A stretch of 47,663 nt of DNA from an uncultured Pseudothermotoga sp. (GCA_937995655.1 CALKJI010000008.1:1-47663), one strand, 5' to 3'. Counted from the first letter of the stretch, positions 1 through 47,663 are shown. The notes: a model not told the origin generated them from the letters alone. A program made the numbers and translations.

Positions 1-33
1 TTTGTTTCCATTCCTCTTAGATTCGATTGAAAC
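1..33 (-). CRISPR. Edge of a CRISPR array: first (leader-proximal) repeat
   Basis: A 30-nt repeat lies at 4-33. Read on the minus strand it begins GTTTCAATCG and ends GAGGAATGGAAAC, the pattern of type I-B repeats from Thermotoga and Clostridium (GTTTC start, AGGAATnGAAAC end). Bases 1-3 would be the start of the first spacer. No second copy follows to the right within the usual 66-70 nt period, so this repeat is one end of the array. The leftward promoter at 52-79 makes it the leader end, with the array continuing beyond the left edge. Only one copy is visible, so the array itself is inferred from sequence type and from the adjacent cas operon. Confidence 0.8.
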
Positions 34-482
34 CCGTTGTTTTTTAATTTAATTCTATCTTTTGTATCGTATTTGTCAAGGCTGAATTTTTACGTTTTGC
101 GCACGTCAGCAGAATTTTCAGAGCATCTGGTATTACTTTTGATCGCAGAGTCAGGTCCTTAATTGTAATTGCAAAACCCCTGGCATTTTTGTTTTATCAG
201 AGGTTTTCATAGAATTATCAGTTAATGGTTTTTGATGTTAACATAGTTTCTTAATTGTGCTGTTTTTTCACGATTGTTGGAAATTGTCTCGAATAAAGCA
301 ATTACAGTTCTACGTTAGGTTCTACTATTTATTATTGAACAAAGTTTTTGTATATTAAAAATGGATTCAAAAATCATCTTTAATAGCGGAAATTTTTTTG
401 AAGTATGTAGGTTTCACAAATGAATATTAAATTCATATGACATGAAAGTTACGTACACGACTAATGAGAAGATATAGGGTTT
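34..482 (-). promoter_or_regulatory. CRISPR leader / intergenic region between cas3 and the array
   Basis: About 450 bases of AT-rich DNA with no credible gene. The left edge holds the array promoter. A near-perfect inverted repeat (AAAACCCCTG at 173-182 and CAGAGGTTTT at 198-207, one mismatch) is the only other structure I see. No second CRISPR repeat, tRNA or clear terminator for the cas operon is visible. The functional leader, where Cas1-Cas2 would recognise the array end, is probably only the first 100-200 bases next to the repeat; that extent is inference. Confidence 0.5.
52..79 (-). promoter_or_regulatory. CRISPR leader promoter facing the array
   Basis: On the minus strand TTGACA (79-74), a 16-nt spacer and TAGAAT (57-52) form a near-consensus sigma-70 promoter. 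The predicted start near position 45 lies about 11 nt before the first repeat, as expected for pre-crRNA transcription. The orientation matches the cas operon, so cas genes, leader and array all read leftwards. The start site is inferred. Confidence 0.65.
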
Positions 483-2738
483 TCAAATAATCATTGTCAA
501 TTCATTCCTCTCAAACCCTATTGTTTCGTTATACCAGTATTTAAGAATATCTTTTGTTATAATCAAGAAACCGTTTTCGACCGTGAGCGCTCCCTCTAGA
601 TCCTTTTCTTTGTGCATAGGCACATCGATCATATATAGAGCCATCTGATGAAGCAACTTTTTTATTTTAGCGAGTTTTTGAAATTTTTCCATATTTTGAT
701 CCTTTATTGTTTTGTTCAAGTTTTCTCTAAGCTTAACAGCAAAGTCATCGTATTCAACAAAGATTGTTACTTCTTCAAAGCCTTTTTGTATTAAACGAAA
801 GTTGGTGCCGATTTCTTCGAATTTTAAGCCTTCAATTGACTTAAGAATTTCAGATTTGTCGGTGTTAACACGGCTCTTAATTTTTTCAAAATATTCTGAA
901 ACCAGTTTTGGAAACTCTCTTTCCTCAAAACTTCGTTTTCTAAGAGATAATTCTCTTGTGGAATCTAACAATACTGAATCGTAAATATAAGATGAAAAGC
1001 TCCTTTTTCTGTTTCCTTCCTGTTGATCTAGCACTCTATAAATGTGAACCTCACCCATTTGATTTTTGCTCGTCCGGTTACATCTTCCCGCTACCTGGAT
1101 TATACTATCTAATGGTGCTTCATCGCGCACAACTTTGTCGAAAGATATATCTACTCCTGCTTCGATTACCTGAGTGCTAACACAAATTGCCGATTCATCC
1201 TTGAGCTCTTTTAGCGCTTTTATTCTCTCCTTTCTATGTTTGGGTATGACATTGGATGACAGATAGTACAGATTCTTGAAGTTCAGTTTCTCGCAAAGGT
1301 AACGAAATACGTCTTTTGATTCCCTAATTGTATTCAATACGATCAGTAATCTTTGTTTTTCTTTGATAGACTCAAAAGCATAATTTTGTATGATCTCAAG
1401 AAATGTTTCCCAATCTATGTCACCGTGGAAAAAAACTCTAGTGCGGTTAACATATTTACTGTAATCCTTCTGGACAATGCTTCGTGTGTTCTTTAAAATC
1501 ATGGGTTGTGTTGCGGTAGAGAGAATAACGGTTGCACCAAAATCTGTTAGTGTTGCCATGATTTGCGATATCGGTTCCCAGTACTCATGGGGTATACTTT
1601 GAACTTCATCAAGGATTATGACAGCACTGAGAAGTTTGTAAAAAAAGGGAACCCTTCTGTTTGTCAAAAGTGACTCAAAAAGAGATACAAATGTTGTTAC
1701 AACAATTTGGGAGTGCCAATTTTCAATCAAGACACGTTGTATTGAGGGTTGTTCATAAACTTTGTACTGAGGATCTGACAAATGATGGTATGGCAAAATG
1801 GTTGTTGCATCGTGTTCTATTTTTGCTATTTGGAGGATTTTTTCTAAGATTTCGAAGGTTTGATCAATTATATTTATAAAAGGTAGTGCATATACGATCA
1901 CTGATTTGCTATTTTGCCTTGCGAGAGCAATCTTTATATTTGCTAATGTTTTTCCGATACCTGTTGGTGCTGTTAATGACAAGATCCTTTCGTTGATTCT
2001 TTTTATTGATTTATTGACTTCATCGTGAAATTCTTTCCTCAAATTATAAAGAGGATTGTCTTTTGGGATCTTTTTAATATACTTTTCAACAAGATCCATA
2101 GATAATTTTTGACCAATCTCCACATAGAGATCTTTGAGGGCAGCATCTTCGTGATCGGAACTCACCAAAATCGAAAGGAGTGTATGTATTAGTACATAAT
2201 CTTTCCAACTGAAGTAAGAGTTAATAAAATAGAATTTTGAAAATTTTTTCTCAAGGTCTTCACTCAGCTCTTCAACTGATGATATGCAAGTTTTGGTCTG
2301 CAGCTCAAACCATTTTAGGAAGGATTTCGGAATTGATTGGAATTGTGCTTCAAGTCGTTTTATGTTTTCTTTATTATCGCCTGGTTCGAAATTTACAAGA
2401 TTTCCATGATGATTCTTTACAACAAAATAGCCAAAAGTGGATAGTTTAACATCAAAACCGTTGTTTTGAAGAACACGAAACGTGACTATAGAGGAAAGGG
2501 GGGCGTGAGTAATCGTTTTACTCTTATGTGGATCGTTGATATAATCCTGAAAATCTTTGCTTGCCTTAGCAAAATCATGGCATATGGCACAAAGTTTAAC
2601 TAATTCTATAGCCTTTTCAGTGTCTAGTCCAAAGGGTTGCCAGTTAATAGTCTTGGCTTTTTCTATTGCTCTTTTCGCTGTTCCCGAAATATGATCAACT
2701 AAAAGCCTGTCGGGATGGGACTTCAACTCGTTGGTCAT
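483..2738 (-). CDS. cas3: CRISPR-associated helicase-nuclease Cas3 (type I-B)
   Basis: Cas3 is recruited by Cascade to a bound target, nicks it and unwinds it with ATP. This 751-residue protein has an N-terminal HD nuclease domain: H16 in VDHISGTA, the H54-D55 pair in ICHDFAKA, H78 in THAPLSS and NHHGN near residue 110. The superfamily 2 helicase follows, with Walker A (TAPTGIGKT, near 257), a DEVQ box in ILDEVQSIP (near 378), STATQP (near 411) and motifs V/VI ending QVAGRCNRTS (near 554). Length and order fit a fused HD-helicase Cas3. The ATG is the only start that keeps H16, yet no Shine-Dalgarno sequence precedes it; a perfect hairpin (2751-2782) lies 12 bases upstream. It is last in the cas operon. 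Confidence 0.96.
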   Translation of the reverse strand: MTNELKSHPDRLLVDHISGTAKRAIEKAKTINWQPFGLDTEKAIELVKLCAICHDFAKASKDFQDYINDPHKSKTITHAPLSSIVTFRVLQNNGFDVKLSTFGYFVVKNHHGNLVNFEPGDNKENIKRLEAQFQSIPKSFLKWFELQTKTCISSVEELSEDLEKKFSKFYFINSYFSWKDYVLIHTLLSILVSSDHEDAALKDLYVEIGQKLSMDLVEKYIKKIPKDNPLYNLRKEFHDEVNKSIKRINERILSLTAPTGIGKTLANIKIALARQNSKSVIVYALPFINIIDQTFEILEKILQIAKIEHDATTILPYHHLSDPQYKVYEQPSIQRVLIENWHSQIVVTTFVSLFESLLTNRRVPFFYKLLSAVIILDEVQSIPHEYWEPISQIMATLTDFGATVILSTATQPMILKNTRSIVQKDYSKYVNRTRVFFHGDIDWETFLEIIQNYAFESIKEKQRLLIVLNTIRESKDVFRYLCEKLNFKNLYYLSSNVIPKHRKERIKALKELKDESAICVSTQVIEAGVDISFDKVVRDEAPLDSIIQVAGRCNRTSKNQMGEVHIYRVLDQQEGNRKRSFSSYIYDSVLLDSTRELSLRKRSFEEREFPKLVSEYFEKIKSRVNTDKSEILKSIEGLKFEEIGTNFRLIQKGFEEVTIFVEYDDFAVKLRENLNKTIKDQNMEKFQKLAKIKKLLHQMALYMIDVPMHKEKDLEGALTVENGFLIITKDILKYWYNETIGFERNELTMII

Positions 2739-2750
2739 ATTTGATCGAGA

Positions 2751-2782
2751 GAAAGAGAACCGACTATCGTCGGTTCTCTTTC
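2751..2782 (-). other. Perfect 14-bp hairpin between cas5 and cas3
   Basis: The arms GAAAGAGAACCGAC (2751-2764) and GTCGGTTCTCTTTC (2769-2782) pair perfectly around a four-base loop. It fills the short gap between the cas5 stop and the cas3 start. On the transcribed strand it is followed by TCTCGATCAA rather than a U tract, so it is not a standard intrinsic terminator. It could be an RNA processing or stability element, or a translational control element for cas3. Some rho-independent termination cannot be excluded. Confidence 0.75.
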
Positions 2783-2792
2783 GAAGTCCTCT

Positions 2793-3488
2793 TTAGTCCA
2801 TCCAGCATATGTTGTCACCAAGACCATCTACCTTAAAGAGTGGCTTTGGATATTCAAGTACTTTTATAGGTTTTGCGTTCTTTTCAATCCAGTATGAAGC
2901 TATCCTGGTTGGGCGCCTTTCGTCGTCCATGTTTAAAACCATCTGTTCCCTGATGAGTATCTGTCCTTGCTGTGGTTGTATCTTTGTTGAATCTGTAATT
3001 GGCATAACTGAGTGCAATTCAGCGGGTAATCCTATAGATAACGCTTCAAAACAACCTATGTAGCGCCAATCAACGATGAATTGTGCTTGACCAAGATAAG
3101 GAGTAAAAATGCTGATTTTGTTTTCCAAGTGATATTTGAGTTGATCGAATCTTTCGAAGTCTGATATGTAGATTCTATACATGGGATCTTTCACAAGTTC
3201 CAATAAAATTTGAGTCCTGGAGTGCCTGCCAGATTTGGTTTCAACGTAATTTACACCTAAATTGATCTTCTTTATAGGTCTCATTGCTCTGACGGCAATG
3301 TGTGCATCGTCAAAGACCCTCAGGTGTTTACTGCTACTGGTCGTATCATTCTGTATTCCCAGAATAGCTCCCAACAAACCACAGATTGCAGTCCTTGGTG
3401 GAAAAGGGTATGATGTCGAACTGGTAGTTGTATAGCTCCTTCGGAACAAGGCATACCTACCAAAGACATCAAAGGCCAGAACTCTCAT
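2793..3488 (-). CDS. cas5: Cascade subunit Cas5 (type I-B)
   Basis: Cas5 caps the 5' handle of the crRNA in Cascade and contacts Cas7 and Cas8. The 231-residue protein begins MRVLAFDVFGRYALFRR and continues with TSYPFPPRTAICGLLGAILG. The small hydrophobic first strand followed by a conserved PPRTAICGLLGA-type segment is the hallmark of the Cas5h/Cas5t branch found with Csh2-type Cas7. Its ATG overlaps the cas7 stop by four bases (ATGA), so the two are translationally coupled. In type I-B the crRNA is cut by Cas6, so Cas5 is expected to be structural here. I see no missing region or frameshift. Confidence 0.92.
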   Translation of the reverse strand: MRVLAFDVFGRYALFRRSYTTTSSTSYPFPPRTAICGLLGAILGIQNDTTSSSKHLRVFDDAHIAVRAMRPIKKINLGVNYVETKSGRHSRTQILLELVKDPMYRIYISDFERFDQLKYHLENKISIFTPYLGQAQFIVDWRYIGCFEALSIGLPAELHSVMPITDSTKIQPQQGQILIREQMVLNMDDERRPTRIASYWIEKNAKPIKVLEYPKPLFKVDGLGDNICWMD

Positions 3489-4435
3489 AGCAGATTCACC
3501 TGAAAATTCATACTTTTCAGTTTTTCATTGAGATCAAATTCAGAACCATTTCTTTCAACAAGTTTTAATCTTTTATCCTGCTTGAGTTCGATCTTTTCAA
3601 TTTTTGCTTGGTTCTCTTGCAGTTTTTCCAATAATGGACCAATTTCTAATTTGACTTCCGAGATGTCTCTGATACCTTTTTCTTCGATCTCTGTTTGAAG
3701 TTTTATGTACGAATCGAGCTCTCCTATGTGGTAGTTTTCTCCCTCTTTGTAACACACCCTAAGGAGCAATCTGGGGTTGTGTTCCATCTTCGACCTTGTG
3801 ATAAGATTTTTCGTGCCATCCCACATGGCCTTGAGCAATTTTTGCAGATCTTCCTCGGTTGCACTTGTTATTTTTGCAGCATTTTGGTTCGCAATACCAT
3901 AGAAGGCTATCAGTGCATAGGGTATCAAATATTCCTCTCTAAAACTTCTCTGTTGAGCTGCTTGTTGGCTTGTGAAAGCCGCTGTACCTTGCTGAAAGAC
4001 AACCTTGACTGCATGGAGTGAGAGGCCAGGTCTGAACTGTACCGGTCCTGTGTATGATGTGTCTCCTTTTGTTCTTGCTTTCTTCTCTCTAGGTGGTTCA
4101 CCTTGTACCGGTCCTGTGTAAGACGTGTCACCTTTATTTGAAATTGGAATCACAGCACCAAAGAGACGAACGTCGAGGCACTTTAGAGCATCTTCTTTGT
4201 TCTGAATCTCGAGTGCTTTACGTCTTTCGTCAGGAGTCACCGCTTCTCCAGAAACCCAAATAGTTTCTCCCCACGATTGCCATTCGTCTCTTATAGTTCT
4301 TTTCAACCTGACGTCTGTAACGATGCATCTTTCAGTCTCTTCGTCGATCCTTGGTTTGTTTTCATCTAAAGGATCGCCGTTTGGATTTGCCCATTTCACA
4401 TCATACAGAAACAAGATTTCAGATCTGTTCTTCAT
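3485..4435 (-). CDS. cas7: Cascade backbone subunit Cas7 (Csh2 type) with internal duplication
   Basis: Cas7 polymerises along the crRNA spacer to form the Cascade backbone. The 316-residue protein opens with the Csh2 signature (SEILFLYDVKWANPNGDPLDENKPR) as two parts, SEILFLYDVKW and ANPNGDPLDENKPR, followed by VTDVRLKRTIRD. A strong GGAGGT ribosome site lies before the ATG, inside the end of cas8b (17-base overlap). The unusual part is a 66-base in-frame tandem duplication: KGDTSYTGPVQ occurs twice, 22 residues apart, with a basic linker GEPPREKKART between. In the family this loop, which carries the TGPVQF motif, is normally present once. The second copy runs into FRPGLSLHAVKVV as expected, so the first copy and linker look like an insertion. 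Confidence 0.95.
   Translation of the reverse strand: MKNRSEILFLYDVKWANPNGDPLDENKPRIDEETERCIVTDVRLKRTIRDEWQSWGETIWVSGEAVTPDERRKALEIQNKEDALKCLDVRLFGAVIPISNKGDTSYTGPVQGEPPREKKARTKGDTSYTGPVQFRPGLSLHAVKVVFQQGTAAFTSQQAAQQRSFREEYLIPYALIAFYGIANQNAAKITSATEEDLQKLLKAMWDGTKNLITRSKMEHNPRLLLRVCYKEGENYHIGELDSYIKLQTEIEEKGIRDISEVKLEIGPLLEKLQENQAKIEKIELKQDKRLKLVERNGSEFDLNEKLKSMNFQVNLL
4038..4135 (-). repeat. 66-base in-frame tandem duplication inside cas7
   Basis: Two near-identical blocks of about 32 bases, 4038-4069 and 4104-4135 on the plus strand, both begin TGTACCGGTCCTGTGTA and lie exactly 66 bases (22 codons) apart. Both encode KGDTSYTGPVQ. They differ at only a few bases, which suggests a fairly recent duplication or purifying selection on both copies. 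Confidence 0.9.
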
Positions 4436-6137
4436 TTTCCTCTACCTCCTTATCCTGGGAAGTTTCTTTGTTTCGATAAGCCAAACCGAGCGTGAAAACA
4501 AAGTTCAGTTCATCGATACTAACCTTGGGATTGCCAGATTCAAGATAGTACTTAGAAGCGGCTTTCATGATAAGGTCGGCCCTTGGGTTGTACCCGTCGT
4601 ACTGTTCGAGCTTATTACGGATCTCTGAGAGCAAACCTTGCAGGTCTTTCATGTTCATCTTAAGCCCTTTGAACTTCTTGAAAAATGGCCTTGCTTTTCT
4701 TTTTTGGTACTGTAGATATAGTACCTTTTCTGCGAGAACTCCCGTGAGAAAAACGGCTTTTTTCCATGGTGAGTTAAAAAACTCGGGGTACCGTTCAAAG
4801 AAACTGCTGAATTCGTCGCCATTCATACTAACTTCCTCCTTTTTGAGATGGAAAACTCCGATTTGGTTCAAATACAAGATACTAGCGAAACTTAGATATA
4901 CCAATCTTCTGTAATCTTCGTTGAAAGTTTCATTTTGAACGGTTTTACGTATTTTTCTCATGCAGTACCACAAAAATCTTTGTAAACTGTATGATTGCTC
5001 ATGGAAAATCGATCTTACCAAAGCCATATAGTCTTTCCGCTCCTGCGATTTGGCTGATGGTTTTTCGTAAAGATTCCACAGTGAACCAAGGTTGGGCTCT
5101 GGGAGATTTTCTATATTTAGTTTTTCTAAAACTTTTTTGGAAGCTTCAACAATCTCTCTGAGTCTTGTTGGTGAAACTTCTGCCAAATGTAGTTCAATCC
5201 TCTGCTGGCTCTGGTTTAAACTCATGAACAAAAAATCATATTGGACTATCTGATCTTCATCAGAGAGGGCTTGTTCGATGATCTTTTCCTTGTTCGCAAA
5301 ATCCTTTAATTCGTTCGCCGTTTGTTTGATTTTTTCTAATACTTTTCTCAAGATATCGTCATTTTTCATTAGCAATGATGGTATTACCCAGAGTTTGTTA
5401 CCAAGGAAATTAAAGGAGAGATCTTCTGTTACTATTTTTTGACCATTTTGAAGATCAACCTTACATGCTTCACAGATTGGTAAAACCTTAACCGCATCAG
5501 CCTTCTTTAAACTGGGTGTAAAGCCCGGTTTGTCGAAGGTTGCAAACTTGAACACCTCATTCACAGTAGCTGATACATTTTTTAGTTCACCGCAAAAACT
5601 GCATGTGCCAATTTCTTGGCTCTCTAAAGCCTTTTCTAATGACCTTTCAACGAAGACCTCCTTGAGTGGTTCATACTCGGCAGGTTTGAGTTCTTTATTA
5701 TTTTGAACCATCAAAATTGTTAGATAAGCGCTTTTAGCATCCAGTTCATTCAAGACTTTTTCAACATCTTCAATGATCTTTTCTGAATTCTCTTGTAAGA
5801 TTTTTTCAATACCCTTTAATTTCTCATGGTTAAAAAACTTTTTCAATTTGTTTTCAAAGGCTTTTTCAATGTCTTGCCTCAGTTCTTCTGGTTTATTCCG
5901 GTTTTTCAAGCTCAGGTTCACCGTTGGTGATTTACCCGACACGTTTCCTTTTTGATCGCAGTACAGAAGTAGCTTCGAGTTATGAGGTGTTTCGATGACG
6001 TGTACTCCAATGTAACTCAGTGAATCCAAGTCGATCAATATGGCAACACCTTGCTCGGTATTTACCTTCTGAGCGAAGTTGAGATAGTATTCTGGTGGTT
6101 TCATTAAATGCCCAATTTCAATGATCTTTATTAGCAC
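4419..6137 (-). CDS. cas8b: Cascade large subunit Cas8b (TM1802/Csh1 family)
   Basis: The large subunit recognises the PAM and helps recruit Cas3. The protein (572 residues from the GTG start) has the TM1802-type N-terminus IIEIGHLMKPPEYYLNFAQ and a central zinc finger, CSFC then CEAC, about 42 residues apart near residues 180-226, typical of Cas8b. The GTG at 6137 is preferred because AAAGGGGGA lies six bases before it; an ATG at 6155 would place that ribosome site inside the gene. The 3' end overlaps cas7 by 17 bases. The acidic C-terminus (QDKEVEENEEQI) is read through the cas7 ribosome site. Family assignment is firm; PAM specificity cannot be read from sequence. Confidence 0.9.
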   Translation of the reverse strand: MLIKIIEIGHLMKPPEYYLNFAQKVNTEQGVAILIDLDSLSYIGVHVIETPHNSKLLLYCDQKGNVSGKSPTVNLSLKNRNKPEELRQDIEKAFENKLKKFFNHEKLKGIEKILQENSEKIIEDVEKVLNELDAKSAYLTILMVQNNKELKPAEYEPLKEVFVERSLEKALESQEIGTCSFCGELKNVSATVNEVFKFATFDKPGFTPSLKKADAVKVLPICEACKVDLQNGQKIVTEDLSFNFLGNKLWVIPSLLMKNDDILRKVLEKIKQTANELKDFANKEKIIEQALSDEDQIVQYDFLFMSLNQSQQRIELHLAEVSPTRLREIVEASKKVLEKLNIENLPEPNLGSLWNLYEKPSAKSQERKDYMALVRSIFHEQSYSLQRFLWYCMRKIRKTVQNETFNEDYRRLVYLSFASILYLNQIGVFHLKKEEVSMNGDEFSSFFERYPEFFNSPWKKAVFLTGVLAEKVLYLQYQKRKARPFFKKFKGLKMNMKDLQGLLSEIRNKLEQYDGYNPRADLIMKAASKYYLESGNPKVSIDELNFVFTLGLAYRNKETSQDKEVEENEEQI

Positions 6138-6213
6138 GAGCAATCCCCCTTTCATGAATTTATTGTAATATCTGCTCAGATGATTTGTATAGATGACTTG
6201 ATTACCCTTTTTT

Positions 6214-6477
6214 TTAGTAAATAATTCCTACGCTGTTTTTATCCTGACCAAGTATTTCAAGGTCGAACAAGGATCTATCTTTGATTATGTAAAACCTGAC
6301 TGAATCTTTTGATTTTTCAATCGTTCTCTGAAGCTCATATCTTAGCTTTTCTAATTTTGCTACTGTGATTTCCCCTTCCAGCACGGAATTTTGTACCCAA
6401 TAGAGGTACCTTCTACATATCTTGAGTACCTTTGTAACTCTTTCTTCCTCTACGTCGTAGGTTAGTACCAGGTACAT
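6214..6477 (-). CDS. cas2: CRISPR adaptation protein Cas2
   Basis: Cas2 forms the dimeric core of the Cas1-Cas2 integrase that inserts spacers at the leader end of the array. The 87-residue protein starts MYLVLTYDVEEERV, with the conserved Asp at the end of the first strand of its ferredoxin-like fold, and continues with the family's RRYLYWVQNSVLEGEIT and VRFYIIKD segments. The length is typical. It begins six bases after the cas1 stop, so the two are co-translated. A gap of about 75 bases to cas8b follows, marking the border between adaptation and interference modules. Confidence 0.95.
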   Translation of the reverse strand: MYLVLTYDVEEERVTKVLKICRRYLYWVQNSVLEGEITVAKLEKLRYELQRTIEKSKDSVRFYIIKDRSLFDLEILGQDKNSVGIIY

Positions 6478-6483
6478 GCTTAT

Positions 6484-7467
6484 TCACCCAATGAAGGGTT
6501 CGTATTCTTCGTCTTCAAGGATGTGTTTTTCTAACTTGTAAGCTTCCATACGTATCAGAGATCGATATGAAACCTGTCTCTTTAGTTGTTTGTGCTGAAT
6601 CGTATCTTTAAGCCGATCTTCAAAGGATTGGACAAAGACCTTTTTTGCATTCTCTTTCATTGATATTCCACCTGTAATTTGGTGAAAATCCGATAGTTTA
6701 ATCTGTCTTCTGTTGATGAGTGTGAATATGAGTCTGTCGACTATGATGGGTTTGAAAATTTCTGCTATATCAAGATTTAGTGTGAACCTTCTACTATTTG
6801 TGGTGTGTAAATAACCTATTCTGGGATCAAGATGGGTTTTATATATCTCTGAAAGGACTGTCGTGTACAACAGGCTGTTGCCAAAGCTTATCAATGCATT
6901 CAGTTCATTTTCTGGTGGTCTTTTGGTTCTGGAGTCAAAAATGAAATCGTCAGTCTTAATTATTTCGTCAAAGCAACTATAGTAGACTTCTCGAGCGTTA
7001 CCTTCGAGTGCCATCAACTGATCTACGTCGGAGCACATTATTAATTTATCGATATGGTTTCTGATAACGTCTATCTTTGGTGAAAACCTATCATTTTCAT
7101 TGTATTTTTTTAACGTGTTTATCATGTTCATGAGAGAACCTTCTACAAAGGCTCTGGCAAGGAAAAGTCTTTTCTTTTCTTCCAAGTAATTTTCCGCTTG
7201 TTTTAGTATCACCAATCCTGAGTTGAGAAACTCTCTTGGATAGTAGCTTCCAACGTAATAACCAAAGTGATTAAAGAAATGCAATATTATATTCTTTTCT
7301 GTTAGAAACTCCAGAAGTCTTTTATTCAGATCGACCTCTGAAAAGATTTTTATCTCCGATACATTTTCTACTGGAATGTGCCTTTTTCCCTCATTTGTTT
7401 CCAGAACAATAGTGTTATCTTTGCGACTCAATATGCCATCAGAAAAGATGTATATTGGTTCCGACAC
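6484..7467 (-). CDS. cas1: CRISPR integrase Cas1
   Basis: Cas1 is the metal-dependent integrase of spacer acquisition. The protein is 327 residues from the GTG at 7467, chosen because GAGGTG lies six bases before it and because family members begin at the equivalent of SEPIYIFSDGIL; a longer ATG frame from 7506 would overlap cas4. The metal site is intact: Glu in ALEGNAREVYY (near 153), His in GYLHTTNSRR (near 220) and Asp in NLDIAEIFKPIIVDR (near 233). It sits between cas4 and cas2, the usual adaptation set. Confidence 0.95.
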   Translation of the reverse strand: MSEPIYIFSDGILSRKDNTIVLETNEGKRHIPVENVSEIKIFSEVDLNKRLLEFLTEKNIILHFFNHFGYYVGSYYPREFLNSGLVILKQAENYLEEKKRLFLARAFVEGSLMNMINTLKKYNENDRFSPKIDVIRNHIDKLIMCSDVDQLMALEGNAREVYYSCFDEIIKTDDFIFDSRTKRPPENELNALISFGNSLLYTTVLSEIYKTHLDPRIGYLHTTNSRRFTLNLDIAEIFKPIIVDRLIFTLINRRQIKLSDFHQITGGISMKENAKKVFVQSFEDRLKDTIQHKQLKRQVSYRSLIRMEAYKLEKHILEDEEYEPFIG

Positions 7468-7477
7468 GATTAACACC

Positions 7478-7969
7478 TCACGACCAACAGAACTCTTCGT
7501 AACCACATTTAGAACAAAATCCTGTTCGCTTTCTCTGGGGTGGTTTGGGCAAAACTATGATCTTTTCAACGTTCTTGATAGCTTCCCTTAGTTCATTTGC
7601 AGACTGTTCATCAAGGATGACATTTATCTGCTTTTTCTCTTTTGGAATGAGTATCCTTCCTACGGCGTCGACGTTTCTTTTTTTGATTTCACTGAGATAA
7701 TAAAGTAACTGCAACCTTGCTCCCTTGAGAAATTTTGATGATTTCTTTATCTCTCCAACGACAACGACTTGTCCTTGTTCGTAAATCATATCGATTTTTA
7801 TGCCTGGTAAAGAAATCTCTCTAATTTGATGGTTTTTGTAACTTTCCGTATGAATGAGTCGGCCAATTTCTATAAATGGATTGTTCTGGTTTGGTTCTAT
7901 GTTGTGAGCTATTAACCAGGCTTCTCTGTCACATACTGTGTAACTAAGCAAAACACTTCCTGTGACCAT
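7478..7969 (-). CDS. cas4: CRISPR adaptation nuclease Cas4
   Basis: Cas4 trims prespacers and fixes PAM orientation before integration. It is a RecB-type nuclease with an iron-sulfur cluster. The 163-residue protein has the first cluster Cys in YTVCDREAW and three more at the C-terminus in FCSKCGYEEFC. Nuclease residues are visible in GRLIH, GIKIDM (Asp), VGEIKKS (Glu-x-Lys) and ARLQLLYYL (Gln). The ATG at 7969 is preferred over a GTG nine bases upstream because the AGGACGTGAT match to the anti-Shine-Dalgarno is too close to the GTG. Ten bases separate its stop from cas1. The compact size fits CRISPR-linked Cas4. Confidence 0.93.
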   Translation of the reverse strand: MVTGSVLLSYTVCDREAWLIAHNIEPNQNNPFIEIGRLIHTESYKNHQIREISLPGIKIDMIYEQGQVVVVGEIKKSSKFLKGARLQLLYYLSEIKKRNVDAVGRILIPKEKKQINVILDEQSANELREAIKNVEKIIVLPKPPQRKRTGFCSKCGYEEFCWS

Positions 7970-7981
7970 CAAAATCACGTC

Positions 7982-8782
7982 CTAATCAGCTTTGAAAAGT
8001 TCTTTTGAACCTTTTTGTGAAAACTCATCCCTTAAGGTCTTAACCATCCCAAAGCCAAGGCTGTTTCTTTCACCAAAACCTACTTCATAACCAATCTTCA
8101 GTAATCTGATATCTCCCCTTGCCTTGAATGGGAAGATAGAGCCCTTTATCTTTATTCCATTAATATCAACAAGCTTCGTAATTTTCGATCGTCTCTTTAT
8201 GTATTCCCAATCTGGTTCTATTGAAATGGAGCCATCAATCTTCTCTCCGTAAAAGGCTTCGTATTTCTTTATTAGGTTCTTGTTCAAAACTTTTTCAAAC
8301 TGTTCATCCCCTGGAAACAGATATTTGTGATAGAGTTTCGCGTTTCTATCGACAGGAATGCTGACTACCAATGGCGACAACATGAAAAACTCCATTTCTT
8401 CCTTAAATTCGATCTCCGGGAGAAGACTTACCTGTTCGATGGGAAAGATGGTCCCCTGTATTTCTATCTGTGGGATCTCTATAAGAGAAGAGAAAAAATA
8501 CATGAGAAAATCTTCACTTACCGAGGACACATACCATCTACCACCAGCAGGCCATATGAGGATCGAACTGTCTCGTACAGCGGATTTGTTGAAGAACAAC
8601 TGTGAAAAGGTAAACATCTTGAACCCCTTGAAGCCTTGTTCGTGCAAAAAACTTTCAAAATCGCTGTCTTTGTGCTTGAGTCTCTTGTATACAAAACTGC
8701 ACAGTTGATAATGATAATTGATAGGTATAGAACAGGTCGCCGTTTTGAAAATGACTTCTAACCTTATAATATTTACCCCCAT
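7982..8782 (-). CDS. cas6: crRNA-processing endoribonuclease Cas6
   Basis: Cas6 cuts pre-crRNA inside each repeat to leave the 8-nt 5' handle. The 266-residue protein has the RAMP layout: a first strand RLEVIFKT, an early His-rich helix (NYHYQLCSFVYKRLKH) likely to carry the catalytic His, and the C-terminal glycine-rich loop GYEVGFGERNSLGFGMV (about 231-247). It is first in the cas operon, downstream of the promoter at 8862-8890. The start is uncertain. The ATG at 8782 has no ribosome site, whereas GGGGGT lies seven bases before an ATA codon that directly precedes RLEVIF, where family members usually start. Confidence 0.9.
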   Translation of the reverse strand: MGVNIIRLEVIFKTATCSIPINYHYQLCSFVYKRLKHKDSDFESFLHEQGFKGFKMFTFSQLFFNKSAVRDSSILIWPAGGRWYVSSVSEDFLMYFFSSLIEIPQIEIQGTIFPIEQVSLLPEIEFKEEMEFFMLSPLVVSIPVDRNAKLYHKYLFPGDEQFEKVLNKNLIKKYEAFYGEKIDGSISIEPDWEYIKRRSKITKLVDINGIKIKGSIFPFKARGDIRLLKIGYEVGFGERNSLGFGMVKTLRDEFSQKGSKELFKAD

Positions 8783-8861
8783 GCCAAAATTGTTGTAAAA
8801 GGAATACCATAGAAAAAGCTATGTGAGATATCTTTATAATACAAAGACTATATCTGCATTT

Positions 8862-8890
8862 ATTATATCATGTTTCTTCTTGTTTAACAA
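8862..8890 (-). promoter_or_regulatory. cas operon promoter
   Basis: On the minus strand TTGTTA (8890-8885), a 17-nt spacer and TATAAT (8867-8862) make a strong sigma-70-type promoter about 75 bases before cas6. With no other good promoter inside the tightly spaced cas genes, it probably drives the whole eight-gene operon. I see no clear operator. Confidence 0.6.
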
Positions 8891-8995
8891 ATGCACAATT
8901 TCTACTCCTTTTCATTTTTGTTCAAGCTGAGAAAAGTGGCAGTTGAGCGCACGAGGCTATTTTCCCTTTTCACCTTCGTCCAACATTCATGCAGT

Positions 8996-9166
8996 CTAAT
9001 CACATTGTCTAACTTTTTCGTTCTTGTTGTTATTTTGCAAGGTCTTTGGCTCGTAGTTTTCAACAGGTGTCACCTTTGCATTACATTCTTCACAGTTTAA
9101 CATCTCACCTTCAAGCTTTGCCGCCGAATAATAAACTTTGCCACAGTTTGGACATCTGTAATACAC
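8996..9166 (-). CDS. Small zinc-ribbon protein, unknown function
   Basis: A short protein of 56 residues (68 if an upstream ATG at 9202 is used) with two CxxC knuckles, CPNCGK and CEEC, spaced by 18 residues, the layout of a rubredoxin-like or zinc-ribbon fold. The tail after the second knuckle is polar (KTLQNNNKNEKVRQCD). The GTG at 9166 is preferred because GGGGGTG lies five bases before it. It ends about 105 bases before the cas operon promoter, on the same strand. It may bind nucleic acid or be a component of a larger complex, but nothing here shows which. No link to CRISPR function is established. Confidence 0.6.
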   Translation of the reverse strand: MYYRCPNCGKVYYSAAKLEGEMLNCEECNAKVTPVENYEPKTLQNNNKNEKVRQCD

Positions 9167-9202
9167 CGATACACCCCCACGGGTAAAAACAAGCTTCTCC
9201 AT

Positions 9203-10018
9203 CTATAAAACTTAAATAAATCATATTACTTATATATTAAGAAAAAATAACAAATATATGAAACGAGTAAAAAGTAGAACTGTCGAGTCTATTTAATTGA
9301 GGCTGATCATGGTATGATATAGAGCTCTTTGCAACAGCTGAACAAGCGCGAAGTTGTTTTTAGATATATCATTTTTCGAAAGGTATGATTTGTTACATAC
9401 TCAAGGAGAGATACATGGTCATTTGAGCAAGCTGAGTTATGATGTGCGAATATGGTCCTGTTGATTTTCAAAGTCTTGGCCAGCTTGCTTTTTCTTTTTT
9501 CAAAGAGTCAGCCACGAAGGAAAAAATCCCTTTGAGTTACTAAAGCCCGTTGAGTTCATGTAATAATCTCCTCTAAGGTAGAAGATAACCTTTTATGACT
9601 TTTCAAATCTTTTACTAATCGACGTTAGGAATGGACGATCTTGTCTTTTACCTTTGTTAGTCAAGATAAAGTTCTTTGGTAACTACTTGGTTATTTCACT
9701 TGAAACTTTCAGCTTACTGCTCCATCTACAGTTCTTGTGATTCATCTTCAATTAAAATGTTCATACCATTCTTCTCTCTGATTAACTATTTCATATGGCT
9801 AAATATAGCCAAAATTAGTACTCTTTATTTTTCTCATTGGCTTTTATCTTGTAGAAGAATTCCACTAATTTGCTGAATGTATTTTATATTCTACGTGGGA
9901 TGGAATTAAGAAACACAATTGTTCGAGTAGATCATAAAGCCATCTTGCTGTGTATTTTTTCATGAAGGGACATTATTTTTTAAGCAGATAAACAAAGGGA
10001 GGATCTTTCAAAGTATTT
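9203..10018. other. Gene-poor AT-rich region between the zinc-ribbon gene and dnaA
   Basis: About 0.8 kb without an intact gene, unusual for this otherwise dense chromosome. It holds a possible decayed coding stretch on the minus strand (9500-9745), and an orphan ribosome-site-like GGGAGG at about 10000 on the plus strand that leads into no reading frame. I see no tRNA, CRISPR repeat or cluster of recognisable DnaA boxes. It may be a relic of a deleted or inserted element. Confidence 0.5.
9500..9745 (-). pseudogene. Possible decayed coding remnant
   Basis: One minus-strand frame runs for 82 codons with only two internal stops and reads like a basic protein: MNHKNCRWSSKLKVSSEITK, stop, LPKNFILTNKGKRQDRPF..., stop, KVIFYLRGDYYMNSTGF.... 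It has no ribosome site and I cannot assign a family; a transposase remnant is one guess. In DNA this AT-rich a low stop count could be chance, so the call is weak. Confidence 0.2.
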
Positions 10019-11347
10019 TTAAACGAACTGATTGGAAACCTTGTCTGTTAGGTGCTTGATAACCTGATCGATCTGGTTTTTCACCACAACATTTCCGCTG
10101 TTGACCAATTCTTCGACCTTCTGTATAGTGTGTGAAACGGTGGGATGTGACCTGCCAAATAGTTCTGCTATTTGTCTAAGTGAAAGTCCAAAATGATTTT
10201 TAGCTATGAACATTCCCACTTGCTTTGCATTCATGACGATCCTTTTCCTACTTTTGCCAAGGATTTCCTTCTGGGTTATGTTAAAAACCTTACATAGAGC
10301 ATCGATGAGTTTTTCGTCAACAGAGACTTTTTGTGTCACCAACGATGATACAGATAGTAACTCTGAAGCTTTTTGGAGATCTACTGATTCATTGGAAATT
10401 TGTTGGTACATTATGAGTTTGATGAGCGCACCACGCAGTCTTCTTAGATTGTCTGAAAAATGGCTGGCAACCAATTTCAGTACATCTTCTTTCAACTGAG
10501 CACCTTCAATTTGTACCATCTTGGTTGCTATTTTGAAGCACGTTTCTTCATCAGGTTTTTCGATCTTGGCAACGACACCCATTTGAAACCTCGATACGAG
10601 CCTATCTTGAAACCTTTCAAGTTGTTGAGGATCACGGTCCGAACAGACTACAATCTGTTTACCTGAATTGTACAGTTCATTGAAGGTATGGAACAACTCG
10701 GTCTGTATTCCAGACTTACCAATCAAAAACTGTACATCATCGAGCAATAATACATCTATCTTGCTTCGAAATCTTTCTCTGAATTCCTGTACTTTGTTCT
10801 TCTTTATGGAATCGACAAGTTCGTTGAGAAATCTTTCGCTGGTTAGGTATATGACTCTGAGGTCTGGATTGTTTTTGAACAAATAATGACCAATTGCTTG
10901 CACCAAGTGTGTTTTTCCAAGTCCAACACCGCCGTGTAAAAACAAGGGATTGTACTTTCCGGGATTTTTAGCCACCTCAAGTGATGTACTGTAGGCAAAC
11001 ATGTTGTTGGGGCCAACAACAAAGTTCTCAAAAGTCAAGATGGGGTTTAGAGGAGTGAGGATCAACGGCCTTTTTTTCACCAAAGGCTCGTCTTGTTCTG
11101 ACTCTTCTTGTGATTGAGCTGGCGCATAGTCTATTCGAAAGTTCATTTGTTTTCCGAAAACTTCGCGCAATGTTTTTGATATAAGAGAGCCATATTTCTT
11201 TTCAAGCCAGTCTCTGATGAACAGATTCCCAACCTGGAAGATCACACAGTCTGTATCTATCTCTTTAACATCAAATGTGCCAAACCAGCTTTCCCACACT
11301 CGACGATTCAATTTAAGCTTCAATGATTCGATTATTTTCTCTCTCAT
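10019..11347 (-). CDS. dnaA: Chromosomal replication initiator DnaA
   Basis: DnaA binds origin boxes and opens the origin using ATP. The 442-residue protein has the N-terminal DnaB/DiaA-interacting domain (KLNRRVWESWFGTF), a short acidic linker (SQEESEQDEPLVKK), the AAA+ domain with Walker A (GGVGLGKTHL) and Walker B (IDVLLLDDVQF), and the C-terminal box-binding domain with the family signature GLSLRQIAELFGRSHPTVSH. The ATG at 11347 is preferred: GGGGAG lies before it and the protein then starts MREKIIESLK at normal length, while the longer frame adds 24 unrelated residues. A promoter lies at 11408-11436. The neighbouring ferredoxin gene repeats the T. maritima arrangement as I recall it. Confidence 0.97.
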   Translation of the reverse strand: MREKIIESLKLKLNRRVWESWFGTFDVKEIDTDCVIFQVGNLFIRDWLEKKYGSLISKTLREVFGKQMNFRIDYAPAQSQEESEQDEPLVKKRPLILTPLNPILTFENFVVGPNNMFAYSTSLEVAKNPGKYNPLFLHGGVGLGKTHLVQAIGHYLFKNNPDLRVIYLTSERFLNELVDSIKKNKVQEFRERFRSKIDVLLLDDVQFLIGKSGIQTELFHTFNELYNSGKQIVVCSDRDPQQLERFQDRLVSRFQMGVVAKIEKPDEETCFKIATKMVQIEGAQLKEDVLKLVASHFSDNLRRLRGALIKLIMYQQISNESVDLQKASELLSVSSLVTQKVSVDEKLIDALCKVFNITQKEILGKSRKRIVMNAKQVGMFIAKNHFGLSLRQIAELFGRSHPTVSHTIQKVEELVNSGNVVVKNQIDQVIKHLTDKVSNQFV

Positions 11348-11407
11348 AAAGATGTACTCCCCACGAAAGTTATTCATACAGATGATACTAGGTAGGTACC
11401 TTAGATT

Positions 11408-11436
11408 ATTATGGACCAACTGAAGGGTAAGTTCAA
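11408..11436 (-). promoter_or_regulatory. dnaA promoter
   Basis: On the minus strand TTGAAC (11436-11431), a 17-nt spacer and CATAAT (11413-11408) lie about 60 bases before the dnaA ATG. A short ACCTACC motif (minus strand, within 11391-11398) lies just downstream, inside the predicted untranslated leader. Confidence 0.5.
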
Positions 11437-11500
11437 GGAACAGAATTGTTTATCTTCTAAGAAGTTTCCTATTCTATGAAAAGTTCCAGATGGGACAAGG

Positions 11501-11525
11501 AAAAAGGGCGGTTGACCGCCCTTTT

Positions 11526-11527
<2 letters not shown>
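11501..11527 (-). terminator. Intrinsic terminator of the ferredoxin gene
   Basis: GGGCGG (11506-11511), loop TTGA and CCGCCC (11516-11521) are flanked by five A's on one side and six T's on the other, so the hairpin can terminate in both directions. It overlaps the ferredoxin stop codon, leaving almost no 3' untranslated region. Confidence 0.85.
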
Positions 11528-11738
<211 letters not shown>

Positions 11739-11767
11739 CTAAAAAATATTATACACTGACATGCAAC

Positions 11768-11795
11768 TTGATTGAGCGTCTTTCTTGGATATAAT
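11768..11795 (+). promoter_or_regulatory. Promoter of the SYLF-protein gene
   Basis: TTGATT (11768-11773), a 16-nt spacer and TATAAT (11790-11795) lie 57 bases before the ATG at 11853, which has a GGAGGTGG ribosome site. A TATAAT on the opposite strand near 11740-11745 may serve the divergent ferredoxin gene but has a poor -35 element. Confidence 0.55.
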
Positions 11796-11852
11796 GGATT
11801 TTTAATTTCTTTTCTGTAATTTAGTGATAGGATAAAAATAGGAGGTGGAAGG

Positions 11853-12524
11853 ATGAAAAAAGTTATCTTAATTGTGGCTTTGATCCCCGGTTTGATTTTT
11901 GGTGCAACGGCTGTAGAACGTCTCACGAGCGCTTTGGCCATTGTTAGAGAGCTTTCAAATATACCCGACGCAGGTGCTTTCATTGAATTACTCCGCCAGT
12001 CTGAAGGCATTGCCATATATCCCTCTTTGATCAAGGTAGGTCTTGTGATAGGTGGACAATATGGTGAAGGCGTCGTTTTCAAAAGGGATGTGCCATCAGG
12101 TAGATGGTTTGGCCCACTCTTTGTAAAGCTGAGTGGTCTGAGTCTTGGTGCCCAGATTGGTATACAAAATGTTGGCTTGGTGCTCGTTCTAATGAACGAA
12201 GACGCCGTCAAAGGTTTTACGTCAGGTAATGTAACATTGGGTGGAAACATCAGTATCGCAGCAGGGCCGCTGGGCAGGTCCCTTTCGGCGGATACAGATT
12301 ACAAGTTACAGTCATCGATTTATTCTTACTCAGTGAGCAGGGGGTTCTTTGCAGGACTCTCATTGCAGGGTTCTGTTGTTCAGGTGGATGATGAAATAAA
12401 TAAACAGTTCTATGGTTCGTCGGTCTCGGCATCTGACATCCTAAAGGTAGAACCAACAAGAAAAGAGGCAAAAGATTTGGTTGATTACTTGAACAGTCTT
12501 ATATACTTACAACCTGGCATTTGA
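11853..12524 (+). CDS. Secreted SYLF (Ysc84) domain lipid-binding protein
   Basis: The 223-residue protein starts with a signal peptide (MKKVILIVALIPGLIFGATA, cleavage likely after FGA or ATA). The mature part is a single SYLF/Ysc84 domain: an N-terminal helix (VERLTSALAIVRELSNIP), then GIAIYPSLIKVGLVIGGQYGEGVVF, ending in FFAGLSLQGSVVQVDDEINKQFYG, all recognisable family blocks. In eukaryotes SYLF domains bind phosphoinositides; the bacterial role is unclear, and an envelope or toga-associated lipid function is only an inference. It has its own promoter and precedes uvrB by 68 bases. No terminator is visible between them, so some readthrough into the uvrB operon is possible. Confidence 0.85.
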   Translation: MKKVILIVALIPGLIFGATAVERLTSALAIVRELSNIPDAGAFIELLRQSEGIAIYPSLIKVGLVIGGQYGEGVVFKRDVPSGRWFGPLFVKLSGLSLGAQIGIQNVGLVLVLMNEDAVKGFTSGNVTLGGNISIAAGPLGRSLSADTDYKLQSSIYSYSVSRGFFAGLSLQGSVVQVDDEINKQFYGSSVSASDILKVEPTRKEAKDLVDYLNSLIYLQPGI

Positions 12525-12592
12525 ACTTTGGTCCCGTAGGATCTTTCGATCTCCTTATAACAGAAAAAAAGAGTTCTACTGGGGGCACTTAA

Positions 12593-14557
12593 GTGTTCAA
12601 TCTTGTCAGCGAATATGAACCAACGGGAGATCAGCCACAGGCAATCGAAAAACTTGTTAATGGTATCAAAAGTGGATACAAATTTCAGACATTGCTTGGT
12701 GTAACAGGTAGTGGAAAGACATACACGATGGCAAGTGTTATAGCATCTTTGAACAGGCCAACCCTCGTTATCTCTCCCAATAAAACTCTTGCTGCACAAC
12801 TTTACGGTGAATTCAAAGGGTTCTTTCCTAACAACAGGGTAGAGTACTTCATCAGTTACTATGACTATTACCAACCAGAGGCTTATATACCTAGCAAGGA
12901 CTTGTACATAGAAAAAAGTGCAGATATAAATGATATTCTAGTTCGAATGAGAATGTCAACATTGAAGTCTGTTCGAACAAGACGTGATGTCATCGTGGTT
13001 GCAAGTGTTTCGAGCATATATGCCTCAGGTGACCCGGTCGATTTCGATATAATGAATATTCAGCTTTACGTGGGTCAGAAGATCTCACCACATGTAGTTG
13101 CCCAAAAACTTGCTAGGATAGGATACACGCGAAGCAATGAGATAACGGTCAAGGGTTGTTTTAGACTCAGTGGAGATGTTATGGAGATCTATCCGACCTA
13201 TCAAGATGAGGGTGTACGGGTTGAATTCTTCGGTTCAAAGATAGAGAATATCGAATCCTTCGACAAATTCAATAGATCCTCTATAGAAAGGTTTTCAAAG
13301 TTGATTGTTTATCCTGCAGTAGAGTTCATAACGACCGAGGAAAAACTTAAAAGAGCGATAGAATCAATAAAGATTGAACTTGAAGATCGACTTAGGGAAT
13401 TGAAAGAACAAGGAAAACTTCTAGAGGCTGAGAGACTTCATCAAAGAACGATGCATGATATAGAATTATTATCCACCCTTGGCTTTTGTGCAGGTATTGA
13501 GAATTATTCAAGACATTTTGATCACAGATCTCCCGGAGAACCACCTTACACCTTGCTCGATTACTATGATAAAGACCTGATCGTCTTCATAGATGAATCT
13601 CACATCGCTGTGCCACAATTGAGGGCCATGTGGCGAGGCGATTATTCAAGAAAAAAGAATCTTGTAGATTATGGGTTTAGATTGCCATCGGCTTTTGATA
13701 ACAGGCCTCTAACTTTTGAAGAATTCTTGAAAAAAGTTCCACAGATAATATTCGTTTCTGCAACACCCGGCCCTTTTGAATATGAGGTGAGTGAACAAAT
13801 CGTTGAACAGATAATAAGACCCACAGGCCTTGTTGATCCTGAAGTAGAAGTGAGGCCGACAAAGTATCAAATTGATGATCTTGTCAATGAAATAGCAAAA
13901 GTCATCGAACGTAAAGAAAGAGCACTTGTGACAGTCCTTACAAAGAAAACTGCCGAAAGATTGAGTGAGTACCTCACCGAACTTGGTATAAGATCTCTTT
14001 ACATTCATTCAGAACTTGACGCGATTCAAAGAATCGAAGTACTCAAGAAACTTCGGCGAGGAGACGTCGATGTAGTCGTTGGTATAAATCTTCTCAGAGA
14101 AGGCCTTGATCTTCCAGAGGTCTCTTTGGTTGCTATACTCGACTCTGACAAAGAAGGCTTTCTAAGATCTGAAACTACACTCATTCAAATCATAGGAAGG
14201 GTTGCCAGAAATCTGAATGGCAAGGTGCTCATGTATGCAGATAAAGTAACCCCGGCCATGCAGAGAGCCATCGAAGAGACGAATCGAAGAAGAAGTATAC
14301 AAATCGAGTACAATCAAAGGCATGGTATAATACCCAGAACGATAGTTAAACCACTCCAAATAGAGATCTTTGAAAAGTATATGGAAAGACCACCTGGACA
14401 GATCGACTATACTGAATTTGCTAAAAATCTTACTAAAGAGGAATACCTAGCACTCCTTGAAGAAGAGATGTATAAAGCGGCAAGTGAGCTTCGTTATGAA
14501 GAAGCAGCAAGATTAAGAGATGAAATCTTCAGATTGAGAGAGGAGCTGAAAAAATGA
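12593..14557 (+). CDS. uvrB: Excinuclease ABC subunit UvrB
   Basis: UvrB is the damage-verifying helicase-like subunit of nucleotide excision repair. The 654 residues show the expected order: Walker A GVTGSGKT (36-43), the DNA-gripping beta-hairpin ([20 protein letters not shown] region), the DESH box ([12 protein letters not shown]), helicase motifs V and VI ([23 protein letters not shown]) and the C-terminal UVR motif that binds UvrC ([20 protein letters not shown]). The start is GTG, seven bases after GGGGG. It overlaps the next gene by four bases and heads the long maintenance operon. Confidence 0.98.
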
Positions 14558-15324
14558 AATCGATCTGCGAAGCGGCGAAAAGGGCAGGGGACTTTGCAAA
14601 GGAAAGATTTGAAAGGGAGCATAGGATCGATATAAAAACGAGAGTGTCGGATGTGGTTACAGAAGTTGATGTAGAATGTCAAAAGATTATCGTGGATACT
14701 ATTCTGAAACATTTCCCTGAGGCAAAGTTTGTCCTTGAAGAAGGTGATGGTGACACAAAAATACCAAATGCTGAATGTATCTTTGTGGTTGATCCCATCG
14801 ATGGGACACTCAACTACGCACATTCCTTCCCATACTTTGCTGTGAGTATAGCGAGACTGGATTACCTACAAATAACAGAAGCGACTGTCTATCTACCTAT
14901 GACAAATGAGATGTTTTATGCCAAAAAGGGATCTGGCGCGTTCTTGAATGGAACACAAATTTTCAACAGGAATAGACCGTCACTGGATAAATCTTTTCTC
15001 GTAACTGGCTGGCCTTATGATGAATCGCTCTTCGATTGGACTCTCAAAACGATTGAGAGGCTCAGCAAGATCACTCAAGAGATCAGAATACTAGGTTCGT
15101 CTGCTGCTGAACTGTGTTACCTTGCCAGTGGTAAATTCGACGGTTACTGGGAAGTGGGGCTAAAGCCATGGGATACGGCAGGAGGAGTTTTGATTGCCAG
15201 GGAGGCCGGTATAACCGTCACGGGTTTAGAAGATGACTACGATCTTGAATCGGGTGAAATCGTGGCAGCCGTCCCTTCGATACATGAAAGACTCATGGAA
15301 ATATTGAGAGAGATCAAGAAATGA
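14554..15324 (+). CDS. suhB: Inositol monophosphatase family phosphatase (SuhB/FBPase-like)
   Basis: A Mg-dependent, Li-sensitive phosphatase-family protein of 256 residues. The metal-binding motifs are intact: Glu in VLEEGDG (62-63), DPIDGT at 80-85 and [14 protein letters not shown] near 205-218. In Thermotogota the close relative TM1415 hydrolyses inositol phosphate and may also act on fructose-1,6-bisphosphate. Thermophiles use such enzymes for the compatible solute di-myo-inositol phosphate or for gluconeogenesis. Which substrate applies here cannot be told from sequence. It overlaps uvrB and the following kinase gene by four bases each. Confidence 0.9.
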
Positions 15325-15971
15325 GGCCAAAGATTATAGTAGAAGGAACCGTTGGCGCAGGGAAAACAACATTTATAAATTCTTTGGCAGAAAAATTGAT
15401 GCTGGAACCTCTCTATGAACTCACAGACCGAAAGTTGGTACAGATACTGGAACGGTTCTACGCTAACCCAAAGGAATGGTCTTTTCAACTGCAGATCTAT
15501 TTTCTCACCAAGAGATTTGAACAGATGAAAATTGGTTGTCAGAAAATGGATGTCATAATGGATCGTTCCATCTTTTGTGACCACATTTTTCCAAGGGTTT
15601 TACTAAAGAGAGGTGAAATGACAGAACTCGAATATTTGATTTATGAAGAGCTGCACAAACAACTGGTTAATCTGTCTTCACCACCACAATTGATGATTTA
15701 CCTAAAATGTTCTACAAAGACTGCTATTGAAAGAATCAGAAAGAGAGGTAGATTGTACGAGCTCCAAATCGATGAAGGATATTGGGAGATGCTTAATCAG
15801 GAATACGAAGATTTCTTTTCTCTTTATGATCTTTCTACCCTGCTAGTAATTGATACAGATGAGCTGGATGAAAATTTCACGCAGATAGAGTTGGTTGTCG
15901 ACCAGGTATTGAAAGATCCAAAAGGACATGTGTATCACTATGATGGAGAATCTCTAATAGAGGGAGTGTGA
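15321..15971 (+). CDS. Deoxynucleoside kinase, first of a tandem pair
   Basis: The 216-residue protein belongs to the deoxyadenosine/deoxyguanosine/deoxycytidine kinase family, which phosphorylates salvaged deoxynucleosides. It has a P-loop at the N-terminus (VEGTVGAGKTT), the DRS motif after the third strand (VIMDRSIFCDHIF), where Glu or Asp acts as base and Arg stabilises, and a LID with paired arginines (RIRKRGRLYE). It overlaps suhB by four bases and is followed three bases later by a paralogue. Comparable adjacent pairs in lactobacilli form a dAK/dGK heterodimer, so these two may assemble together; that is inference. Confidence 0.85.
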   Translation: MRPKIIVEGTVGAGKTTFINSLAEKLMLEPLYELTDRKLVQILERFYANPKEWSFQLQIYFLTKRFEQMKIGCQKMDVIMDRSIFCDHIFPRVLLKRGEMTELEYLIYEELHKQLVNLSSPPQLMIYLKCSTKTAIERIRKRGRLYELQIDEGYWEMLNQEYEDFFSLYDLSTLLVIDTDELDENFTQIELVVDQVLKDPKGHVYHYDGESLIEGV

Positions 15972-15974
15972 CGG

Positions 15975-16649
15975 GTGCTCGAAATTGTGGTGGAAGGAAC
16001 CGTTGGTGCTGGTAAGACAACTTTGGTAGAGATTTTGGAAAAAGAGAGAAAGATGAATGGATTTTATGAGATGAGTGATGAATTGGCAGATAAGATTCTT
16101 GAAAGATACTATAAAGAAAAACATAGATGGTGTCTAACTATGGAACTTTATTTTCTTCACAAACGCTTTTTGCAAATCAGACAGGCAAGTCAAACCGAGA
16201 GAGCCGTTATGGATCGTTCAATGGTTGGAGACTTTGTCTTTGTGAAAATGCAGAGGGAACTGGGTTTTTTACAGCCTATTGAATATTCTGTTTACGAAAA
16301 TTTTTACAAAACTATGTGTGAGATCTCTCCATCTCCAAAGTTAATGGTTTACATAAAGTGTTCTGTCCGGACAGCCATCGAGCGCATACAGAGAAGAGGA
16401 AGAAATTATGAACTAAGCGTGGAAAGATCATATTGGGAAAAGCTATGTCATTACTATGACAAAACGTTTCTGGATAGTTCTAACAATAATATTTTAATCA
16501 TCGATGGAGATCAAATAGATTTTGTGGAAGAACAATCACATAAAATTCTTGTACTGGACGCTATAGACAGATGCCTTGATTCCCATGGTGTCCATTTCCT
16601 TGACAAAGATGGACTAAGGCATTGGAGAAACTGGTATAATAATGTGTAG
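15975..16649 (+). CDS. Deoxynucleoside kinase, second of a tandem pair
   Basis: A 224-residue paralogue of the preceding gene with the same landmarks: VEGTVGAGKTT P-loop, AVMDRSMVGDFVF and the LID RIQRRGRNYE. The start is GTG. The two proteins share block order but differ widely outside the motifs, and the residues after DRS differ (IFCDHIF against MVGDFVF). The copies have therefore diverged and are probably tuned to different deoxynucleosides. The extended C-terminus (DSHGVHFLDKDGLRHW...) is absent from most family members I know. It ends 24 bases before the rodZ-like gene. Confidence 0.84.
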   Translation: MLEIVVEGTVGAGKTTLVEILEKERKMNGFYEMSDELADKILERYYKEKHRWCLTMELYFLHKRFLQIRQASQTERAVMDRSMVGDFVFVKMQRELGFLQPIEYSVYENFYKTMCEISPSPKLMVYIKCSVRTAIERIQRRGRNYELSVERSYWEKLCHYYDKTFLDSSNNNILIIDGDQIDFVEEQSHKILVLDAIDRCLDSHGVHFLDKDGLRHWRNWYNNV

Positions 16650-16673
16650 ATTCTTTAATAAGGTGTGGTCGCC

Positions 16674-17246
16674 ATGGAAAAATGGGTGAGGATAGGAGAA
16701 GCCCTGAGACAAGCAAGAGAATCCAAACAGATGAATATAAATGAGGTTGCTCAAAAAATAGGGATTCCCGAATGGAAGGTCAGACTCATTGAAGAAGGTG
16801 AATTTGATAGGGTAGAAGCACCATTTTATGTGAAATATTATATAAAAAGCTATGCGGAACTCTTAGGTTTAGACCCAGCAGAACTGCTTGGCCAATTTGA
16901 ACCTAGACCTGTTGATGCTCGGCAGAAAGACAGAAAAGCTGTTATAAATGGTAGTTTAATGTCCCTTTTACTGCTGGTGATCTTTGTGGCGTCTGCCCTT
17001 TTCTTTACCTATTCGATTTGGAATTTTTTCTCCGTTCTCGGATCTCCAATGATCCAATTTGTGAACCAATCTGACCGTCCCGTTTATTTTAATGAAATGC
17101 CCCTTGCACCAGGGGAAAGCACTGCTTTGCGAATTGGTCAGCGTTATAGAGTAGTTGGTAATACTGGAGTTTGTTCTGTTTTATCCGCTGGGAAGGAATG
17201 GAAAATTCGTGTAGCGAATTTTGAGGTGATTGTGTGGGGGAAATAA
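16674..17246 (+). CDS. rodZ: RodZ-like membrane protein with N-terminal helix-turn-helix
   Basis: A 190-residue cytoskeletal adaptor candidate. Residues 1-70 form a Cro/C1-type helix-turn-helix (IGEALRQARESKQMNINEVAQKIGIPEWKVRLIEEGEF) as in RodZ, where this domain binds MreB rather than DNA. One transmembrane helix follows (SLMSLLLLVIFVASALFF), then a short beta-rich extracytoplasmic domain (IQFVNQSDRPVYFNEMPLAPGES). The size is smaller than E. coli RodZ but usual for Thermotogota and Firmicutes forms. ATG 16674 is chosen because AAGGTG lies eight bases before it. It overlaps the next gene by 13 bases. Role in cell shape is inferred from family. Confidence 0.82.
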   Translation: MEKWVRIGEALRQARESKQMNINEVAQKIGIPEWKVRLIEEGEFDRVEAPFYVKYYIKSYAELLGLDPAELLGQFEPRPVDARQKDRKAVINGSLMSLLLLVIFVASALFFTYSIWNFFSVLGSPMIQFVNQSDRPVYFNEMPLAPGESTALRIGQRYRVVGNTGVCSVLSAGKEWKIRVANFEVIVWGK

Positions 17247-17863
17247 AAAGGGTAGAGCCAGTGAATTTGGTTATCTTTATTTTTGCACAACACCTCGAAT
17301 ATTGGTTATCTGAAATCATTCCGCAGTTGGAAAGTTCTTTTGGAAGGATAGATTATATATCAAAAGAATTGCCATTTAGTTTGTACACAGCTTATTACGA
17401 TCGTGAAATGGGATCTGATTTAAAAGGCAAACTTTTGAGTTTTGAAAGATTAATACATCCCTCTCTGTTAGCTGATGTGAAGATATTTACAAATCGACTG
17501 GAAGAGAAGTATGCAGTAGAAGGAAAAAGAAAGTTCAACATGGACCCGGGTTATATCCACCATTCGAATTTTGTCCTGGCTTCAACCAAATCATGGGCAA
17601 ATCGTGTTTATCTAAAGAATGGTATCTACGCAGAAGTAACGTTGCTCTATCTTTCAGGAGAATTCAGGCATTGGGAGTTCACATATCCAAATTACAGAAG
17701 CGAAGATTATAAAAGAGAGCTTGAGACTGTTCGCCATTTGTATTTGAGCAAAAGAAGGGAATTTTTAAAGGGTGAGAGAATCGATGAAAATAGGTTTGAA
17801 GATACTGGGTTGTCCGAAGAACGAAGCCGACTGCGACGTTTTGGAGGGGATCTTAAAGAGTAG
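17234..17863 (+). CDS. DUF4416 family protein
   Basis: A 209-residue soluble protein of the DUF4416 family, recognised by VNLVIFIFAQHLEYW, KRKFNMDPGYIHHSNFVLASTKSWANRVYL and YPNYRSEDY. Its function is unknown. The start is GTG, inside the end of rodZ. It sits directly before rimO, an arrangement I believe recurs in Thermotogota. The C-terminal tail after YLSKRREFLKGE (ENRFEDTGLSEERSRLRRFGGDLKE region) is translated through the first 80 bases of rimO in another frame, a long overlap that suggests loss of an earlier stop codon. Confidence 0.8.
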   Translation: MGEIKRVEPVNLVIFIFAQHLEYWLSEIIPQLESSFGRIDYISKELPFSLYTAYYDREMGSDLKGKLLSFERLIHPSLLADVKIFTNRLEEKYAVEGKRKFNMDPGYIHHSNFVLASTKSWANRVYLKNGIYAEVTLLYLSGEFRHWEFTYPNYRSEDYKRELETVRHLYLSKRREFLKGERIDENRFEDTGLSEERSRLRRFGGDLKE

Positions 17864-19076
17864 AGGGCATGAGATTGTTAAGAACGTTGATGAAGCACAG
17901 GTAGTAATCATAGATACATGTGGGTTTATAGAGTCGGCAAAGAGAGAATCTATAGAAGAAATCTTAGATTTTGTTAATTATAAGAAAAAACATGATTTAT
18001 TTCTGTGTGTGAAAGGATGTCTCGTTCAGAGATATTATGATCAGTTGCGCTCAGAAATACCAGAGGTAGATGCCTGGTATGGTGTACTTGCCCCTTCACA
18101 GATTGCCGATGCTATTGAGAAAAAAGAGCCATTCCTTGTAACTCAGCCTGAAACGGTCTATAGTGATACAGTTCGTAACTGTAAAGGTTCCTTCGCTTAT
18201 GTCAAAATCGCAGATGGATGTAACAGAAGTTGTACCTTCTGTGCTATTCCCTCCTTTAAAGGAGATTTCAAAAGTAGAAGTTTTCAAACCATCGAAATGG
18301 AAGTGAGAAACCTTGTTCAAAATGGCGTGAAAGAAATCATACTGGTTGCGCAAGATACAACCGCATACGGGATCGATCTTTACCAAAAGCCTTCACTTGA
18401 TCTTCTCTTGGAAAGGCTAAACGTTATGGATGGTCAGTTCAAAATCAGGGTCCTATACCTACATCCAGATCATATTGATGAGAAGATCATCAAAACGATT
18501 TTGTCGCTTGAAAAGGTTGTACCCTATTTTGATATCCCTGTTCAACATGGTAGCGACAAGATTTTGAAAAAGATGGGAAGGTACAGGACAAGTAGAGAAT
18601 TGCTGGATCTAATAGAGCAGATAAGAGATATAAATCCAGATTCAGCAATAAGAACAAGCATCATCGTAGGGTTCCCAGGAGAAACAGATGAAGATTTTGA
18701 AGAACTAATCTGTTTTTTGAAGAAGGCACGTTTTGACAGACTTGGTGCTTTCATTTATTCTGAGGAAGAAGGTACCATGGCGAGTCTGATTGAAGAGAAG
18801 GTACCTACCCATGTGGCACAGGAAAGGTATGAAGAGGTTTTGCTACTTCAAAGTCAAATATCCTATGAAAGATTAGAAAGATTCGTTGGACGTAATCTGA
18901 TAACTCTTATAGAAGGGCGTCGGAAAAATAAATATATAGGAAGAAGCCATCTTGATTCTCCGGAAATCGATGGAAATGTCTTCGTTGAAAAAACAAGAAA
19001 GATTAGTGTACCAGGTTATTATAAGGTTCACATAACCAATGTGAGTGAATACGACTTGGAGGGAATATTGTTATGA
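17784..19076 (+). CDS. rimO: Ribosomal protein S12 methylthiotransferase RimO
   Basis: A radical-SAM enzyme that methylthiolates the conserved Asp of ribosomal protein S12. The 430 residues hold three N-terminal cysteines for the auxiliary [4Fe-4S] cluster (LGCPKNEADCD, DTCGFIE, KGCLVQRYY), the radical-SAM CxxxCxxC (GCNRSCTFCAIP) and a C-terminal TRAM domain. LGCPKNEADC distinguishes RimO from MiaB. The ATG at 17784 follows GGGTGAGAGAATCG and gives the family N-terminus MKIGLKILGCPK. It overlaps DUF4416 by 80 bases and pgsA by four. The T. maritima enzyme is structurally characterised. Confidence 0.96.
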   Translation: MKIGLKILGCPKNEADCDVLEGILKSRGHEIVKNVDEAQVVIIDTCGFIESAKRESIEEILDFVNYKKKHDLFLCVKGCLVQRYYDQLRSEIPEVDAWYGVLAPSQIADAIEKKEPFLVTQPETVYSDTVRNCKGSFAYVKIADGCNRSCTFCAIPSFKGDFKSRSFQTIEMEVRNLVQNGVKEIILVAQDTTAYGIDLYQKPSLDLLLERLNVMDGQFKIRVLYLHPDHIDEKIIKTILSLEKVVPYFDIPVQHGSDKILKKMGRYRTSRELLDLIEQIRDINPDSAIRTSIIVGFPGETDEDFEELICFLKKARFDRLGAFIYSEEEGTMASLIEEKVPTHVAQERYEEVLLLQSQISYERLERFVGRNLITLIEGRRKNKYIGRSHLDSPEIDGNVFVEKTRKISVPGYYKVHITNVSEYDLEGILL

Positions 19077-19591
19077 ATTTGCCTAATATTTTGACAGTTA
19101 CACGACTTTTTTTGACGATCCCAATATTTGTTCTAATGGTCTTTGGCAGGTGGCAATGGTCTTTTGTGCTGTTTTTGATAGCAGCTATGACCGATTATTT
19201 TGATGGTTTCCTTGCCAGAAAACTAAACCAGATCACAAAAACCGGAAAGGTCCTTGACCAAATTGCTGATAAAGTTTTTGTGAATTCTATAATGATAGCA
19301 CTCATTCCTCAAATACCATCGTGGCTGGTTGCTCTTATCGTTTCGAGAGATGTCGTAGTGAGTGCTGTAAGAATCCTCGCTGCCAGTACTGGCATTGTGG
19401 TTCAGGCAAACGTGTGGGGCAAGGTCAAAACTGTATTGCAAATGAGTCTGGTTGCCTTTCTTTTCTTTGAGAATGTTTTTGGTAACAGAATTCAGCTTCT
19501 TGAAGTTTTTCTTATTTATTTTTGTGCCTTCTTCACCTTTGTTTCTGCCTTGATCTATGTTTTGCAAAACAGAAAAGTACTGGGGGGATGA
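19073..19591 (+). CDS. pgsA: CDP-diacylglycerol-glycerol-3-phosphate phosphatidyltransferase PgsA
   Basis: An integral membrane enzyme that makes phosphatidylglycerol phosphate. The 172-residue protein has the complete CDP-alcohol phosphotransferase motif, with D41, D44-G45, A48-R49, G58, D62 and D66 in the spacing DGxxAR-x8-GxxxDxxxD, and several hydrophobic helices (FLTIPIFVLMVF, IMIALIPQIPSWLVALIV, VFLIYFCAFFTFVSALIYVL). Its ATG overlaps the rimO stop. PgsA is the best-supported member of the superfamily given the size and the NLPNILTVTRL opening. Confidence 0.92.
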   Translation: MNLPNILTVTRLFLTIPIFVLMVFGRWQWSFVLFLIAAMTDYFDGFLARKLNQITKTGKVLDQIADKVFVNSIMIALIPQIPSWLVALIVSRDVVVSAVRILAASTGIVVQANVWGKVKTVLQMSLVAFLFFENVFGNRIQLLEVFLIYFCAFFTFVSALIYVLQNRKVLGG

Positions 19592-19594
19592 GAT

Positions 19595-20158
19595 TTGAGG
19601 ACATTTATTGCCATCGATGTGAACGAAGCCGTTCGAAGTGTGGCTCAGCAGTCTGTTGAGAAACTTATGAAAAGAGGTTTTAAGGCAAACTGGGTGAGTA
19701 AGGAGAATGTTCACCTCACTCTTTTTTTTCTTGGTGAGGTTTCTCGACATCAAATTGATGAGATAGCACAACATTTATGTCACAGAGTTGTAGGTTTTCC
19801 AACTTTTTCTTATAACGTTGAAAAAATTGGTTATTTTGCGAAGGGGAATCAACCAAGAGTGATATGGCTTGGTGTGAAATCAAACCAGAGCTTACAAAAA
19901 CTTTATGAAGAGATGAAAGCAGAGCTTGTGAAACACAACTTTTCTTTTGAGGAAAGATTTTCACCCCATATCACAATAGGTAGAGTCAAAGACTTTCCCA
20001 GTGCCTGGCAGGCTTTGATCGAAGATATTGTTTTTGAATCAATTGTTGTTGCAGTTGATCGTTTCAGCATCTATTCGTCACAGTTGACACCGACTGGACC
20101 TATCTATAAGAAACTCTATGAATGCAGATTCGAAGGAGGATTGATCAGACATGGCTGA
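19595..20158 (+). CDS. thpR: RNA 2',3'-cyclic phosphodiesterase ThpR
   Basis: A 2H phosphoesterase that opens 2',3'-cyclic phosphates on RNA (older name: 2'-5' RNA ligase). The 187-residue protein has both catalytic HxTx motifs, [12 protein letters not shown] near residue 40 and SPHITIGRV near 125. The start is TTG, three bases after GGGGGGATGA. The 3' end overlaps recA by eight bases. In vivo substrates in this lineage are not known. Confidence 0.9.
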
Positions 20159-21197
20159 AAGGGAACAGAAGGCAAAAAACGAAGTCCTTGAGAAGGCCAT
20201 CAAGAAAATCGAGAGTAATTTTGGAAAAGGTTCGATAATGATTCTCGGTGAGGAAAGCCAAGTAACACCCGTAGAAGTTGTACCCACAGGATCACTTTCC
20301 TTGGATATAGCTACAGGTGTTGGAGGGTATCCAAGAGGTAGGATTGTGGAGATTTATGGGCCAGAAGCCAGTGGTAAGACGACAATTGCTCTTCATGCAA
20401 TTGCTGAGGTACAAAGAAGGGGAGGCATAGCTGCTATAGTTGATGCAGAACATTCGCTTGACCCTATTTATGCGAAAGCCTTGGGTGTTGATTTGAAGAC
20501 ACTTTTGATATCCCAACCCGATTATGGTGAACAGGCTTTAGAAATAGTAGACGAATTGGTACGAAGCAATGCCGTTGATCTAGTAGTTGTTGACTCTGTC
20601 GCTGCATTGGTTCCCAGGGTCGAGATTGAAGGAAGTATGGGAGATATGCAAGTAGGTCTTCAAGCAAGGCTGATGTCACAGGCATTGAGAAAGATCGCAG
20701 GTAATGTTAACAGATCGAAAGCTATAGTGATATTCACAAATCAAATAAGGATGAAAATAGGTGTTATGTTTGGCAACCCTGAGACTACAACTGGTGGACT
20801 GGCATTGAAGTTCTATGCCACTATGAGAATAGAAGTCAGAAGAGGTGAGGTGATCAAAGAAGGAAATGATATCGTTGGCAACACCGTTACTGCGAAGGTT
20901 GTCAAAAACAAAGTTGCCCCACCCTTTAAAAAGGCTGATTTTGACATCATCTACGGTAAAGGTGTTGTGAGGGAGAATGAGCTTTTTAACATAGGACTCG
21001 CTGAAGGATTAATACAAAGAAAGGGAAGTTGGTTCTTCTATGTAGCAGATGATGGAAAAGAGTATTCACTAGGACAAGGTAAAGGAAACGTCGTGAGTTA
21101 TTTCGTTGAAAATCTAGCAATAGCAAAGGAGATTGAGATGAAAATAAGGCAGAAATACAATTTACCCACGGAGGTATCCAATGAAAAAAGTGAGTGA
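20151..21197 (+). CDS. recA: Recombinase RecA
   Basis: RecA forms the nucleoprotein filament for homologous recombination and SOS induction. The 348-residue protein is complete: Walker [10 protein letters not shown] (70-78), Walker B ([13 protein letters not shown]), loop L1 and the RecA signature region [21 protein letters not shown], and a C-terminal domain. It is preceded by GAAGGAGG. It overlaps thpR upstream and recX downstream. No LexA-type palindrome is visible because it lies inside the operon, so any damage regulation would have to act further upstream. Confidence 0.98.
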
Positions 21198-21633
21198 TGA
21201 TCTTCAAGGGGCTTTGAATTACGCAAAAAGATTACTCAAATTTAGAGCAAGATCGAAAAGAGAGTTGGAAGAAAGGTTGCTCTATCGAGGTTACTCAGAC
21301 CAGACAGTACAAAACGTGATAGAAAATCTTGAGAGATCTGGATTAATCGATGACGAGAAGTTTGCATATCTCTTTGCATACGATATGTTGACGGTACAAG
21401 GATTTGGACCCTATCGAATAAAAGCCAAGTTGAAGCAACTTGGAATCTCGCAAACAGTAATAGAAGATGTTCTTGATAAAGTCATGAAGGAGGTTGATCT
21501 TGCTTTTCTGTTAAGAAAGATTGTACAGTTACACAAGGTCGAGAATGAAAAAATACAAGAATTTCTTTACAGAAGAGGATTCTCGACTGAATATTTGCAA
21601 ACATTTGACATAGAAGGAGGTGCTATCAAATGA
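21181..21633 (+). CDS. recX: RecA regulatory protein RecX
   Basis: RecX modulates RecA filament growth. The 150-residue protein shows three-helix repeats typical of the family ([76 protein letters not shown]). It starts within the last 17 bases of recA, after GGAGG, so translation is coupled to recA. It overlaps rny by four bases. The N-terminus is short but intact. Confidence 0.92.
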
Positions 21634-23162
21634 TAGTTGGCTTAGTATCGGTTATCACAGCGTTAATTGGCTTAGGCTTAGGATATATTTTAGGCAAATC
21701 ACAAGTAGAAAAACAAAATAAAAAAGCTCAGCAAGATGCAGAGTCAATTGTAAAAAGAGCCGAACAAGAGGCTCAAGAGATAAAGAGAAAAGCGATAATC
21801 GAAGCACGAGAAGAGGCTCACAGAATTAAAGAGGAAACGGAAAACGAAAGGAAAAGACGTGAATCAGAAATAAGGTTGTTGGAAGAGAGACTTCTAAAGC
21901 GTGAAGAGATGATTTCAAAACGCGAAGAGATGGTTGATAAGAAGGAAATGGCAATTGAACAACTCAGAGCTCAATTGGAAGCATCAAAGAGAAAGATAGA
22001 ACAACGTGAAAAGGAACTGGACGAAAGGTTCAACAAATTGGCTGGCATGACCGTTGAAGAAGCAAGAGGTATAGTTTTAGAAGAAGCAAGGCAGAAATAT
22101 GAACACGATTTGGCGGTCCTTTATAAGCAAATTAAGGACATGTATGAAGAAGAGGCCGAAAAAGAAGCAAAAAGAATTATAGCTATAGCTGTCCAAAGAT
22201 ATGCACCTGAGTATGTGGGAGAGATAACTGTGTCAACGGTGAGTCTGCCGTCTGATGATATGAAGGGAAGAATAATAGGAAGAGAGGGTAGAAACATTAG
22301 GACCTTTGAAAAGATAACGGGCGTCGATTTGATAATCGATGATACACCTGAGGTCGTTGTACTGTCGAGTTTCAATCCTATAAGACGTGAGATAGCAAGG
22401 CTTACTCTTGAAAAACTCGTGGTTGATGGGAGAATTCACCCGGCAAGAATTGAGGAAATGTATGAAAAATCAAAGCAAGAAGTTGAAAAGTTGATAAAGG
22501 AAATGGGACAAGAAGCAATCCTTGCTACGGGTGTAACAGGACTCCATCCCGAACTTGTTAAATTGTTGGGAAAATTGAAGTTCCGAACCAGCTATGGACA
22601 GAATGTGCTCGATCATTCCATTGAGGTTGCACAACTTGCTGGATTGATGGCAGAAGAACTTGGACTTGATGTTGATAGAACAAGGCGCGGTGGTCTGTTG
22701 CACGATATAGGTAAAGCACTTGATCACGAAGTAGAAGGTTCTCACACAGAGATAGGAGCAGAAATTGCAAAACGCTACGGTGAATCTGAATTCATTATAA
22801 ACATGATCATGAGTCATCACGGTGAACAAGAACCAGTTTGCCCAGAATCAGTTTTGGTTGCAGCGGCTGACGCGCTTTCTGCAGCAAGACCTGGTGCAAG
22901 GAGAGAGAGCTTGGAGACGTACATAAGAAGACTTGTAAAGATGGAAAAAATTGCGATGGGCTTCAAGAATGTTGAAAAGGCTTATGCCATACAGGCAGGA
23001 AGAGAGGTAAGGGTGATAGTCGAACCGGAAAAAATAGATGATGCAGAAGCTGATAAGATCGCTTACGAAATTGCCAAAAAGATTGAAGAAGAGGTGGAAT
23101 ACCCAGGTGTTTTGAAGGTTGTTGTGATAAGAGAAAAGCGTTCCGTTGCGTATGCAAAATGA
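21630..23162 (+). CDS. rny: Ribonuclease Y
   Basis: RNase Y is the membrane-anchored endoribonuclease that starts mRNA decay in bacteria lacking RNase E. The 510 residues show one N-terminal transmembrane helix ([20 protein letters not shown]), a long charged coiled coil to about residue 185, a KH RNA-binding domain ([29 protein letters not shown]) and an HD domain ([24 protein letters not shown]). It is the last gene of the maintenance operon and ends at the bidirectional terminator. Confidence 0.97.
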
Positions 23163-23185
23163 AAGAGGGGCAAAAGCCCCTCTTT
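23162..23185. terminator. Bidirectional terminator between rny and the aldolase gene
   Basis: AAAGAGGGGC (23162-23171), loop AAAA and GCCCCTCTTT (23176-23185) form a 10-bp stem with A's before and T's after on both strands. It separates two convergent genes whose stop codons are only 27 bases apart and serves both. Confidence 0.9.
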
Positions 23186-23189
23186 TAAT

Positions 23190-24218
23190 TTAAAGATATG
23201 ATTTGACTATTTCTTCAAAGATTCTGGCAACGGTATAAATATCTTGCTTTGAAACATCTTTGTGGGTCACAAAACGGTATATACCATCAAACGGTGGATT
23301 TATCTTTATACCTCTTCTAAACATCTCACTCACAAAGACTTTTGCTGGAATTAAATCAAACTTGAAAAAAACCATATTTATGTCGAGCTGATCTTCAAAG
23401 ACCTTCACATGAGGTATATTACTCAAAAGTTGTGCGAGTATTTTTGCGTTTTCATGATCTTCTGCGAGCCTATCTATCATCTCTGTGAGTGCAACAATAC
23501 CGGCGGCAGCTAAAATACCTACCTGTCTCATCGCCCCACCCATCAATTTCCTTCCCCTTCGGGCTTTTTCAATAAACTCTCTTGTTCCAGCCAGGATCGA
23601 GCCGACAGGTGCTGCCAGTCCTTTTGAGAGACAAAACATAACTGATTCTGCTGTAACTGAGATTTGTTTTGCATTAACGTTTAAAGCGATTGCTGCATTG
23701 AATATCCTCGCACCATCCAAATGAACTGGTATGTGATATTTGACTGCTAACTCATGGACTTGTTGTAGATAATCGAGTGGTATCACTTTTCCACTTGAGT
23801 GTGCATTTTCCATACAAATAAGGCCGGTTCTTGGATAATGAATGTCATCTTCTCTTATTGCTTTTTCGATCCTTTCTATCGATGGCATTCCATAAGGGTC
23901 ATCCAAGATATACAACTGAACATTGGATATCACTGCTGGTGCACCTGCTTCATGAACAAAGATATGATTTGAAGAAGGAAGTATTATCTCATCTCCTCTA
24001 AACGTATGAGTTAGTATTGCCAGTTGATTTCCGAAGGTACCTGATGGTACAAAGAGAGCGGCTTCCTTACCAATGATTTGTGCTGCCAATTCTTCAAGCT
24101 TATTAACGGTTGGATCATCATGATAGACGTCGTCACCAACTTCAGCTTCGTACATGGCTTTTCTCATCTTTTCTGTTGGGGTTGTAACAGTATCACTTCT
24201 CATATCTATGATCTTCAT
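23190..24218 (-). CDS. ltaE: Low-specificity L-threonine aldolase
   Basis: A PLP enzyme that cleaves L-threonine or L-allo-threonine to glycine and acetaldehyde. The 342-residue protein has the family opening IDMRSDTVTTPTEKMRKAM, the VPSGTFGNQLA cofactor region, HLDGARIFNAA (PLP-binding Asp) and the Schiff-base Lys in FCLSKGLAAPVGS. Its length matches T. maritima threonine aldolase, a structural reference for the family. The ATG at 24218 follows AGGAGG by seven bases; an ATG six bases upstream is too close to that site. It is a monocistronic gene, divergent from livK. Confidence 0.94.
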   Translation of the reverse strand: MKIIDMRSDTVTTPTEKMRKAMYEAEVGDDVYHDDPTVNKLEELAAQIIGKEAALFVPSGTFGNQLAILTHTFRGDEIILPSSNHIFVHEAGAPAVISNVQLYILDDPYGMPSIERIEKAIREDDIHYPRTGLICMENAHSSGKVIPLDYLQQVHELAVKYHIPVHLDGARIFNAAIALNVNAKQISVTAESVMFCLSKGLAAPVGSILAGTREFIEKARRGRKLMGGAMRQVGILAAAGIVALTEMIDRLAEDHENAKILAQLLSNIPHVKVFEDQLDINMVFFKFDLIPAKVFVSEMFRRGIKINPPFDGIYRFVTHKDVSKQDIYTVARIFEEIVKSYL

Positions 24219-24408
24219 CTTCATTCCTCCTTTGCAAAGATTTTACCATCACAGGATAGATTCAGTTGGTATAAACCATTGATTTTCCTTGAGTATCTCC
24301 AAAAATAGGTTTTAACTGCGCAGTGAAAAAATATGTTGTAATGTTTCTCGGTTGGGTAAATTTTTTAACACTTATGCGATTTTTTTCACACGAGAAGGGG
24401 GTGTCTTT

Positions 24409-25527
24409 ATGAAGTGGTTTATTCCTTTGTTCTTAGTTGCGTCCTTAGTATTTGCCGCTGAACCTATCGTGATAGGTGTATATGAACCAATGACTGGTCC
24501 TTATGCAGCAGGCGGCCAAATGACGATGGAAGGTGTTTATCTTGCACACGAACAGGTAAAGGAAGTATTGGGAAGACCTATTCAACTTGTTCTTGTCGAT
24601 AACAAGAGTGACAAAGTGGAGGCATCGAATGCTGTTGCCAGATTGATAGAATATCACAAAGCTGTGGCAATCATAGGCAGCTACGGAAGTGCAGTGGCGA
24701 TACCTGGAAGTGAAGTTGCGAACAAACTTGGTGTTCCTATGGTAGGTTGTTCACCGACAAACCCATTGGTAACCCTTGGTAAACCATTTGCTTTCAGAGT
24801 CTGTTTCATTGATCCATTTCAAGGAACAGTGATGGCACAGTTTGCTGTTGAAAAACTTGGTGCAAAGACAGCCGTCGTTATTCAAGATATCGCATCGGAT
24901 TATTCTGTGGGTTTGTCACACTACTTCCAGGAAGCCTTCAAAAAATTGACTAAAAACAACAAGTCAGTTCTGGGAGTGATTTCTTATCAAACAGGTGATC
25001 AAGATTTCACTGCACAACTCACCTTCGCGAACAGTAAGAATCCCGATGTGATCTTCATACCAGCTGCAGCATACGGTGAAGCTGCGCTCATCATAAAACA
25101 GGCGCGTGAACTTGGGATGAAACAGATCTTCCTCGGTGGTGATACATGGGAAGCACCAGAGTTTCTTCAAGTCGGTGGCAAGGCCGTTGAAGGCAGTTAT
25201 TTTAGTACACACTTTGACACAGAAGCTACAACAACTCCCAAAGCAGCTCAATTCATCAAATCGTTCAGAGAAAAGTATGGTAAAGATCCCAGTGCTTTTG
25301 CAGCGCTTGGTTATGATGCCTACATGCTTGTTGTGGACGCAATCATGCGGGCGGGAAAACCTGATCCAAAAGCAATAAAAGATGCACTGGCTTCAACCAA
25401 GAACTTTGAAGGTGCAACTGGCTATATCACATTGGATCAAAATGGAGACGCTATAAAAGATGCAGTTATAAGAGTTGTTAAAGATGGAAAATTTGTATAT
25501 GTGACAACGGTGAGACCAACAGAATAA
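24409..25527 (+). CDS. livK: Branched-chain amino acid ABC transporter, substrate-binding protein
   Basis: Periplasmic-type binding protein of the LivJ/LivK class. The 372 residues begin with a signal peptide (MKWFIPLFLVASLVFA, cleavage likely before AEP), followed by EPIVIGVYEPMTGPYAAGG and the domain landmarks DNKSDKVEASNAVARLI and FIPAAAYGEAALIIKQARELG. No lipobox Cys is seen. ATG 24409 follows GGGGGTG. The gene is followed directly by an intrinsic terminator, then livH, livM, livG and livF. Substrate could be branched-chain amino acids or a related compound; family alone does not decide. Confidence 0.9.
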   Translation: MKWFIPLFLVASLVFAAEPIVIGVYEPMTGPYAAGGQMTMEGVYLAHEQVKEVLGRPIQLVLVDNKSDKVEASNAVARLIEYHKAVAIIGSYGSAVAIPGSEVANKLGVPMVGCSPTNPLVTLGKPFAFRVCFIDPFQGTVMAQFAVEKLGAKTAVVIQDIASDYSVGLSHYFQEAFKKLTKNNKSVLGVISYQTGDQDFTAQLTFANSKNPDVIFIPAAAYGEAALIIKQARELGMKQIFLGGDTWEAPEFLQVGGKAVEGSYFSTHFDTEATTTPKAAQFIKSFREKYGKDPSAFAALGYDAYMLVVDAIMRAGKPDPKAIKDALASTKNFEGATGYITLDQNGDAIKDAVIRVVKDGKFVYVTTVRPTE

Positions 25528-25530
25528 GCA

Positions 25531-25561
25531 AATGCGCAGGCTCAATGCCTGCGCATTTTTT
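25531..25561 (+). terminator. Partial terminator between livK and livH
   Basis: AATGCGCAGGC (25531-25541), loop TCAAT and GCCTGCGCATT (25547-25557) followed by a T tract to 25561 form a strong hairpin right after the livK stop, just 13 bases before the livH start. It probably lowers transcription of the permease and ATPase genes relative to the binding protein. Confidence 0.85.
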
Positions 25562-25573
25562 GGAGGTATGTCA

Positions 25574-26452
25574 ATGAGCTGGACATTGTTTTTGCAACAC
25601 TTAGCAAACGGGATCGCGCTCGGTTTTGTTTTTGGTCTTGTTGCAATTGGATACACCTTAGTTTATGGTGTTGTGAAGCTTGTAAATTTCGCTCATGGTG
25701 ACATATTCATGATGGCTTGCTTTTTTGTCTATTATGGAATCACTCTTTTTTCGTTTCCTTGGTGGCTATCATTTGTTTTTGCAGTATTTCTAACGGCATT
25801 GCTTGGAATATCCATTGAAAAGGTTGCCTACAAACCTTTAAGGGATGCTCCAAGGATTTCTTCGCTCTGTTCTGCCATAGGTATGTCTTTTCTACTTGAA
25901 AATTTCGCCACAGTCGTCTTTGGTGGTAGGCAAAAAGCATTTTATCAACCACAAGTGCTGAACAAAACTCTGAACATAGGAGAAATAAGAATACAACTTG
26001 TGACCATTGTAACAATAGTTGTTTCAATAGCCGCTCTCTTATTTTTGAATTATCTTGTGTACAAAACCAAAATGGGACTTGCAATGAGGGCACTTTCACA
26101 TGATTTTGACACAGCAAGGCTCATGGGTATAAACGTAGACAGAACTATTACTTTTACATTCGCTGTTGGTTCGAGTCTCGCAGCCATAAGTGCAATATTC
26201 TGGGCTTTGCGTTATCCACAAATATGGCCCTTCATGGGTGTCTTTCCTGGGTGGCGTGCCTTTACGGCAGCAATAATAGGTGGGGTCGGTAGCATCAAAG
26301 GTGCTATGACAGGTGGATTTCTAATAGGAATGATTTCTATCATGCTCGTTGCTTTTCTTCCAGATTTGGCTGGGTATCGTGACGCCTTCATTTTCATGAT
26401 GCTGGTCTTTGTACTGCTTTTTAGACCGACTGGTTTGTTTGGTGAAGCATAG
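25574..26452 (+). CDS. livH: Branched-chain amino acid ABC transporter permease LivH
   Basis: Inner membrane permease of 292 residues with about eight hydrophobic helices. It shows the LivH signature segments GFVFGLVAIGYTLVYGVVKLVNFAHGDIFM and KMGLAMRALSHDFDTARLMGINVDRTI (the loop that contacts the ATPase). ATG 25574 lies seven bases after GGAGG. It follows the terminator hairpin after livK and precedes livM by five bases. Confidence 0.93.
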   Translation: MSWTLFLQHLANGIALGFVFGLVAIGYTLVYGVVKLVNFAHGDIFMMACFFVYYGITLFSFPWWLSFVFAVFLTALLGISIEKVAYKPLRDAPRISSLCSAIGMSFLLENFATVVFGGRQKAFYQPQVLNKTLNIGEIRIQLVTIVTIVVSIAALLFLNYLVYKTKMGLAMRALSHDFDTARLMGINVDRTITFTFAVGSSLAAISAIFWALRYPQIWPFMGVFPGWRAFTAAIIGGVGSIKGAMTGGFLIGMISIMLVAFLPDLAGYRDAFIFMMLVFVLLFRPTGLFGEA

Positions 26453-26463
26453 GAGGTATGGGT

Positions 26464-27513
26464 GTGTACAGAAAAAAATCCTTCTGGTTCACCGTGTTCT
26501 TTGTTGTAATATTTTTCTTATTCATTCAATATGCACAGACGCATTTTGATGCGTACATCATAAGAATTATGAATGTTGCCGCAATATATGTTATTCTTGG
26601 TGTCAGCCTCAACTTGATAAATGGCTTTACAGGTCAGTTTTCTTTGGGTCACGCAGGATTCATGGCAATAGGTGCTTATGCTTCGGCACTGCTCTACATG
26701 TCTCCCGAATTGAAAGTAATGAATTTTTTCATAAAGCCACTCATCTGGCCATTGAATCAAATTCAGATACCATTTTTTCCTGCATTACTTATAGGAGGAT
26801 TACTGGCTGCATGTGCTGGTTTCCTAGTCGGTGCGCCGTGCATGAGGGTCAAAGGTGATTATCTTGCGATAGTTACCTATGGTTTTTCTGAGATAATAAG
26901 AGTACTGTTCAATAACTTGCAGAGTATAACCAATGGTCCTCTTGGTTTGAAAGGTTTGCCCACTTATACAAATCTTTGGTGGAGTTGGGGTTGGGCGATC
27001 TTTACCATATTCTTCATAAAAAGGCTTATCGACTCAAGCTATGGACGCGCATTGAAAGCGATTAGAGACAATGAAGAAGCAGCTGAAGCTATGGGTGTGA
27101 ACCTTTTTCGTCACAAGACTCTTGCTTTTGTGGTAGGTGCTTTCTTTGCCGGAATTGCTGGAGGTTTACTTGGAAGTTTGGTCATGACGATTGATCCAAA
27201 TGCCTTCAATATAATGCTGACCTTTCAGATAGTTCTCATAGTTCTCCTTGGCGGACTTGGAAGCATAACAGGGACAGTGATTTCGGGAGTTCTGATCGCG
27301 TTTTTGATGGAGTGGTTGAGAATCGTAGAAACACCAATGAAGATTTTCGGTTTCACTATTCCTGGTATTTCTGGCATGAGGATGTTGATTTTTTCTGTGA
27401 TCCTCATGATTGCAGTGCTTTTCTTCAGACACGGAATACTTGGTGACAGGGAATTTTCCTGGGAAAGTATTTTTTCCATCTTCAAGAAACGAGACTCAAT
27501 GGAAGGAGAATGA
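26464..27513 (+). CDS. livM: Branched-chain amino acid ABC transporter permease LivM
   Basis: Second membrane subunit, 349 residues from the GTG at 26464, which is seven bases after GGAGG; the ATG at 26458 is too close to the same site. Family blocks include YVILGVSLNLINGFTGQFSLGHAGFMAIGAYASALL and SSYGRALKAIRDNEEAAEAMGVN (the ATPase coupling loop). A hydrophilic C-terminal tail (FSWESIFSIFKKRDSMEGE) follows the last helix. Confidence 0.93.
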   Translation: MYRKKSFWFTVFFVVIFFLFIQYAQTHFDAYIIRIMNVAAIYVILGVSLNLINGFTGQFSLGHAGFMAIGAYASALLYMSPELKVMNFFIKPLIWPLNQIQIPFFPALLIGGLLAACAGFLVGAPCMRVKGDYLAIVTYGFSEIIRVLFNNLQSITNGPLGLKGLPTYTNLWWSWGWAIFTIFFIKRLIDSSYGRALKAIRDNEEAAEAMGVNLFRHKTLAFVVGAFFAGIAGGLLGSLVMTIDPNAFNIMLTFQIVLIVLLGGLGSITGTVISGVLIAFLMEWLRIVETPMKIFGFTIPGISGMRMLIFSVILMIAVLFFRHGILGDREFSWESIFSIFKKRDSMEGE

Positions 27514-27516
27514 ATT

Positions 27517-28293
27517 GTGGCTCTCCTGAAACTTGACAAAGTGACCAAACATTTTGGTGGACTGATAGCTGTGAACAATGTTTCACTAGAACTTGAACAA
27601 GGCGAGCTTTCAGGCCTTATAGGACCAAACGGTGCCGGTAAGACAACTATTTTCAACTTAATAACAGGTGTATATCCTACAGATTCAGGCAGCATATTCT
27701 TCATGAACCAAGATATTACAAGAAAAAAGCCCCATGAAACAGCAGCTCTGGGCATAGCAAGAACTTTTCAAAACATAAAGCTCTTTGGCAAGCTGACTGT
27801 TCTGGACAATGTGCGTGTAGCATGTCATTATCGATTAAAGTCGTCTGTTTTTTCTGCTGTCTTCGACCTGCCCAAATATGCTGAGGAAGAAAAACGGATG
27901 ACCGATGAATCATTGAGATTACTTGAAGCAGTTGGATTATACAAGCTCAGAAATGAGAAAGCAAGCTCACTCCCATACGGGCATCAGAGAAAGCTTGAAA
28001 TAGCAAGAGCACTTGCTACAAGGCCAAAGGTATTACTGCTTGATGAACCCGCTGCCGGTATGAATCCAGAAGAGACCCTTGAGTTGATGAAGTTCATAAA
28101 AAAGATCAGAGATGAATTCAGCCTAACCATTTTGCTAATTGAACATGATATGAAGGTGGTTATGGGAATCTGTGAAAAGATTACTGTTCTCGACCACGGT
28201 TGCGTGATTGCTCGCGGTTCACCAAGCGAGATTCAAAAGGATCCAGAAGTGATCAAAGCCTACTTAGGGAGTGGTACGTATGCTCGAAGTTAA
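27517..28293 (+). CDS. livG: Branched-chain amino acid ABC transporter ATPase LivG
   Basis: Cytoplasmic ATPase of 258 residues with Walker A (GPNGAGKTT), a Q-loop in GIARTFQNIKLF, the signature region in the LivG-type variant LPYGHQRKLEIARAL, Walker B (VLLLDEPAAGMNPEE) and the switch His in LLIEHDMKVV. The start is GTG. It overlaps livF by 14 bases. Confidence 0.95.
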   Translation: MALLKLDKVTKHFGGLIAVNNVSLELEQGELSGLIGPNGAGKTTIFNLITGVYPTDSGSIFFMNQDITRKKPHETAALGIARTFQNIKLFGKLTVLDNVRVACHYRLKSSVFSAVFDLPKYAEEEKRMTDESLRLLEAVGLYKLRNEKASSLPYGHQRKLEIARALATRPKVLLLDEPAAGMNPEETLELMKFIKKIRDEFSLTILLIEHDMKVVMGICEKITVLDHGCVIARGSPSEIQKDPEVIKAYLGSGTYARS

Positions 28294-28984
28294 GGATTTA
28301 CAGGTAAATTATGGCGCAATAAGAGCACTTAAAGGAATATCATTCAAAGTTGAAAGAGGCTCTATTGTGACTTTGATAGGTTCGAATGGAGCTGGAAAAA
28401 CGACGACCTTGAAAGCGATCTGTGGCCTAGTCAAAGCGAAAGCAGGTCGAATATTTTTGAATGGTGAAGAAATAACAAATAAATCAACCAATGAGATCGT
28501 TTCTAGAAAAGTTACGATGGTTCCAGAAGGCAGGAGAATTTTTCCAAACTTGACAGTCCAAGAAAATCTCTTGGTTGGTGCTTTCCAAAGAAAGGACAAA
28601 GATGGTATAAAACAAGATATGGAGTGGGTGTTCGAACTTTTTCCAAGACTCAAAGAAAGAATCAATCAAAAAGGTGGCACTCTTTCTGGTGGTGAACAAC
28701 AGATGCTTGCAATTGCAAGAGCACTTATGAGCAAACCGGACTTGCTCATGCTTGATGAACCGTCTTTAGGACTTGCCCCTATAATAGTCGAGGAACTTTT
28801 TCAGGTCATCGGGCAGATACATCAAGAAGGTAAAACGATACTTCTCATAGAGCAAAATGCTTATGCTGCTCTTAACATAGCTGATTATGGCTATGTTCTT
28901 GAAACAGGACAGATAGTTTTGCACGGAACAGGTAAAGAACTGCTTGACAACGAGAAGGTTCGACAGGCTTATCTTGGTGGGTAG
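28280..28984 (+). CDS. livF: Branched-chain amino acid ABC transporter ATPase LivF
   Basis: Second ATPase, 234 residues, with Walker A (GSNGAGKTT), the LivF segment MVPEGRRIFPNLTVQENL, the ABC signature LSGGEQQMLAIARAL, Walker B (LLMLDEPSLGLAP) and LLIEQNAYAAL in place of the switch His region, as is normal for LivF. ATG 28280 lies within the end of livG, after GGGAGTGG. It is the last gene of the operon; no clear terminator separates it from the rRNA promoter 35 bases downstream. Confidence 0.95.
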   Translation: MLEVKDLQVNYGAIRALKGISFKVERGSIVTLIGSNGAGKTTTLKAICGLVKAKAGRIFLNGEEITNKSTNEIVSRKVTMVPEGRRIFPNLTVQENLLVGAFQRKDKDGIKQDMEWVFELFPRLKERINQKGGTLSGGEQQMLAIARALMSKPDLLMLDEPSLGLAPIIVEELFQVIGQIHQEGKTILLIEQNAYAALNIADYGYVLETGQIVLHGTGKELLDNEKVRQAYLGG

Positions 28985-29018
28985 AACAGATTTACTTTGG
29001 AGTTTACTTTTTCGTAAC

Positions 29019-29047
29019 TTGACATGACTCTTTATAGGTGGTACTAT
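29019..29047 (+). promoter_or_regulatory. rRNA operon promoter
   Basis: A consensus -35 TTGACA (29019-29024), a 17-nt spacer and TACTAT (29042-29047) lie about 165 bases before the 16S gene. The AT-rich stretch just upstream (TTTACTTTTTCGTAAC) could act as an UP element. Confidence 0.75.
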
Positions 29048-29149
29048 GATACCTGGTCGCTCATAAAAGAGCAAGCAAAGGATGAAGGGTCTTAGAAAAT
29101 AAATAAAAAGGATTAGAGTCTCAACAAGGCTCAAAGTATTTTGCCCTCA

Positions 29150-29177
29150 GGTCATTGAAAACTGGATAGCAGTCCCG
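29150..29177 (+). promoter_or_regulatory. boxA-like element and 5' arm of the 16S processing stem
   Basis: GGTCATTGAAAACTG at 29150-29164 resembles the boxA antitermination element of rRNA operons and occurs again, base for base, at 30976-30990 before 23S. The adjoining GGATAGCAGTCCCG (29164-29177) is the perfect complement of CGGGACTGCTATCC at 30778-30791, beyond the 16S 3' end. Together they form the RNase III processing stem. Confidence 0.7.
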
Positions 29178-29213
29178 CAAGTTCCAAAGTCAGGAATCAA
29201 AACCTTCTTACAT

Positions 29214-30765
<1,552 letters not shown>

Positions 30766-30777
30766 AGGGAGAAAAGT

Positions 30778-30791
30778 CGGGACTGCTATCC
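30778..30791 (+). other. 3' arm of the 16S processing stem
   Basis: CGGGACTGCTATCC pairs perfectly over 14 bases with 29164-29177, enclosing the 16S gene in a long-range stem, the expected RNase III substrate. Confidence 0.75.
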
Positions 30792-30810
30792 ATTTTTGAG
30801 TGACTTGCAA

Positions 30811-30887
30811 GGGCTCATAGCTCAGTTGGTGAGAGCGCACGCCTGATAAGCGTGAGGTCGGAGGTTCGACTCCTCCTGAGCCCACCA
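30811..30887 (+). tRNA. tRNA-Ile (GAT)
   Basis: A 77-base cloverleaf in the 16S-23S spacer, with acceptor GGGCTCA/TGAGCCC, D arm TAGCTCAGTTGG, anticodon GAT at 30845-30847 in loop CTGATAA, T arm GGTTCGACTCC and an encoded CCA end. A tRNA-Ile(GAT)/tRNA-Ala(TGC) pair in this spacer is common in bacteria. Confidence 0.97.
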
Positions 30888-30892
30888 TGGGC

Positions 30893-30968
30893 GGGGACGT
30901 AGCTCAGCTGGGAGAGCGCCTGCTTTGCAAGCAGGAAGTCAGGGGTTCGAATCCCCTCGTCTCCACCA
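30893..30968 (+). tRNA. tRNA-Ala (TGC)
   Basis: A 76-base cloverleaf five bases after tRNA-Ile, with acceptor GGGGACG/CGTCTCC, D arm TAGCTCAGCTGG, anticodon TGC at 30926-30928 in loop TTTGCAA, T arm GGTTCGAATCC and an encoded CCA end. Confidence 0.97.
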
Positions 30969-30975
30969 ATGGAAG

Positions 30976-31000
30976 GGTCATTGAAAACTGCATAGGAAGT
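30976..31000 (+). promoter_or_regulatory. Second boxA-like element and 5' arm of the 23S processing stem
   Basis: GGTCATTGAAAACTG (30976-30990) repeats the element before 16S exactly. AAACTGCATAGGAAG (30986-31000) is the perfect complement of CTTCCTATGCAGTTT just after 23S (34001-34015), giving the 23S RNase III stem. Confidence 0.7.
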
Positions 31001-31004
31001 GAAA

Positions 31005-33998
<2,994 letters not shown>

Positions 33999-34036
33999 TA
34001 GCTTCCTATGCAGTTTCCAGTGATTCTTCGAGGTTT

Positions 34037-34156
34037 CCTCGGGTGCCTATACCAGAACGGGAAACACCCGGTCCCATTCCGAACCCGGCCGTTAAGCCGT
34101 TCTGGGCCGATGGTAGTATGGGGGCGACCCCATGTGAGAGTAGGTAGTGCCCGGGG
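34037..34156 (+). rRNA. rrf: 5S ribosomal RNA
   Basis: About 120 bases with terminal helix CCTCGGGTG / GCCCGGGG and the conserved internal CCCATTCCGAACCCGG and GGTAGTATGGGGGCGACCCC. It lies about 38 bases after 23S and is followed immediately by the operon terminator. Confidence 0.95.
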
Positions 34157-34160
34157 ATTT

Positions 34161-34192
34161 AAAGGGGCTGCGTGGAGCAGCCCCTTTTTTTT
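34161..34192 (+). terminator. rRNA operon terminator
   Basis: AAAGGGGCTG (34161-34170), a short loop and CAGCCCC followed by eight T's form a classic intrinsic terminator four bases after 5S. Confidence 0.93.
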
Positions 34193-34254
34193 CAGGTGCG
34201 AACTTAGCTAAAAGTTAATGATCAATTTGATTTCGAAGAGTAGGTATCTGATAA

Positions 34255-34533
34255 CTATATAGAGTGTATGGTTGAGCCTGCAAGATCGATGTAAATTCTT
34301 ACGAAGCCCTTTTCGTCTGTTTTTACATAAAAGGTATGATCATCAATTTCAACTTGGAGAGTGATGCTTGAAAGAGGAATTCCATTTTCATCAACGATTT
34401 GAAATTCTATGTAGTTGTCGGTTGTCTTAAAATGATTTACATTTATCGATACACCAAAGCCTACCTGCACGTTGGAGCAGCCAAATAGGAGAAATGTTAA
34501 GATGCTAAACCAAAGGAGCAACTTTTTGCTCAC
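34255..34533 (-). CDS. Small predicted lipoprotein, unknown function
   Basis: A 92-residue protein with a lipoprotein signal: basic N-terminus, hydrophobic core LLLWFSILTFLLF and lipobox LLFGC. The mature part (SNVQVGFGVSINVNHFKTTDNYIEFQIVDENG region) looks like one small beta-sandwich of the carboxypeptidase-regulatory type, with VDENGIPLSSITLQVEI and TDEKGFVRIYIDL. GTG 34533 is preferred because GGGGGG lies eight bases before it. It is a lone leftward gene, convergent with the rRNA operon. Function unknown; surface location is inferred. Confidence 0.7.
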   Translation of the reverse strand: MSKKLLLWFSILTFLLFGCSNVQVGFGVSINVNHFKTTDNYIEFQIVDENGIPLSSITLQVEIDDHTFYVKTDEKGFVRIYIDLAGSTIHSI

Positions 34534-34722
34534 TGGACTCACCCCCCATGCAAACGTTATTACTGAAATTTTACTCCCATTTCACAATTTTTAATATATT
34601 CGGATTCAAGATTCAAAAGCTTCTGGCTTTGATATTTTTCAAAGTTCTGTAAGGCACTTCGATCGTCTTCATTTCACTAGGAAATTTGTTTACAAACTTG
34701 TTTGACCCCTTAAAAGACAGGT

Positions 34723-34866
34723 ATGGAAACTGTCCAGGAAAGAGTAAATGGACGTCTTCTTACAGAACATAATGAGCAGACAACACAAACAAGGCAAGAA
34801 CTTGCTTGGCTTTTAAGAGAGATACTAACTAATCAACCACGTCTTGTACATCTTGTGATCTTCTGA
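34723..34866 (+). CDS. Possible 47-residue ORF antisense to the phoU 3' end
   Basis: The frame METVQERVNGRLLTEHNEQ... to ...HLVIF reads like a charged helical peptide (RQELAWLLREIL). It lacks a ribosome site at proper spacing, overlaps the last 38 bases of phoU on the other strand and matches nothing I recognise. It is listed only because the otherwise empty stretch 34543-34828 holds nothing else; it may well be chance. Confidence 0.15.
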   Translation: METVQERVNGRLLTEHNEQTTQTRQELAWLLREILTNQPRLVHLVIF

Positions 34867-35533
34867 CAAGTTCTTTCAATTGCTTGCCTGTGCTCATGAA
34901 ATAAAGCTTTTCACAGATGTTTGTTAGATGATCTGCTATTCTTTCTAAGTGTCTTATCAAAAAAGCTTCCTCTAAGTACAGTCTCATCATCTTTGGATTA
35001 GTTTCTTCACAGGCAAGGTCAATAAGATTCTCATGACCAACATTGTGAAGTTGATCAACTTCATCGTCTTTTTTCCAAACTTTAACTGCAAGGCCAAGAT
35101 CTTTGTGTTCCACAGCTTCCACAGTTTCCTTGAACATAGTTAATATTATCTTTATCATCTCATTCAATGTCTTCCAGGAAGTAAAGCTTTCTATTCCCCT
35201 TTGAACGTGTCTACTCAATTGGGCTATATTGACACATTCATCAGCGATCCTTTCAAGATCGATTGACAAACCTATCATTGCGACAACAAATCTAAGGTCG
35301 TCCGCGAGTGGCTGAAACTTTGCAATGACATCGAAAGCCACTGTCTGGATTTCAAGATCAAGTGAATCGAAATAATCGTCCATCAATTCTATATCTCTTA
35401 TAAGTTTTTCATCGCCAGATTGAACAGCCAAGAGGGTTTTTTCAAATAGATGCTCTACACCGCTCAGAAATTCTCTTAGCTTGTCATTCAAAAGATTTAT
35501 CTCTCTTTCGTAGTGAATAGTCCTCTGTGTCAT
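34829..35533 (-). CDS. phoU: Phosphate-system regulatory protein PhoU
   Basis: PhoU links the Pst transporter to the PhoR kinase and restrains phosphate uptake. The 234-residue all-helical protein has two copies of the PhoU three-helix repeat with the metal-binding pattern E/DxxxD (DYFDSLDLEIQ and MIGLSIDLERIADECVNIAQ; then LIRHLERIADHLTNICEKL). ATG 35533 follows GGAGAGGTGTCA; a longer frame starts 21 bases earlier, inside the end of pstB. It is the last gene of the pst operon. PhoU is presumably the link to the soluble kinase encoded at 39550. Confidence 0.93.
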   Translation of the reverse strand: MTQRTIHYEREINLLNDKLREFLSGVEHLFEKTLLAVQSGDEKLIRDIELMDDYFDSLDLEIQTVAFDVIAKFQPLADDLRFVVAMIGLSIDLERIADECVNIAQLSRHVQRGIESFTSWKTLNEMIKIILTMFKETVEAVEHKDLGLAVKVWKKDDEVDQLHNVGHENLIDLACEETNPKMMRLYLEEAFLIRHLERIADHLTNICEKLYFMSTGKQLKELVRRSQDVQDVVD

Positions 35534-35546
35534 TGACACCTCTCCT

Positions 35547-36302
35547 TCATCCAATTTTTCCTGTTAGAAACTGTCGAGTCATTTCGTGTCTTGGTTCCTT
35601 TACAACTTCCGAGGTCAAACCGTATTCTATCAAACGCCCTTCATACAGAAAGATTACCTCATCACTTATCCTTAAAGCCTGCCCCATACTGTGAGTTACT
35701 ATTATAACAGTATACTGCTCGGCTATCGATTCAAGTAACCTTTCTATCTTCGTCGTTGCAATTGGATCGAGTGCGGATGTTGGTTCGTCTAACAGGATTA
35801 CCTCCGGTTCAATAGCAAGAGCTCTGGCTATACAGAGCCTTTGTTGTTGACCGCCTGATAGCTGTACAGCAGGTTTTTTCAGTTTATCTTTCACTTCATC
35901 CCACAAAGCAGCCTTCTTCAACGCTTCCTCGACCTTGTCTCTTAAGAGTTCTTTCTTAGTAATTCCCTGAATTCTAAGGCCATAGGCAACATTGTCAAAC
36001 ACCGACATTGGAAAAGGGTTGGGCCTTTGAAAAACCATCGTCACTTTTTTTCTATATTCCGTCAGGTTCTTGATTGAATATATGTCTTGGCCATGAAACT
36101 TTATAACTCCTTTCATTGAAAAACTAGGTATCATATCATTCAGTCTGTTTAAACATCGGAGCAATGTACTCTTTCCGCAACCAGAAGGGCCCATGATTGC
36201 TGTGATACCTTTTGAAAGTATTCTTGCATTCACATTGTCCAGGACCCTGTGATTACCGTAATGGGCAAATAGGTTTTCTATTTCGAATACTATTTCACTC
36301 AT
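35547..36302 (-). CDS. pstB: Phosphate ABC transporter ATPase PstB
   Basis: A 251-residue ATPase with Walker A (GPSGCGKST), the PstB Q-loop motif VTMVFQRPNPFPMSVFDNVAYG, signature LSGGQQQRLCIARAL, Walker B (VILLDEPTSALDP) and switch His in VIIVTHSMGQA. The FQRPNPFPMS motif is specific to PstB among ABC ATPases. It overlaps pstA by eight bases. Confidence 0.97.
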   Translation of the reverse strand: MSEIVFEIENLFAHYGNHRVLDNVNARILSKGITAIMGPSGCGKSTLLRCLNRLNDMIPSFSMKGVIKFHGQDIYSIKNLTEYRKKVTMVFQRPNPFPMSVFDNVAYGLRIQGITKKELLRDKVEEALKKAALWDEVKDKLKKPAVQLSGGQQQRLCIARALAIEPEVILLDEPTSALDPIATTKIERLLESIAEQYTVIIVTHSMGQALRISDEVIFLYEGRLIEYGLTSEVVKEPRHEMTRQFLTGKIG

Positions 36303-37098
36303 TTCTATGCCTCCTTAAAAACTGAACTGTCGAATAAATTGAGATCATCACGATGACCATGAGTGAAGACATGGCTCTTGCCATCCACTGAGATTTTTCA
36401 CCAAGGTTCATGACTATTGCATAAATGCTCGTAGGCAGTGTCATAACTGGATCTGTGATCTTCTTTGGAAGCTGTGTCGCGTAAAAGACCGCGCCTGTGA
36501 CTAAAATTGGAGCTGTTTCGCTGAAGGCCCTTCCGAGAGTCAACATGAGTGATGTCAAAAGTCCATTCTTGCTAGCTCTCAAGACCATTAGAGTAGCTTG
36601 AAGTTTGTTTGCACCAAGTGCTATGACACCTTCGCGCAACTCCTTTGGAACGGCCCTCAGGAACTCGGCAGCGCTGCTTATGAAAAAGGGTATAGCCATA
36701 GTCGAAAGGGTGAGAGATGCTGATATCAATGACGTACCCAAAGATAGCTTGACACAAAAAAGGCTGAGACCAAATAGACCGTAAACTATCGATGGTATAC
36801 TGTTCATCGTAGCAGCAAGTGATTGCAAAAAAATAGAAAGTCTTCTTGGTGCAAATTCTGTTATGAATATCGTACCCAAAAGGCCTGTTGGTATTGAAAC
36901 TAAGAAAACAACAATCATCAACAGCAGTGAGCCAATGAGCATTGGAAAGATACCGCCTTCACTCATTGCAGATTTTGGATACTGTGTGAAAAAACCTGGT
37001 TTTGTGAAATAATTAACTCCGGAAAAGATTATGATTCCTATTATCAAAGTGAAGGCAACAAAGACTGTGTAACTGATTATTCTAAAGGTCCACCTCAT
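36295..37098 (-). CDS. pstA: Phosphate ABC transporter permease PstA
   Basis: A 267-residue permease with six predicted helices, including an N-terminal FRIISYTVFVAFTLIIGIIIF. The coupling loop VPKELREGVIALGANKLQATLMVLR and VYGLFGLSLF are recognised PstA blocks. It starts four bases after pstC and overlaps pstB. The first cytoplasmic segment is short. Confidence 0.93.
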   Translation of the reverse strand: MRWTFRIISYTVFVAFTLIIGIIIFSGVNYFTKPGFFTQYPKSAMSEGGIFPMLIGSLLLMIVVFLVSIPTGLLGTIFITEFAPRRLSIFLQSLAATMNSIPSIVYGLFGLSLFCVKLSLGTSLISASLTLSTMAIPFFISSAAEFLRAVPKELREGVIALGANKLQATLMVLRASKNGLLTSLMLTLGRAFSETAPILVTGAVFYATQLPKKITDPVMTLPTSIYAIVMNLGEKSQWMARAMSSLMVIVMISIYSTVQFLRRHRNE

Positions 37099-37102
37099 AG
37101 GA

Positions 37103-37969
37103 TCACCCTTTTACCCATTTATCACGCTGTCTTGTGAGATAATTCGTAAGAAGATTCAGCAGCAAAGAACCAACAAGAAGTAAAAATCCTATGAAAAACA
37201 AAGAACTGTAATGAAGGCTACCTATTTCTACTTCGCCCATTTCGCTTCCAAGTGCTGCAGTTAGAGGGCGTATCGGATCGAGTAATGACCTCACAAGAAC
37301 ATTTGCCCCACCGGCGACCATCAAAACGATCATCGTTTCACCGAATATTCTATTAAAAACACTGAGCATGGCATTTATCAAACCAGAAGATGCATATTTG
37401 ACTTCGACTACCATGACAGAAAGATCCTTTGCTCCCAAAGCAACAGCTGCTTCTACAACTTCTCTTGGTACTTTTTCAAGAGATTGGTAAGATAAACTGA
37501 TCATAAAAGGTAAAGTCAAGACAGAAAGCATTATAGAAGCATTTAAAAAATTTTGAGCGGTCCATGCACCAAATTTGAGAAATAGATCACCCAGTACGAC
37601 TACACCAAAAAATCCTAATACTACTGAAGGAATACCGCTAACATACTCAAGAGTTCGTAACATGATCTCCTTCTCTTTCTTTGTGGCAAATCTGTGTAGA
37701 TAAAGTGCAACTATCAGACCGATCGACCAGACCCAGATACTCGTCCACAAAGCTAAGATTATTGAATTGAATAACATAGTCCTTATCCCAAACTCTGCGT
37801 CTACCCAGACAGGATACCAATTCGGTGAGAAAAGACCAAAACCTACCTCTTTTATCGCCCTGATCGATTCAGATGAAATGAAAAAGACTATGGAAAACAA
37901 AGCAGCTGCCACTACCATGGCAGCTATCGATACGATTGAAATGAAGAAAGCGGAACCCAATTTGCCCAT
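37103..37969 (-). CDS. pstC: Phosphate ABC transporter permease PstC
   Basis: A 288-residue permease with six or seven helices. PstC blocks are visible: the EVGFGLFSPNWYPVW segment before the second helix, SGIPSVVLGFFGVVVLG, the coupling loop VPREVVEAAVALGAKDLSVMVVEV and GETMIVLMVAGG. Its ATG overlaps the pstS stop (TAATG), so translation is coupled to the binding protein. Confidence 0.94.
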   Translation of the reverse strand: MGKLGSAFFISIVSIAAMVVAAALFSIVFFISSESIRAIKEVGFGLFSPNWYPVWVDAEFGIRTMLFNSIILALWTSIWVWSIGLIVALYLHRFATKKEKEIMLRTLEYVSGIPSVVLGFFGVVVLGDLFLKFGAWTAQNFLNASIMLSVLTLPFMISLSYQSLEKVPREVVEAAVALGAKDLSVMVVEVKYASSGLINAMLSVFNRIFGETMIVLMVAGGANVLVRSLLDPIRPLTAALGSEMGEVEIGSLHYSSLFFIGFLLLVGSLLLNLLTNYLTRQRDKWVKG

Positions 37970-38805
37970 TACTTACCAGTCCCGTATGCAGGAATGTATC
38001 CAGCCTTCTCAACCAACTTTTGCCCTTCAGGAGAAAGAATGAATCTTATAAAATCAGCGACTATACCTTGTTGTGGCCAAGTGTTGTTAAACCTGGCAAG
38101 ATCTATGAAAACATACAAAGGCCTGCTTATTGGATAGACACCTGCTAAGACATTGGCTATCGTTGGTTCTATTCCGTTGACCTTCAACGCTTTGACTTGG
38201 CTTGTTACATAGCCCATTCCTGTGTAAGCTATGGCATATTGATTCTTTGCGACACTTTCAATCTCTGCTTGAGAAGATTCGAGCATTTGAACTCTTGGGC
38301 TCAACTTTTCACCCTGTAGTACCTTTTCAACCCAGGTTTCAAAGGTTCCAGAAGCAGTGTTTCTTGAGTAAACCACTATAGGTCTGTTTGGAAGTTTAGG
38401 ATCTACTTGATTCCATTGAGTGATCTCTCCTGTGTAGATTTTCTTGAGAGTTTCCATCGTGATGGAATCAATGGCAAGGTTTGGATTGACAATGACTGAA
38501 AGCCCATCGTAAGCTATTACAATGGGGGCAAAGTATTTACCGGCTTTGTGCATTTCTTCAACTTCGGAAGCTTTAAGAAATCTACTAGAGTTGGCAATGT
38601 CCGTTGTGTTATTGAACAATGCCTTTATACCAGTTGTTGAACCTGCACCTTCGAGCGTCACGACCACAGAGGGATTGATTTTCTTAAACTCCTCAACCCA
38701 GAGTTGAGCAATTGGATAAACTGTGTTCGATCCTTTGATGATGAGAGTCTGTGCCGAAAGAATTACCGATGCCACTAAAAGAACCAAACCTAGAAATTTT
38801 CTCAT
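37969..38805 (-). CDS. pstS: Phosphate-binding protein PstS
   Basis: A 278-residue periplasmic-type phosphate-binding protein. It has a signal peptide (MRKFLGLVLLVASVILSAQT) and the PstS phosphate-site segments KGSNTVYPIAQ, EGAGSTTGIKAL, DIANSSRFL and SRNTASGTFETW. ATG 38805 lies after GGAGGTGGAAGG; a longer frame starts 57 bases upstream without a site. It is first in the pstSCAB-phoU operon and divergent from the response regulator at 38919, with about 110 bases between them. Confidence 0.94.
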   Translation of the reverse strand: MRKFLGLVLLVASVILSAQTLIIKGSNTVYPIAQLWVEEFKKINPSVVVTLEGAGSTTGIKALFNNTTDIANSSRFLKASEVEEMHKAGKYFAPIVIAYDGLSVIVNPNLAIDSITMETLKKIYTGEITQWNQVDPKLPNRPIVVYSRNTASGTFETWVEKVLQGEKLSPRVQMLESSQAEIESVAKNQYAIAYTGMGYVTSQVKALKVNGIEPTIANVLAGVYPISRPLYVFIDLARFNNTWPQQGIVADFIRFILSPEGQKLVEKAGYIPAYGTGK

Positions 38806-38918
38806 CCTTCCACCTCCTGTTTTCACCCTATTTTTTGCATAGTTACTTCTAGGCGGCTTCAAAAAAGATTAAAAAGTTTTAACACATTCCTGGCATTATT
38901 TATAAACGGAGGGATGAG

Positions 38919-39572
38919 ATGGCTCATATATTAGTTGTGGAAGACGAAAAAGATGTCAGTGATGTTGTGAGCAGATATCTGAAACTTGATTCACACGAAG
39001 TCAAGACAGCATCTAGCATTCAAGAAATGTACGATGAACTGGAAAAAGGTTGTGTAGATATCATAATACTTGATTTAATGCTTCCAGATGGAGACGCCAT
39101 GGACGAGCTTTCCTCGATAAGGTTTATGTGTCCTAAGACCTTTGTTATAGTTTTAACTGCACTCAGAGAAGATAGAGACAAAATACTTGGCCTTGAGATG
39201 GGCGCAGATGACTATGTGACAAAACCATTTAATCCGAGAGAACTCGTAGCAAGGGTCAGAGCGATAATTAGAAGAACAAGTATGTTTGCAGAAAGGGAAT
39301 TGGTACACAAAGATATGAAGTTACTCGTGAATGAAAGGACGTTGCTGATAGGAGACGAGCCCGTTCAACTGTCTTCGAAAGAGTTTGAAATACTTCTTTT
39401 GCTTTTTGAAAACCCTAAAAAAGTCTTCACGAGAGCTGAGATACTTGATACCGTATGGCGTGACGAAGATAGAAGCGATAGAATCGTTGATGTATACATG
39501 AGTCTGCTAAGGAAAAAATTGGGTAAAGAAAGGTTGGTGACAATCCACGGTGTTGGATACAAGTTGGGATGA
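38919..39572 (+). CDS. phoB: PhoB/OmpR-family response regulator
   Basis: A 217-residue two-domain regulator: receiver domain (acidic pocket E8-D9, phosphoacceptor D52 in ILDLMLPDGD, Lys in VTKPFNPREL) and a winged-helix DNA-binding domain (QLSSKEFEILLLLFENPKKVFTRAEILDTVW; DRIVDVYMSLLRKKLG). It lies back to back with pstS, and its stop overlaps the kinase gene, which strongly suggests that it controls the pst operon. GGAGGG precedes the ATG. The PhoB name is by context; the effector is not shown. Confidence 0.88.
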   Translation: MAHILVVEDEKDVSDVVSRYLKLDSHEVKTASSIQEMYDELEKGCVDIIILDLMLPDGDAMDELSSIRFMCPKTFVIVLTALREDRDKILGLEMGADDYVTKPFNPRELVARVRAIIRRTSMFAERELVHKDMKLLVNERTLLIGDEPVQLSSKEFEILLLLFENPKKVFTRAEILDTVWRDEDRSDRIVDVYMSLLRKKLGKERLVTIHGVGYKLG

Positions 39573-40332
39573 AATCATAGAAAAGTATAGACCATTGCTA
39601 CTCTTGAAACCAGAGCTGATACTTTTTTACCCAGATCAAGGAGAATCTTCAGCCAAAGAACAAATACTAAGTGATTCAAAAACTTTTTTCGTGAATGCAG
39701 TAACTCACGAACTTTTCACACCTATCACTGCAATGCTTGGTCTTTTGGAAGTTGCGAAAGAAGGAGAATATGTTCAGGAGACTCTTCTGAAGATAGAAAG
39801 ACATCTAAAAAGGTTGCAAAGGATTATAGAACAGTTGGTTCTGTTATCAAAATTGGAACAAAGTGAATACATCCCCCATTATCAGAGATTGAGCGTCAAC
39901 AGGTTGTTACGTGATGTCCTATTAGAATATGAAGAAAAAATGAAACAGAAGAATCTCCGTGTCGATATCAGGACCAATAAATTCATCCGAGTCGATCCGG
40001 AAGCCTTCAAAATCGTTATTAGGAATTTAGTATCAAATGCCATCAAATACTCAAAGGATGGTGGGATTGTAGAAATTCTTTCGCAAAAAGACTTTTTGAT
40101 AATTCAAGATCATGGTGTGGGTATACCACAAGAGGATCTCAAAAACATCACAGCTCGTTTCTACAGAGCGGGTAATGCAAGAAGTTATTCGGGGGCGGGT
40201 CTAGGGCTTGCGATTGTTAAACATATTCTTCGGAAACTTTCTATTTCTTGGGCAATTCATTCAATTATGGGAACTGGGACAAAAGTTTTCTTAAAAATAC
40301 ATTCAGATTCAACCTCTGCAACCGGTGAGTGA
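39550..40332 (+). CDS. Soluble histidine kinase of the phosphate system (PhoR-like)
   Basis: A 260-residue sensor kinase with a HisKA domain (phospho-His H53 in NAVTHELFTPITAML) and an HATPase domain with N box (RNLVSNAIKYS), G1 (DHGVGIP) and G2 (GAGLGLAIV). There is no transmembrane helix, PAS or HAMP domain: only about 45 residues precede the HisKA. The start is GTG, or possibly TTG three bases later; either way it overlaps the regulator gene by about 20 bases. Without its own sensor it probably takes its signal from PhoU/PstB at the membrane. That is inference from context. Confidence 0.85.
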   Translation: MLDTSWDEIIEKYRPLLLLKPELILFYPDQGESSAKEQILSDSKTFFVNAVTHELFTPITAMLGLLEVAKEGEYVQETLLKIERHLKRLQRIIEQLVLLSKLEQSEYIPHYQRLSVNRLLRDVLLEYEEKMKQKNLRVDIRTNKFIRVDPEAFKIVIRNLVSNAIKYSKDGGIVEILSQKDFLIIQDHGVGIPQEDLKNITARFYRAGNARSYSGAGLGLAIVKHILRKLSISWAIHSIMGTGTKVFLKIHSDSTSATGE

Positions 40333-40395
40333 TGGTTTTCTTCTTCATTCTTCATTTATCTTGTTTTTCCTTCCGTTTTCTTTGATCATTCTTTG

Positions 40396-40425
40396 TTGAA
40401 CTTTGCCTTGGGAAGATGCTATATT
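40396..40425 (+). promoter_or_regulatory. Sugar operon promoter
   Basis: TTGAAC (40396-40401), an 18-nt spacer and TATATT (40420-40425) predict a start near 40432, immediately before the palindrome at 40436-40462. That is the right place for repression by an operon-specific regulator. Confidence 0.55.
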
Positions 40426-40435
40426 AATTACGTGT

Positions 40436-40462
40436 GTTACATAAGTAAGTTACTTATGTAAC
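40436..40462 (+). promoter_or_regulatory. 27-bp perfect palindromic operator of the sugar operon
   Basis: GTTACATAAGTAA (40436-40448) and TTACTTATGTAAC (40450-40462) are perfect complements around a single G. It lies between the predicted transcription start and the GTG of the binding-protein gene, with the GGGAGGG ribosome site just after. The obvious candidate binder is the SorC-type regulator encoded within the operon at 43456. As RNA it could also form a hairpin, but there is no U tract. Confidence 0.75.
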
Positions 40463-40481
40463 CAAAGAGGGAGGGATCTTT

Positions 40482-41720
40482 GTGAAAAAGGTGTTCCTAT
40501 GTATTGTTTTGGTTTCGTTGGTACTACTGAGTTTTGGAAAGACTTTGACGATCTGGATTGGTGGACAGGTTGCAGAGCTTGACGAGACTTGGAATTCAAT
40601 TATTAAGGTGTTTGAGCAGAAGTATGGGATCAAGGTGGAAGTACAACTCTTTGGTTTTGATACTTACTACGACAAACTCGTAACGGCACTCCAGGCCGGT
40701 AAAGGACCAGATCTTGCTTTTGCAGACTTAGGAGGTTGGGTTCCAACCTTTGCAGAAAAAGGTTGGCTTGAGCCAATGGAAGAACAGATCAAAAAGTGGG
40801 AAGGTACTCCGCAGATTTGGCCCAACCTATGGCCAACGGTAACTTACAAAGGTGTCAGATATGGTCTTCCTTGGTACACCGATTGCAGACTCCTACTCTA
40901 CAACAAGACAATGTTTGAGCAAGCTGGTCTTGACCCAAACAATCCACCAAAAACTTGGGACGAACTTGTAGCTGCGGCTCAGAAGATCACCGATACAAAG
41001 AACAGAATCTATGGTTATGGCGTCAGCGGTACAAAAACGGAGCACACTACCCTTGGGTACATGATGTTCTTGTATGCGGCAGGTGGGAAACTTTTGACAG
41101 ATGATTATTCAAGGGCAGCTTTTAACACGCCTGAAGGACTGAAAGCTTTGAAATTCTACACCGATTTAGCCAAGAGATATGGTGTCAGTCCAAATGCTGT
41201 TCAGTATCATGAAGACGATTACAGAAACATGATGGCACAGAATCGTGTAGCAATGTCAATTGGAGGCCCATGGTCATTCCCATTGATCGAGGCAGCAAAT
41301 CCAAATATAGTTGGAAAGTACTCTGTGGCACTTCATCCTTATGATTCACAACCAGCCAGTGTTTTGGGCGGATGGGCGCTCGTCATACCAAAAACAAGTC
41401 CAAACAAAGAAGATGCATGGAAACTTGCTGAATATCTAACTAGCTTTGATGTATGGATGAAATGGGTTGAAGAAAAGGGAGGGCCAATGCCGACAAGAAT
41501 GGATGTTTGTACAAAGTCCAAACTTGCAAATGATCCAAAGTGGCAGGTGATCTTCAAGACATTTCCATACGCGGTTGCAAGGCCACCCATTCCTCAGTAT
41601 CCTCAGATATCTGAACAGATTCAAATCATGGTGCAAAAAGTTTTGTTGAACGAATTGACACCTGAAGAGGCAATTAAAGTTGCAGCAGAAAATGTCAACA
41701 AAATACTCGGAGCAAAGTAA
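40482..41720 (+). CDS. Sugar ABC transporter substrate-binding protein (MalE-like)
   Basis: A 412-residue family-1 extracellular binding protein. It has a signal peptide (MKKVFLCIVLVSLVLLSFG, cleavage likely before KTLT), TLTIWIGGQVAELDETWNSI, the family hallmark GKGPDLAFADLGGW, YGLPWYTDCRLLLYNKTMFEQAGLDP and GGPWSFPLIEAANP. Several Trp and Tyr residues would line the sugar site. No lipobox is seen. The start is GTG, 9 bases after GGGAGGG. It leads the operon and is followed by a stable hairpin (41731-41749). The ligand is unknown. Confidence 0.9.
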   Translation: MKKVFLCIVLVSLVLLSFGKTLTIWIGGQVAELDETWNSIIKVFEQKYGIKVEVQLFGFDTYYDKLVTALQAGKGPDLAFADLGGWVPTFAEKGWLEPMEEQIKKWEGTPQIWPNLWPTVTYKGVRYGLPWYTDCRLLLYNKTMFEQAGLDPNNPPKTWDELVAAAQKITDTKNRIYGYGVSGTKTEHTTLGYMMFLYAAGGKLLTDDYSRAAFNTPEGLKALKFYTDLAKRYGVSPNAVQYHEDDYRNMMAQNRVAMSIGGPWSFPLIEAANPNIVGKYSVALHPYDSQPASVLGGWALVIPKTSPNKEDAWKLAEYLTSFDVWMKWVEEKGGPMPTRMDVCTKSKLANDPKWQVIFKTFPYAVARPPIPQYPQISEQIQIMVQKVLLNELTPEEAIKVAAENVNKILGAK

Positions 41721-41730
41721 ACTATATTTA

Positions 41731-41749
41731 GGGCGGGCTCAGCCCGCCC
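41731..41749 (+). other. Stable hairpin after the binding-protein gene
   Basis: GGGCGGGCT (41731-41739) and AGCCCGCCC (41741-41749) pair perfectly. Because it is followed by ATAATCGG and not by T's, it is more likely an mRNA-stabilising or processing element than a terminator. It would favour the binding protein over the permeases. Confidence 0.7.
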
Positions 41750-41768
41750 ATAATCGGGAGTGAACGAG

Positions 41769-42623
41769 TTGAGGGAGCAAAAGATAGCATTAAGAATGGT
41801 CATGCCATATGTCTTGATTATAATTGCTTTCGTTGTTCTGTTATTGATCTCTAACATTGTTATGAGCTTCTCAACAACCGATGGCAACTTCACTTTTCAA
41901 AATTACAAAGCTATCTTTACAGACAATGTATTCTACAAATCTGTTTTCAACACTTGCATCTGGGTTTTGGGAAGTGTGGCTGGGCAGATATTGCTTGGTC
42001 TTGCTGTAGCCCTTTTGTTGACACAAATTAAGCGTGGACAAGTTTTCTTTAGAAGCATAATATTGATATTACCTTGGGCAACACTTGACATCGTTGCTGG
42101 TGTCATGTGGAAATGGATGTATAACGATATGTACGGTGTGTTGAATGACATTCTTGTCAAAATTGGGCTTGCAAAGGATTACATACCTTGGTTGGCGACT
42201 CCAAAGATGGCGATGATTGCTGTGATAGTTGCAAATATATGGAAGGGTTTTTGTTTATCTGGGATGTTTTTCATTGCTGGAATTCAAACGATACCGCGGG
42301 AGCTTTATGAAGCCGCTGAGATAGACGGTGCGAATGCTTACGGACGTTTTTGGAATGTGACTATACCTCAACTCAAACCTGTGTTGATGACGACTTTAAT
42401 GTTCACAATTATATGGACAATAAATTATTTCCCCCTCATCTATGTGATGACCGGTGGAGGACCAAACTATGGGACTGAAACGATAGTGACATATATTTAT
42501 AGGTTAAGCCTTAGATTCTTGGAATACAATAAGGCAGCCGCACTTTCAAATATTCTTTTTATAATTGTTTTTACCATCGCTTATCTATTTACAAAGAAGA
42601 TGGCAAGGGAAGTGGCAGCATGA
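41769..42623 (+). CDS. Sugar ABC transporter permease (MalF-like)
   Basis: A permease of 284 residues from the TTG at 41769, which is eight bases after GGGAG; a GTG at 41760 overlaps that site. It has six hydrophobic helices and the EAA coupling loop IPRELYEAAEIDGANAYGRFWNVTIPQLKPVL, standard for MalF-type subunits. It lacks the large periplasmic domain of enterobacterial MalF. It overlaps the next permease by four bases. Confidence 0.9.
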   Translation: MREQKIALRMVMPYVLIIIAFVVLLLISNIVMSFSTTDGNFTFQNYKAIFTDNVFYKSVFNTCIWVLGSVAGQILLGLAVALLLTQIKRGQVFFRSIILILPWATLDIVAGVMWKWMYNDMYGVLNDILVKIGLAKDYIPWLATPKMAMIAVIVANIWKGFCLSGMFFIAGIQTIPRELYEAAEIDGANAYGRFWNVTIPQLKPVLMTTLMFTIIWTINYFPLIYVMTGGGPNYGTETIVTYIYRLSLRFLEYNKAAALSNILFIIVFTIAYLFTKKMAREVAA

Positions 42624-43459
42624 TGAAGAGGAGTACAAAGAAGAGAATGATGAGAGTAGTATCATATATTTTATTGACCTTCATCGCCATTGTAATTGTC
42701 TTTCCCTTCCTCTGGCTTGTTTTGACTTCCTTTAAAACTTATCAGCAGATATACAGCTATCCTATAATATACTTGCCAAAGAGCTGGACCATTGAACACT
42801 ATCAGAAAATAGCGAGTCTTGATTTCAAAAGATATTTTCTAAACAGTGTAATAGTTGGTGTTGGGACTATGTTGTTTTCGTTGGTCGTTGGAATTTTTCC
42901 AGCATATGCTTTTTCACGTTATTCCTTTAGATTTAAAAGTGAACTCTTGGTCAGTGTTTTGATCTTTCAAATGTTTCCTATGGTGGTTTTCTTGGTACCT
43001 ATCTTTAAATTCCTGGATTGGATAAAATTACTTGATACGCACATCGGTTTGATCTTGGCTTACTTACCTTTTACGACACCTATAACGATAGTTTTCCTGA
43101 GGAGCTTTTTTCTATCTGTACCAAAATCACTTGAAGAAGCGGCACTGATAGACGGTTGTAACAGAACAAGAGCATTCTTGAGAGTGATCTTTCCCGTCAC
43201 CTTGCCTGGTATAGCCGCGGTGGGAGTTTACGCATTCTTATTCACCTGGAGTGAATTACTCTATTCAATGTCGTTGTTGACAAGCAAAAGGTTACAGACG
43301 ATACCAACCTTTCTTTCTGTCTTTGTGGGGCAGTATCAAACTCGTTGGGGTCCATTGTTTGCAGGATCGGTCTTTGCCACGTTGCCTCCATTGATAGTTT
43401 TCATATTGCTTCAAAGATATTTCATTTCTGGCTTAGTGAGCGGGGCGGTGAAAGAATGA
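42620..43459 (+). CDS. Sugar ABC transporter permease (MalG-like)
   Basis: A 279-residue permease with six helices, N-terminal RVVSYILLTFIAIVIVFPFLWLVLTSFK and the EAA loop VPKSLEEAALIDGCNRTRAFLRVIFPVTLPGI, typical of MalG. Its stop overlaps the regulator's ATG (ATGA). No ATPase gene accompanies the two permeases anywhere in the window, so the transporter probably uses a shared MsmX/MalK-type ATPase encoded elsewhere. Confidence 0.9.
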   Translation: MMKRSTKKRMMRVVSYILLTFIAIVIVFPFLWLVLTSFKTYQQIYSYPIIYLPKSWTIEHYQKIASLDFKRYFLNSVIVGVGTMLFSLVVGIFPAYAFSRYSFRFKSELLVSVLIFQMFPMVVFLVPIFKFLDWIKLLDTHIGLILAYLPFTTPITIVFLRSFFLSVPKSLEEAALIDGCNRTRAFLRVIFPVTLPGIAAVGVYAFLFTWSELLYSMSLLTSKRLQTIPTFLSVFVGQYQTRWGPLFAGSVFATLPPLIVFILLQRYFISGLVSGAVKE

Positions 43460-44424
43460 CAATTAGTGATGACCTGCTTTTTGAAGTAGCATACGATTAC
43501 TACGTTAAGAACATCTTACAAAAAGACATCGCAAAGAAACTTGGTGTCTCAAGAGTTCAGGTGAGCAAATATCTCAAGATGGCTATTGAAAGAAAGATTG
43601 TACGTATTGAAGTAGTGCCACCGAAGATTCCACAAAAACTGGAATCACAGTACAGTTTATTTTTCAACCAGAGGTTCGGTTTGAAAAAACTACTGCTCAC
43701 AACTGGGCATACAAATAATCAATTACTATTGCAGTCCCTTGCAAGAAAAACTTGGGAGTTTTTGTCTGACTTACCTAATGAATCTATGAACATTGGTATA
43801 GGTTGGGGTACAACGATGTTCACATTGGCAACCTATGACTTTAGGGTCGAAAAATTCAAATGGAATGTATTACCACTCTCTGGTGGGACCTTCAAACTAT
43901 CGGACAAGCATTTTGATTCAAATTTTATAGCTCAGAATTTTGCAGAAAGGTCAGGTGCAAAAGCAATTGGCGTCTATTTTCCTTTTCTTATGGACAATCA
44001 TGAACAAAAGAAACAACTTCAAGAGACAGAGGAATTCAAATACTTAAACTCCCTTTGGAGCAATTTGGATATCGTGATATGTAGTGTAGGGTATTCTATT
44101 TCTCGCTCGCCGCTGTTCCGACAAAATGTTTTCGATGGTTCAATTTTGGATAAACTTGAAAAACTCGGTATAGTTGGTGATATTCTCACTCATTATTTTG
44201 ATATCAATGGCAAAATTTACGACCTTGATTTTATGCAGAAAGTCAACAATATAACGATGGAACAGTACATGAAGGCTAAAACAAAGATTGTCGTGGCAGG
44301 CGGGTTTCATAAAATTGAAAGTATAGTTGGTCTTCTGAGAGGTAATCTCACTGACATACTGATAACGGATGAAAACACTGCGAGAAATGTCATTGAATAC
44401 ATTTCTGAGAAGAACTGGAGGTAG
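43456..44424 (+). CDS. SorC-family sugar-responsive transcriptional regulator
   Basis: A 322-residue regulator with an N-terminal helix-turn-helix (YYVKNILQKDIAKKLGVSRVQVSKYLKMAIERKIV) and a C-terminal SorC sugar-phosphate-binding domain: NIGIGWGTTMFTLA, LPLSGGTF, GIVGDILTHYFDINGKIYD and VVAGGFHKIESIVGLLRG followed by ILITDENTARN. Such proteins usually sense a phosphorylated sugar intermediate. ATG 43456 follows GGTGAAAG and overlaps the permease stop. Autoregulation through the palindrome at 40436-40462 is the natural hypothesis. Confidence 0.9.
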   Translation: MTISDDLLFEVAYDYYVKNILQKDIAKKLGVSRVQVSKYLKMAIERKIVRIEVVPPKIPQKLESQYSLFFNQRFGLKKLLLTTGHTNNQLLLQSLARKTWEFLSDLPNESMNIGIGWGTTMFTLATYDFRVEKFKWNVLPLSGGTFKLSDKHFDSNFIAQNFAERSGAKAIGVYFPFLMDNHEQKKQLQETEEFKYLNSLWSNLDIVICSVGYSISRSPLFRQNVFDGSILDKLEKLGIVGDILTHYFDINGKIYDLDFMQKVNNITMEQYMKAKTKIVVAGGFHKIESIVGLLRGNLTDILITDENTARNVIEYISEKNWR

Positions 44425-44432
44425 TGTTAGCC

Positions 44433-45368
44433 TTGAGCATTCAGATACTCAATCTAAATCCTTGTTATGATCACTGGGTGATCCTTTCAAACCCACCGAG
44501 GACTCCGAATGTACTCAGAGGAGATCACGTTGTGAAACTGGTTGACGGCAAAGGATTGAACATTGCGAGAGTTTTAAACATGCTTGGGTTCAAGGACTAT
44601 AACTGCATAAACATCCTTGGAGGTGATGTGGGAAAGATCATACATGCAAAATGTAAAGAGGATAATATAAAGACCCTAGATTTTTGGATCAAAGATGAAA
44701 ACAGGATAAACACAGCGATCGTTTATGAGTATGAAAAAAGAATGCTCATGGTCAATGAACCAGGACCAATCATGCAGAGGGATGAGATAGATAATTTTCT
44801 TGATTTCTTTTCTCTTGCTTTGAAGCGAAATGGCACACTGGTCATCGCTGGAAGTGCACCAAGAGGTTTTGGAACAAAGGACATGGTGAAAATTGCAGAA
44901 CTCGCCAGGAAAAATTCCTGTAGATTGATGATAGACATATCTGGAGAATGGTTGAAAGAATTGGTAAACTTTGGACCTGAAATGGTTAAGGTGAATGCCG
45001 ATGAATTGAGAATAGCATTGAATCTTCAACAGATAGACTTGGCAGATCTTTATCAAATAAAGAAACACTACAACATACAAGTTTTGTGTGTAACTTACGG
45101 CAAGGATGGTTCCATAACATTTGTAAATGACAGAATCATTCGTGTAAAGCCAAAGGTTATTCACTCAGATTATTCTGTGGGTTGTGGAGATTCTTTCTTT
45201 GCAGGTTATCTGTATTACGAAGCTTTGAACAAATCTATTGAAGAACGGCTGGTCTTTGCAACGGCATGTGGTACAGCGAATACTTTAAAATATGGTGCAG
45301 CAATTTTTGATTTACAGGATTTGGAAAGTCAGCTTTCAAATGTAGATTTGGTGGAGGAAAGAATATGA
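44433..45368 (+). CDS. PfkB-family phosphosugar kinase (1-phosphofructokinase / tagatose-6-phosphate kinase type)
   Basis: A kinase of about 311 residues in the FruK/LacC branch of the PfkB family: opening IQILNLNPCYDHWV, GKGLNIARVLNMLG (the GKGxN block), GSAPRGFG and the C-terminal anion-hole/catalytic motif SVGCGDSFFAGY with its catalytic Asp. This branch phosphorylates fructose-1-phosphate or tagatose-6-phosphate to the bisphosphate. The start is unsure: TTG 44433 gives the family-like N-terminus, and GTG 44424 lies very close to the GGAGG. It sits between the regulator and the FGGY kinase, with an aldolase downstream, so it probably performs the second phosphorylation. Confidence 0.88.
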   Translation: MSIQILNLNPCYDHWVILSNPPRTPNVLRGDHVVKLVDGKGLNIARVLNMLGFKDYNCINILGGDVGKIIHAKCKEDNIKTLDFWIKDENRINTAIVYEYEKRMLMVNEPGPIMQRDEIDNFLDFFSLALKRNGTLVIAGSAPRGFGTKDMVKIAELARKNSCRLMIDISGEWLKELVNFGPEMVKVNADELRIALNLQQIDLADLYQIKKHYNIQVLCVTYGKDGSITFVNDRIIRVKPKVIHSDYSVGCGDSFFAGYLYYEALNKSIEERLVFATACGTANTLKYGAAIFDLQDLESQLSNVDLVEERI

Positions 45369-46789
45369 AGGTGTACATTGGTATAGACCTTGGGACTACG
45401 AACACGAAGGTTATGGTCGTAAGCAAGAGTGGCATAGAAAAGGTTGTGAAAATCAAGACACCAAGGAAGACACTCAACAATGTGGAATACTTTGATCTTG
45501 ACAAACTTGATCGCAATCTTGAGAAAATTCTTGCTCAGCTCAAAAAAATTTATCGCATATCTGGCTTGAGCTGTACAAGCTTTGGAGAGTCGGTGGTGCC
45601 GGTTGCAAAAGGTAAAAAATTACACGATCCCATAGTTTGGTATGACACATGTACAAAAAAGACGCAGAAAAAGTATGAAAAAATAGTTGCCCAGTTGGCT
45701 CCCTATGAAATCTCTGGCTCAAGAGATATATATTATTTTTCTCTGTACAAAATACTGTATATGTATGAAAACAATATTGTCAGACCTGAACAAGTAGAAC
45801 AATGGCTACCGGTTTCTTCCTACGTCTTGTACAAGTTGACTAAAAAAGGTGTCTGGGATATGACTCAAGCATGTCGAAGCCATATGGTTGATGTGCACAA
45901 TAGGTCTTGGAACAAGAATTTGATCGATCATTTCAAAATATCACAAGATCAACTGGGAGAACTCAGTTACACGGGCAGCTTTGTTGGTTATTATGGGGAA
46001 ATACCTGTATTTCTAGCGGGTCACGATCATCTGACTGGAACCTTTGGTCTGGTTTCACTGTATGCAAATGAGTTGATATACGATTCTATGGGGACAGCTT
46101 CTTTGATAACAGCCATAACCCATGAAAAGGATAGAAACTTGCACATGAAAGAACCATTCATGAAAAACGGAGGGCTCATAGGTATAGGCTTTAAAGATAA
46201 ACAGTACTACCTGGCCTCTGGTGTTAGGTACCATGGAAAGTTGATTGAGTTAGTTCTTAGGACATTCAACATGACAGTCTCTTCTAAAAAGTTCAGAAAG
46301 ATGAATGAAAAAATAAAACAGATGCCTCAGAAAGTGAATTTTTATATCTACAGCAACGGGGATAACTTGGTCGGTGAGAGTTGTCAAGGCATCAACTTTC
46401 TTGAAATTCCTCCTGATTGTACTCAAGAAGAGATCCTCCAAGCTGTATATCATTATCTTTCTTACACAAGTAGAGTGACCATAGAAAATCTCAACAGGTA
46501 CGTTGGTGATCTTCCCGTTGTTGTCGGCGGGGCTTTGATCAGCAATGATGTCTTTATGAATTATAAAGCCTCTATGTTGTGTAAAGACCTTTATTATCTG
46601 AACACTTCTGAATTGACTGCCCTTGGAGCAGCAATATCAGCAATCAAGGGTTCCCAAGATGAAGAGGTTTTTGAGTCCTTGAAGACAAAAATGGTTTTTC
46701 AAAGGATCGTTCCTAACTATGAGCTGTGTAAAGAAATGAATCGTCTCTACCAAAGAATGAGTGAGGGTTACAATAGGCTCTTGAGATAA
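45365..46789 (+). CDS. FGGY-family carbohydrate kinase
   Basis: A 474-residue kinase in the xylulokinase/glycerol kinase superfamily. It has phosphate motif 1 (GIDLGTTNTKVMVV), the catalytic Asp region AGHDHLTGTFGLV, phosphate motif 2 (DSMGTASLITA) and the adenosine-binding segment PVVVGGALISNDVFMN. The catalytic region reads GHDH, not the GGGD/GAGD seen in xylulokinases, so the substrate is probably not xylulose. Its ATG overlaps the preceding kinase by four bases. It likely performs the first phosphorylation of the imported sugar. The substrate cannot be read from the sequence; a ketohexose such as tagatose is a candidate. Confidence 0.87.
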   Translation: MKVYIGIDLGTTNTKVMVVSKSGIEKVVKIKTPRKTLNNVEYFDLDKLDRNLEKILAQLKKIYRISGLSCTSFGESVVPVAKGKKLHDPIVWYDTCTKKTQKKYEKIVAQLAPYEISGSRDIYYFSLYKILYMYENNIVRPEQVEQWLPVSSYVLYKLTKKGVWDMTQACRSHMVDVHNRSWNKNLIDHFKISQDQLGELSYTGSFVGYYGEIPVFLAGHDHLTGTFGLVSLYANELIYDSMGTASLITAITHEKDRNLHMKEPFMKNGGLIGIGFKDKQYYLASGVRYHGKLIELVLRTFNMTVSSKKFRKMNEKIKQMPQKVNFYIYSNGDNLVGESCQGINFLEIPPDCTQEEILQAVYHYLSYTSRVTIENLNRYVGDLPVVVGGALISNDVFMNYKASMLCKDLYYLNTSELTALGAAISAIKGSQDEEVFESLKTKMVFQRIVPNYELCKEMNRLYQRMSEGYNRLLR

Positions 46790-46800
46790 GGAGGATGAAG

Positions 46801-47646
46801 ATGGCTTTAGTCACACTCAAGGAACTTGTTCAAAGGGCTTACAAATCGGATTACGCTGTGCCAGCTTTCAATATTCACACATATGAAGACGCTTTGGCAA
46901 TTGTCAAGGGTGCCGAGGAAATGAGATCACCTGTTATACTCATGGCTTCACCCAGTGCGATAAAACACTTGGGTATAAAGCTTGCAGCTTGTATTATCAA
47001 TGATCTTGCTATGAATGCTTCTGTGCCTGTAGTCTCACACCTTGATCATGCGACAGATATGGACGTCATCTTTAAGGCAATGAAAGAGGGATTCACTTCC
47101 GTTATGTACGATGGATCGAACCTGAGCTTTGAAGAAAACGTACAAAATACAAGACTCGTTGTGAAGGTAGCGAGGTCCTTTGGAATATCTGTGGAAGCAG
47201 AGATTGGAAGAGTTGGAAAATCTGAAGAAGGTGAACAGCTCGAACAAATTTTGACAGAGCCACAGTCTGCTAAGGGTTTTTTTGAGCAGACACAGGTTGA
47301 CGCATTGGCAATTGCTGTTGGTACTGCCCATGCAATGCAAAGACAGGAAGCACAGATAAACTTTGAACGTGTCAGACAGATACAAGAAGTCGTGGACGTA
47401 CCACTTGTTTTACATGGTTCAAGCGGTGTACCCGATGAAGATCTTACAAAGATTAGTAAAATGAGATTTGGAAAGATAAACATAGGTACAATTCTAAAAA
47501 CCGTTTATGTAAAAAAGATCAAAGAGATTGTGTTGAACAATCCAGGGTTGAAAGATCAGATCGTTTTGCTGAAGGATGCTTCTATGGCGGTAACTGAAAT
47601 AGTCAAAGGCAAGATAAAACTGCTTAACAGCTCAGGAAGAGTTTAA
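46801..47646 (+). CDS. Class II fructose/tagatose-bisphosphate aldolase
   Basis: A 281-residue zinc aldolase that would split a ketohexose bisphosphate into dihydroxyacetone phosphate and glyceraldehyde-3-phosphate. It shows VPAFNIHTYEDALAIV, the catalytic Asp and zinc His in VVSHLDHATDMD, Glu in VEAEIGRVG, zinc His in VGTAHAM and LHGSSGVP. The length fits the GatY/KbaY/FbaA group. ATG 46801 follows AAGGAGG by six bases; an ATG two codons earlier overlaps that site. It is the last gene before the window ends, and the operon may continue. Fructose or tagatose specificity is not decided by these motifs. Confidence 0.9.
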   Translation: MALVTLKELVQRAYKSDYAVPAFNIHTYEDALAIVKGAEEMRSPVILMASPSAIKHLGIKLAACIINDLAMNASVPVVSHLDHATDMDVIFKAMKEGFTSVMYDGSNLSFEENVQNTRLVVKVARSFGISVEAEIGRVGKSEEGEQLEQILTEPQSAKGFFEQTQVDALAIAVGTAHAMQRQEAQINFERVRQIQEVVDVPLVLHGSSGVPDEDLTKISKMRFGKINIGTILKTVYVKKIKEIVLNNPGLKDQIVLLKDASMAVTEIVKGKIKLLNSSGRV

Positions 47647-47663
47647 ATCACCCGACAAGAATT

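What the first reader, a model, noticed from the sequence alone, without database searches (positions are those of the whole stretch)
40396..47646. Sugar operon pairing an FGGY kinase, a PfkB kinase and a class II aldolase behind one ABC importer
Seen: binding protein, two permeases, SorC regulator, PfkB-type kinase, FGGY kinase and class II aldolase in one direction with overlaps. Known: FruK/LacC-type kinases make ketohexose bisphosphates, class II aldolases cleave them, and FGGY kinases phosphorylate free sugars. Inferred: the imported sugar is phosphorylated by the FGGY enzyme, again by the PfkB enzyme, then cleaved. This would be a PTS-free, ATP-driven counterpart of the tagatose or fructose-1-phosphate routes. 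No isomerase or dehydrogenase is present, so the substrate may itself be a ketohexose (tagatose, sorbose, psicose). I do not know of a described pathway with exactly this set.
Basis: partly seen in the sequence, partly recalled or inferred. Interest (0 to 1): 0.65.

Follow-up and report, generated by a model that had tools for sequence, protein, structure and literature searches.

The report
ATP-driven D-tagatose import and breakdown operon
Seven genes of a heat-loving bacterium, controlled by one DNA switch, very probably import the rare sugar tagatose, phosphorylate it twice with ATP and cut it in half to feed glycolysis, doing without the sugar-transport system (PTS) that the known tagatose-eating bacteria use.

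Summary
Seven same-strand genes (binding protein, two permeases, SorC regulator, PfkB kinase, FGGY kinase, class II ketose-bisphosphate aldolase) fill 40482-47646, mostly with 1-4 bp overlaps. The substrate can be named: the binding protein is 89.8% identical to PDB 5CI5 (Tlet_1705), solved with alpha-D-tagatose, and in genome G002 the binding protein of the same operon is identical to 5CI5 over 394/394 residues. All seven genes in this order occur in 12 Thermotogota genomes from three families (one gene is cut by a contig end in two of them). A 27-bp palindrome next to the promoter (40436-40462) precedes the operon in all 10 copies with held upstream DNA; in 11 genomes searched it was found only there. 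PfkB and FGGY are adjacent wherever the FGGY orthologue occurs, even without the aldolase. Seven of eight genomes tested lack PTS enzyme I. Best reading: tagatose, tagatose-phosphate (FGGY), tagatose-1,6-bisphosphate (PfkB), then DHAP + glyceraldehyde-3-P (aldolase). Enzyme specificities and the order of phosphorylation (C1 or C6 first) are inferred. The FGGY is far below every curated FGGY cut-off: an unassigned subfamily. Every step type is known; the combination was not found in the papers held. New variant of a known kind.

The parts
40396..40425 (+). promoter-like site TTGAAC-18-TATATT in front of the operon
   Evidence: consensus scan; such matches are frequent by chance, but this one lies directly before the conserved operator
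40436..40462 (.). 27-bp palindromic operator GTTACATAAGTAAGTTACTTATGTAAC, probable SorC-regulator site just downstream of the -10-like hexamer
   Evidence: perfect 13-bp arms; present before all 10 operon copies with held upstream DNA; one site per genome where found, none in genomes without the full operon, reversed-pattern control 0
40482..41720 (+). D-tagatose-binding protein of a CUT1-type ABC importer
   Evidence: Pfam SBP_bac_1; 354/394 identical to PDB 5CI5, Tlet_1705 with alpha-D-tagatose
41760..42623 (+). ABC importer permease 1 (MalF-like)
   Evidence: BPD_transp_1
42620..43459 (+). ABC importer permease 2 (MalG-like)
   Evidence: BPD_transp_1; 4-bp overlap with permease 1
43456..44424 (+). 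SorC-family transcription regulator (322 aa)
   Evidence: Sugar-bind PF04198; start set by ATGA overlap and by relatives of 322-323 aa
44424..45368 (+). PfkB-family kinase of the FruK/LacC/Pfk-2 group; inferred tagatose-phosphate kinase
   Evidence: PfkB PF00294; TIGR03168 188.9 bits against cut-off 216.4; closest solved relative by sequence is tagatose-6-phosphate kinase 2awd
45365..46789 (+). FGGY kinase, inferred D-tagatose kinase (first phosphorylation)
   Evidence: FGGY_N/FGGY_C; no curated NCBIfam cut-off met; predicted FGGY fold, pLDDT 90.7
46795..47646 (+). class II ketose-bisphosphate aldolase, inferred tagatose-1,6-bisphosphate aldolase
   Evidence: PF01116; meets TIGR00167 ketose-bisphosphate aldolase, 251 against 215.6; best solved match tagatose-bisphosphate aldolase 1gvf

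Best explanation
This is a complete, self-regulated D-tagatose catabolic operon. The binding protein captures D-tagatose and the two permeases import it, using an ATPase encoded elsewhere in the genome. The FGGY kinase phosphorylates the free sugar; the PfkB kinase phosphorylates the other end, giving D-tagatose 1,6-bisphosphate; the class II aldolase splits that into dihydroxyacetone phosphate and glyceraldehyde 3-phosphate. The SorC regulator represses the operon at the palindrome by the transcription start until a tagatose phosphate releases it. Shown: gene content, conservation, the conserved palindrome, and (by a published crystal structure) binding of tagatose by the orthologous protein of the same operon. 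Inferred: the three enzyme activities, the order of phosphorylation, the shared ATPase, SorC binding at the palindrome and the inducer.
For: Binding protein 89.8% identical to 5CI5; G002's operon carries the 5CI5 sequence itself, 394/394. Ligand alpha-D-tagatose stated in PMC4890002, PMC7676653, PMC8938411, PMC13084667. Seven-gene order in 12 genomes of three families. PfkB directly upstream of FGGY at every orthologous locus with sequence there, including copies without transporter or aldolase. Palindrome confined to this operon. Aldolase keeps the metal-binding and catalytic motifs (HLDH, VEAE, VGTxH, LVLHGSSG) in all copies that cover them, apart from one conservative change outside the histidines. 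FGGY keeps the nucleotide loop DxGTT and the GHDH-type aspartate in all 16. No PTS enzyme I in own genome. The importer lacks its own ATPase; three MalK-like ATPases lie elsewhere.
Against: No enzyme of this family is known to me to have been assayed. The 5CI5 ligand comes from a structural-genomics entry whose affinity and physiological relevance are unpublished in what I could read. FGGY and PfkB score below all specificity cut-offs. The FGGY evolves much faster (36-41% identity to the distant copies) than the binding protein (68-76%), so its substrate could in principle differ between families.
Confidence: 0.8

Rival explanations
1. The same double-kinase and aldolase route, but the physiological sugar is another ketohexose (L-sorbose, D-psicose, D-fructose) or an oligosaccharide or glycoside yielding one; tagatose in 5CI5 is a surrogate ligand.
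For: CUT1 binding proteins often bind oligosaccharides, and the nearest solved relatives after 5CI5 are maltose and trehalose binders. Class II aldolases of this group can be lax in stereochemistry (general knowledge).
Against: The crystal structure holds tagatose. The aldolase's best solved match is a tagatose-bisphosphate aldolase and the PfkB's best solved match is a tagatose-6-phosphate kinase, though both margins are modest. No glycosidase in the operon.
Confidence: 0.12
2. The two kinases serve different substrates: FGGY takes one imported sugar into a pentose or deoxyhexose route, and the PfkB plus aldolase act on fructose- or tagatose-phosphate made elsewhere.
For: The FGGY resembles xylulokinase, fuculokinase and glycerol kinase profiles about equally.
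Against: FGGY and PfkB are adjacent in every orthologous locus, even where transporter, regulator or aldolase are missing; no isomerase, epimerase or second aldolase in the seven-gene copies.
Confidence: 0.06
3. Tagatose phosphate is not cleaved as the bisphosphate but joins fructose-6-phosphate through a 4-epimerase, with the PfkB acting as an ordinary 6-phosphofructokinase.
For: An epimerase-type tagatose route has been described in Agrobacterium (from memory; paper not held).
Against: No epimerase in the operon; no GatZ/KbaZ-like protein (the superfamily of such epimerases, from memory) in the genome; an aldolase is part of all 12 operons although the genome has a second class II aldolase.
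Confidence: 0.02

Closest known systems
PTS-dependent D-tagatose pathway of Klebsiella and Bacillus licheniformis (cited in PMC10101011)
   Same: Phosphorylated tagatose, phosphosugar kinase making tagatose 1,6-bisphosphate, GatY-type class II aldolase, same end products
   Different: There the PTS imports and makes the first phosphate; here an ABC importer and an FGGY kinase replace it, with a SorC regulator
Tagatose-6-phosphate (LacABCD) pathway for lactose/galactose
   Same: PfkB-family tagatose-6-phosphate kinase (LacC) followed by a tagatose-bisphosphate aldolase
   Different: Starts from galactose-6-phosphate through the LacAB isomerase (general knowledge); no FGGY kinase or tagatose importer
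E. coli GatY/GatZ and KbaY/KbaZ tagatose-bisphosphate aldolases
   Same: Same aldolase family; window aldolase 39.5% identical to KbaY and 34.5% to GatY
   Different: No GatZ/KbaZ partner in this genome
ABC-imported D-altritol/galactitol routes of Agrobacterium through tagatose (Wichelecki et al. 2015, cited in PMC12193009; details from memory)
   Same: ABC import and an ATP-dependent tagatose kinase
   Different: Ends in an epimerase to fructose-6-phosphate rather than a second kinase plus aldolase (from memory; paper not held)
FGGY kinases xylulokinase, L-fuculokinase, glycerol kinase
   Same: Fold and catalytic motifs
   Different: 18-22% identical to E. coli XylB, GlpK and FucK; far below all cut-offs

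Membership tests
D-tagatose-binding ABC binding protein (5CI5/Tlet_1705) | Orthology to the tagatose-bound protein | tested here: met
   89.8% identity over 394 residues; one such protein per genome at E<=1e-60, in this operon; G002 copy identical to 5CI5
Tagatose-bisphosphate pathway | Kinase making tagatose 1,6-bisphosphate | tested here: inconclusive
   PfkB of the FruK/LacC/Pfk-2 group, but below TIGR03168, LacC and FruK cut-offs
Tagatose-bisphosphate pathway | Class II ketose-bisphosphate aldolase with intact metal-binding and catalytic motifs | tested here: met
   TIGR00167 met; motifs conserved; stereospecificity not testable here
PTS-type tagatose pathway | PTS import and phosphorylation | tested here: not met
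   ABC importer genes present; no PTS enzyme I in own genome or 6 of 7 others tested
GatYZ/KbaYZ aldolase | GatZ/KbaZ partner subunit | tested here: not met
   PF08013 absent from the genome, E. coli control positive
FGGY kinase superfamily | FGGY domains, fold, catalytic Asp | tested here: met
   FGGY_N above cut-off, FGGY_C just below; Foldseek TM 0.72-0.84 to glycerol and xylulose kinases; H220-D221-H222 invariant in 16
Characterised FGGY specificity classes (XylB, FucK, RhaB, GlpK, GntK, LsrK, AraB) | Curated equivalog cut-off | tested here: not met
   Best 90.5 bits against 380 for the window protein
D-tagatose kinase activity (EC 2.7.1.101, from memory) | ATP-dependent phosphorylation of D-tagatose | not testable with these tools
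   needs an enzyme assay
SorC-regulated operon | SorC-family regulator encoded in the operon and a conserved palindrome at the promoter | tested here: met
   PF04198; palindrome in 10 of 10 copies with held upstream DNA; binding by the regulator itself not tested

The most novel reading that the evidence does not exclude
The FGGY protein founds a new specificity class of FGGY kinases, a true D-tagatose kinase. With its constant PfkB partner it forms a two-ATP, PTS-free tagatose-bisphosphate pathway, found here in three families of Thermotogota, that has not been described biochemically.
Probability: 0.6. Interest if true: 0.5.

Novelty: new variant of a known kind. Interest (0 to 1): 0.42.

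Why it matters
It gives an orphan crystal structure (5CI5) a pathway, predicts the function of an unassigned FGGY clade and of a SorC regulator with its operator, and supplies candidate enzymes from thermophiles for tagatose phosphorylation and cleavage, of use for rare-sugar work. It also shows how a bacterium without the PTS can use a sugar whose described operons rely on it.

Tried and rejected
Specificity from family scores: FGGY and PfkB meet no equivalog cut-off, so C1-first or C6-first phosphorylation cannot be decided. PfkB profile scores favour 1-phosphofructokinase (179.7) over LacC (98), whereas the best solved structure is LacC (110.6) over FruK (86): contradictory, left open. Foldseek on the FGGY model only confirms the superfamily. 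The degenerate-peptide scan of genome contigs found only two close Thermotogota loci, so occurrence outside the phylum remains untested. Weak FGGY hits in other Thermotogota (24-28% identity) do not carry the other operon genes within the short flanks held. The upstream two-component pair (38919-40332) was considered as part of the operon and rejected: it lies next to the phosphate-transport genes, and the palindrome and promoter-like site lie between it and the operon. PF00596 class II aldolases (fuculose/ribulose type) were checked first: the one in this genome is elsewhere, and the operon's aldolase is PF01116. The key papers on the B. licheniformis and Agrobacterium tagatose routes were not held.

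Full report
Observation. The window is a whole contig (G000:C8, 47,663 bases) of a 2.1-Mb genome. ORF listing and Pfam confirm seven genes in one direction: binding protein 40482-41720, permeases 41760-42623 and 42620-43459, SorC regulator 43456-44424, PfkB kinase 44424-45368, FGGY kinase 45365-46789, class II ketose-bisphosphate aldolase 46795-47646. Stop/start overlaps of 1-4 bp join five of the genes. The contig stops 17 nt after the aldolase, but in the relatives nothing further appears to belong to the operon: what follows is lysine 5,6-aminomutase in G002 or a convergent GlcNAc-type cluster in G001, with the same arrangement in G003.

Substrate. The binding protein matches PDB 5CI5 with 846 bits; counting the alignment gives 354 of 394 identical residues. 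Papers that used 5CI5 state that it is Tlet_1705 of Thermotoga (Pseudothermotoga) lettingae with alpha-D-tagatose bound (PMC4890002, PMC7676653, PMC8938411, PMC13084667). In genome G002 the binding protein of this same operon is identical to 5CI5 at 394 of 394 positions. Thus the crystallised tagatose-binding protein is a gene of this operon, directly upstream of the permeases, SorC, PfkB, FGGY and aldolase. More distant operon copies keep 70-74% identity to 5CI5. No primary publication for 5CI5 was found and no affinity is known to me.

Conservation. A profile of the FGGY protein finds relatives above 200 bits in 17 of 103 Thermotogota genomes. All seven genes in the same order are present in G000-G003, G058, G063, G064, G065, G067, G070, G073 and G087, 12 genomes in three families; in G058 the aldolase and in G064 the binding protein are cut by the contig end. 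PfkB lies directly before FGGY at every locus that holds sequence there, including G007 (PfkB-FGGY-aldolase, with only about 35 residues left of SorC and no such binding protein in the genome at E<=1e-60), the second copy in G073 and the copy in G074 without aldolase, and the distant G052 copy. A pair that stays together while the rest is gained or lost is what two consecutive steps would give (inference).

Regulation. Between a promoter-like TTGAAC-18-TATATT and the binding-protein gene lies GTTACATAAGTAAGTTACTTATGTAAC (40436-40462), a palindrome with perfect 13-bp arms. The same element, with 0-4 changes, precedes all ten operons whose upstream DNA is held, across families. A search of 11 genomes with up to three mismatches finds it once per genome, always there, in seven genomes that carry the full operon; it is absent from G007 and G052, which lack the full operon, from G074, where no full operon was found, and from the incomplete G073 assembly, whose operon contig begins inside the binding-protein gene. 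The reversed-pattern control gives none. This is most simply the operator of the SorC regulator; that step is inferred.

Enzymes. The aldolase meets the ketose-bisphosphate aldolase model TIGR00167 and has the tagatose-bisphosphate aldolase 1gvf (AgaY/KbaY) as best solved relative; the metal-binding and catalytic motifs are conserved. The partner subunit GatZ/KbaZ is absent from the genome, and the genome has a second class II aldolase on C6, presumably the glycolytic one. The PfkB protein belongs to the FruK/LacC/Pfk-2 group but reaches no equivalog cut-off, and its best solved relative is a tagatose-6-phosphate kinase. At position 41 it has Asp where E. coli FruK has Ala39; FruK A39S was selected during evolution on tagatose and raised activity on tagatose-6-phosphate (PMC10101011). 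Asp41 is shared by nearly all copies and is a candidate specificity residue. The FGGY protein is predicted to fold as a normal FGGY kinase (pLDDT 90.7) with the catalytic and nucleotide-loop residues invariant in 16 homologues, but the window protein reaches at most 90 bits against a cut-off of 380. It is 18-22% identical to E. coli XylB, GlpK and FucK. A survey of FGGY specificities does not mention tagatose (PMC3245297).

Mechanism. ABC import by a transporter without its own ATPase gene (three MalK-like ATPases elsewhere) delivers free tagatose, so the first phosphate must come from a kinase. FGGY kinases act on free sugars and the FruK/LacC/Pfk-2 group acts on sugar phosphates (family knowledge), which fixes the order of the enzymes but not the carbon phosphorylated first. 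The bisphosphate is cleaved to DHAP and glyceraldehyde 3-phosphate. Own genome and six of seven others tested lack PTS enzyme I, so the PTS form of the pathway is not open to them.

Verdict. I file it as a new variant of tagatose-bisphosphate catabolism, not as a new kind of system.

Noticed in passing
L037:7700-11034 (G007): Apparent decay of the operon by deletion: transporter, palindrome and most of SorC are gone, but about 35 C-terminal SorC residues and intact PfkB, FGGY and aldolase genes remain.
   Followed up: partly
L062:8895-11302 (G073) and L069:1888-4298 (G074): PfkB-FGGY pairs without aldolase, transporter or palindrome nearby. In L062 no PfkB ORF of 180 aa or more is listed although homology spans about 308 residues, so that copy seems interrupted.
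   Followed up: no
L071:7603-9860 (G052): Distant PfkB-FGGY pair (31-34% identity) next to a different ABC importer and divergent from an aldolase/FGGY/isomerase-like cluster; possibly a related route for another sugar.
   Followed up: no
window 34829-40332: Phosphate-transport genes with a PhoU-like protein on the - strand, divergent from a response regulator/histidine kinase pair that ends just before the tagatose operon; the pair is also upstream of the operon in G001-G003.
   Followed up: partly
G000:C7:9956-10609: An FGGY gene whose N-terminal domain matches the Pfam model in two separated pieces, so it may be divergent.
   Followed up: no
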